Shown here: one piece after another, positions 1 to 34,877 of the stretch
Position numbering within the stretch: position 1 is the stretch's first letter
How the letters are laid out: every line of letters starts with the position of its first letter
Made by a program: the position numbers and the translations under genes
Source: Chloroflexota bacterium
GTDB taxonomy: Bacteria; Chloroflexota; Anaerolineae; Promineifilales; Promineifilaceae
DNA: 34,877 bases
Assembly (NCBI GenBank): GCA_018004935.1
Contig: JAGNBF010000078.1
Coordinates: forward strand, 1-34,877
Direction: 5' to 3'
Notes under the pieces: model-generated
Seen by the model: the letters and a program-made list of their open reading frames with translations, nothing else
Database searches by the model: none
Told to the model about the DNA's origin: nothing

Positions 1-1
1 A

Positions 2-766
2 GAACCCCAACCCGACGATTGCCCGCAATGTGGCTCCAAACGGATTCGTTACTTTGGCCTGGGCACAGAGGAACTTGAGGAGCAGGTACAGCAACGATGG
101 CCGGAAGCGCGGCTGGTGCGTTGGGATCGAGACACCACCGCCGGGCGCGACAGCCACGAACAGCTACTCGCCAGCTTCATCAACCAGGAGTCGGATATTT
201 TGGTGGGCACGCAGATGATCGCCAAAGGGCTGGATTTGCCGCTGGTGACGCTGGTGGGGGTTATTTCGGCGGATGTGTCGTTGGGATTGCCGGATTACAG
301 GACGGGGGAACGTACCTTCCAGATTTTAACGCAGGTGGCGGGACGGGCGGGGCGCGGTCTACTAGGGGGCCGGGTGATTGTGCAGACGTACCAACCGGAG
401 CATTATGCCATTATCGCGGCCGCGAGCCACGACTACACCCAGTTCTACCTCGAAGAAATCCGCTTCCGCACCCAGCATAGCCTGCCCCCCTTCCGCCGCC
501 TGGCCCGCCTCATCATTGCCGACCCGGTAGACCAACGGGCCAAGCGCCAGGCCGACGAGTTAGCCCACGGCCTGCGCCTGCACATCCGCGACAAAGCGTT
601 GGGTGGCACAGAAATCCTCGGCCCCACGCCCCCCTTCTTCAGCCGGATTGAGGGTCGCTATCGCTGGCAAATCATCATCCGCTCCCCCGATCCCATCCGC
701 CTGCTGGAAGATTTCCCCATTCCCACCCCCTGGGTGGTAGATATTGATCCGGTGAGTACGCTATAA
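2..766 (+). CDS. priA: Primosomal protein N' (PriA helicase), C-terminal part
   Basis: PriA is the 3'-5' DNA helicase that reloads the replisome at stalled forks. The window opens inside the gene; the frame is open from base 2, so the N-terminal DNA-binding region and Walker motifs lie outside. Visible parts are the end of the zinc-binding region (a CPQCGS motif just after the start of the window), a typical GLGTEELEEQV stretch, and the helicase C-lobe with ILVGTQMIAKGLDLPLVTLVGV and QVAGRAGRG (motifs V and VI), followed by the conserved C-terminal domain ending in WVVDIDP. The stop codon is at 764-766. One GCGGCCGC octamer (416) encodes Ala-Ala-Ala here. Family assignment is clear; only completeness is unknown. 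Confidence 0.95.
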   Translation, partial: EPQPDDCPQCGSKRIRYFGLGTEELEEQVQQRWPEARLVRWDRDTTAGRDSHEQLLASFINQESDILVGTQMIAKGLDLPLVTLVGVISADVSLGLPDYRTGERTFQILTQVAGRAGRGLLGGRVIVQTYQPEHYAIIAAASHDYTQFYLEEIRFRTQHSLPPFRRLARLIIADPVDQRAKRQADELAHGLRLHIRDKALGGTEILGPTPPFFSRIEGRYRWQIIIRSPDPIRLLEDFPIPTPWVVDIDPVSTL

Positions 767-835
767 TTGGCCTGAATTCTGCACCAAAAATGACCTGTTT
801 AGCTTAACGGCTACCAGTTCCAGAGGTAAAAAGTG

Positions 836-1096
836 ATGCTCACAACCATTCGTGGCACATACCGCAACGGACACATCGAGTTAATTGAACTACCAGATGA
901 TATTCAAGAAGAAACGTTGGTACTGGTTACATTTTTACCGGTGACAATGGTTAATTTGCGCGAACGCGGCATTAGTCGGGAACAAGCCGCTGATTTACGC
1001 GCTCGTTTAACAACCTTTGCTGAAGATTGGGATAACCCAGAAATGGATGTATACGATGACTACGACCATTATAAAGACCGTATTCAGACGGGGTGA
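836..1096 (+). CDS. Antitoxin-like protein of a PemK/MazF-type toxin-antitoxin pair
   Basis: Small acidic protein (86 aa from ATG 836; GTG 833 is just upstream). The N-terminus (TIRGTYRNGHIELIE) resembles the short beta-strand opening of DUF104/AF2212-like antitoxins, and the C-terminus is acidic (EDWDNPEMDVYDDYDHY), as expected for a tail that wraps a toxin. A weak ribosome site (AGAGG) precedes the start. Its 3' end overlaps the next gene, a PemK-like toxin, by 41 bases, which implies translational coupling. Function is inferred mostly from partner and size. It carries no GCGGCCGC octamer, unlike most genes in this window. Confidence 0.7.
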   Translation: MLTTIRGTYRNGHIELIELPDDIQEETLVLVTFLPVTMVNLRERGISREQAADLRARLTTFAEDWDNPEMDVYDDYDHYKDRIQTG

Positions 1097-1421
1097 TGTG
1101 ATTCTTGTTTTATTTCCCAATTCTGACCTTGACACGGCCAAACGCCGTCCAGCCCTTATCGTACAGGCCGATAATCTACAAACAGGCTTATCGCAATATG
1201 TGGTAGCCATGATCACCAGTAACCTAGCCCGTGCTAACCACCCCAGTCGTGTAAAAGTGCTGTATAGAGACGCAAAGGGCAAGAAGTCCGGTTTGTTAAC
1301 TGATTCCATCGTCATGACAGACAATCTGGCAACGGTGGCTGTCTCCGCAATTGAGCGACGTATTGGCACACTATCCATGACAGAAGTTGATAGTGCGTTG
1401 AAACACACGTTAGGTTTATGA
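1056..1421 (+). CDS. PemK/MazF-like toxin (predicted mRNA endoribonuclease)
   Basis: A 121-aa protein with the PemK/MazF fold signature: an N-terminal FRRGDVILVLFPNSD block, then KRRPALIVQAD and a later VAMITSN strand. In the family these residues form the small SH3-like barrel that cleaves mRNA and is neutralised by the upstream antitoxin. I choose ATG 1056 because GRRGD-type strands must be retained and the TTG at 1017 would add a tail unrelated to the family. The stop codon shares ATGA with the start of the PQQ-propeller gene at 1418, so antitoxin, toxin and propeller probably form one transcript. Whether it is an active toxin is unknown. Confidence 0.85.
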   Translation: MTTTIIKTVFRRGDVILVLFPNSDLDTAKRRPALIVQADNLQTGLSQYVVAMITSNLARANHPSRVKVLYRDAKGKKSGLLTDSIVMTDNLATVAVSAIERRIGTLSMTEVDSALKHTLGL

Positions 1422-2467
1422 ATTCAGGACTGGATTGGCCCACCTATATGAACAACCCCCAACGAACTGGGGCAATTACACAGATTGATTTTGAGCCACC
1501 GTATAAACTAGCCTGGTCGTCTAAGCTGGGTGACTATGTTTCATCAAGCCCCATTATTGGGAATGGTTTAGTCTATATTCCCCATGACTACCGCCTTTAT
1601 GCGTTAGACTTAGAGACCGGTAAGCTACAGTGGCAAAATGATAAAGTTGACGCCATTGATCTCACATCTGCAACACTTGGTTACGAAACATTGTATGTGT
1701 GCGGCTATGAATATTTGTATTTTGTTAACCCCGTTACCGGTGATATTGAGAAACGCCTTGACAAAGGAATGGTAAGCACTTCTCCTTGTGTTTGTGATGA
1801 AATAGTATTTTGGCCCGATAGATTTGGCCTGAACGCGGCTAACGCTCATACGGGTGTATATAAGTGGCGATACCCGATGGAACGGGGGATGAAACTCACC
1901 CCTTGTTCTGATGAGGGTATCGTTTGTTGCGCCGACGAGGGAACCGTTTATGCGCTGGATGTTTCAAGTGGTGAACTCTTATGGAAGTGGCCGATTGTCG
2001 GTGCCCATTCTCCAGCCTATACCACAGCGATAGATGCAGGACGCTTATTTGTACCAACGAAAGAAGGTGTATTTGCTCTCAAATTGACAACCGGTGAGCT
2101 ATTATGGCAGCAGGCAATCGCGGCCTTGGCACCCGTTTGTGTCTGTGAAGGAACTATATATGTGGCTTCTTACAAACAAATCTATGCCCTGGCAACTGAA
2201 AATGGAGAGGTATTATGGGTGAATGAACCCAAAGCTCCATTTTTTGCCGATAGATCAGCTCCTATTGTCATTGGCAATTACCTTCATATCGGAGGGGGCC
2301 TTCGTAGTACTATCTTGAGCTTTGATAGAAATCCTGGATCAAACAGGCCCTTCCCATTTTGGCATCATCCAACACGGGATATGGTCTATAGTAGTCCTGC
2401 ATATGCAAACGGGCGGCTTGTCGTTGGGTGTCAGGATGGTCATGTGTATTGTTTGGAGCAAATGTAA
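1418..2467 (+). CDS. PQQ-like beta-propeller repeat protein
   Basis: 349 aa with repeated blades of the form LYALDLETGKLQW, VYALDVSSGELLW, VFALKLTTGELLW and IYALATENGEVLW, the tryptophan-docking repeats of PQQ/BamB-type propellers; roughly seven or eight blades can be seen. There is no signal peptide or lipobox, so unlike BamB it is predicted cytoplasmic. It starts inside the toxin stop codon (ATGA overlap). The propeller is therefore translationally coupled to a toxin-antitoxin pair, an unusual partner, and may act as a protein-interaction or sensing module. No catalytic residues are recognisable. Its stop codon is immediately followed, in the same frame, by a DUF5131 tail fragment. Confidence 0.85.
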   Translation: MNSGLDWPTYMNNPQRTGAITQIDFEPPYKLAWSSKLGDYVSSSPIIGNGLVYIPHDYRLYALDLETGKLQWQNDKVDAIDLTSATLGYETLYVCGYEYLYFVNPVTGDIEKRLDKGMVSTSPCVCDEIVFWPDRFGLNAANAHTGVYKWRYPMERGMKLTPCSDEGIVCCADEGTVYALDVSSGELLWKWPIVGAHSPAYTTAIDAGRLFVPTKEGVFALKLTTGELLWQQAIAALAPVCVCEGTIYVASYKQIYALATENGEVLWVNEPKAPFFADRSAPIVIGNYLHIGGGLRSTILSFDRNPGSNRPFPFWHHPTRDMVYSSPAYANGRLVVGCQDGHVYCLEQM

Positions 2468-2560
2468 GAGGGATGGGGTCGCGGCCGCGAACTTGATGGC
2501 CGCACCTATGATGAAATGCCTATATCTCCTCAGTTCGGTTATAATGCTTGTACTGTGTAA
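2468..2560 (+). pseudogene. DUF5131 (phage Gp37/Gp68) C-terminal remnant, copy 1
   Basis: Directly after the propeller stop codon the same frame reads RGRELDGRTYDEMP and continues to a stop at 2558-2560. This matches the conserved C-terminal signature of DUF5131 proteins (a GRELDGR-T/W-DEMP type ending, from family memory). No start codon or upstream body of that gene is present. The DNA is closely similar to the copies at 3458 and 5187, and the likeness to the 5187 copy runs through the stop codon. It contains a GCGGCCGC octamer at 2481. Best read as a gene remnant or recombination scar. Confidence 0.65.
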
Positions 2561-2587
2561 GGTTTGTACTACAGAAAGAGGTTGGCC

Positions 2588-2941
2588 ATGGACTGGAACA
2601 AAACACAACAAGCCCGTCTGACTGAGTTGCGGCGACGTGAATTAGCCGGGCGTTTGACTGAGGCAGAAAAAGAAGAGTTAGCGGTTGTAATGGCCAAAAT
2701 TGAACAGGAAGAAGCCCGTTATTTAGCCCCGGCCATCGAAAAAATGCGAGCGGAGCAGGCCATCCTGGAGGAGCGTCTGCAAAAGCTCCATGCAGATAAC
2801 GAAGCCCTGGCGAAATTGTTAAATCAACAGGAACAACTGGCAGCCGAGGCACGCCGTTGGTTAGCTGATTTTGAAGCACGGCATTTACGTATTCAACAAA
2901 CTTATACGCGCTTGACTGGAGAAAGATTAACACCTGTATGA
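2588..2941 (+). CDS. Coiled-coil protein paired with an HNH nuclease
   Basis: 117 aa from ATG 2588, chosen because an AGAGG site lies just upstream and the longer TTG start (2564) has none. Nearly the whole protein is charged helix rich in Glu, Lys, Gln and Leu (for example LTEAEKEELAVVMAKIEQEE and ILEERLQKLHADNEALAKLL), predicting a long coiled coil. No enzyme motif is visible. Its stop overlaps the HNH gene start (ATGA), so the two are coupled. The HNH protein ends in its own coiled coil, so a direct complex between the two is plausible but inferred. Confidence 0.75.
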   Translation: MDWNKTQQARLTELRRRELAGRLTEAEKEELAVVMAKIEQEEARYLAPAIEKMRAEQAILEERLQKLHADNEALAKLLNQQEQLAAEARRWLADFEARHLRIQQTYTRLTGERLTPV

Positions 2942-3444
2942 GCATTCCAACAGAAACCAGAAAAGCGATACGCGAAGCATTTGGATACTGCTGTGGTTAC
3001 TGTGGCGTTGCGGAGATTCATGTAGGTAGTGAGCTAGAGGTTGATCATTTTCGCCCTTTGACACATGGTGGTACAAACGATTTGGACAACCTGATCTATG
3101 CTTGCTCGGCCTGTAACCGGTTCAAAGCCGATTATTGGCCTGAAGAGGATGATCCTGATAGTTTTTATTTGTTGCATCCAGCCGAAGACGAAATGAGTAA
3201 CCATTTGACTTTAGTAAATGATGGGCATTTTGTAGGCTTGACGCCGCGTGGTTGGTTTCATATCCAGTGGCTACATCTGAATCGCCCACAATTGATAAGT
3301 TGGCGTTTGACACAGCAGAAAGAAGCAACATTACTGGCAATCGTTGAGCAAGGGGAAATAACTCGTCATCGTCTGCAAATTAGAATTCGAGAACTTGAAC
3401 GAGAAGTGGCTGAATTACAGGAGGTAATTGCCCGTTTGTTATAG
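2938..3444 (+). CDS. HNH endonuclease with C-terminal coiled coil
   Basis: 168 aa. The N-terminal half is a zinc-ribbon HNH nuclease: CGYC near residues 19-22, the metal-binding EVDHFRP at 34-40, the middle Asn of NDLDNLIYACSACN (47-60) and the second Cys pair at 56/59. Such domains cut DNA as restriction, homing or phage nucleases. The C-terminal third (RIRELEREVAELQEVIARLL) is a leucine-rich coiled coil, matching the coupled coiled-coil gene upstream. The pair sits between two DUF5131 tail fragments, next to a toxin-antitoxin unit, so a defence or mobile-element role is likely but unproven. Confidence 0.88.
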   Translation: MSIPTETRKAIREAFGYCCGYCGVAEIHVGSELEVDHFRPLTHGGTNDLDNLIYACSACNRFKADYWPEEDDPDSFYLLHPAEDEMSNHLTLVNDGHFVGLTPRGWFHIQWLHLNRPQLISWRLTQQKEATLLAIVEQGEITRHRLQIRIRELEREVAELQEVIARLL

Positions 3445-3457
3445 ATCAACTAACAAA

Positions 3458-3520
3458 CGCGGCCGCGAACTCGATGGCCGCACCTATGACGAAATGCCTT
3501 ATTTCTCCTGGGTGGTATGA
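3458..3520 (+). pseudogene. DUF5131 C-terminal remnant, copy 2
   Basis: Fourteen bases after the HNH stop, one frame again reads RGRELDGRTYDEMP, then diverges and stops at 3518-3520. The DNA is almost identical to the copies at 2481 and 5187 over about 40 bases, including the GCGGCCGC octamer at 3459, and then shifts by one base relative to copy 1. No start codon or gene body precedes it. Confidence 0.65.
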
Positions 3521-3526
3521 AAACAA

Positions 3527-3550
3527 AAAGAGGCCCATCTGGGCCTCTTT
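3527..3550 (-). terminator. Intrinsic terminator of the hydrolase gene
   Basis: A perfect 11-bp inverted repeat (AAAGAGGCCCA / TGGGCCTCTTT, 2-base loop) ends with a T-run when read on the minus strand, 21 bases past the hydrolase stop. The A/T-rich flanks on both sides could let it work in both directions. Confidence 0.8.
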
Positions 3551-3571
3551 GAAATCAAGTACAAGAACTAG

Positions 3572-4465
3572 TTACTGTAAATACTGCTCCAACCAATCCA
3601 CAATCAACCCCGCCAGTTCCGGTTTCGTCTCCAACATCTCTGTCCCATGTCCGGCATCCTCATAAATGAGAAGTTCTACTTCTCCCGTTGCTAATGAAGC
3701 CATGATTTGGGCGTCCTCAGCCGCCGGGAACAGATCATCCTCACTGGCAATGAGGAACAGCGGCCGCGAACCATAACGCACCACTGCCTCATCTACTGCC
3801 GCACTGTTGTAATTAAGCCCTGCCGACAGCAAAACGACCGTCCGTACCTCTGGCTTATCCGCCCCGGTAAACAGCGCAAGATTAGCCCCAATGCTTCCCC
3901 CAACCAAAGCCGTGCGGGTCGCATCAATATCTTCCCGCTGCGAAAAATAAGTCCACCAACGACGCAGGTCCGCGGCCGCTTTCTCCCAACTATCATCACC
4001 CCCACTTTTACCATGATTGCGAATATCCACTGCCAGCACGGCGTACCCATGCTCAACCAACTGCTGGGCAAAGCCATTACTCTCCCATACCTGCCGATCC
4101 CCGCCCGCCATGTGTAACAGAATGACACCCGGCCAGGGAGCCTCACCCATCCCGGGATAAAACGTGCCCGTCGCTATAACCCGATCCACCGCTTCAATGG
4201 TGACAATGACCGGAGCCAAGGGATCAGGGGTAGCCGTAGCTGTGGGCGTAGCAGTGGGGATGACTGTCGCTGTGGGCAAAGGCGTCGGTGTGCTGGTGGC
4301 GGGGATTGGGGTTGGTGTAGGCAGTGCCTTGGCCGTTTGTGTCAGTGTGGGTATTAAAGCAATCGCTTCGTCAGGTGCAGTCTGGCTCTGGCAACCGATG
4401 AGGGTAAAAAGCACGATAAAACTAAGATAGCGCAGAAAAAATCGCTGTAAAAAAGTTCTCTTCAT
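3572..4465 (-). CDS. Lipoprotein alpha/beta hydrolase (dienelactone-hydrolase-like)
   Basis: 297 aa. It starts with a lipoprotein signal peptide (hydrophobic segment ending LIGC, lipobox Cys about residue 25), then a Pro/Thr-rich linker of about 60 residues typical of surface lipoproteins, then an alpha/beta hydrolase domain. Catalytic elements visible are the nucleophile elbow GGSIGA, the acid in SEDDLFP and the His in AGHGTEM; LLHMAGGDR contributes the oxyanion region. Substrate unknown; an ester or peptide substrate outside the membrane is likely. ATG at 4465 has a GGAG site 9 bases upstream. Two GCGGCCGC octamers (3760, 3972) lie inside. It is transcribed toward the DUF5131/HNH island and ends at its own terminator. 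Confidence 0.88.
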   Translation of the reverse strand: MKRTFLQRFFLRYLSFIVLFTLIGCQSQTAPDEAIALIPTLTQTAKALPTPTPIPATSTPTPLPTATVIPTATPTATATPDPLAPVIVTIEAVDRVIATGTFYPGMGEAPWPGVILLHMAGGDRQVWESNGFAQQLVEHGYAVLAVDIRNHGKSGGDDSWEKAAADLRRWWTYFSQREDIDATRTALVGGSIGANLALFTGADKPEVRTVVLLSAGLNYNSAAVDEAVVRYGSRPLFLIASEDDLFPAAEDAQIMASLATGEVELLIYEDAGHGTEMLETKPELAGLIVDWLEQYLQ

Positions 4466-4488
4466 GGTGCAATGCTCCTAGAAAAATA

Positions 4489-4660
4489 GTGCTGAGTACT
4501 GAGTACTGAGTGCCGAGTGCCGAGTGCCGAGTGCCGAGTGCCGAGTGCTGAGTAAATGCCTACCCACCGACTCGCCCACTCGCCTACTCGCTACTCGCTA
4601 CTCGCTACTCGCTACTCGCCTACTCGCCACTCGCCACTCGCCTACTCGCCACTCGCTACT
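4489..4660. repeat. Head-to-head arrays of heptanucleotide tandem repeats
   Basis: 4489-4553 is a tandem run of a 7-bp unit (GAGTGCC, with early GAGTACT variants). After a 15-base gap, 4569-4660 is a tandem run of ACTCGCC/ACTCGCT/ACTCGCC units. The second array is the near reverse complement of the first, so the whole could fold into a long imperfect hairpin. Similar logic with other units occurs at 14631-14713, 16978-17054, 30736-30863 and 34660-34678. It lies upstream of the hydrolase gene. Not a CRISPR array: units are far too short and there are no spacers. Confidence 0.85.
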
Positions 4661-4900
4661 TTCATCACCGCTTGTGAGCCTGGCTCACGTCATAGCATCA
4701 GGAGCATAACAAAAGAACCTTTCTTTATCTGGTATTGATCTGTACCACTCCCATACCACTAGTGCATCTGAGCAGAAATCCATCGTAGGTTATCCAGTGC
4801 CAGGCACTTACCACACTTTTACATACGACGAACTTCCGCGAACTTGGGCTAGCGGCGCAAGATTGAACCAATCTTGCCCGATTAAAAACGAGCGAATCCT

Positions 4901-5011
4901 GGTTCTTTGGGAAGTCAGGGGGTTGACACCAGATGTAAGGGCTGGCCTTGTGCCTGCCCCGTGTGGGGCAACCACAAGGGTTGCCCGTACCCCACGAAAC
5001 CTCAACGAACC
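4901..5011 (+). repeat. Family R1 111-bp inverted-repeat element, copy A
   Basis: Starts with GGTTCTTTGGGAA and ends with the partly complementary CAACGAACC. The inside holds a nested hairpin (CCTTGTG ... GCCCC/GGGGC ... CACAAGG). Near-identical copies are at 8377, 9830, 10917 and 23230, with shortened ones at 20987 and 28897 and a fragment near 16926. No coding capacity. Read as a MITE-like or REP-like element. Confidence 0.85.
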
Positions 5012-5140
5012 ACCATAATAACAAACCAAAGGCAAAATTTGTCCGGTTCCCTGCTCTATGTTTTCACCTAATCTTTTTTAAGTTTGGGCTGTCATCGAAA
5101 ATGAATTGGTAGATGGGGCTAAAAACGGGAGAATCTCACG

Positions 5141-5266
5141 ATGTGTATGGGTTTCCATGGCAACGGAGGAGTGCGTAAGAAGAAGCGCGGCCGCGAACGC
5201 GATGGCCGCACCTATGACGAAATGCCGGTAACGCCTGAGTTCGCTTATAATGCGCGTATTGCGTAA
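5141..5266 (+). pseudogene. Short ORF carrying the DUF5131 C-terminal signature, copy 3
   Basis: A 41-codon frame from ATG 5141 with a GGGAGA site 7 bases upstream. It reads GGVRKKKRGRERDGRTYDEMP and ends YNARIA before TAA. The GGVRKKK-GRE-DGRTYDEMP string is the characteristic end of DUF5131 (phage Gp37/Gp68) proteins, and here the likeness reaches further upstream than in copies 1 and 2. It is followed by an intrinsic terminator at 5281-5318. It may be a decayed gene end, or a translated basic micropeptide since start, ribosome site and terminator are all present. GCGGCCGC lies at 5187. Confidence 0.6.
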
Positions 5267-5280
5267 ATATGTGTTTATGA

Positions 5281-5318
5281 GTGCGGCCGCGCCTCTAATA
5301 GCGCGGCCGCACTTTTTT
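5281..5318 (+). terminator. Intrinsic terminator whose stem arms are GCGGCCGC octamers
   Basis: GTGCGGCCGCGC and GCGCGGCCGCAC form a perfect 12-bp stem with an 8-base loop, followed by TTTTTT (5313-5318). This is a textbook Rho-independent terminator for the short ORF ending at 5266. Each arm contains the octamer that is over-represented throughout the window. Confidence 0.85.
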
Positions 5319-5357
5319 CTCCTGTCTATCGCCTCAAAACAGGGCCTTTACCTGTGC

Positions 5358-8075
5358 TTAATTAGCCGTGAGCGGCAGAAAAACCTTCAGAAAATCAACC
5401 AACGTCCCTGTGTCCCCATCCCCGTCAATATATGTTTCCACATTGCCCAACAAGTCAGTAGCCCGCACCTGGAAATAATACATTTCCCCTCGTTGTACGG
5501 ACACAGGAATGGTTGGTCCAAAAACGGCTGATGTGTCTGTGGTTGTCACTAACCAGGTTGTCCAGGTTCCTGTCGCGCCTATCCGATATTGCACATCATA
5601 ATAAGCAATACCAACCTCATTATCATTGCCTGCCCATGTCACGGTGAAAAAAAGATCTGTGGAACTGATCGGTGATGAAGCAGTTGATTCCGGGGGCGTA
5701 TCATCCAGAATGATGGCGTCACTATAAGTGGATGAGATGTTTCCGGCAAAGTCCCGATACTCCGTTTCCACCGTTTTCAGGCCATTCACCGCGCTTAACG
5801 TCCACACTTTGCTCGTCGAATAACTCTCCCAGGTACTCCAATTGCCATCATTATTGCGGAAGCGCATATCGGCCACACCATTGCCAGACCCAGTAGCGGA
5901 TAGGGCTAAATTAACAACCGGAGATGTCGTATAGGCATCATCGCCATTCACAATAATGGTACCTGTGGGTAAAGTATTATCTTGGGTGATACTCAGGTCT
6001 AACAGACCTCCCACCCCTGAATCATATTGCATCGCCTCAATACGGTAGGTTGTCCCGGCGAAGAGGGTCATATTTAGCCATGAGTTGAGGCCAACCCCAC
6101 CGTCATCATCACAGCCCTGGTTGACAAGTGAACCAAACGAACCCGTCCACACTGCCAGGACGGTATCATAACTGCTCCCATCCGTGGTGATATGGTAATT
6201 TCTGGTTACTGTGGGGGTAAAACGATACCAGACACTGCGGGATTGTTTGGGTACACCAATGGAGCCGCAGGGAGAAGCCGGATCATTGCCTTGAGTTGTT
6301 GCGGCTGTTGTATTCAGATTGACAATTGAAAAGGGGGTGGAAACTACAGTAACCGCACCTGTAAAGTCGTCATTTGCTGGCCCTGTACGGTATGAAATTG
6401 TATTTTGGTATAGGGCCATAATTGGACCGGCACTGCTGTTGTTATGACCACGAGCGAGCCAGGCAGACCAATATTGGTTGAAGGTGTTATCATTTTGGTG
6501 ATAGATGGTATCCCAGATGTTGATGACGCCCGCACTCTCCGTATATTGATCATCACCCTCATTGTTGCTATCCCACATATCCCATAAGGCTCCAGCCACG
6601 CGCCCTTCCACATCATCGCCATTATTCCACCCTGAGGTGCCCCAGGTGGGATTTTCGAGGTTCAAAGAGGCCCCATTATCCCAGCGATAATAGGGGTCAT
6701 TGTTTACCGCCATGGGCAGATATTCAGCCCAGCCTTCTACCCAGGCGCATCCCTGACTGCTAGAGAGCTGAATATAATGCGGGTTACAGTTGGGGATTGA
6801 GGGTAGGGTATAGCCGTAAATCGTATACATAATGTTATGACCATACTCATGACCCACCACCGTATCAGAAAGGGGATCTGAGCCAGTCAGATGGATATTA
6901 CCGCCATGTGCATAATACGTACCATCCGTACTATCAATTTTCCACTGCACTGTCGTGGGGCCTGCTGTCTCGACGGGGTTTTGGGTTGAGCCAGTTTCAA
7001 ACCAGATAAAACGCCAGGTGTCATTCAGGTCACGCTGGATCCAATAGGCACGTTCGTAGGTACTGCCATTGCTACTTACCCAGGAGCCAATGTCATGAGT
7101 GCCATCACTGAAAACGGTGACGGGGGTCTGTGTTCCGAAGGTGTTATTCACGCTGTTACTGGTTCCCCAATCAGGATTGACTGTCGCCAGCACATCGCCA
7201 TAAGGATTGTAATTAGTATAAGAGTACAGAAGGGTGCGAACACCGGCCGCCCCTGGATTGGTGACAGGGCCGCAGGAGTAATAGCCGTTGACGGTGGTGT
7301 AACACCAGGCCAGATGACCGCCGTTATCGCCGCGTACCAGCCGCACAATAAATTCTAAAGCGGGGGTATAGTTATCGGCACGGTCATAATATCCCCAACG
7401 ACCCGTAACGGTGAGTTGGCCCAGTTCAGGAGGTTGGATAGCGGCCGCGCTGTCTGTTTCCGCAGGTATAATCCCCAGGGTTACATCCCCTTCAACATCT
7501 ACAGGCGGAGCACCGGCTGTGTTGCTCCCTTCTATGATTTGACCATCGCCCAGAGCGAGCAGTTCACCGGCCTGAATGCGTTCTGTTTCCAAGATAGGGG
7601 CGTAGCCAGCCTGCCCCTCAGTCTGCCCCACCGACAAATACAATCCGGCCATATCACCCCACTGTTCTTCGCTGGTGACGGTCCTAAAGGCCCGACAAAA
7701 CAGGGGCATATTCCCTTTACCGTTAAAAACTATGGAAGCCACCAGCGCCTGGGGCTGGTAGGCCATTAGGTCGCCCTGCCAGGAGAGATCGCCGCTCAAT
7801 AGGTGGGCTTCTGGCGGCAGTTCCAGGGTGATGAGAGTATTGGGGGCGTCCAGGATGCTTATAACATTGCAGGTCAGGGTCGCGGCCGCGCCCAGTTTCG
7901 GGTAGTGATCAATGACCAGCGTTGCCGTAATGGGGGTAGCTGGGGGCACGGAACGCCTGTCTTCTGGCTCCGCCTGAGCGGTATTGACCAGGCTTATACT
8001 GATAATGAAGAGCAAAACCAGGTATAACCAGAACTGTAGCGCTCTGTTTCGCGATGCAGACATGAACAGATACAT
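5358..8075 (-). CDS. Large secreted zinc metalloprotease with C-terminal Ig/Fn3-like domains
   Basis: 905 aa. ATG at 8075 has a strong GGAGG site 6-7 bases upstream. Residues 1-35 form a signal peptide (hydrophobic run ending NTAQA). Residues about 50-155 form a domain shared with the next upstream gene (see the lipoprotein at 8509-9132). HEYGHNIMY at 409-417 is a zinc-binding HEXXH motif, followed by CAWVEGWAEYLP (443-454) whose Glu is a candidate third ligand, as in gluzincin-type peptidases. After the peptidase comes a PPC-like beta domain (about 560-700), then two Ig/fibronectin-type domains ending FQVRATDLLGN. Predicted extracellular; substrate unknown. Octamers at 7441 and 7882. Confidence 0.88.
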   Translation of the reverse strand: MYLFMSASRNRALQFWLYLVLLFIISISLVNTAQAEPEDRRSVPPATPITATLVIDHYPKLGAAATLTCNVISILDAPNTLITLELPPEAHLLSGDLSWQGDLMAYQPQALVASIVFNGKGNMPLFCRAFRTVTSEEQWGDMAGLYLSVGQTEGQAGYAPILETERIQAGELLALGDGQIIEGSNTAGAPPVDVEGDVTLGIIPAETDSAAAIQPPELGQLTVTGRWGYYDRADNYTPALEFIVRLVRGDNGGHLAWCYTTVNGYYSCGPVTNPGAAGVRTLLYSYTNYNPYGDVLATVNPDWGTSNSVNNTFGTQTPVTVFSDGTHDIGSWVSSNGSTYERAYWIQRDLNDTWRFIWFETGSTQNPVETAGPTTVQWKIDSTDGTYYAHGGNIHLTGSDPLSDTVVGHEYGHNIMYTIYGYTLPSIPNCNPHYIQLSSSQGCAWVEGWAEYLPMAVNNDPYYRWDNGASLNLENPTWGTSGWNNGDDVEGRVAGALWDMWDSNNEGDDQYTESAGVINIWDTIYHQNDNTFNQYWSAWLARGHNNSSAGPIMALYQNTISYRTGPANDDFTGAVTVVSTPFSIVNLNTTAATTQGNDPASPCGSIGVPKQSRSVWYRFTPTVTRNYHITTDGSSYDTVLAVWTGSFGSLVNQGCDDDGGVGLNSWLNMTLFAGTTYRIEAMQYDSGVGGLLDLSITQDNTLPTGTIIVNGDDAYTTSPVVNLALSATGSGNGVADMRFRNNDGNWSTWESYSTSKVWTLSAVNGLKTVETEYRDFAGNISSTYSDAIILDDTPPESTASSPISSTDLFFTVTWAGNDNEVGIAYYDVQYRIGATGTWTTWLVTTTDTSAVFGPTIPVSVQRGEMYYFQVRATDLLGNVETYIDGDGDTGTLVDFLKVFLPLTAN

Positions 8076-8218
8076 GGGAAACCTCCGTGATATATAACGA
8101 TAAGCAAACCAAATGGTTGAGTCACAGCTTTAGTTGTTGTTCGGAACCAGTCCATGAGGATGGGGGCAATCTTGGGATGGCACCCAAAAAGAAAACCGTA
8201 CTGAAAAACGGACAAATA

Positions 8219-8372
8219 CTAAGTGAACATCTAAAAATAACTTCCCGATTTAGACCTGACAGGTTTCCGAAAACCTGTCAGGTCTGTGCGGAACTTATTT
8301 TTGGACGATTACTAAGTATTCGTGCGTTTTTAATTTGACGATTTGTTGTGGCAGGTCGCCTGACCGAACCAC
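8219..8372 (+). repeat. Family R2 repeat: CCTGACAGG hairpin plus GGTCNCCTGACC block
   Basis: Contains CATCTAAAAATAACTTCCCG, then a perfect hairpin GACCTGACAGGTTT/AAACCTGTCAGGTC, then a spacer and a conserved block like TGTGGC-GGTC-CCTGACCG-CCAC. Related copies are at 9601, 11045, 17062, 28845 (degenerate) and 30215. No coding capacity. It fills most of the gap between the protease and the lipoprotein gene, next to an R1 element. Confidence 0.8.
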
Positions 8373-8376
8373 TTAT

Positions 8377-8487
8377 GGTTCTTGGGGAATTAAAGGGGTT
8401 GACACCAGATGTAGGGGTTGGCCTTGTGCCTGCCCCGTGTAGGGCAACCACAAGGGTTGCCCGTACCCCACGAAACCCCAAAGAACC
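8377..8487 (+). repeat. Family R1 111-bp element, copy B
   Basis: Same ends (GGTTCTT / AAGAACC) and inner nested hairpin as the copy at 4901. It abuts the R2 element on its left. Confidence 0.85.
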
Positions 8488-8508
8488 TCACTTATTTCTG
8501 AACGATGA

Positions 8509-9132
8509 CTAAGGGCTGGGGTTAACGGGGGGAGGGGATGGGTCAGCGTCGTTTGTGAGGGGAGTGGATGAGGAGCCAAAACCGAGCTGACTGAAGGTTT
8601 CGTTTACATGCAGGTAAATATAGGCCGCATCGCCCCATACATCACCATTTTCCAGCGGCCGCAATGCTTTTCCTTCCAGGACCTTATCCCCGATTGTGGT
8701 AAACACGATTGTTGCCGTTAAAATTTGAGAGACGTTGGCCGCCAGATCTCCTTGCCATTCTAGAGAACCGGCGGTGAGGGTGGTGCCTTGTGGAAGAATG
8801 ATGGTGGCTGTGGTTCCGGGGGCATCGAGAATGGAGTCAAAAGTCAATACCATCTCTACTGGCTCATTTAGACGTGGTAAGTAAGGTAACCAGAGTCGGG
8901 TTGTGATGGGTGTAGCCGGATTACTCGCGCCTGATTCTACTGTTTGTGCCGGTAAAAGGGACGGCGTCGCGGCCGCAGATGAAGGTTGAATGGTTGCGGC
9001 CGCGGGTGATAGGTGTGAAGGAGCAATTGAGGGGATGGTTTCCGGTTCTGGTGTGGCACAGGCAACGAGTAGCCACAGAAATAACCCTGTCAGAATCTGT
9101 TGTGTTTTTGTCACGTGTTGTTGTCTTTTCAT
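8509..9132 (-). CDS. Lipoprotein sharing a domain with the neighbouring metalloprotease
   Basis: 207 aa. Signal peptide with lipobox LVAC (Cys about residue 25), then a Pro/Ser/Thr-rich linker, then a domain of about 110 residues. That domain aligns by eye with residues 50-155 of the protease at 5358-8075: both have ILDAP-T, a LP strand, WQGDL, a repeated Q-L-A-IVF, and WGD-A-YL-V. I do not recognise this domain as a named family; a beta-sandwich is likely from strand periodicity. The gene's 5' edge was hit by an R3 element whose duplicated target starts about two bases upstream of the ATG (9132). Three octamers (8655, 8969, 8996). Confidence 0.75.
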   Translation of the reverse strand: MKRQQHVTKTQQILTGLFLWLLVACATPEPETIPSIAPSHLSPAAATIQPSSAAATPSLLPAQTVESGASNPATPITTRLWLPYLPRLNEPVEMVLTFDSILDAPGTTATIILPQGTTLTAGSLEWQGDLAANVSQILTATIVFTTIGDKVLEGKALRPLENGDVWGDAAYIYLHVNETFSQLGFGSSSTPLTNDADPSPPPVNPSP

Positions 9133-9142
9133 TCGTTTACCT

Positions 9143-9300
9143 GTAAGCGTTCAGTTATCCCGCCCGGTGGTCAAACCACCGGGCTAAACATACGGAGCTT
9201 TGTGGGCTAAAACCCCAGGCCAGCGGCCTTTGTAACCATAGCCCGGTCGTTTTACATCCGGGCGGGTCTGGCGGATGAATTTATATGACTGAACGCTTAC
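9143..9300. mobile_element. Family R3 non-autonomous element, 158 bp, with terminal inverted repeats
   Basis: Bounded by perfect 13-bp inverted repeats GTAAGCGTTCAGT (9143-9155) and ACTGAACGCTTAC (9288-9300). Flanked by the direct repeat GTTTACCT (9135-9142 and 9301-9308), a likely target duplication. The inside holds two G/C-rich hairpins (GCCCGGTGGT/ACCACCGGGC type) and no ORF. Internally related copies lie at 10165 and 26230, and a 53-bp version with the same ends is at 17569. Confidence 0.85.
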
Positions 9301-9308
9301 GTTTACCT

Positions 9309-9600
9309 GAAGTAATTTTGCGTGAACCCTTAACTTTGGTAACCGTTCAGTCCAGAGACTATATTGGGCCATTTTGAATGACATCAACAGATTTTGAAAG
9401 GACGGATCAAAGGCGACCTCTAGAAAATCCGTTTATTTCTTAATCCGTTGTTGCAACTCAACTGCACGGTTACTAATTTTGTTCTCTGCTATGATAAACG
9501 CAAGAAAATATTTTTTTGTGTGCCAATTTTGGATTTGGTATGCGACTTTCCCCCTCGTGCTCTTTCCTCTCACTCCAACCTATACTGGGCAGGTGTAGGG
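9309..9600. other. Intergenic stretch without a recognised feature
   Basis: A/T-rich spacer between the R3 element and the next R2 remnant. It probably contains the displaced original upstream region of the lipoprotein gene (minus strand). I see no convincing ORF, RNA fold or promoter pair. Confidence 0.4.
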
Positions 9601-9735
9601 AGTATCTAAAAATAACTGGCTCGGTCAGGAGACTGGTCACAGCAAAAAGGGAAGTTATTCTTAGACAGCTCCTTAGTGAGCATCTAAAAATAACTTCCCG
9701 ATTTTAGACCTGACAGGTTTCTGAGCAACAGTTGA
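9601..9735. repeat. Family R2 repeat, rearranged copy
   Basis: Two pieces of the R2 family lie side by side: an inverted GGCTCGGTCAGGAGAC block (9618 onward) and a direct TCTAAAAATAACTTCCCG plus GACCTGACAGG piece that breaks off after the left half of the hairpin. Looks like a truncated or recombined copy. Confidence 0.7.
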
Positions 9736-9829
9736 ATAATTATAAGACTTACACGCTGTGGCCCGTGCCCCATCGCGCCACACCGAGTACGGCCAGGAGA
9801 GCGGCTCCAGCAACCCCGTAAGTCCTAAA

Positions 9830-9941
9830 GGTTCTTTGGGAATTCAGGGGCTTGACACCAGATGTAGGGGCGGGCCTTATGTCTGCCCCGTGTGGGGCCA
9901 ACCACAAGGGTTGCCTGTACCCCACAAAACCCCAAAGAACC
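9830..9941 (+). repeat. Family R1 111-bp element, copy C
   Basis: GGTTCTTTGGGAATTCAGG at the left end and CCCCAAAGAACC at the right end, the most nearly perfect terminal inverted repeats of all copies, with the nested CCTTAT/GCCCC...GGGGC hairpin inside. Confidence 0.85.
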
Positions 9942-10008
9942 GTCCTAAATGAATGACTCGGCATTGGGGCGTACTCGAAACCGGCAAACCTGCTGTTGCC
10001 GCAAAAAA

Positions 10009-10082
10009 TACCCCCGGACGGACTTGAACCATCAACCTGCGCGTTAGGAGTGCGCTGCTCTGTCCTATTGAGCTACGAGGGC
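10009..10082 (-). tRNA. tRNA-Arg (anticodon CCT)
   Basis: On the minus strand a 74-nt cloverleaf folds. Acceptor GCCCTCG pairs with CGGGGGT (one G-U), with discriminator A and no encoded CCA. The D arm is AGCTC...GAGC. The anticodon arm GCGCA/TGCGC-type stem encloses ACTCCTAAC, giving anticodon CCT, read as Arg (AGG). The T arm GATGG-TTCAAGT-CCGTC has one G-U pair. No integrase or duplicated 3' end is visible beside it. Confidence 0.93.
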
Positions 10083-10164
10083 GGAAAGTTGTTAGAATTA
10101 TAGCGATATTACGGCTTCTTATCCAGGTTTGGTAGCCATTCTCAATTTGAAGGGTAAGCATTCC

Positions 10165-10262
10165 CTTAATCCGCCCGGCGGTTTGACCGCCGGGCTATCA
10201 GTACCAGGCCAACGGCCTTCGTAAGTATAGCTCGGCCCGTTTTACGGCCGGGCGGCCTCTGC
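10165..10262 (+). repeat. Family R3 internal segment without its ends
   Basis: Two hairpins, CCGCCCGGCGGT/ACCGCCGGGC and GCCCGTTTTACGG-type, separated by CAGGCCAACGGCCTT. Sequence and order match the inside of the R3 element at 9143-9300, but the GTAAGCGTTCAG ends are missing. The remaining bases up to the next gene show nothing recognisable. Confidence 0.7.
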
Positions 10263-10469
10263 ATTTGTTGAGGCTCAGGCCAAATTGAGAATTACTGCAG
10301 GTTTGGTAAAGGGCTTGTTTTTTTTGTTGCCCTGAGTTAAACCAGAGGATTAGCTTTTCAGGTTCTACCCGCTCGCACGTGGCAAACAAGGGCGGTGATA
10401 GCCATTGGCTTATTTAAGGGGCACATTATGGCCTGTCACAAAGGCAAGGCTGTTTTTTAGTGGTGAAGG

Positions 10470-10880
10470 ATGCAGAACGTCAAATTTTTACCCATTTTTG
10501 CTTATGGCACCCTGATGCCTGGTCAGCCCAACTATTACATTTGGGCGCAATACGTTCTACGCACAGAGCCAGCCACCTTTCCTCGCGGCCGCATCCATCA
10601 CCTGGGTGGGTTTCCTATGCTCAGCGAAGGGGGTGACTCCTCTGTCCAGGGCTACCTGGTAGAAATCGCTCCTGCCGTTTATGAAGAATGCCTGGAAGAC
10701 CTGGATTATCTAGAAAATTATCGCCCTGACGATCCCGAACGAAGTTTATATCAACGGGTAGAACGGGAAGTAGAGCTGGCATGCGGCCGCAAAACCCAGG
10801 CGTGGGTCTATGTGGGCAATTCTGCCGTAACCTCCCGATACCCGGTTATTACCTCTGGAGATTGGTCCCGCCTGGGTTAA
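10470..10880 (+). CDS. Gamma-glutamylcyclotransferase-like (AIG2/GGCT fold) protein
   Basis: 136 aa. The family hallmark is the N-terminal FAYGTLMPGQPNYY, the substrate-binding loop after the first strand, followed by GRIHHLGGFPML, VQGYLVEIAP, and LEDLDYLENYRP with the catalytic-type acidic residues (E/D). Family members cyclise gamma-glutamyl amines or trim modified amino acids; the substrate cannot be read from sequence. Length is normal for the family. Octamers at 10585 and 10783 encode Arg-Gly-Arg and Cys-Gly-Arg. Stands alone between repeats. Confidence 0.88.
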   Translation: MQNVKFLPIFAYGTLMPGQPNYYIWAQYVLRTEPATFPRGRIHHLGGFPMLSEGGDSSVQGYLVEIAPAVYEECLEDLDYLENYRPDDPERSLYQRVEREVELACGRKTQAWVYVGNSAVTSRYPVITSGDWSRLG

Positions 10881-10916
10881 GGCTATGACTCTTTTGGCTC
10901 TTTAGGAATGGGTATT

Positions 10917-11026
10917 GGTTCTTTGGGAATTCAGGGGGTAGACACCAGATGTACGGGCTGGCCTTGTGCCTGCCCGTGTGGGGCAATCACAAGGGTTGCC
11001 CGTACCCCACGAAATCCTGAAGACCC
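10917..11026 (+). repeat. Family R1 111-bp element, copy D
   Basis: GGTTCTTTGGG left end, the same inner hairpin, and a degenerate right end. A piece of R2 (inverted GGTCAGAAGACCGGCCACAGC block) follows at 11045-11085. Confidence 0.8.
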
Positions 11027-11044
11027 AATAACTTGTTCTCAAGA

Positions 11045-11312
11045 GTGGCACGGTCAGAAGACCGGCCACAGCAAATCGCAAAATTAAATATAGCTATACC
11101 CGTCAGAAACCGGGTTTTTCTCTTGCAGGACATGAGTTGGCCTAAGCAAAACCCGGTTTTTCCAGCGAGGCTATATAGTTACAATTAAATAACAGTCCGA
11201 ATATATTACCCGGAGATGACGATCATCTTTTTGTATCTATACAGGGGGGGGATGGCTCTGCCTGAGCTTGTCGAAGGCGGAGCCGGGCTTTGACAAGCTC
11301 AGCCCTCAATGA
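11045..11312. repeat. R2 fragment and two further hairpins upstream of phosphofructokinase
   Basis: 11045-11085 is the reverse complement of the R2 GGTCTCCTGACC block. About 11106-11162 holds AAACCGGGTTTT and AAAACCCGGTTT, an inverted repeat with a loop of about 30 nt. About 11255-11312 holds a CTGAGCTTGTCGAAGGC / GCTTTGACAAGCTCAGC hairpin, a type scattered in many bacterial genomes. Together they fill the gap; no promoter was confidently seen. Confidence 0.65.
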
Positions 11313-11393
11313 CGTGTATCGTTACATCTTTTTAACTGTCGCCATCGGCCAATGAGGGAGTTAGTTTCGGACGCTCATGAAGGATAGTTGAAC

Positions 11394-13634
11394 ATGATGA
11401 AACGAATTGGTGTGTTGACCAGTGGGGGTGATGCCCCAGGGATGAATGCGGCTGTCCGCGCTGTTGTGCGGACAGCCCTGGATAAAAATGTGCAGGTGTT
11501 AGCAATTTATGAAGGCTATCAGGGTATGGTAGACGGGGGTGAACGTATTCGCCCTATGGGCTGGAATGAAGTGGGCGGTATTTTGCAACAGGGGGGCACG
11601 ATTATTGGTTCGGCCCGTTGCGCCGCCTTCCGGGAACGTGCCGGGCGGCTCCAGGCAGTCATGCATTTGATCGAACAGGGGATAGAGGGGTTAATTGTTA
11701 TTGGGGGAGATGGGAGCCTGACCGGAGCCCAAATCTTATTTGATGAATGGCCCGATCTGGTGCGCGAACTGGTAGAAACAGGACAAATCAGCCCTAACGC
11801 GGCCGCGAATCATCCCCGTCTCCCCATCATTGGCCTTATCGGTTCCATTGACAACGACATGTACGGCTCCGATATCACCATTGGTGCCGATACTGCCCTG
11901 CGTCGTATCATGGATGCAGTAGACGCCATCTCCAGCACAGCCGCCAGCCATCAGCGCTCTTTTGTCGTAGAAGTGATGGGGCGTCGTTGTGGTTATTTGG
12001 CCCTGATGAGTGCCCTGGCCTGCGGCGCTGACTGGGTACTCATTCCCGAAAGCCCGCCCGATCTAGACAATTGGGAAGACAAAATGGCCGAAGTTTTACA
12101 TCTTGGTCGTCAGGTGGGGCGGCGCGACAGCATCGTCATTGTGGCCGAAGGGGCGCAGGATCGTTACGGCAACCCCATCAGCAGTAAATATGTGAAGGAA
12201 GTATTAGAAAAGAAAATCGGTGAAGATACCCGCATTACCGTGTTAGGGCATGTGCAACGGGGTGGTGCACCTACCGCTTTTGACCGGAACCTGAGCACAC
12301 TTTTGGGCGCGGCCGCGGTCGAAACCCTTCTATCCCCCCGTTACCACACCACCCCCTATGTCATGGGTATGCGTAACAACCGCATCACCCAAACCCCCCT
12401 GCGTGAATGCCTCCGCATCACCAACGAAATTAACGAAGCCGTGCGCCAGCGGGATTTTAAGAAAGCGATGGAACTACGTGGTAACAGCTTTCAGCAATCC
12501 TTCCGTACCACCCGGACATTAGTACGTGCCCTGCCCCATGATCCCGTGCCCGGCCAACGCCGTCTGCGTCTGGCCATCGTCAATGCTGGCTCCCCCGCCC
12601 CAGGAGTCAACACCACCGTGCGGGCCGCCGTCCGTATCGGGCTGGATAAAGGGCACATCATGTTAGGTGTCTATCATGGCTTCAAAGGGCTGATCAAAGG
12701 GGACATTCACGACATGAATTGGAAAAGCGTCAACGGCTGGGCCATTCGTGGTGGCTCAGAACTGGGAAGTAACCGGTACATACCCCAGGCCAGCGATTTT
12801 TACACCATTGCCCGCAATCTGGAAGAGCATAAGATAGATGGCCTGTTGATGATTGGGGGCTGGGATGGTTATCAAAGCATTTTGGAGTTGTATAACCGGC
12901 GCGACTCCTTCCCCGCTTTTAACATTCCCATGATTTGCCTGCCAGCCTCTATTAACAACGGGTTGCCGGGGGCAGAATTCAGCGTTGGTGCCGATACCGC
13001 TCTCAACAGTATCATTGAAGCCGTAGACAAAATTAAACAATCCGCCGTTGCCTCACGCCGTACCTTTGTGGTGGAAGTTATGGGGCGTTATTGCGGGTAC
13101 CTGGCCTTGATGAGCGCCCTGGCTACCGGAGCCGAACGAGTCTATCTGCATGAGGAAGGTATTGCCCTGGTGGATCTGGTCAAGGATGTGCAACAATTAC
13201 GTGATGGATTTGCCCAGGGCAAACGAGTTGGGTTGATGATTCGTAATGAAATGGCCAACACCATTTACACCACACAATTTATCAGCGCCCTCTTTGAGGA
13301 AGAAGGGGGAGACCTGTTTGATGTGCGGCAGGCTATTTTGGGACATTTGCAACAAGGGGGTAGCCCTTCTCCCTTTGACCGCATCCAGGCTTGTCGCTTT
13401 GCCAGTGACTGTATAGATTTTTTGGAAGAGCAAGTGGGACAAACGGAACCACTCAGTGCCTGCATTGGTTTGGTGGAAGGGCATATGCGTTTCACCGAAC
13501 TCCGTGACATTCCCCGTATGATGAATATGGAAGCCGCCCGCCCTAAGAAACAATGGTGGATGGAGTTACGCAGTATTGCCCGGATTTTGGCGCAACCTGC
13601 TCCACAAGATCGGCCTGAAGATCCCAATCGTTAA
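11394..13634 (+). CDS. Fused double-domain 6-phosphofructokinase
   Basis: 746 aa, two PFK domains in one chain (about 1-375 and 390-746). The N-half is catalytically complete: TSGGDAPGMNAA (9-20), IGGDGS (103-108), SIDND with catalytic Asp153, and MGRRCGYLA. Gly in GGDGS and in IGSIDND (not Asp and Lys) points to ATP rather than pyrophosphate as donor. In the C-half the same positions are changed: NAGSPAPGVN, GGWDGY and SINNG, with Asn521 replacing the catalytic Asp. The C-half is therefore probably non-catalytic, possibly effector-binding, as in eukaryotic PFK. ATG 11394 is 9 bases after AAGGA. Octamers at 11799 and 12309. Confidence 0.93.
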   Translation: MMKRIGVLTSGGDAPGMNAAVRAVVRTALDKNVQVLAIYEGYQGMVDGGERIRPMGWNEVGGILQQGGTIIGSARCAAFRERAGRLQAVMHLIEQGIEGLIVIGGDGSLTGAQILFDEWPDLVRELVETGQISPNAAANHPRLPIIGLIGSIDNDMYGSDITIGADTALRRIMDAVDAISSTAASHQRSFVVEVMGRRCGYLALMSALACGADWVLIPESPPDLDNWEDKMAEVLHLGRQVGRRDSIVIVAEGAQDRYGNPISSKYVKEVLEKKIGEDTRITVLGHVQRGGAPTAFDRNLSTLLGAAAVETLLSPRYHTTPYVMGMRNNRITQTPLRECLRITNEINEAVRQRDFKKAMELRGNSFQQSFRTTRTLVRALPHDPVPGQRRLRLAIVNAGSPAPGVNTTVRAAVRIGLDKGHIMLGVYHGFKGLIKGDIHDMNWKSVNGWAIRGGSELGSNRYIPQASDFYTIARNLEEHKIDGLLMIGGWDGYQSILELYNRRDSFPAFNIPMICLPASINNGLPGAEFSVGADTALNSIIEAVDKIKQSAVASRRTFVVEVMGRYCGYLALMSALATGAERVYLHEEGIALVDLVKDVQQLRDGFAQGKRVGLMIRNEMANTIYTTQFISALFEEEGGDLFDVRQAILGHLQQGGSPSPFDRIQACRFASDCIDFLEEQVGQTEPLSACIGLVEGHMRFTELRDIPRMMNMEAARPKKQWWMELRSIARILAQPAPQDRPEDPNR

Positions 13635-13670
13635 TCTGAATCAGGCAGAAGTAAAGAGGTTTTGCCCCGG

Positions 13671-13870
13671 TAAGCGTTCAGTTACCCAGAGTGATTGCCT
13701 ACTCACCAGAATAAACTCATTCGGCGGGCAAAATCGGGGGCTTCGCCCCGATTTTGCCCGCCTTAAAAAATTCCCCGCCCCTGGGGCGGGGTTGGGGTTG
13801 GGGAACTCCGAGTATGCAATCGCCCTATTCAGTTACCCCACCCGGGGATCAAACCGCCAGGCCGTGTAAA
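13671..13870. repeat. R3-type ends with an R4 composite palindrome between them
   Basis: GTAAGCGTTCAGTTACCC at 13669-13686 and CAGTTACCCCACCCGGGG near 13829 resemble R3 ends. Between them is R4. A perfect 17-bp palindrome (GGCGGGCAAAATCGGGG and complement, 13723-13762) is followed by the module TTCCCCGCCCCTGGGGCGGG, then GTTGGGGTTGGGG, up to 13803. R4 may double as a terminator for the phosphofructokinase. Confidence 0.75.
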
Positions 13871-13895
13871 GCTATACTAATCTCTCAGTCTCCCT

Positions 13896-14630
13896 ATGCT
13901 CCACTTACTTCTCGTCGAAGACAACCCCAAACTCCGCCCCGCCATGCAAGCGGGACTGGAAAACACCGGTCAGGTGCAGGTCGTTTATGCCTGCGCTACC
14001 GGCGAAGCCGCCCTGGATTACTGCCTGCAAGCCCCGCCCCACATCATCCTCATGGATGTGCAACTGGCCGGGGTGATGAATGGCATTGAGGCGGCCATCG
14101 CCATCCGCCGTGAACTGCCGCGCCTGCCCGTCGTGTTCTACTCCATCCAGGATGACGAAAATTACTATCGGGATTTTCGCCGGTCCGGCATTCTCAGCCA
14201 TTATGCGTATGTGCGTAAATCCAACTACCTGCTCCCCCAGCTGATTGTGCCCTTGATTGAAGATGCAGTCCGCGGCCGCAGTTTCATTGACCCCGACATT
14301 GAAGCCCGCGTGCAAGAGGTCCGCCACAAAGACGAACAATCACCCCTGGCCTTGCTCGAACCCAGCGAATTGGCCGTCGCCAAAATGTTAGCCCAGGGCA
14401 TGAGCAATGAGCAGATCGCCAGCAAAATGGGCTTCCGCGACAAACGCACCATCAGCCGCATCAACGGCCAGATTTACACCGCCTGGGGCCTCAACGACAC
14501 CACCACCGACGAAAAAGTGGCTCGCACCCGCGCCGCCATCATCTACAACACCCGCCGCCTCATCCGCTGGGATGAAAACGGCCTGCCGTTGGTGCAGAAT
14601 GAACGAGGCGACTGGGAACCCTTGAATTGA
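13896..14630 (+). CDS. Response regulator with LuxR-like HTH output domain
   Basis: 244 aa. Receiver domain: acidic pair E8-D9, phospho-acceptor Asp54 in ILMDVQL, Ser in VVFYSIQ and Lys in YVRKSN. The output region LEPSELAVAKMLAQGMSNEQIASKMGF-KRTISR resembles the NarL/FixJ helix-turn-helix, with an unusual longer C-terminal extension ending DWEPLN. It precedes the histidine kinase gene by 84 bases of repeats, so the two are a cognate pair in one transcription direction. No clear ribosome site before ATG 13896. Targets unknown. Octamer at 14272. Confidence 0.88.
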   Translation: MLHLLLVEDNPKLRPAMQAGLENTGQVQVVYACATGEAALDYCLQAPPHIILMDVQLAGVMNGIEAAIAIRRELPRLPVVFYSIQDDENYYRDFRRSGILSHYAYVRKSNYLLPQLIVPLIEDAVRGRSFIDPDIEARVQEVRHKDEQSPLALLEPSELAVAKMLAQGMSNEQIASKMGFRDKRTISRINGQIYTAWGLNDTTTDEKVARTRAAIIYNTRRLIRWDENGLPLVQNERGDWEPLN

Positions 14631-14713
14631 CGATTGACGATTGACGATTGACGATTAGGGGTCGAGCGCGTCAATCGTAAATCTACAATCGTAAATCTAC
14701 AATCGTAAATCGA
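14631..14713. repeat. Tandem repeat arms between regulator and kinase genes
   Basis: About four copies of the 7-bp unit ATTGACG, a short centre, then three AATCGTAAATCTAC units (about 14 bp). The right units carry the reverse complement of GACGATT, so the arms can pair. The array ends just before the kinase ATG and takes the place where a ribosome site would be expected. Confidence 0.8.
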
Positions 14714-14714
14714 A

Positions 14715-16868
14715 ATGAGTAACAGCTTTCTCCTCAACTGGGCCGCTATGGCCGTCTCCCTCTTCAACGCCATCCTGCTCCTCTGGCTAGGATTAACGGT
14801 GTTGCTCAACGCCGACCGGCGGGCCTGGGGTATCTGGCTGGCTTCGGCTGGGTTGCTCATGGGGGGCATGTTCTTCGTCAGTCATTCGGCCATCCTCAGC
14901 TTAAGTCCCGTTACCCTTAGCCTGGGAATGGTGTTCTGGTGGACGGTGGGGCTGGTTCCTGCCATTCTGATGCCGTATGGTTGGTACGTCATCACCCTCT
15001 GGTATAGTGGTTTTTGGCAAGAGCAGGTAGGGCTTTTTCAGCGACGGCATGGTTTCTGGTTTTCCCTCACCACGTTGGTGATGCAAGTGGGGTTGCTGAC
15101 CATGGCTGTGGGCATTTTTCTATTAGCCGAAGGGTTCCGCACCTCGGATGATTTTTTCGGCCAGGTGCGGTTGTTCATCCGTTGGTCGTTTTTTGGTATA
15201 CCCCTTTTGTCGCTGGCCTATTCTGGTTATGTGGTGCTGTGTATTCTGCTCTCCTGGGATGCTCTGCGCCATCCGGGGCCATCACAACGGGTGATGGGCA
15301 CATTGGCCCGGCAGAGAGCACAACCCTGGTTCGCGGCCGCGTCCCTCATTCTCCTTGTCGTCAGCCTCATGGTTGCTGGAGTGGTGCAATGGCTGGTGCA
15401 ACAATCCCGCTTCGCCACCCTCGTCAGCATCTACTTTGCCCATCGCGAAGGCATTGCCTGGTGGGATTTACTCATCGCCACCCTCATCTCTGGAGTTATT
15501 TTGCTCCTGGGCCAGGCCATCGTGGCCTACGAACTATTCACCGGTAAAACCTTGCCCCGGCGCGGCCTGCATCGCCATTGGCGACGAGCCATTATTCTGG
15601 CGGCCGGGTATGGCGTTGTCATAGGCGGCAGTCTGGCGATCAGTCTGCGGCCGCTGTACAGCCTGCTCCTCACCGCCATGCTCATGACCTTCTTCTACGC
15701 TCTCTTTAGCTGGCGTAGTTACGCCGAACGAGAATATTTCATCGCCAGTTTGCGCCCCTTCATCACTGGCCAACCCCTCTACCCCCAACTCCTCACCGAA
15801 ACCCCAACCGACGTGTTAGAGATGGATATTCGCACCCCTTTTCACGCCTTGTGCCGCGATTTGTTAGATGCGCGGGTTGCCTATCTGGTCTCTGTTGGGC
15901 CGCTGGCTCCGCTGGTGGGGCCACCGCTGGCCTATCCCCAGCCCCTTTCTCCACCCCTACCCTTGTTACCCGAATTAACCGCCCAGTTCCGCACCCCCCA
16001 AAGCATCTGGCTCTCCATCGAACCGGAAAAGTTTGCCGGGGCCATTTGGGCCATCCCTTTGTGGAGCGAACGGGGATTGGTAGGTGTATTGCTGTTGGGG
16101 GAAAAGCTGAGCGGTGGGTTGTACACGCAGGAAGAGATGGAAGTCGCCCGCACCAGTGGTGAGCGCCTCATAGATATGAAAGCCAGTGCGGAAATGGCGC
16201 ACCGGCTGATGGGGTTACAGCGGCAACGACTGGCAGAAAGCCAGGTGGTAGATCGGCGAACACGGCGCACCTTGCATGATGAGGTTTTGCCCCAATTGCA
16301 CACCGCCCTGCTGGTTCTCAGCCGTGTTCCTCCGCATGAAGCAGTGCAGGAAGCGTCGGCTACGCTCGCGGCCGCGCACCGGCAAATTGCCAACCTGCTC
16401 CGGGAAATGCCCACCGGGGCCGCCCCTGAAGTGGCCCGGTTAGGGTTTATCAAAGCCTTACAGCGGGTGGTAGAACAAGAATTCAACACTGCCTTCGACC
16501 AGGTGAACTGGGAAGTGACGGCTGAGACCGAAACCGCGTTGCGCCGGTTGCCACCCCTCACCACCGAAGTGCTGTTTTATGCGGCTCGTGAAGCCATTCG
16601 TAACGCCGCCCACCATGCCCGCTCTCGTGATAATGGAAACCCCCTTACCCTCACCCTGACAGCCGCCCCATCCCCTTCCCTACATCTGACAATTGAAGAT
16701 GATGGCGTAGGCCTGAACGCGGCCGCGACGCCTAACGGCGGCAGTGGGCAGGGGCTGGCCTTGCATAGCACCCTTATGGCCGTTATCGGTGGTTCCCTGG
16801 CTCTAGAAAGTGTACCCCAGACCTATACCCGGGTTGTTTTAACCCTGCCCCCCACTCCCCATGGATGA
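14715..16868 (+). CDS. Membrane sensor histidine kinase (HisKA_3-like)
   Basis: 717 aa. About nine or ten hydrophobic segments span residues 1-340, so sensing is likely membrane-based. A GAF-like cytosolic segment (about 370-500) follows. The phospho-acceptor region is RRTRRTLHDEVLPQLH, the DxxHD-like form of NarL-type kinases. The ATPase domain shows the N box EAIRNAAHHA, G1 DDGVGL and G2 GSGQGLAL. Partner is the regulator just upstream. Signal unknown. The start is ATG 14715, directly after the repeat array. Four octamers: 15333, 15647, 16368, 16719. Confidence 0.9.
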   Translation: MSNSFLLNWAAMAVSLFNAILLLWLGLTVLLNADRRAWGIWLASAGLLMGGMFFVSHSAILSLSPVTLSLGMVFWWTVGLVPAILMPYGWYVITLWYSGFWQEQVGLFQRRHGFWFSLTTLVMQVGLLTMAVGIFLLAEGFRTSDDFFGQVRLFIRWSFFGIPLLSLAYSGYVVLCILLSWDALRHPGPSQRVMGTLARQRAQPWFAAASLILLVVSLMVAGVVQWLVQQSRFATLVSIYFAHREGIAWWDLLIATLISGVILLLGQAIVAYELFTGKTLPRRGLHRHWRRAIILAAGYGVVIGGSLAISLRPLYSLLLTAMLMTFFYALFSWRSYAEREYFIASLRPFITGQPLYPQLLTETPTDVLEMDIRTPFHALCRDLLDARVAYLVSVGPLAPLVGPPLAYPQPLSPPLPLLPELTAQFRTPQSIWLSIEPEKFAGAIWAIPLWSERGLVGVLLLGEKLSGGLYTQEEMEVARTSGERLIDMKASAEMAHRLMGLQRQRLAESQVVDRRTRRTLHDEVLPQLHTALLVLSRVPPHEAVQEASATLAAAHRQIANLLREMPTGAAPEVARLGFIKALQRVVEQEFNTAFDQVNWEVTAETETALRRLPPLTTEVLFYAAREAIRNAAHHARSRDNGNPLTLTLTAAPSPSLHLTIEDDGVGLNAAATPNGGSGQGLALHSTLMAVIGGSLALESVPQTYTRVVLTLPPTPHG

Positions 16869-16925
16869 TCGAAAAAGGAGAGGTTTTTTTGGGGATTTCG
16901 CGGCACGAGCGGTATGGTGGGAGAT

Positions 16926-16968
16926 GATCTTGTGCCTGCCCAGACCAGGGCAACCACAGCGTTGCCCT
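16926..16968 (+). repeat. Family R1 fragment
   Basis: Only the inner part of R1 remains (CTTGTGCCTGCCC ... GGGCAACCACA-CGTTGCCC). The terminal GGTTCTTTGGG sequences are missing. Confidence 0.55.
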
Positions 16969-16977
16969 TACTTACTT

Positions 16978-17054
16978 GAGTTTAGAGTTCAGAGCCAGAG
17001 CTAGAGGGTTTTCCAGAGTAATTTCCTCTTGCTTTCTCCTCTCGCTCTAAACTC
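16978..17054 (-). repeat. Family R5 element, short copy
   Basis: Bounded by inverted repeats GAGTTTAGAG (16978-16987) and CTCTAAACTC (17045-17054), with purine/pyrimidine-skewed CTCTCGCT-like units inside. It is the reverse-oriented, shorter version of the element at 30736-30863, including the same TTTTCCAGAGTAATT core. The TCCAGTTA/AACTGGA flanks also match. Confidence 0.75.
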
Positions 17055-17061
17055 CAGTTAC

Positions 17062-17213
17062 TTAGTGAACATCTAAAAATAACTTCCCGGTTTAGACCTG
17101 ACAGGTTTTCGGAAACCTGTCAGGTCTGCGCGGAACTTATTCTTGGACGATTACTTAGGGTTCGCGCAAATAATTTTTGCGTTTGCTGTGGCCGGTCTCC
17201 TGACTGCGCCACC
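17062..17213 (+). repeat. Family R2 repeat
   Basis: Same order as the copy at 8219: TCTAAAAATAACTTCCCG, hairpin GACCTGACAGGTTTTC/GAAACCTGTCAGGTC, spacer, then TGCTGTGGCCGGTCTCCTGA. Confidence 0.8.
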
Positions 17214-17327
17214 CAACTTAATTTTGAGCGAACCCAAAGAGCCAAATGAGATTCTGCCCCAGGCCGATTGTTCCTGACACAAGGATGATTATAATGACCC
17301 TTTGTAACTATTCAGGTGTCACAACTT

Positions 17328-17484
17328 ATTCCCACGCTCGGCGTGGGAATTCCCTCTGGGACGCTCGGCGTCCTACCCGACGCCGAGTGTGGAATGAGAA
17401 GGCCCTCACCCCCCGCCGCTCTCCCGCTTCGGGAGAGGGGCGTCAGTTCCCTCTCCCCTGGGGAGAGGGTTTGGGTGAGGGGCC
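17328..17484. repeat. Family R4-like composite of hairpins and G/C-rich module
   Basis: A perfect 10-bp hairpin ATTCCCACGC/GCGTGGGAAT, then GACGCTCGGCGTC, then CCCTCACC...GGTGAGGG enclosing CTCTCCCGCTTCGGGAGAG and CCCTCTCCCCTGGGGAGAGGG. The layout (hairpin, then TTCCC-CCCCTGGGG-GGGTT-GGG) parallels the R4 copies at 13723, 19525 and 21066, though the sequence is diverged. Confidence 0.6.
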
Positions 17485-17568
17485 GTATAGTCACGACCCT
17501 TTATTGTATTGGCGCGTAAATTATTGTCTGGTAAGAAGAACCTGATGTAACGATTCTTCCCACCATAG

Positions 17569-17621
17569 GTAAGCGTTCAGTCATATAAATTCATCCGCCA
17601 GCGGGATAACTGAACGCTTAC
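17569..17621. mobile_element. Family R3 miniature element, 53 bp, with 9-bp target duplication
   Basis: The same 13-bp ends as the 9143 element (GTAAGCGTTCAGT at 17569-17581; ACTGAACGCTTAC at 17609-17621) with only 27 bases between. Flanked by the perfect direct repeat CCACCATAG (17560-17568 and 17622-17630), the signature of transposition. The inner bases (TCATATAAATTCATCCGCCA) match the right end of the longer element, so this is an internal deletion derivative. Confidence 0.88.
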
Positions 17622-17729
17622 CCACCATAGGCATATATCTTCTCAATATGGCGGGGGAAACGTAATCTGAACCTGTCGCAGGCCTCGGTAGCCCCGAAAT
17701 TTTGAGAAGATACAGAGGAACTAATAAAA

Positions 17730-18254
17730 ATGGACGAGATTGTACGTGCGGCCGCGGCCGCTATTCCCCAAGGTATTTTATTAGGTATCGTTCTCGGTGC
17801 GCTTGTATATACCATGAGAGGTTCCGATGCCTTTACCGCCATGGCCCAATTCGTATTAGGGCTTACCATTGGCTTCATCGTAGGGTGCCTCTTTAACCTG
17901 ACACAGGTGATTCGAGTGTGGGAAGCCATGCAGACCTCCGTCGCCGCTGAAGGGGGAACCTTAAGCTTTGGCCTTACCCCTGATGCTTTGCAGATTTTTA
18001 TACAACGCATCCTCATTTTTGCCGGTTTAGGGGGTGCCATTGGTCTCCTCTGGGCCGAACCGGGAGCCATGGCTAATGGCGCTTTTGTCGGCGGCATTAT
18101 GGGGCTGATTGGCGGCATCATTGTAGGTGTGGGGATGGAACTGCTAGATATGCAACTCACATCCCTCTATCGGCTGGGCATTATTGCCCTGGTAATCATT
18201 GCCTTACTCACAGTCGCCAGCCTCCAGGGCGATCAGCGGCGGATTGCTCCGTGA
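17730..18254 (+). CDS. Small integral membrane protein of unknown function
   Basis: 174 aa. Four to five hydrophobic segments rich in Gly (for example GILLGIVLGALVY, FVLGLTIGFIVGCLF, GGIMGLIGGIIVGVG, IIALVIIALLTVA). No charged pore motif, no signal peptide and no family I recognise. ATG 17730 follows a GAGGAA site. Two overlapping GCGGCCGC octamers at 17748 and 17754 create an Ala run at residues 7-11. It is followed 75 bases later by the PLP enzyme gene in the same direction; a functional link is not evident. Confidence 0.65.
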   Translation: MDEIVRAAAAAIPQGILLGIVLGALVYTMRGSDAFTAMAQFVLGLTIGFIVGCLFNLTQVIRVWEAMQTSVAAEGGTLSFGLTPDALQIFIQRILIFAGLGGAIGLLWAEPGAMANGAFVGGIMGLIGGIIVGVGMELLDMQLTSLYRLGIIALVIIALLTVASLQGDQRRIAP

Positions 18255-18329
18255 AGCGAGTAGGCCCCGAGAGTAGTAAAATGAGCTTCCTCATCGTAGC
18301 GCATCTCTGTAGATAGTGATCATTTGCCC

Positions 18330-19448
18330 ATGTCAAACTCTTACCTTCCGCCTCTGTCCCTTATCGAAAAACCAACGCTCTTGTTAGATAAACAAAAAGT
18401 CTGGCGCAATATCAGCCGTATGGTAGAAAAGGCGAATAGGGCAGGGGTGCGCTTGCGGCCGCATTTCAAAACCCATCAATCGGCGACCATTGGTTCCTGG
18501 TTCCAGGCCCAGGGCATCAACGATATTACCGTTTCGTCCGTAGATATGGCCGCCTATTTTGCCCACCATGGGTGGGATGACATCACCCTGGCCTTTCCTG
18601 TCAACTGGCGTGAAATCGGCAAAATAAATCAACTGGCCGCTACCATTCGTCTCAATCTCCTGGTGGAATCAAGAGAGACAGGCCACTTTTTGAGCCAAAA
18701 CCTTACCCAGCCAGTTTCGGTCTGGCTGAAGGTAGATACCGGTTATGGTCGGACAGGAATCCACTGGACGGAGAAGGAGCAGGTGATAAGGGTAGCGGAA
18801 AGCATCGCGGCCGCGTCCCATCTCACTCTGACAGGTTTGCTCACCCACACAGGCCACGCCTATGGCCCCACTACCCCAGCCCAAGCCACCGCCCTGTTCC
18901 AGGAAACCGTAACCCGCCTACAGACCCTCCGTTCCGCCCTTCACCAGCCCGATTTACGCCTGTCTATCGGCGATACCCCCACCTGCACTCTGGTAGAAGA
19001 CCTTAGCGGCATAGACGAAATACGTCCTGGCAATTTTGTTTTTTACGACTACATGCAAGTTCAGCACGGTGTCTGCTCCCCAGATGATGTCGCCATTGCT
19101 CTGGCCTGCCCTGTCGTCGCCCGCCATCCCGAACGGCAAGAGATTGTTCTTTATGGCGGCGCTATTCACCTCTCCAAAGAGTACCTGGACCTGCCCAACG
19201 GGCACAAACATTATGGCGCCATCGCCCTGCCCACCTCGGCTGGCTGGAGTGAGCCGGTTCCCAGAGCCTATGTCAACCGCTTAAGCCAGGAACACGGCAT
19301 CGTCCAGGCCGATCCCGCCTTCATTGAGCAAGTACACATTGGCGATATTCTTCTGGTACTGCCCGTACACTCGTGCCTTACAGCCAACCTGCGCCAAAGC
19401 TATCTCACCCTGGAGGGGGAAACTATCCCTATGGCTGGTATTCTGTAA
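18330..19448 (+). CDS. PLP-dependent D-threonine aldolase / D-serine dehydratase-like enzyme
   Basis: 372 aa with an alanine-racemase-type N-terminal barrel: TPTLLLDK-like start, then RPHFKTHQ whose Lys is the PLP Schiff-base residue, VDTGYGRTGI and LTGLLTHTGHAYG. The C-terminal domain carries PVHSCLT, the His/Cys metal-binding pair of the D-serine dehydratase/D-threonine aldolase family (DSD1-like). It should cleave or deaminate a D-beta-hydroxy amino acid; D-Thr and D-Ser cannot be told apart here. ATG 18330 is preferred over TTG 18324. Octamers at 18455 and 18807. A 40-bp palindrome follows the gene and may end transcription. Confidence 0.88.
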   Translation: MSNSYLPPLSLIEKPTLLLDKQKVWRNISRMVEKANRAGVRLRPHFKTHQSATIGSWFQAQGINDITVSSVDMAAYFAHHGWDDITLAFPVNWREIGKINQLAATIRLNLLVESRETGHFLSQNLTQPVSVWLKVDTGYGRTGIHWTEKEQVIRVAESIAAASHLTLTGLLTHTGHAYGPTTPAQATALFQETVTRLQTLRSALHQPDLRLSIGDTPTCTLVEDLSGIDEIRPGNFVFYDYMQVQHGVCSPDDVAIALACPVVARHPERQEIVLYGGAIHLSKEYLDLPNGHKHYGAIALPTSAGWSEPVPRAYVNRLSQEHGIVQADPAFIEQVHIGDILLVLPVHSCLTANLRQSYLTLEGETIPMAGIL

Positions 19449-19524
19449 CCCTTCAGGGTATACACACTCAGGCCAGCCATTCCATCCCCCGGCGCTTTCC
19501 GGCGGGAAGGGGGAAACATCAGGC

Positions 19525-19607
19525 GTGTGGGTTATCGAGCGCGGCCGCGCTCGATAACCCACACATGAGAAAATTCCCCGCCCCTGGGGGCGAGGTTAGG
19601 GGTGGGG
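19525..19607. repeat. Perfect 40-bp palindrome with GCGGCCGC centre, plus R4 module
   Basis: 19525-19564 is a perfect palindrome with 20-bp arms and no loop; its exact centre is GCGGCCGC (19541-19548). It is followed by ATTCCCCGCCCCTGGGGG and AGGTTAGGGGTGGGG, the conserved module seen after different palindromes at 13723 and 21066. It lies 76 bases past the PLP enzyme stop and may act as terminator or cruciform. Confidence 0.85.
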
Positions 19608-19723
19608 AAACCCTATTACCTGACTATTTTTTTAAACAACAATCAGGCTGTTCGCTCTCTCAAAAAAACGGCAAACGCCAGAAGCAAACCAAATTGAGAA
19701 TGATTGTGTTGGGGCGATTGCCA

Positions 19724-19753
19724 TTGCCAACCAGGTTATAATTCCGCTATACT
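19724..19753 (+). promoter_or_regulatory. Sigma-70-type promoter of the queF operon
   Basis: TTGCCA (19724-19729), an 18-base spacer, then TATACT (19748-19753). Transcription should begin near 19760, leaving a leader of about 155 bases before queF. A TATAAT also lies at 19737-19742 but has no spaced -35 partner. Confidence 0.6.
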
Positions 19754-19757
19754 TTCG

Positions 19758-19820
19758 CCTCGCCGGTAGCAGAAAAGAGCACCCGCTCCCACCCGGCTTA
19801 CCAAAACTGCGAGGTTTTTT
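19758..19820 (+). promoter_or_regulatory. Structured leader with possible attenuator before queF
   Basis: CCTCGC (19758-19763) pairs with GCGAGG (19809-19814), which is followed directly by TTTTTT, a terminator-like end. Inside, GCCGG (19762-19766) can pair with CCGGC (19793-19797), which would compete with the outer stem, and GGTA can pair with TACC (19799-19802). Mutually exclusive stems before a preQ1-consuming gene suggest attenuation by preQ1 or preQ0. I cannot match the known preQ1-I, -II or -III consensus, so the riboswitch idea is inference. Confidence 0.4.
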
Positions 19821-19915
19821 AGCCCCGCATTCTTGTAACAACTTCCTTTATACCCATGAACCAGTGGTGGACAATGCCAGTTCGTTGGCTTTTGTTGCCC
19901 TGGAGGAGAACCTGC

Positions 19916-20308
19916 ATGACGACGAATTTTCGGGCGTTAGGTAAACCAATGAACGCGCCCAGCAAAGAGTTAGATACCTTCCCTGCTCCACCTTATGTGA
20001 CGGTTGTGCGTTTTACCAGTGATGAGTTGACCTGCTTCTGCCCTGTTACCCATCAGCCTGATTTTAATAAGGTGGAAATTGAATATGTGCCCGATCAACT
20101 GTGTGTGGAGAGCAAAAGCCTGAAATTGTATCTGTGGACTTTCCGCGATGAGCCGATTTTTGGGGAGGGTCTGGCCAGCACGATTGCCCAGGATATGTTC
20201 AATGCCCTTCAGCCATTCCGCTGTAAAGTGACCCTGACGCAGGGGATTCGCGGGGGCTTGCAGATGACGGCTGTGGCTGAGGTCAAACGAGAAGGAGCCG
20301 AGGCATGA
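19916..20308 (+). CDS. queF: NADPH-dependent 7-cyano-7-deazaguanine (preQ0) reductase
   Basis: QueF reduces preQ0 to preQ1 in queuosine tRNA-modification synthesis. 130 aa, the unimodular (B. subtilis-type) length. Motifs: FTSDELTCFCPVTHQPDF with catalytic Cys42 (FCP) and Asp49, and the ESKSLKLYLW signature (65-74) shared with the T-fold family. ATG 19916 is chosen for its GGAGGAG site; an upstream ATG at 19856 would add 20 residues absent from the family. Its stop overlaps the queC start (ATGA), so both are translated together. Confidence 0.94.
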   Translation: MTTNFRALGKPMNAPSKELDTFPAPPYVTVVRFTSDELTCFCPVTHQPDFNKVEIEYVPDQLCVESKSLKLYLWTFRDEPIFGEGLASTIAQDMFNALQPFRCKVTLTQGIRGGLQMTAVAEVKREGAEA

Positions 20309-20973
20309 TAGATTGTGTTGCCATTGTCAGTGGGGGAATGGATAGTGTTACCTTACTGCACCATCTGGTAAAAACGGAAAAACGGCAACCGGCGGTGTTG
20401 ACCTTTGTGTATGGGCAAAAGCACGATAAGGAGATTGCCTATGCCCGGATGCAAGCGGGTTTGTTGTCTTGTACGACACATCTGGTGCTGGATTTGTCGT
20501 TATTGCGGCCGCTCTTTGCCCATTCTGCCCTGGTTTCTGTCAATATGGCTGTCCCTGACATCGCCACCGTAACGGGAGATCCCCAACCGGCCACCTATGT
20601 ACCCAACCGCAATATGATTTTTTTGGCCCTCGCGGCCGCGTACGCCGAAACTAATAATGTCAATGACATCTTCTACGGAGCACAGAGTCACGACATGTAC
20701 GGTTACTGGGATACAACACCTGAATTTCTGACACAACTAAATCAGGTGTACCGCCTCAATCGCAAAACTCCCATTCAGATTCATGCCCCGCTGGTGCATC
20801 ATAGCAAAACAGACATTTTGCGCCTGGGGCTTGAACTAGGAGTGGATTATGCACAAACCTGGTCCTGTTATGAAGGGCAGGAATTGGCCTGCGGCCGCTG
20901 TCCCACCTGTGCCGAACGATTACAAGCCTTTACAAACCTGGGTCTGACTGACCCATTGCTATATCAAGCGTAA
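20305..20973 (+). CDS. queC: 7-cyano-7-deazaguanine synthase
   Basis: QueC converts carboxy-deazaguanine to preQ0 with ATP and ammonia. 222 aa. PP-loop SGGMDS at 9-14, YVPNRNMIFLALAAAYA (98-114) and the zinc site Cys188, Cys196, Cys199, Cys202 (WSCYEG ... CGRCPTC). AAGGAG stands 8 bases before ATG 20305. QueC (one step upstream) and QueF (one step downstream of preQ0) are adjacent; QueD and QueE are not in this window. Three octamers; the one at 20891 encodes the Cys-Gly-Arg of the zinc motif. Confidence 0.95.
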   Translation: MIDCVAIVSGGMDSVTLLHHLVKTEKRQPAVLTFVYGQKHDKEIAYARMQAGLLSCTTHLVLDLSLLRPLFAHSALVSVNMAVPDIATVTGDPQPATYVPNRNMIFLALAAAYAETNNVNDIFYGAQSHDMYGYWDTTPEFLTQLNQVYRLNRKTPIQIHAPLVHHSKTDILRLGLELGVDYAQTWSCYEGQELACGRCPTCAERLQAFTNLGLTDPLLYQA

Positions 20974-20986
20974 ACTCAAAAGTCAT

Positions 20987-21038
20987 GGTTCTTTGGGAAT
21001 TCAGGGGGTTGCCCGTACCCCACGAAATCCCCAAGACC
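20987..21038 (+). repeat. Family R1 internally deleted copy E (52 bp)
   Basis: Keeps the left end (GGTTCTTTGGGAATTCAGG) and right portion (TTGCCCGTACCCCACGAAAT) of R1 but lacks the middle 60 bases. Lies between queC and the transporter gene. Confidence 0.8.
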
Positions 21039-21065
21039 AAAGTCACTTGCGGGCAAACCCTTAGA

Positions 21066-21146
21066 GGCGCGGTTTTTCGGGGCGAAGCCCCGAAAAACCG
21101 CGCCGGAAAAGTTCCCCGCCCCTGGGGGCGGGGTTAGGGGTGGGGG
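21066..21146. repeat. Family R4 composite palindrome plus G/C-rich module
   Basis: Perfect 18-bp arms (GGCGCGGTTTTTCGGGGC and complement) around a GAA loop at 21066-21104, then GTTCCCCGCCCCTGGGGGC and GGGGTTAGGGGTGGGGG. The palindrome differs entirely from those at 13723 and 19525; the trailing module is nearly identical. Confidence 0.8.
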
Positions 21147-21187
21147 TTTCCCACAACAAACTGGTAAAACATCTGCGGAGAAAAATA

Positions 21188-21703
21188 ATGATTTATGTAA
21201 TTTTGTACTTAATCGCCATTATCCTGGCGAATCTGAGTGTGGCCCAATTTGGTCCCAGTATAACCATTGTCAACGCCTTTTTGTTTATCGGCCTGGATTT
21301 GACGGCACGAGATCAGCTACATGAGGCATGGCGCGGCCGCAACCTGTTGCCCAAAATGGTAGTTCTCATCACCGCCGGGTCCCTGCTCTCCTGGTTCTTA
21401 AACCGGAATGCCGGGCCGATTGCGCTGGCTTCATTTGTGGCCTTCGCCGCGGCCGCGACCGTAGATGCGTTTGTGTACCAGTTATTGGGCAAATACCCAC
21501 GTTGGTTGCGGATCAATGGCAGTAACCTCCCCAGTGCGGCTGTTGACTCCCTGGTGTTCCCCACCCTGGCCTTCGGCCAACTCCTCTGGCCCGTTATCGT
21601 GGGCCAATTCCTGGCTAAAACATTGGGAGGATTCCTCTGGTCGTTGTTATTCCGCTGGCTGGATCAACGGAACGGGAGCGAGGTAATTATAAAAGCAGAG
21701 TAA
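21188..21703 (+). CDS. VUT-family membrane transporter (probable queuosine-precursor uptake)
   Basis: 171 aa from ATG 21188 (GGAG 8 bases upstream; a longer start at 21140 would translate repeat DNA). Five to six hydrophobic segments. The pattern LFIGLDLTARDQLHEAW, later FAAAATVDAFVYQLL and NLPSAAVDSLVFPTLAF, is that of the short VUT/YhhQ-type transporters; longer YhhQ proteins import preQ0/preQ1. Its position just after queF and queC supports a preQ0/preQ1 role, which remains an inference. Octamers at 21333 and 21449. Confidence 0.8.
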   Translation: MIYVILYLIAIILANLSVAQFGPSITIVNAFLFIGLDLTARDQLHEAWRGRNLLPKMVVLITAGSLLSWFLNRNAGPIALASFVAFAAAATVDAFVYQLLGKYPRWLRINGSNLPSAAVDSLVFPTLAFGQLLWPVIVGQFLAKTLGGFLWSLLFRWLDQRNGSEVIIKAE

Positions 21704-21748
21704 TAATTGGTTATTGGTGTGTTCAGGGAATGTGGCCCGGCGGGCGCA

Positions 21749-22210
21749 TTACCCTTGATTGGCGGCGATGAGCCGGAGCAGGTGTTGATTGAAGGCGGGA
21801 ACGTCCACACCGAGGGCGTTGAAAAATTCCCTGTCAATGGTTTCGATGAGGAGAACGGTTTGTGCGGCGAGGGTGCGGCCCTGTTCGGTGATGGTGAGGG
21901 CTTTGGCGCGGGTATCGGTCGGATGCGGATTCCGCAGAATCAGCCCTTTTTCTTCGAGGGTGCGGAGAACATTGGAGGCCATCATCACATCCATTTTGGC
22001 GTGGGAAGCCAGTTCAACCTGGGTGATCGGGTGTTTATCGCCCGCAAACCAGGCCAGGGACGCGAGGAGGACGAATTGGGCGTGCGTGAGGCCAAACGGG
22101 CGCAACCCCGCATTGATCTGCCGTTGCCAGAGACTGGACACCTGCCAAAGGGAAAAACCCGGACTCTCGTCCGGGGTGGTTACTTGAAAAATGGAAGGAT
22201 TGTCAGGCAT
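21749..22210 (-). CDS. MarR-family transcriptional regulator
   Basis: 153 aa with the winged helix layout of MarR: LTHAQFVLLASLAWF, the recognition region ITQVELASHAKMDVMMASNVLRTLEEKGLI, and wing HPTDTRAKALTITEQGRTL. Likely a dimeric repressor released by a small ligand. It is the last gene of an operon (SRPBCC, EVE, MarR): the gap to the EVE gene is 9 bases. It may autoregulate the promoter at 23152-23179. Confidence 0.9.
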   Translation of the reverse strand: MPDNPSIFQVTTPDESPGFSLWQVSSLWQRQINAGLRPFGLTHAQFVLLASLAWFAGDKHPITQVELASHAKMDVMMASNVLRTLEEKGLILRNPHPTDTRAKALTITEQGRTLAAQTVLLIETIDREFFNALGVDVPAFNQHLLRLIAANQG

Positions 22211-22219
22211 GGGGGATTC

Positions 22220-22702
22220 CTATCCCGTGAACATGGGCCGTTGTTGCCAATGGGGCACGGGCGGCGGACTGGTAAAGTTTTCGGGGAGCATCCCCCGGGC
22301 AATCAGGTCAAAATCGGCCTGGGGAATTTCAAAAAAGCCAAACCGGAAGAGGTAGCCCCAGCGTGATTTGTCTTCGATGAAGGACAGCGCGGGGATCAGG
22401 GGCTGGATGGGTGTTTCCACACAAGGGAAGTATGCCACATCGCGGCGATGCGGGACAAAGCCGCCGCCCATGTCGAAGGGGTAAACTGTATCACCCACCA
22501 CCCGGCCAATCGCAGTAAATGCCTGACATTTTTCCTGTCCGCCAAAGGTTTGTTTGGGCGAATAGTAAAGCACGCCATCCCCCACCCGCATCCGTTTGAG
22601 CGGTGCGGCCTTGCCGTGGCACGCCTGGGCAATCCCGGCCTGGGTCCCGTGCCAGACGTGATCGCGGGAGGCCACGATGATCCAGTACCGTGTGGGGTTC
22701 AT
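22220..22702 (-). CDS. EVE-domain (UPF0310-like) protein
   Basis: 160 aa from ATG 22702. Opening YWIIVASRDHVWHGTQAG, KMRVGDGVLYYSPK (here KRMRVGDGVLYYSP), then FTAIGRVVGDTVYPFDMGGGFVPHRRDVAYF and ARGMLPENF are standard for UPF0310/EVE proteins, a PUA-like fold that binds modified bases in DNA or RNA. The start overlaps the SRPBCC stop (ATGA) and an AAAGGA site precedes it. A longer frame upstream is only the SRPBCC gene in another frame. Partner genes do not include a methyltransferase. Confidence 0.88.
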   Translation of the reverse strand: MNPTRYWIIVASRDHVWHGTQAGIAQACHGKAAPLKRMRVGDGVLYYSPKQTFGGQEKCQAFTAIGRVVGDTVYPFDMGGGFVPHRRDVAYFPCVETPIQPLIPALSFIEDKSRWGYLFRFGFFEIPQADFDLIARGMLPENFTSPPPVPHWQQRPMFTG

Positions 22703-23118
22703 GTTAATCCTTTCGCACACTGGACGAGGTTGTTGAGTGTGGTGGGAAATTCTTTTTGTGTGCTTTTGCCGATCACCTGCGCGAAGAGAAAGCTCAATAC
22801 GCCCGAAATGTTGATCCGGTGGGTGACATGCAGGCCGTCCGGGTGTTCGTGGAGTTCGTGGACAAATTCCAGTTTGGCGAAGGGGAGGGTACTCACGTCG
22901 GCGAACCGTTTGAGGGGCTGGCAATCGGTGATTATCGCCTGCACTTCACCCGCCCCGAACGGTTTGAGGGTGTAGGTGTTTCCAGTCTTAAATTCGCCGG
23001 ACATCCGGCACCATTCGACGCCTTTGTCCCATTTCGGCCAGTTTTCGACATCGGCCCAGGTTTCCCAAATGGCCTCACGGGAGGCATCGGTGATGATGGT
23101 GTATTCTGCGGTCCACAT
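22699..23118 (-). CDS. SRPBCC (START/polyketide cyclase-like) protein
   Basis: 139 aa from ATG 23118, preferred over ATG 23124 because AAGGAG then lies at 7 bases. Typical SRPBCC start TAEYTIITDASREAIWETWADVENWPKWDKGVEW followed by alternating strands and a C-terminal helix (EFPTTLNNLVQCAKGL). The fold binds hydrophobic ligands. First gene of a three-gene MarR-controlled operon, so it may bind or modify the same small molecule the MarR senses. Confidence 0.88.
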   Translation of the reverse strand: MWTAEYTIITDASREAIWETWADVENWPKWDKGVEWCRMSGEFKTGNTYTLKPFGAGEVQAIITDCQPLKRFADVSTLPFAKLEFVHELHEHPDGLHVTHRINISGVLSFLFAQVIGKSTQKEFPTTLNNLVQCAKGLT

Positions 23119-23151
23119 GATCATGCTCCTTGATTTATTGTATATGCACTT

Positions 23152-23179
23152 ATTATATATACATATATTATCTTGTCAA
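23152..23179 (-). promoter_or_regulatory. Promoter of the SRPBCC-EVE-MarR operon
   Basis: On the minus strand TTGACA (23174-23179), a 16-base spacer, TATAAT (23152-23157): a near-consensus sigma-70 promoter. The spacer and downstream bases are an A/T palindromic stretch (TATATGTATATATA, and GTATATGCAC at 23140s), a plausible MarR operator. Confidence 0.75.
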
Positions 23180-23229
23180 GAAAAATGCACGGGGAAAGAG
23201 AATCTCGTCCTATAGCTTTCAAAAAAAGA

Positions 23230-23353
23230 GGTTCTTTGGGAATTCAGGGGGTTGACACCAAATGTACGGGCTGGCCTTGTGCCTGCCCCGCCGAGGGCAA
23301 CCACAAGGGTTGCCCCTTCAGATAGTGTCAATCCCTTGAAATCCCAAAGACCC
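23230..23353 (+). repeat. Family R1 element, copy F
   Basis: GGTTCTTTGGGAATTCAGG left end, nested hairpin, and a right side with an extra segment before CCCAAAGACCC. No other feature is seen in the rest of the 23180-23470 gap. Confidence 0.8.
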
Positions 23354-23470
23354 TCATTTTCTGAATATCTGTATAAAAGTTGAACTTTTCCGACAGCCTG
23401 CCAGTCTCTAAACAAATGTCACTTGATAACCATGATGCGTATATCAAAAAAGCTTGGGGCAAAAACGAGT

Positions 23471-23902
23471 CTACCGCATCCAGGTATCGTACTTTTCGCC
23501 GAGGGCGGTCATGAATGCCGCATCGGCAAACTGCGCCTCGGTCATGGTGGCCAGTTCAGCCAGATATTGATCGAACCCGCCGGGGCTGAAGAGGGTGAGT
23601 AACTTGCCTCCCTGGGGGCAGGTGACTTCGTGCCAGTTGTGGGGGGGTATATTGATCGTCATCCCAGGGACGGCGATGACGGTGGCGTCGTCAAATTTGA
23701 ATTCTATTTCGCCTTCCAGAATGTAGAAGATCTCGATCATCTCTTTGTGATAATGGCGGGGCAGATGGAAGCCGGGTTTGAGGGTGTCTTCGACGAAGGT
23801 CACGCGCCCACCGGTTAAATCCAGGGTAGTTTTGACAAAAATATGATCGTTGGCCCAGTCATAATCCTGGCCTTTTCCTGAAGCGATAATTTGGTAATTC
23901 AT
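23471..23902 (-). CDS. Cupin-domain protein
   Basis: 143 aa from ATG 23902. Cupin motif 1 is visible as PGFHLPRHYHKEMIEIFYILEGE (metal-binding His pair and Glu) and motif 2 as PGMTINIPPHNWHEVTC (second His). A small single-domain cupin; reaction unknown (isomerase, dioxygenase or sensor are all possible). Located 93 bases after the SDR gene on the same strand, so it may be the last member of the DUF2231-SDR operon. An upstream start (23959) lacks a ribosome site and conservation. Confidence 0.88.
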   Translation of the reverse strand: MNYQIIASGKGQDYDWANDHIFVKTTLDLTGGRVTFVEDTLKPGFHLPRHYHKEMIEIFYILEGEIEFKFDDATVIAVPGMTINIPPHNWHEVTCPQGGKLLTLFSPGGFDQYLAELATMTEAQFADAAFMTALGEKYDTWMR

Positions 23903-23995
23903 GGTGCGTACTCTTTGTTGAATTTTGTTTTTGGCGACGTGGTTCAAAAATCGGCCCAATTTGTAAAGCGACCTGAACCATGCCTTTTTGGCCGT

Positions 23996-24868
23996 TCAGC
24001 TACCTTCTTTCACATGCGTCAGCCCTACAACCATCTTCCAAAGTTTTTGGCGGGTGGGGGCGTCGAGTACGGCAGAAGGCCACTCTACCGACTGGCTTTT
24101 TGTGTTGTAATATTTTCCGCTTATCCCGGCCACATCGGGGGATGAGGCCAGATAGATGGATGAACGGGCCGCCTTCGCCGCTGATTTGCCGTTGTCTGGA
24201 CGTACCATTAACCGGAAAAGTGGGAAGATAAAACGCATGAAGCCAGGGAGCATGTTGGCGGTTACGCTACGTGTCATGTTGGTGCTGGCCTGCCCCGGAT
24301 AACAGACGTTGAAGGTTACGCCTTTTTCGCGCCGGGCAAATTCGTACATTACCACCATCATCGCCAGTTTGGACTGTGAATAGGAATTCAACCCATCGAA
24401 AGAGCGTTCGGCCTGCAAATTGTCCAGGTCCAGTTGGGCGGGGACATCGCCACCCATCAGGGTGATGACACGCGGGGCCGGGGCAGATTTCAAGGCATCC
24501 ATCAACAAATGGGCCAACAAAAACGGGGCCACCACATTCACGGCAAAGTTGGCCTCGATCCCATCGGGGGTTAATTGCCGTTCGGGAGCCGCCAGGCCCG
24601 CGTTGTTGATCAGCACATCGAGACATGGATATTTCTGTTTGAACGTCTCCGCCAGGGCGTGAATCTCTGCTTGTTGGGTGAAATCCGCCAGCAGGAAATC
24701 CACGCGGGGGTTGCCACTGGCACTTTTCAGGCTGGACACAGCTTCTGCCGCTGTTTTGGCATTGCGCCCGGTGAGGACGACATGTGCGCCCATTTGGGCC
24801 AGGGCCAGGGCGGTCTGGTAGCCGATACCACTGGTGGCACCGGTGATGAGAATGGTTTTATTTTTCAA
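23996..24868 (-). CDS. Short-chain dehydrogenase (retinol-dehydrogenase-like), atypical active site
   Basis: 290 aa. NAD(P)-binding TGATSGIG (9-16), NNAG (88-91) and the YSQSK catalytic Tyr163/Lys167 are present. The usual catalytic Ser strand (typically NVSS) reads TLMGG (136-140), so Gly replaces Ser by my alignment, and activity may be altered. The start codon is TTG at 24868 with GGGAG just upstream, inside the DUF2231 stop region (10-base gap): translational coupling is likely. Neighbours DUF2231 and a divergent MarR suggest an inducible detoxification or redox response. Confidence 0.88.
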   Translation of the reverse strand: MKNKTILITGATSGIGYQTALALAQMGAHVVLTGRNAKTAAEAVSSLKSASGNPRVDFLLADFTQQAEIHALAETFKQKYPCLDVLINNAGLAAPERQLTPDGIEANFAVNVVAPFLLAHLLMDALKSAPAPRVITLMGGDVPAQLDLDNLQAERSFDGLNSYSQSKLAMMVVMYEFARREKGVTFNVCYPGQASTNMTRSVTANMLPGFMRFIFPLFRLMVRPDNGKSAAKAARSSIYLASSPDVAGISGKYYNTKSQSVEWPSAVLDAPTRQKLWKMVVGLTHVKEGS

Positions 24869-24878
24869 GAGATTCTCC

Positions 24879-25343
24879 CTATGGCAAGAGCGGATTCACG
24901 CCGCGCACGTTGATGCCCAACTCGTACACGAGATTGCCACCCGTGCCCCCCAACAGCACTACCCAGATGAGTCCCAACATGATCAATCCTACGTACACGG
25001 GATGGGTGTCGAGGTCTTGTCCCTGGCGGCGGGCGTTAAACCGCCATCCCAACAACCCCAGGGTGGCGAGGGTTCCCAGCAAGCCCAAAAATTGGTGTGG
25101 TTCGATGGACGCGGCCAGTGCGGTTTTTTCGTAGGGAAAATGGGCAATCAGCCCGGTGATGGTGGCTGGAACCGCGGCCGCGACGCCTACGATGAGCAGA
25201 ATCCATGAGGTTTCGTTGAGAGCGGCATTAGGGCGAAACCGTGCCAGCAGGGTGAGCGCAAAGCTCAAAAATAAAGCCCCAATCGCAAAATGGACAATAA
25301 TCGGGTGTAAATCCAGCCAGATATTTTGAAGGAAGCTAAACAT
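24879..25343 (-). CDS. DUF2231 membrane protein
   Basis: 154 aa, four transmembrane helices. The opening LDLHPIIVHFAIGALFLSFALTLLARF with HPIIVHF, later ITGLIAHFPYEKTA and EPHQFLGLLGTLATLGLLGWR, is characteristic of DUF2231 (possible haem-binding histidines). Function unknown. ATG 25343 has AAGGAG 8 bases upstream. First gene behind the TTGACA/TATAAT promoter at 25401-25430. Octamer at 25174. Confidence 0.88.
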   Translation of the reverse strand: MFSFLQNIWLDLHPIIVHFAIGALFLSFALTLLARFRPNAALNETSWILLIVGVAAAVPATITGLIAHFPYEKTALAASIEPHQFLGLLGTLATLGLLGWRFNARRQGQDLDTHPVYVGLIMLGLIWVVLLGGTGGNLVYELGINVRGVNPLLP

Positions 25344-25379
25344 ATTCCATACTCCTTAACTTTATGCTAAAATATATGC

Positions 25380-25430
25380 GTGAGCAATCACATAGATCGT
25401 ATTATATGTGCGTGTTCACGCAATTGTCAA
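25380..25430 (-). promoter_or_regulatory. DUF2231-SDR promoter with palindromic MarR operators
   Basis: On the minus strand TTGACA (25425-25430), 18 bases, TATAAT (25401-25406). The spacer holds the perfect palindrome GCGTGTTCACGC (25410-25421). A second half-matching palindrome GTGA-N4-TCAC lies at 25380-25391, its centre 30 bp away (three helical turns). The divergent marR at 25465 is the obvious candidate repressor of both directions. Confidence 0.75.
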
Positions 25431-25464
25431 GGAGAAAAACCTGGCATAAAAAGGAGAGCGTAAA

Positions 25465-25896
25465 ATGTTTGCACCTATTGAGCAGGAAGCCTGGGGCGGT
25501 TTTCTCAGCACCTACTCCCGCCTCAACCGCCTGATCGAAGAGGATTTACAGGAAAATACCCGTATTACCCACGCCGAATTTGAGGTGCTTCTGCGCCTGT
25601 CGTGGGTGGAGAGTGACCGGATGCGGATTCAAGACCTAGCCGCGCAGAGTATTCTCACCCGGAGCGGGGTCAGCCGGGTGGTGGAACGGTTGGAAAAGGC
25701 TGGGCTTGTCAAACGTGAGGAAGCCAGTGAGGATCGGCGGGGGGCTTATGCGGTGTTGACCGAAGCTGGGAAGGAGCGTTTTAGCGCGGCCGCACAGTCA
25801 CACATTGCATTGGTACGCGAGCATTTTCTAACCCATTTCACGGTGGCCGAGTTGGCGCAAATGGCCGATTTTTGGAAACGATTGTCACCGGGCTAA
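25465..25896 (+). CDS. MarR-family transcriptional regulator (divergent to DUF2231-SDR)
   Basis: 143 aa. Winged helix: RITHAEFEVLLRLSWV, DLAAQSILTRSGVSRVVERLEKAGLVKREEASEDRRGAYAVLTEAG (recognition helix and DxRG wing loop typical of MarR), then dimerisation helices. ATG 25465 is 8 bases after AAGGAG. Likely controls the intergenic operators at 25380-25421. Octamer at 25786. Confidence 0.92.
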   Translation: MFAPIEQEAWGGFLSTYSRLNRLIEEDLQENTRITHAEFEVLLRLSWVESDRMRIQDLAAQSILTRSGVSRVVERLEKAGLVKREEASEDRRGAYAVLTEAGKERFSAAAQSHIALVREHFLTHFTVAELAQMADFWKRLSPG

Positions 25897-26017
25897 CCTT
25901 CACGTAACTATTCAGCCTGACCAAGGTTCGTGCCACGGGTCAACGCCTTTGCAGAACCCTGTGGATGGTTATTTTTCTTATTCCATTTTGGGCATGGTTC
26001 AAGTTAGCTTTACAAAT

Positions 26018-26338
26018 CTGTAGGATGATTTTATAAATCGTCCATAGTCATAAAGTGACATTTTGTTTGCGGCCATGCTGGGGCAAGCCTGGGCTGACGA
26101 CCCATCCCCCTACGATTCTCAAAGGGAGGGGGGACAACCGCTACTCCTGGTGTTTCCCCCCTTCCCGCCGTAAATCGCCGGGGGATGGGTGAATCAACTC
26201 ATTACCCGATTAATCATTTAATCAACAAAACGACCGGGTTATGATTACAAAGGCCGCTGGCCTGGGCTTTTAGCCCGCAGGGCTTCGTCTGTTTAGTCCG
26301 GCGGTCAAACCGTCTGGCGGGGTAACGGAACGCTTACG
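26018..26338. repeat. Three hairpin repeats between marR and dnaJ, ending in an R3 remnant
   Basis: 26018-26043: CTGTAGGATGATTTTATAAA hairpin type, repeated at 34803. 26101-26189: long hairpin with ends CCCATCCCCC/GGGGGATGGG and inner GGGAGGGGGG/CCCCCCTTCCC. 26230-26338: reversed R3 inside (AGGCCGCTGGCCTGGGCTTTTAGC) and the right end GGAACGCTTAC, with no matching left end. The rest of the gap shows only the dnaJ promoter. Confidence 0.65.
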
Positions 26339-26443
26339 GTACAACTTGAATATCTGATGCCTTGCCTGATTTTTGCCAATATTCGGTAAAACTGTTTCGC
26401 GGTTGAGCAACCGTTAGCGTTATGTAAGAACGTCTGTTCCCCC

Positions 26444-26473
26444 TTGACAGTATTTGTAACCGACTCCTAAAAT
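26444..26473 (+). promoter_or_regulatory. Promoter of the dnaJ-like gene
   Basis: TTGACA (26444-26449), 18-base spacer, TAAAAT (26468-26473), giving a leader of about 55 bases. No CIRCE heat-shock element (TTAGCACTC-N9-GAGTGCTAA) is visible. Confidence 0.65.
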
Positions 26474-26533
26474 ACAGATATCTTTGGGGAGTGATGTGGT
26501 GTGGATACACCTTATCTTCCACTTTGACAAGGC

Positions 26534-27472
26534 ATGGTTGCAAAAATGGAATTTAAGGATTACTACAAAATATTAGGCGTTGACAAAACCGCCGACCAAA
26601 AAACCGTAAAACGGGCTTATCGCAAGTTGGCCCAACAATATCACCCGGATAAAAATCCCAATAACAAAGCATCTGAAGAAAAATTTAAGGAAATCAACGA
26701 GGCTTATGAAGTCTTGGGTGATGCCGAAAATCGTACTCGTTATGATCAACTGGGCCAAAATTATCAACAATGGCGTCAGACAGGGGATCAGCCGGGTGGA
26801 TTTGATTTTTCCCAATGGTTTGCGGCGAATCAATCACGCGGTGGATACCAAACGTCAGTAAATCTGGATGATTTGTTTGGTGGGGAGGGGGGCCAGTTTT
26901 CCGACTTTTTCCAGGCAATTTTTGGTGAACGTATGGGACAACAACGGTCAGGCAGACGCGGCCGCGACATGGAACACACTATCGAAATTACGCTAGAAGA
27001 AGCATACCACGGCACAACCCGTACCCTCAGCCAGGAACGAGGCGAGACGTTTACAGCTAAAATCCCGCAGGGAGCTAAAACGGGCACGAAAGTTCGTTTG
27101 CGCGGTAAGGGACAGGCGGGTCAGGGAGCTGAAGCCGGGGATCTTTTCCTGGTAGTGAAGGTTAACCCCCATCCTCGCTTTAAGCGTGAGGGAGACACAC
27201 TTTCCTTAGACCTGGAAGTAGATGTGCCAACCGCCGTATTGGGGGGGAAAGTACCTGTTGCGACCCTGGCTGGTACCGTCAATCTCACCATTCCGCCGGG
27301 TACATCAAGCGGCCGCACCATTCGCCTGGCCGGTCGGGGTATGCCCCATTTGCAGAACCCAGACGAACATGACGATTTGCTGGTGCGGGTCATGATCAAA
27401 GTGCCAACCCCCACCCAACTTACGGAGCCAGAACGCCAGTTGTATGAAGAGCTGGCCCGACTCAGAAGCTGA
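26534..27472 (+). CDS. DnaJ/CbpA-type J-domain co-chaperone
   Basis: 312 aa. J domain at 5-75 with YHPDKNPNN (HPD at 37-39), which stimulates the Hsp70 ATPase. A Gly/Phe-Gln linker follows, then the peptide-binding C-terminal domains ([61 protein letters not shown]). No CxxCxGxG zinc domain, so it is CbpA-like rather than full DnaJ. Start uncertain: ATG 26534 or ATG 26546. No Hsp70 or GrpE gene is in the window. Octamers at 26958 and 27309. Confidence 0.93.
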
Positions 27473-27485
27473 ATATTTAACCGCT

Positions 27486-27515
27486 TTGACATTGGTGTCC
27501 CAGGTTGGCTAAATG
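27486..27515 (+). promoter_or_regulatory. Possible promoter of the HtrA-like gene
   Basis: TTGACA (27486-27491), 18 bases, TAAATG (27510-27515), in the 127-base gap after the J-domain gene. The -10 is imperfect; read-through from the chaperone gene is also possible. Confidence 0.4.
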
Positions 27516-27599
27516 CATCATTTGCCTGTGTAAAAATAACGCAGAGAACGAGAGGTAAAGCCATCGCGCCAGAGTCGAGCCATTTCTAAGGAAAAGCAA

Positions 27600-28766
27600 A
27601 TGAAGCGAAAGACATCATATTTGTTATTGTTGGGCGTGTTATTATGGTTGAGTGGGTTGGCTTGTACCCTTTCTCCCGCCTCAGGTGGCAGTGAAACAAA
27701 TGAAGAGGCAGTGATCGCGGCCGCGGTGGCTACCCTTCAGGCGCAACCCGCCCCCGTAAATGTAACCGCCCCTGACACCCCCATAGTTGCCGGTGCTCCT
27801 GGCGTTAGCGTAGACCTGCAAAACCAGCTTGTCACTCTATACAACTCCGTTAACCCGTCCGTTGTTCACATTATCGGCTTGTTGGGCACGGGCACCGGGT
27901 TTGTTTACGACAGCCAGGGATATGTCGTTACCAATAACCATGTGGTAGATGGTAACGAGAACCTGGAAGTCGTTTTCGCTGATGGCTTCCGTTCCTATGC
28001 GGAAATTGCCGGAACGGATGTTGATAGTGATCTGGCCGTTATTCGGGTTAATGATGTCCCTGAGAATCTGCAACCCGTCACCTTAGGCGATTCTAATGCG
28101 GTGCAGGTGGGCGAATTTGTCATTGCCATTGGTAATCCTTTTGGTCAAGAAAGTTCTATGTCATTGGGAATCATCAGCGGGGTAGGGCGTACCCTGCAAT
28201 CGCAACGTGCGGCCGATGGGGGTGGCTCTTACTCCTTACCCCAGGTAATCCAGACCGATGCCCCCATTAATCCCGGTAATTCTGGTGGCCCCCTGGTTAA
28301 TTTGAGTGGGCAGGTGATTGGTGTTAATAGTGCCATTCGCACTGATACCGGTTTTAACTCTGGGGTAGGCTTCTCCATTCCCGTAAATGCCGTCAAACGG
28401 ATTGTGCCGTCACTGATCCAGGCGGGTCAGTATGTCTACCCTTATATGGGTATTGGCGTTAGTTTGCCGACACTGAACCTGGACGCCCAAGAGCAATTGG
28501 GTTTACCTCAACCTTATGGTGTTTATGTGACCAGCGTTGTTGAGGAAGGTCCAGCCGCTCAGGCTGGCCTTCAGGCGGGCGAGGTCGAAAATAATTTTAC
28601 CGGTGGTGATCTGATTCTGGCTGTAGATGGCCGGGAGGTGCAAAACTTTGATGAATTGATCTCTTACCTGGTGTTTGAAACGGAAGTTGGTCAGACGATT
28701 GAGTTGTACGTCTGGCGCAATGGGGAATATCTTACCTTGCCTCTGACATTAGGGGCCAGACCCTAA
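27600..28766 (+). CDS. HtrA/DegP-like serine protease, lipoprotein
   Basis: 388 aa. Lipoprotein signal ending LSGLAC (Cys22), then a trypsin-like domain with His114 in TNNHVV, Asp144 in DSDLAV and Ser228 in NPGNSGGPL, and a single PDZ domain (about 290-385, ending LYVWRNGEYLTLPLTLG). Family members degrade damaged proteins outside the cytoplasmic membrane. ATG 27600 follows AAGGA. Its place after a J-domain chaperone gene fits a protein-quality cluster. Octamer at 27717. Confidence 0.93.
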   Translation: MKRKTSYLLLLGVLLWLSGLACTLSPASGGSETNEEAVIAAAVATLQAQPAPVNVTAPDTPIVAGAPGVSVDLQNQLVTLYNSVNPSVVHIIGLLGTGTGFVYDSQGYVVTNNHVVDGNENLEVVFADGFRSYAEIAGTDVDSDLAVIRVNDVPENLQPVTLGDSNAVQVGEFVIAIGNPFGQESSMSLGIISGVGRTLQSQRAADGGGSYSLPQVIQTDAPINPGNSGGPLVNLSGQVIGVNSAIRTDTGFNSGVGFSIPVNAVKRIVPSLIQAGQYVYPYMGIGVSLPTLNLDAQEQLGLPQPYGVYVTSVVEEGPAAQAGLQAGEVENNFTGGDLILAVDGREVQNFDELISYLVFETEVGQTIELYVWRNGEYLTLPLTLGARP

Positions 28767-28844
28767 TCCATGTCAAACCAGATGGTCGCCTTTTATGCTT
28801 ACCTTCTGTGTGGTTAAGAAAGCATTCCAAAATAAGCTCCACCC

Positions 28845-28968
28845 AGATCTGACTGGTTGTCGGAAACCGGTGAGGTCTAGACCCGTAAGTTATTTTGGTT
28901 CTTTGGGAATTCAGGGGGGGTGACACCAGATGTAGGGGCTGGCCTTGTGCCTGCCCCGTGTGGGGCAG
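28845..28968 (+). repeat. Degenerate R2 piece followed by truncated R1 copy G
   Basis: 28845-28885 resembles a decayed R2 hairpin (CAGATCTGACTGGTTGTCGG/ACCGGTGAGGTC). R1 follows from GGTTCTTTGGG at 28897 but stops at TGCCCCGTGTGGGGCAGGG; its right end is missing. An octamer lies outside genes at 29017. Confidence 0.65.
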
Positions 28969-29084
28969 GGTCAGGATACCGGCTTGAGCGATTCCGTAAG
29001 CCCCAGGTAAGAACCCGCGGCCGCTTCCTTTTCAGGCGCTATTGCCGTTAATGTTCATTGTCTTTGGCCACGAAGGAGGTCTTC

Positions 29085-30188
29085 ATGTTTGCCGAACAGC
29101 AATTACAAGAATTGGTGGATTTCTCAGCCAATGGGGATCATGTCCTCACTGTTTATGTGGATACGGACCTGCGTCACAACACACTGGAAACCATTAAGCG
29201 ACAGATAAAAAGTCTGTTGCGTGATGTGCGCAATGATCTACCGCAAGATGTGGAGCAGATAGAAACCTTTTTTGACCTGAATTATGGCTGGAAACAGCCG
29301 GGGGTGGCACTCTTTTGTTGCGCGACAAGGGGATTTTTCCGCTCGTATCCGGTGGCTGTCGCTTTCCGCAGTCGGGTGCGTGTGGGCACGAAGCCGTATG
29401 TAAAACCGCTGGCTCACTTCCTGGAGCATTATGCTCATTATGGCGTGATTTTGGTGGATAGGGTGGGAGCGCGGTTTTTTGATTTTCACCTGGGTGAATT
29501 GCAGGGTATTGGAGGGCATGAGGGGGATGATGTGCGCGGGGTGAAACGCGGCCGCGGTTCATCGGCCACCGGTATGCGTGGGGGGCAAGGTGGGGGCCGC
29601 CAGGAAGAGGAAACTATCTTACGGAATTTGCGTGAAGCGGCCGCGGCCGCGGACTCCTTCTTCCGCCAAACCAAAGCCCGACGCCTTTTCTTAGGGGGCA
29701 CCCAGGAAAATGTGGCGCAATTCCGCGAATACCTTTCCAAACAGTTACAAAGTTTCGTAGCCGGGACCTTCGTCATTGAGGTAGACGCTGGCGAAGCGGA
29801 AGTAGGGGATCGTGCTCTTGAACTCCTGCGTGAAGCCAACGTCGAACGAGAGCAACAACTGGTACAAACTATGATCACAACGGCGGCTAAAATGGGCAAC
29901 GCCGTTGTCGGCTTAGAAGATACCCTCCATGCTGTATCTGATGGCCGGGTGCAATATCTGGTCGTGGGTGATGGGTATCGTCAGTCCGGTTACAAACATG
30001 ATGGCACCCAATTCGTTACTTCTAACCTGGCAACCAGCCCTTACGCTGAGAATGAACTACAGACGGTAGATGATGTGGTAGATGCCGCTGTTATTTACAC
30101 CATGGCTACAGGCGGCCGCGTTGAAGTCATCAGTGATAATCCGGCTTTGGATAAGGTTGGGCGTATTGGTGCAATTTTGCGTTACTAA
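29085..30188 (+). CDS. Bacterial eRF1/Pelota-like protein (baeRF) with GGQ motif
   Basis: 367 aa from ATG 29085, which has a perfect AAGGAGG site; a longer frame from 29058 does not. Three regions: an N-terminal domain (1-140); a middle segment RGRGSSATGMRGGQGGGRQEEE (155-176) leading into an EIL-type helix and TKARRLFLGGTQENV; and a C-terminal L7Ae-like domain (GNAVVGLEDTLHAVSDGRVQYLVVGDGY, 271-298). This is the layout of archaeo-eukaryotic release factors; GGQ (166-168) is their peptidyl-tRNA hydrolysis motif. A role in ribosome rescue or release is plausible; no NIKS/codon-recognition motif was recognised. Four octamers. Confidence 0.82.
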   Translation: MFAEQQLQELVDFSANGDHVLTVYVDTDLRHNTLETIKRQIKSLLRDVRNDLPQDVEQIETFFDLNYGWKQPGVALFCCATRGFFRSYPVAVAFRSRVRVGTKPYVKPLAHFLEHYAHYGVILVDRVGARFFDFHLGELQGIGGHEGDDVRGVKRGRGSSATGMRGGQGGGRQEEETILRNLREAAAAADSFFRQTKARRLFLGGTQENVAQFREYLSKQLQSFVAGTFVIEVDAGEAEVGDRALELLREANVEREQQLVQTMITTAAKMGNAVVGLEDTLHAVSDGRVQYLVVGDGYRQSGYKHDGTQFVTSNLATSPYAENELQTVDDVVDAAVIYTMATGGRVEVISDNPALDKVGRIGAILRY

Positions 30189-30214
30189 GGGCCTGTAAAA
30201 GATTAAGTTCCGTC

Positions 30215-30343
30215 AAGACCTGACAGGTTGCCGAAAACCTGTCAGGTCTAAACTGGGAAGTTATATTTTTACGACCCTAAGTACTCGTTCGTTTTTAACT
30301 TAGCGATTTGCTGTGGCCGGTCTCCTGACCGAGCCACCTATCT
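30215..30343. repeat. Family R2 repeat
   Basis: Hairpin GACCTGACAGGTT/AACCTGTCAGGTC, spacer, then TTTGCTGTGGCCGGTCTCCT, as at 8219 and 17062. A hairpin GCCGTTTTTC/GAAAAACGGC follows at about 30364-30400. Confidence 0.8.
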
Positions 30344-30424
30344 TACTTCCGAACGATTACTAAGGCCGTTTTTCGTGGGCGCACCCCCATGAAAAACGGC
30401 TTAAATTGTTTCTGTGGGAATTTT

Positions 30425-30612
30425 TAGAGGGTTACGTTCCTTTGGGGGCGTAGGCCAGTACCCTGGTAGCCTGAACTTGTTTACGGATCTACCTGCTACA
30501 CCCGGGAGACAAGTAAATGGGAGATATTCGGAAAACTGGGGCGGTTAGGCGAAAAAGACCATTGTGCGTTAAAGTAGAGAGTCAGTACCCGGAGGGTGCT
30601 GGCTCTTTTTTA
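30425..30612 (+). ncRNA. Candidate structured non-coding RNA ending in a terminator
   Basis: Within a 780-base gap lie successive potential stems: TACGTTCC/GGGGGCGTA (about 30436-30456) and GG-CCAG-CTGG-CC (about 30461-30479). A GAGTCAGTACCC/GGGTGCTGGCTC stem (30579-30605) follows, directly before TTTTTT (30606-30611), a strong Rho-independent terminator with no ORF upstream. I could not match it to 6S, SRP, tmRNA, RNase P or a riboswitch consensus. The 5' end is unknown. Confidence 0.4.
30578..30612 (+). terminator. Intrinsic terminator without an upstream gene
   Basis: Twelve-bp stem with two G-U pairs, 3-base GGA loop, and TTTTTT tail. The nearest gene end is about 390 bases upstream, which is why a non-coding transcript is suspected. 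Confidence 0.75.
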
Positions 30613-30735
30613 TTTCTTCAGATGTAACATCTCAATAAAGTGCGGAACCTTCGGAAGGTTTGAACCACGAGCATAATCGTTCAGTTCGGAGACGATTTTA
30701 GGCCGTTTGGGATTACTTCAGCGGATTTAGAACTG

Positions 30736-30863
30736 GAGTTTAGAGCGAGAGGAGAGAGCGAGAGCGAGAGGATAGAGCGAGAGCGAGAGGAGAGAGCGAG
30801 AGGAGAGAGCGAGAGGGAATTACTCTGGAAAACCCTCTCGCTCTCGCTCTGAACTCTAAACTC
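30736..30863 (+). repeat. Family R5 element with GAGCGAGAG tandem units
   Basis: Ends GAGTTTAGAG (30736-30745) and CTCTAAACTC (30854-30863). The left part is a long purine-only tandem of GAGCGAGAG/GAGA units and the right part the short pyrimidine complement (CCCTCTCGCTCTCGCTCTGA), so it can form a hairpin. Same element reversed at 16978. Small palindromes AACCTTCGGAAGGTT (30646) and AACCTTCCGAAGGTT (30926) bracket it. Confidence 0.8.
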
Positions 30864-30968
30864 AAATTCTTAATCCGTTGATGTAACCTAACTAACGCTT
30901 ACCCACGAGCCAGGCTATAGACGAAACCTTCCGAAGGTTTGCCCCGGAATATTGAGAAGATACGGTTT

Positions 30969-32441
30969 ATGAAAATGGGACCATTATCTAAACTTCATCC
31001 CCTTGTTTGGTTCATCTTGTTGGCATTGGTGTTACGACTGGTGGCGCTTGGCCGGGAAAGCCTGTGGTATGATGAGGCTCTGAGTTACCACGCGGCCGCG
31101 TTGCCTGTGTCTGCTTTATTCGACAACACCGCCGAGAGTTCCCATCCCCCACTTTATTATGCCTTGTTACATATTTGGCGCGGCGTGGTGCCGCGTACAG
31201 ACGGGGCGTTGCGCCTGTTGGGTGCTTTGCTCAATGTGGCGCTGGTACCGGCGCTATATGCCCTGGCGCGGCAATGGAATCGTTCCCACCGGGAAGCGCT
31301 GGCGGCCGCGTTTATGGTGGTGGTATCACCATTTCAGATTTTATACAGCCATGAACTGCGTATGTATACCCTGTTGATGCTGTTGGTGACACTGACTGTA
31401 TGGGCGTATGGTCGGGCGCGGCCGCAAACGGGTTATGGTTGGTGGGTACTGTTTTGTTTGCTGGGTGCGGCCGCGATGTATACCCACCTGTTTGCGGCGA
31501 TGACCTTTCTGGCCATAGGGTTGTATGCCTTGGTGCACCAACAGGCGCGGGCGGCTTTGTGGCGCACCATAGGGGCGGGTTTTGGCATTATTTTGTTGTA
31601 TATTCCCTGGCTTCTGGTACTGTTTCGTGGACAAACACAAGCCGTAGGGGGTTTGCGGCCGCTATTACAGAGTTTCACTTATAATCCTATTCTGCCCCTC
31701 ACGGCCCCCACTTTTTTGCTTTTTGGCCTTTCTCGTACGCTCATTTACAGCGGCCTGGCGCTGTTTTTAACCCTCGCCTTGTTGGTCGTCTTATTATTAG
31801 AGGGACGTAAAGCGTGGCGTCAAGGATCTGGTTCAGGGTTATTGCTCCCGGCATTAATTGTGTTTCTGACAATGGGTATTCCGCTTGCCGTTTACCTGGT
31901 TCGCCCTTTCTTTTTACCAGAACGCACCCTGGCCGCGGCCGCACCCTTTCTGCTCCTACTCCTGGCCTGGGGGCTGAGCCGTTGGGGTAGCCCTTTGCCT
32001 TATTTGGTGGGGGGTGCGGCCGCGTTAATGGTCGTAGGTACACTCATCTACCTGCTTGGTCCGGCCCAAAAACCCCCATACCGTGAAGTCATGACCTATG
32101 TAACTGCCCACAGCCAACCGGATGATGTGATCCTTCACACGAGTGATGGCTCTTATTTGCCCGCCTTGTATTATACAGAATGGCCGGATCATGGTTTGTT
32201 GGCTGGTGATCCTGATCCCCGTAAGGCGGCGGCGGTGTATGAAGCATTTGGTGGCAAAGTATGGCCCCGAGAAGCCATAACAGCCGGTGAACGGCTGTGG
32301 CTCATTGTGGCTCTGGAGCATAGTGAAGAATGGCAAATAACCCAGGCTGATTATTTTGCGCAGAACTACCCGTTGTTGGAGCGGCAAAACATCGGCGGTA
32401 TTGAGATTTATCTCTATGATTTGCCTTTTCGTATGCCCTGA
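30969..32441 (+). CDS. Polytopic glycosyltransferase, GT39/ArnT-like (PMT superfamily)
   Basis: 490 aa from ATG 30969. About 10-12 membrane segments. The first external loop has SLWYDEALSYHAA (Asp35-Glu36, the acidic pair used by PMT/ArnT enzymes with polyprenyl-phosphate sugars), then SSHPPLYYALLHIW and SPFQILYSHELRMYTLL. A hydrophilic C-terminal domain of about 110 residues ends the protein. Likely transfers a sugar from a lipid carrier on the outer face of the membrane; acceptor unknown. Seven GCGGCCGC octamers, the densest gene in the window, mostly encoding Ala runs in membrane helices. Confidence 0.85.
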   Translation: MKMGPLSKLHPLVWFILLALVLRLVALGRESLWYDEALSYHAAALPVSALFDNTAESSHPPLYYALLHIWRGVVPRTDGALRLLGALLNVALVPALYALARQWNRSHREALAAAFMVVVSPFQILYSHELRMYTLLMLLVTLTVWAYGRARPQTGYGWWVLFCLLGAAAMYTHLFAAMTFLAIGLYALVHQQARAALWRTIGAGFGIILLYIPWLLVLFRGQTQAVGGLRPLLQSFTYNPILPLTAPTFLLFGLSRTLIYSGLALFLTLALLVVLLLEGRKAWRQGSGSGLLLPALIVFLTMGIPLAVYLVRPFFLPERTLAAAAPFLLLLLAWGLSRWGSPLPYLVGGAAALMVVGTLIYLLGPAQKPPYREVMTYVTAHSQPDDVILHTSDGSYLPALYYTEWPDHGLLAGDPDPRKAAAVYEAFGGKVWPREAITAGERLWLIVALEHSEEWQITQADYFAQNYPLLERQNIGGIEIYLYDLPFRMP

Positions 32442-32521
32442 TTAAGGGGTAATTACCAAGATGCCTGTATCATCACCCATGGTCAACACAAAAAACGCTT
32501 CTGCAAAATTAGAAAAGACCC

Positions 32522-34600
32522 ATGCAAACGACATCCAAACAATCCCCAATCTGGCAATGGCTTGCTGTGGCGCTGTTTTTATTCTGGCTATTTTTTAGCC
32601 TGGGCAGTTACTATCTGGTACGCAAACCCATCAGCCTGCCCCAACTACTGGCACTGGCCCAAGACCCCTTCATCTGGCAGAAAGTGGGCGTGAACGCGGC
32701 CGCAATCGGACGCACCTTCCTGGACCTGCTGGTGGGGAGTTGGTTGGTGCTGGTAGCGGGGGGATGCGGCCGCTGGCTCTTACGCCGTTTCCCCTTGCTC
32801 ACCCTCTCACCCCTGGCCGAAGCTGTTCTTAGTGTGGGGTTGGGATGGGGTATTCTAGGCCTCGTCACGTTGGGACTGGGCAGTTTACATCTCTACCAAC
32901 CCCTCAGTTTTACCATTATCACCCTGCTCCTTTCGCTCCTGGCCTTGCCTCAACTTATCGCCTTTGCCCGCCACCTACGGCAGAAAGTCTCACCAGACTC
33001 TCCTCCTGGTTCTCGTCTCATCTTTTTCTACCTTATGGCCGTGATATTCCTGGCGCTAACCGTGGCCCTGCTACCCCCAGTTAGTTGGGATGGCCTTTTT
33101 TATCACCTCAAGGGACCAAAACTATATCTGGCCGCTGGGGGGATAGTGGGGGGGATAGATATTCCGCACTTGAGTTTTCCTGGCCTCTTAGAGATGAATT
33201 TTCTGCTGGCGATGGCTTTGCGTGGAGATACGGTCGCCCATCTGGTTCATTTCAGTTTTGTGCCTCTGCTGATGGGGATTGTGACGGTTTTGGCTCAGGA
33301 TTGGCTGAAACTGGCCAGCGGCAAAGTGGCCGTTTTATTGCTTTTTACCATGCCGATGGTTCTAACATTGGCTACCTGGGCTTACAATGACCTGGCCCTG
33401 GCATTTTACACCGCGGCCGCGCTGTACTTGTTTGGTCATTGGTTATTGCTCATGAACAGAGCGTCTCTCCAGCCCCTTGTTTTGGCTGGGGTGATGGCTG
33501 GCCTGGCAATGGGGATGAAGTACACCAGTCTGATTGTGCCCCTCATGTTAATGCTGTTTATTTGGTGGCCTTATCGTTTCCATTGGCGTGATGCCTGGCG
33601 AACAATACTGGCTTTTGCTTTACCCGCGTGCCTGGTCGTAGCCCCCTGGTTATTGAAAAACTGGTTCTTAACGGGAAACCCGGTATACCCGTTTATCTTT
33701 GGCGGAGAATTTTGGAATGAATACCGTGCGGCCGCGTATGCGGAAGTAGGCACCGGCATTGGCTTTAACCTCATCACCCTACTACGCCTGCCCTATGACC
33801 TCACGCGGGGCCTGCAAGATGCCAGCCAGGATGGGTTAACTGGCCCCCTGTTTCTCGCCAGCCTGCCCGCCTTACTCGTTTACAGCCTGTCACCCTTGCG
33901 CCATAAAGCCCCCCCTGGGTTTGGCTATCTGCTTCTCATGGCTTTAGGCCATTACCTGTTTTGGGTGGCAGGCGTCATCTCGTCAGGGGCTTTATACCAA
34001 AGCCGTCTGCTGTTGCCCGCCTTTGTTCTGTTGTGTCCGGCTATTGCCTGGATATGGGAAGAATTACGCCACTATGATCACCCACAGTTTTCCCTACGCC
34101 GCTTTCTTAACATCGCCCTAGGGTTGGTGCTATTTCTTGCCCTATTAGAGCGATTTCTTCTCTGGTTGCCGGAAACCCCGTGGACTTATCTGCTAAATGA
34201 TGAGACGCGGGTTGCCAATTTACAACATCGCCTCGGTTCACATTATGCGGCAATGGCGTATCTAAACGATCATTTGCCCCCAGAGGCAGTGGTTGTTTTT
34301 TTGTGGGAACCACGTAGTTATTATTGTGATCGGGATTGCCGTCCAGATAGTATCTTGGACCGGATGGGGGATCTGGCCTATCAGTATGGTGACGCGCCAG
34401 ACATCGCGGCCGCGTGGCGGGCGCAAGGTGTCAGCCATATTTTACTCTGGCGCACAGCCCTTGAGTTCATCCTGGACCAGCAGGCGGGTGAAGGTCTCTA
34501 TGCCGTCAATCGTCCCCTGGTTACAGAATTACAGCAAAACCATCTGCACCTTATTGCCGAGATTGCCGGTTATGAACTTTATGAGCTTCCCCCGCAGTAA
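32522..34600 (+). CDS. Polytopic membrane protein, probable glycosyltransferase
   Basis: 692 aa, about 13 hydrophobic segments. The loop PPVSWDGLFYHLKGPKLYL (Asp190) and the later WAYNDLALAFYTAAALYLF, GLAMGMKYTS and LVVAPWLLKNWFLTGNPVYPF are typical of large GT39/GT-C-like membrane proteins found in gliding or polysaccharide-rich bacteria. The C-terminal domain (from about 560) is soluble and contains VVFLWEPRSYYCDRDCRPDS. It follows the other glycosyltransferase by 80 bases on the same strand, so both may act on one surface glycan. Donor and acceptor unknown. Five octamers. Confidence 0.75.
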   Translation: MQTTSKQSPIWQWLAVALFLFWLFFSLGSYYLVRKPISLPQLLALAQDPFIWQKVGVNAAAIGRTFLDLLVGSWLVLVAGGCGRWLLRRFPLLTLSPLAEAVLSVGLGWGILGLVTLGLGSLHLYQPLSFTIITLLLSLLALPQLIAFARHLRQKVSPDSPPGSRLIFFYLMAVIFLALTVALLPPVSWDGLFYHLKGPKLYLAAGGIVGGIDIPHLSFPGLLEMNFLLAMALRGDTVAHLVHFSFVPLLMGIVTVLAQDWLKLASGKVAVLLLFTMPMVLTLATWAYNDLALAFYTAAALYLFGHWLLLMNRASLQPLVLAGVMAGLAMGMKYTSLIVPLMLMLFIWWPYRFHWRDAWRTILAFALPACLVVAPWLLKNWFLTGNPVYPFIFGGEFWNEYRAAAYAEVGTGIGFNLITLLRLPYDLTRGLQDASQDGLTGPLFLASLPALLVYSLSPLRHKAPPGFGYLLLMALGHYLFWVAGVISSGALYQSRLLLPAFVLLCPAIAWIWEELRHYDHPQFSLRRFLNIALGLVLFLALLERFLLWLPETPWTYLLNDETRVANLQHRLGSHYAAMAYLNDHLPPEAVVVFLWEPRSYYCDRDCRPDSILDRMGDLAYQYGDAPDIAAAWRAQGVSHILLWRTALEFILDQQAGEGLYAVNRPLVTELQQNHLHLIAEIAGYELYELPPQ

Positions 34601-34608
34601 GCGCTTTT

Positions 34609-34877
34609 TGTAGGAGTTCCCCATGAGTGGGGCGCTCATCAGGGGGAATGAAAACAGCGAGTAGGCGAGTGGCGAGTTGGATGAAAATAACGCCACAATT
34701 TTCATCCCCATCCGTGTTTCTTCCTATCCGTATTCCCATGATCCGTGGCTATTTTCGTAGGAGTTCCCTATGAGCCTACGGCGCACCAAGAGGAATGAAA
34801 ATCTGTAGGACGATTTTTTAAATCGTCCACTGGGCGATTTACAAAATCGCCCTACATTTTCGTAGGAGATGAATGAA
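34609..34877. repeat. Direct repeats and hairpins at the right end
   Basis: A block TGTAGGAGTTCCCCATGAG ... GGGGAATGAAAA (34609-34654) recurs at 34756-34801 as CGTAGGAGTTCCCTATGAG ... AGGAATGAAAA, and starts a third time at 34861. Between them are GCGAGTAGGCGAGTGGCGAG units (34660s) and two hairpins GGACGATTT/AAATCGTCC and GGGCGATTT/AAATCGCCC (34808-34852), the first shared with 26018. No gene is visible. Confidence 0.7.

Follow-up and report, generated by a model that had tools for sequence, protein, structure and literature searches.

The interval between priA and a phosphofructokinase gene (PFK) raises the question of why the last codons of one gene, DUF5131, should occur three times within it, each time beside small accessory genes of another kind. 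We address it for one Chloroflexota genome of 7.98 Mb, using as the window the whole stretch of 34,877 nucleotides that was analysed, and compare the locus with those of related genomes.

Three copies of a DUF5131 3' end

The window includes three direct repeats, all on the + strand, at 2480-2560, 3458-3508 and 5165-5266, and they encode the C-terminus of DUF5131 (PF07505). Tail 1 (2480-2560, + strand) reads RGRELDGRTYDEMPISPQFGYNACTV followed by a stop; it starts 13 bases past the stop codon of a propeller gene, and its open frame runs from 2468. In a DUF5131 profile of 246 positions, built from 26 intact relatives, it maps to positions 225-240. Tail 2 (3449-3520, + strand; profile positions 222-240) starts about 5 bases past the stop codon of an HNH gene and reads TNKRGRELDGRTYDEMP, then YFSWVV and a stop. 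It resembles tail 1 over 3458-3508, and a 1-base indel that follows ATGCC shifts its frame relative to tail 1. Tail 3 (5141-5266, + strand) is the longest remnant, with a 41-aa open frame, MCMGFHGNGGVRKKKRGRERDGRTYDEMPVTPEFAYNARIA and a stop, that maps to positions 211-241 (E 5e-6).

The profile carries the assignment to DUF5131, as a Pfam search of the short tails themselves gives no match. The 41-residue query of tail 3 matches the ends of 240-260 aa proteins in related genomes; the proteins of L006, L007 and L008, taken in full, are DUF5131 proteins with a three-cysteine N-terminus, and elsewhere the same motif terminates intact DUF5131 genes of 240-320 aa. A degenerate DNA pattern for ELDGRTYDEMP matches 8 GTDB contigs, and a similar pattern matches one viral contig. 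All nine matches fall in DUF5131 reading frames (one frame-shifted, one cut off by the end of the sequence), so the motif is specific to DUF5131. That the repeats are DUF5131 3' ends, as a preliminary description of this DNA had proposed, is borne out both by their profile positions and by the motif ending intact DUF5131 genes. The scan of viral contigs returned one intact DUF5131 gene, and searches of phage and plasmid records with the tails returned no match. Weak matches to tail 3 that lack a full DUF5131 frame (L016, L022, L023 and L026 among them) find no support from the profile and were set aside. None of the three copies is a full-length gene with the three-cysteine motif; each keeps 20-35 codons with no body attached. 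Apart from the tails, this genome has one DUF5131 match, a divergent protein of 294 aa on another contig (C62).

The three-fold repeat is not a product of chance. A 26-base core, GATGGCCGCACCTAYGAYGAAATGCC, searched with up to three mismatches, has exactly three copies in the 7.98 Mb genome, all of them at this locus, on the + strand and within 2.7 kb, while its reversed control has none. An ordinary dispersed repeat, which the preliminary description had named as the case that would undo its reading, is expected at scattered genome sites, and no such scatter is seen. Tails 1 and 2 are identical at 48 of 51 aligned bases, with one indel in addition, tails 2 and 3 at 44 of 47, and tails 1 and 3 at 68 of 81 in an alignment that ends at the stop codon. 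The three nearly identical copies described earlier are thus present, but near identity is limited to about 41-51 bases, and tail 2 is frame-shifted. All three share RGRE (with GCGGCCGC embedded) and TYDEMP, a combination absent from the intact relatives compared, and tails 1 and 3 also have YNA in common. These shared derived features argue that the tails descend from one local gene end and not from three independent genes. In the alignment, tails 1 and 3 differ at the C-terminus mostly by substitutions that change an amino acid; together with the indel in tail 2, this suggests that the tails are decaying.

The units around the tails and the priA-PFK interval

The tails separate MazEF-like and propeller genes, a coiled-coil/HNH pair and a hydrolase region. 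The first unit has a small gene (833-1096, + strand) whose family search gives no match and whose putative antitoxin role rests on its position upstream of a PemK/MazF-like toxin gene (1017-1421, + strand; Pfam PF02452, E 2e-16). It is followed by a PQQ-like beta-propeller protein (1418-2467, + strand; Pfam PF13360), for which a search of 58 other genomes at E 1e-30 gave no match. In the second unit, a coiled-coil protein (2588-2941, + strand) is paired with an HNH endonuclease-like protein (2938-3444, + strand; Pfam PF01844). The same pair is present in G012 and G016, where no tail comes after it, so the tail is not part of the coiled-coil/HNH module. Past tail 2 lies a lipoprotein alpha/beta hydrolase gene (3572-4465, - strand; Pfam PF00561), and simple repeats and one dispersed repeat occupy the DNA between this unit and tail 3. 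The gene list of the preliminary description (PemK/MazF-like toxin, PQQ-like propeller, coiled coil, HNH, alpha/beta hydrolase) agrees with the Pfam assignments.

Several further observations concern these units. The HNH protein (2938-3444) shows weak similarity in PADLOC (E 2e-16) to PtuB, which belongs to the Septu defence system, and the pairing of HNH and coiled-coil genes is seen in at least two other genomes. Degenerate 7-mer-like arrays of the GAGTGCC / ACTCGCC type lie at 4488-4660, flanking the spacer upstream of the hydrolase gene. The dispersed repeat just upstream of tail 3 (4889-5011) is a genome-wide element of about 110-123 bp, with other window copies at 8365-8487, 9818-9940 and 10905-11027; 40 places were scored in the genome, at 92-100% identity, from 661 candidates at first pass.

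The interval that holds these units is a variable region. The priA-PFK order is conserved in four relatives (G007, G008, G023 and G028), in which the gap measures 0.8-1.75 kb against about 10.6 kb here, and the contents of the interval differ between genomes. Accessory genes of putative defence function thus vary between two conserved core genes, as in a defence hotspot. An intact DUF5131 gene, which the preliminary description looked to relatives to supply at this locus, was found in none of the four, whose intervals have neither the gene nor a tail. The same holds for all the relatives' priA loci examined, in a comparison drawn from outside the genus, and the intact ancestral state was not seen at the locus.

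Intact DUF5131 genes are common in relatives, mostly as the second gene of a pair, downstream of TcmP (TIGR04474). The two match the PADLOC candidate defence systems PDC-M30 and PDC-M41; the defence role of the pair is a prediction by others, and we treat it as a candidate. In the literature that we covered, no paper names DUF5131, and we found no tested function for the pair. Beside the tails, none of the genes examined was recognised as TcmP.

Orphan DUF5131 ends in other genomes

We ran the profile against two overlapping sets, 396 genomes from the class and 400 from the phylum, and found many intact DUF5131 genes plus a set of fragments. The counts that follow exclude this genome as well as fragments truncated at a contig edge, a cause of apparent orphans in G077 (C297), G463, G714, G645 (C69), G568, G699, G686 and G180. 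Fragments without the N-terminus occur in 13 other genomes (G394, G210, G224, G227, G743, G441, G169, G733, G182, G679, G236, G563 and G697), and fragments with the N-terminus alone in two (G085 and G689), an asymmetry with a two-sided binomial p of 0.007. This is the ratio of a single family, and pseudogenes in general may tend to lose their 5' side. Short tails should gain no advantage in the profile search, because longer fragments score higher. The fragments of G563 and G697 adjoin transposase genes, and we read them as ordinary IS deletions; leaving them aside, the count is 11 against 2 (p 0.02). The left ends of the remnants spread over profile positions 57-225 and lean to the 3' side, with 10 of 13 at position 144 or beyond (p 0.0035 against a uniform spread). 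As to the opposite type of remnant, the G085 locus (L133) has short N-terminal copies of DUF5131 (profile about 4-36) downstream of an intact gene, at 2396-2593, 2842-3144 and 4790-5379.

The neighbours of orphan tails are often restriction, methylase or toxin-antitoxin genes. The G227 tail lies 5 bases past the stop of a BsuBI/PstI-type restriction-modification gene and the G394 tail 58 bases past a DNA methylase gene, while in G182 the tail comes almost directly after a gene with no family assignment and in G236 it comes 52 bases past a gene that we read as PIN-like. A UPF0175-type pair and other small genes in G210 are flanked by two tails that share 92% identity over 109 bp. The G224 locus has an intact DUF5131 gene, a DUF3800-like gene and, downstream of both, an orphan tail; an AbiEi-like gene lies further along. 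The G224 orphan and intact gene share 92% identity over 104 bp. The layout in both genomes resembles that of the window, with similar 3' ends in one locus and unrelated genes between them. Tails at module borders, the core of the preliminary description, are therefore a recurrent arrangement: orphan DUF5131 3' ends stand at accessory-gene borders in other genomes, twice in duplicate (G210, G224). One G210 remnant (L073, 4170-4390) is split by about 200 bp that start with GGGCTGTTCAGTT, end with GAAAACTGAACAGCCC and lie beside a repeated TTTGACGGGCAT; the insert resembles a MITE with terminal inverted repeats and a target duplication.

Ordinary repeated decay could leave tails too, if tandem DUF5131 paralogues had each been eroded from the 5' side, and the tails would then have taken no part in recombination. 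The drift of frames with the 1-base indel in tail 2, the mostly amino-acid-changing differences between the C-terminal parts of tails 1 and 3, and the IS-linked deletions of DUF5131 that occur elsewhere (L128, L130) all fit such a history. However, the tails share derived sequence, at 94% over 41-51 bp, in a part where the DUF5131 genes of different genera diverge strongly, and paired similar tails within one locus recur in G210 and G224. We regard repeated decay as possible, and as a reading that we do not prefer.

The DNA just past the tails bears on another alternative. An inverted repeat resembling a terminator hairpin (3527-3550) lies just past tail 2, where the HNH and hydrolase genes converge, and a strong terminator-like hairpin (5279-5314, + strand) lies 13 bases past the stop codon of tail 3. 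Defining a strong hairpin by a score of at least 23.5 within 110 bases, we find one after 5 of 17 tails against about 5% of random control windows (p 0.001); the other 12 tails have no strong terminator. The tails might be kept for a function of their own, as a small peptide (41 aa in tail 3) or as a 3' untranslated or terminator element of the upstream gene. Each of the three has a frame open as far as its stop codon, tail 3 also has an ATG preceded by GGGAG, and tails 2 and 3 have their hairpins. Nevertheless, from ATGCC onward tail 2 is frame-shifted against tail 1, the differences in the C-terminal parts mainly change amino acids, and most orphan tails elsewhere have no strong hairpin after them, all of which makes a retained function improbable.

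We find it similarly improbable that the DUF5131 3' end is the attachment site of a site-specific recombinase, each unit being a cassette with a fixed tail. Tails 1 and 2 do start about 5-13 bases past the preceding stop, G227 (5 bases) is alike and G182 almost immediate, and the G224 order of intact DUF5131, accessory gene and orphan tail is the layout expected for insertion at a 3' end. But the left ends, from 57 to 225 in the profile, vary in a way that argues against a site-specific recombinase, and homologous coiled-coil/HNH pairs do without a tail in G012 and G016, so that the fixed boundary of an integron-like cassette is not observed. There is no Rfam element in the stretch, and we saw no integrase-like gene among the ORFs annotated in detail between priA and PFK, those outside 9.1-11.4 kb; a recombinase could act from elsewhere. 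The repeated insertion at a defined 3'-end site suggested in the preliminary description is not supported: the left ends vary, the array here has no intact DUF5131 gene upstream of it, where G224 has one, the HNH pairs of G012 and G016 do without a tail, and the four relatives with the priA-PFK order have neither gene nor tail in the interval. Its view of the tail as a cassette boundary is supported in the loose sense of module borders and recombination scars, but not in the strict sense of a fixed attachment site.

Module turnover and comparison with known systems

The reading we favour, and think probable, is that the tails are scars left as defence modules turned over, and that homologous or illegitimate recombination duplicated them locally. 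What the data show is the identity of the remnants, their number and position, their recurrence and their asymmetry; the recombination route and the reason why the 3' end is kept are inferences. A DUF5131 gene, second in a candidate TcmP-DUF5131 pair, would once have stood in the variable region now found between priA and the phosphofructokinase gene. Its upstream part would have been swapped for other modules (MazEF-like plus propeller, coiled-coil/HNH), with the gene body lost and the last 20-35 codons left, and duplication of this one local gene end in place would have given three tails. Recombination between tails, also put forward in the preliminary description, is plausible, and we infer its route: short tail homology or microhomology would be the likeliest, leading to direct repeats in the order tail-unit-tail, from which a unit could then loop out. 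Either single-crossover integration or illegitimate recombination might place repeats around unrelated units. A homology of 41-51 bp between tails is near the lower limit for RecA-dependent recombination. As to why the 3' end in particular would be kept, a convergent gene often faces the tail, and the end may have been retained through its adjacency to a terminator shared with that convergent neighbour; the terminators after tails 2 and 3 may help to keep it.

One idea is that recombination produced the junctions at GCGGCCGC, an abundant octamer. It is at this octamer that the homology of tail 1 starts, but tails 2 and 3 align slightly past it. A broader proposal, that DUF5131 3' ends are portable recombination borders, with the modules of defence regions gained and lost by exchange through short tails and the tails recording this turnover phylum-wide, we consider doubtful.

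The octamer, the NotI octamer, is an observation in itself. It has 12,040 copies in 7.98 Mb (about 1,510 per Mb), 54 of them in the window (at 2481, 3459 and 5187, for instance); in 34 relatives of the same family, counts per genome run from 41 to 1,959. What look like milder cases are found in G016 (1,462 copies, reversed control 2) and G025 (797 copies, reversed control 13). Cyanobacterial HIP1 has a density of 300-2,700 per Mb (PMC4390886), and the octamer is HIP1-like, its density here falling within that range. Our literature search for HIP1-like abundance outside cyanobacteria found no report.

Should this pattern hold, one candidate defence gene would have left its 3' ends as scars from which past modules and swap points can be read in genomes, and such a cheap, remnant-based record of TcmP-DUF5131 gain and loss could be useful. 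If instead the bias to 3' remnants proves general, what we describe would be ordinary gene decay at a variable locus.

Compared with known systems, the tails match the TcmP-DUF5131 pair in being the 3' end of its second gene, but here the last 20-35 codons occur alone, in three copies and with no recognised TcmP neighbour. The order of a gene and then a repeated short sequence is that of integron gene cassettes; here, however, the length of the repeat is not fixed, no integrase is seen among the ORFs annotated in detail, a known gene supplies the repeat from its coding sequence, and modules found here occur elsewhere without it. Defence-island hotspots between core genes have been described (PMC10121019, PMC10250203). 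The likeness is that toxin-antitoxin and HNH accessory genes fill a priA-PFK interval that is short in relatives. A limited literature search gave no description of borders marked by the 3' end of one gene. In that respect this locus differs from the hotspots as described there: its internal borders are marked by copies of a single gene's 3' end.

Follow-up and report, generated by a model that had tools for sequence, protein, structure and literature searches.

A Balon-like aeRF1-type protein of a Chloroflexota bacterium carries a GGQ triplet whose glutamine is not conserved

The window analysed here, a 34,877-nucleotide stretch of a Chloroflexota bacterium (GCA_018004935.1, contig JAGNBF010000078.1), encodes a Balon-like aeRF1-type protein that would probably enter the vacant or stalled A site of ribosomes under stress and block it without hydrolysing peptidyl-tRNA. 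Within the Balon-like baeRF group the protein is an ordinary member, though an informative one. Judged from sequence comparisons, its GGQ triplet is most likely incidental, because close relatives hold both glycines and vary the glutamine freely. The features on which we draw are collected in Table 1.

Table 1. Features of the window around the baeRF gene (positions in the window).
Feature	Position	Strand	Basis
baeRF / Balon-like aeRF1-type protein, 367 aa	29085..30188	+	translation; PF18854 101.3 bits; best fold match Balon Msmeg1130
Shine-Dalgarno AAGGAGG (perfect), 5 bases 5' of the ATG at 29085	29073..29079	+	sequence
N domain, residues 1-115, Balon-like	29085..29429	+	N-domain profile
Gly-rich loop K154-E176 (KRGRGSSATGMRGGQGGGRQEEE), occupying the position of the eRF1 GGQ / Balon lasso region	29544..29612	+	pLDDT, conservation
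GGQ triplet, residues 166-168; both glycines invariant, Q varying	29580..29588	+	alignments
Helix 169-194 after the loop	29589..29666	+	model secondary structure; invariant columns
C domain, residues about 236-367, Pelota/eRF1_3-like, with Cys-free insert 302-328	29790..30185	+	Pfam, model, alignment
HtrA/Deg-type trypsin-PDZ protease, conserved upstream neighbour	27600..28766	+	families; neighbourhood
DnaJ/CbpA-type co-chaperone (J domain + DnaJ_C)	26534..27472	+	families
Promoter-like TTGACA-18-TAAAAT 5' of dnaJ, 11/12 matches	26444..26473	+	sequence scan
Terminator-like hairpin (17 pairs) 3' of the baeRF gene; second at 30576-30608	30363..30402	+	sequence scan

Translation of the window confirmed a real open reading frame, present as a single copy in the source genome; the longest opposite-strand reading frame overlapping it is 137 aa. 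In Pfam, the middle domain (residues 104-246) matched baeRF_family10 (PF18854) at 101.3 bits against a cut-off of 27.1, in agreement with a preliminary description that had called the protein a bacterial eRF1 relative. Weaker matches were found to baeRF families 2 and 3, and eRF1_3 matched residues 255-367 slightly below its cut-off. The acVLRF1 family (PF18859) was absent from the Pfam matches of the protein, and had no match in the source genome at an E-value of 0.001 or better. A single-sequence search of the PDB returned the Msmeg1130 Balon with an E-value of 4e-8, and two profile searches of PDB sequences gave E-values of 2.7e-22 and 6.4e-28 for Balon and of 1e-11 and 2e-13 for eRF1/aRF1, the second of each pair with the A3 profile. 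The scores against the three NCBIfam Balon-type hibernation families tested (MSMEG_1130, Rv2629 and AOC03_06830) were 75.5, 67.5 and 66.1 bits against cut-offs of 480, 320 and 330, and by these scores we would describe the protein as Balon-like, short of filing it as a Balon equivalog.

The AlphaFold model of the protein was built with 57 sequences and reached a pLDDT of 90.6 and a pTM of 0.80, with a single segment, residues 153-167, below a pLDDT of 50. In a structure comparison with this model, the closest solved structure was Msmeg1130 Balon (PDB ID: 8v9l), with a Z-score of 31.4 across 352 residues and an r.m.s.d. of 3.2; a second Balon structure (PDB ID: 8rd8) gave a Z-score of 25.4, and the Balon matches overall spanned Z-scores of 24 to 31. 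eRF1 and aRF1 matched with a Z-score of about 17 and an r.m.s.d. above 8, while the best Pelota match reached 12.6 (PDB ID: 3oby), so that Pelota is not the nearest aeRF1-type branch. Together, the predicted model and fold matches give the protein a three-domain aeRF1-like architecture. A profile made from 25 N domains recovered, among PDB sequences, only Balon Msmeg1130 at an E-value below 0.1 (9e-5), and eRF1 was not found by this profile. The N domain lacks the NIKS stop-codon motif; a QIKS at residues 40-43 is not conserved among relatives. As Balon was best in the profiles, the N domain and the predicted fold, we assign the protein, which has no NIKS, as Balon-like and aeRF1-type. The profile comparison proposed in the preliminary description, with eRF1, Pelota, VLRF1 and the baeRF families, therefore yields a fit to family 10 and Balon, whereas acVLRF1 gave no match and eRF1 and Pelota were weaker than Balon in the fold comparison.

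The GGQ lies in a loop between a strand (residues 138-146) and the helix of residues 169-194 of the model, which we take to be the topological place of the GGQ in eRF1. The helix carries an R180-N181-x-R183 motif that is invariant in a 15-row alignment. The sequence GMRGGQGGGR is indeed present in the translation at residues 163-172, and the helical region and L7Ae-like third domain that had been predicted to follow it are supported by this helix, by eRF1_3 just under its cut-off, and by the eRF1, Pelota and Balon matches. The C domains of seven distant relatives (L033, L035, L037, L043, L046, L051 and L060) contain a CxxC...CxxC zinc-ribbon-like pattern, and the close clade of the window protein has lost these cysteines (residues 302-328, positions 29988-30068).

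We aligned 59 relatives from a genome search with the window protein. In the close set (n = 30, window included; relatives at 52-59% identity), K154, G156, G158, S159, G163, R165, G166 and G167 are each present in 30/30, and residue 168 is glutamine in 8/30. Scanning a named genome collection yielded 79 loci, most of them from Anaerolineae MAGs, the nearest being of Promineifilum/Ardenticatenaceae type; with the window these make 80 rows, 51 with the GxRGGx loop and 29 without it. In the 51 loop-bearing rows, which share genomes with the close set and are not independent of it, G163, G166 and G167 are invariant (51/51), and the last residue of GxRGGx is Q in 9, I in 8, G in 7, M in 7, T in 6, A in 5, V in 4, L in 2, and N, S and D in 1 each. 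Glutamine is thus the commonest single residue at position 168, at 9/51, and the entropy of this column is greater than that of 360 of the 366 other columns, or of 362 of 366 in a 38-row inner clade. In a tree from which the loop columns were left out, the distinction between Q and not-Q took six changes, three of them forced by starred branches; as few as six changes were seen in 5 to 7 of 500 shuffles, so that Q is clustered on the tree. The row nearest to the window in the tree (L072) carries N at this position, and close relatives at 53-59% identity without Q retain the same gene cassette.

Despite the GGQ letters in the window copy, the loop-bearing rows therefore lack the conserved catalytic-loop GGQ (or GxuQ) glutamine that is a trait of aeRF1 hydrolases. 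The strong conservation of the rest of the loop (G156, S159, G163, R165, G166 and G167) suggests that the loop matters and the glutamine does not. The preliminary description had placed the GGQ where eRF1 domain 2 has its own, which holds for the strand-loop-helix topology and is not confirmed for a retained catalytic residue, and its further step, that a clear GGQ suggests peptidyl-tRNA hydrolysis, is unsupported. It had also named a disordered and unconserved GGQ as the observation that would speak against it; this is essentially what we found, with the qualification that Q168 sits at the foot of the helix, one residue past the stretch with pLDDT below 50. We did not rely on disorder alone as an argument against the GGQ; the GGQ loop of active factors may also be flexible. 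Across loci L061-L121, residue 168 (positions 29586-29588 in the window) is near-maximally variable directly after an invariant GxRGG, a pattern that either relaxed or diversifying change may explain.

The register of the loop was considered separately. Both profile alignments pair the eRF1 GGQ with residues 156-158, not 166-168, and the core alignment pairs the SQ of family 10 with G166-G167. Counted on the alignments, the distance from Q168 to N181 is 13 in the window protein, against 15 or 16 in eRF1 and 14 in the family-10 core. With the helix as anchor, Q168 falls one residue away from the glutamine of the family-10 core in five of the nine Q rows, the window included, two off in L082, and in register in three (distances of 13, 12 and 14 against 14). 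None of the alignments made puts Q168 of the window protein on the catalytic glutamine, and the register of these sequences should be read as uncertain by at least one residue.

For comparison, Chloroflexota family-10 core rows have the loop GGWSQxxxQRH or near it, with Q in 19/28; these 28 rows are what remains of 46 after removal of five RGG-type rows, the seven rows of an AMGNRD-type group, the window and five VLRF1 rows. The RGG-type rows have a loop longer by about seven residues than the family-10 core. A well-conserved glutamine, which is a trait reported for family 10 in PMC6514570 and not the Pfam definition of PF18854, is thus seen in the core (19/28) and not in the loop-bearing rows (9/51). 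As a positive control for glutamine conservation acVLRF1 was weak, with Q in two (L140 and L143) of its five best Chloroflexota matches. The other three, L141, L142 and L144, score above the acVLRF1 cut-off without the expected loop glutamine (GGSSSG, GGSSER and GGRSAK). A further Chloroflexota baeRF group (L047, L049, L053, L054, L056, L057 and L059) has a conserved AMGNRDRFARR loop, also without glutamine.

Among known systems, the protein shares with Balon (Msmeg1130, Rv2629 and P. urativorans) the three-domain aeRF1-type fold without NIKS, and DnaJ in a stress-gene context. In the main text of PMC10901736, Balon homologues are described as lacking GGQ, and Balon genes as residing in stress operons, some of them with DnaJ. 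The window protein differs from Balon in having only about 18% identity, in scoring below the equivalog cut-offs, in its Gly-rich GxRGGx loop where the Msmeg1130 sequence differs, and in adjoining HtrA and not RaiA. The GGQ letters are present in the window copy, with an unconserved Q. It resembles baeRF family 10 (PF18854; Burroughs and Aravind 2019) in its middle domain, although the GGWSQ...QRH glutamine is replaced by the longer loop. With aeRF1/eRF1 it shares the overall domain order and an RGG directly before the domain-2 helix, and differs in the unconserved glutamine, the longer loop and the N domain without NIKS. Pelota/Dom34 has the common fold and likewise no conserved catalytic glutamine, but its structural match is much weaker. 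Finally, acVLRF1 belongs to the same superfamily and occurs in Chloroflexota, whereas the window protein fits the family-10 and Balon models instead.

Of the 61 Anaerolineae-type loci (L061-L121), 51 have HtrA as the immediate upstream neighbour in the same orientation; five of the ten others have 245 or fewer bases upstream. DnaJ is upstream in 21 of the 79 loci. The HtrA pairing is present with Q, without Q, and in six of the seven short-loop loci that lack the GxRGG insert, the exception being L106, with no HtrA despite 785 bases upstream. Since the pairing is kept regardless of Q, it argues for a shared role independent of the glutamine, with the caveat that the loci share common descent and cannot count as independent trials. 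Over the 79 loci the HtrA cluster comprises 54 members, of which the other three are verrucomicrobial (L123, L124 and L125), where HtrA adjoins the baeRF gene on the opposite strand, so that the pairing crosses phyla. Some Anaerolineae have a MerR-type regulator gene immediately upstream of baeRF, namely L112 (positions 7417-8001; Pfam on L112 as representative) and six further loci whose upstream genes fall in one cluster with it.

In the window itself, DnaJ and HtrA both lie upstream, a gene order that matches the stress-operon context of Balon, with co-transcription being a prediction. The gap between htrA and the baeRF gene is 318 bases. The promoter-like site and hairpins would fit one transcription unit, although the region is not enriched in such sites over shuffles (four promoter-like sites in the region against a shuffle mean of 4.5, and seven terminator-like hairpins in total against 5.4). 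As read from its sequence, the HtrA starts with a lipoprotein-like signal, and it probably acts outside the cytoplasm, which favours a stress cassette of a general kind over ribosome-associated quality control. The earlier suggestion that DnaJ and HtrA fit quality control is thus right as to genuine conserved neighbours and would need recasting in these broader terms. At the Rfam gathering thresholds, the one match in the window is a tRNA gene (10009-10082, minus strand), and no other RNA elements were found there. Also encoded in the source genome are RaiA/HPF, tmRNA and three RF-1-domain proteins, of which two have RF1/RF2 length and the third is short; RaiA is on another contig and was not seen beside the baeRF gene. 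The main texts of PMC6514570 and PMC10901736 do not mention HtrA and name no linkage of it with Balon or baeRF. In our literature searches we recognised no published link between HtrA, DnaJ and a hibernation factor in Chloroflexi, and no studies of baeRF family 10 beyond these two; neither the HtrA linkage nor the RGG loop particular to this clade, with its one hypervariable residue, was found, and in these details the system is new.

How such a protein might work can be outlined by analogy with Balon. The decoding centre would be occupied by the N domain, with the middle domain extending to the peptidyl-transferase centre and the C domain turned towards the factor-binding side. The loop KGxGSSxxGxRGGx, with its conserved Gly, Ser and Arg residues, may be the counterpart of the lasso loop of Balon, gripping rRNA near the peptidyl-transferase centre. 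Balon itself is marked by an HP motif, a lasso loop on A2602, a bL27 trap and an EF-Tu beta-hairpin. Under stress, the protein would bind the ribosome and occupy the A site as Balon does, leaving peptidyl-tRNA intact, and ribosomes would be protected or silenced.

The main rival to this blocking model is a non-catalytic rescue like that of Pelota/Dom34, in which entry into the A site of stalled ribosomes would promote splitting and not preservation. The superfamily and fold are shared with Pelota, Burroughs and Aravind suggested that baeRF families relieve stalls without catalysis (main text of PMC6514570), and the DnaJ/HtrA context is compatible with it too. We nevertheless consider it rather unlikely, as Balon fits the model much better than Pelota (Z-scores of 31.4 and 12.6), and the genome has tmRNA and the short RF-1-domain protein that could serve rescue. 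Less probable still is a role away from the 70S ribosome, with the fold reused in another stress function linked to the HtrA/DnaJ cassette. Among full-length relatives with this three-domain fold, the solved ones are translation factors or ligands of the ribosome, and rRNA binding would suit the Arg and Lys residues conserved in loop and helix; these outweigh the protein-quality partners, one of them probably extracytoplasmic, and the loop without the family-10 glutamine, leaving this reading barely credible.

An active peptidyl-tRNA hydrolase, which would use the GGQ to free nascent chains from stalled ribosomes in at least the Q-bearing lineages, was rejected as the main reading on the conservation of Q168 (8/30, 9/51 and the column entropy). 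The observations that speak for it also speak against the blocking model: RGGQ stands immediately before the helix at near-eRF1 spacing, and Q is the commonest residue and clustered on the tree. In addition, family 10 was singled out by Burroughs and Aravind as keeping a well-conserved glutamine and as a group that might hydrolyse (main text of PMC6514570), in keeping with the Chloroflexota core rows. Against this, ten other residues, from I, G and M to S and D, replace Q in most loop-bearing rows, relatives at 53-59% identity without Q keep the cassette, and Q168 is one residue off the family-10 glutamine when anchored on the helix, with the eRF1 GGQ aligning at 156-158. Hydrolysis by a Q-bearing subset is therefore unlikely, and we give the hydrolase reading little credence. 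What tells against the Balon-like reading itself is that the scores lie far below the Balon equivalog cut-offs, and that RaiA is on another contig. A speculative extension, which we regard as a long shot, is an Anaerolineae-specific Balon-like branch in which the family-10 glutamine was swapped for GSSxxGxRGGx and a hypervariable tip tunes how the P-site tRNA or the nascent chain is contacted, such that Q copies release and others block. If this were true, hibernation and rescue would interconvert through one residue in a DnaJ-HtrA-baeRF stress cassette.

The blocking, Balon-like reading remains the one that we favour. It closes a misleading reading of the motif, since a GGQ in a single bacterial sequence is insufficient to define a release factor. 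It would add to the Balon-like stress factors a Chloroflexota branch marked by its own conserved loop and by HtrA as a conserved neighbour, and it may offer a concrete system for the role of a loop facing the peptidyl-transferase centre once catalysis is lost.
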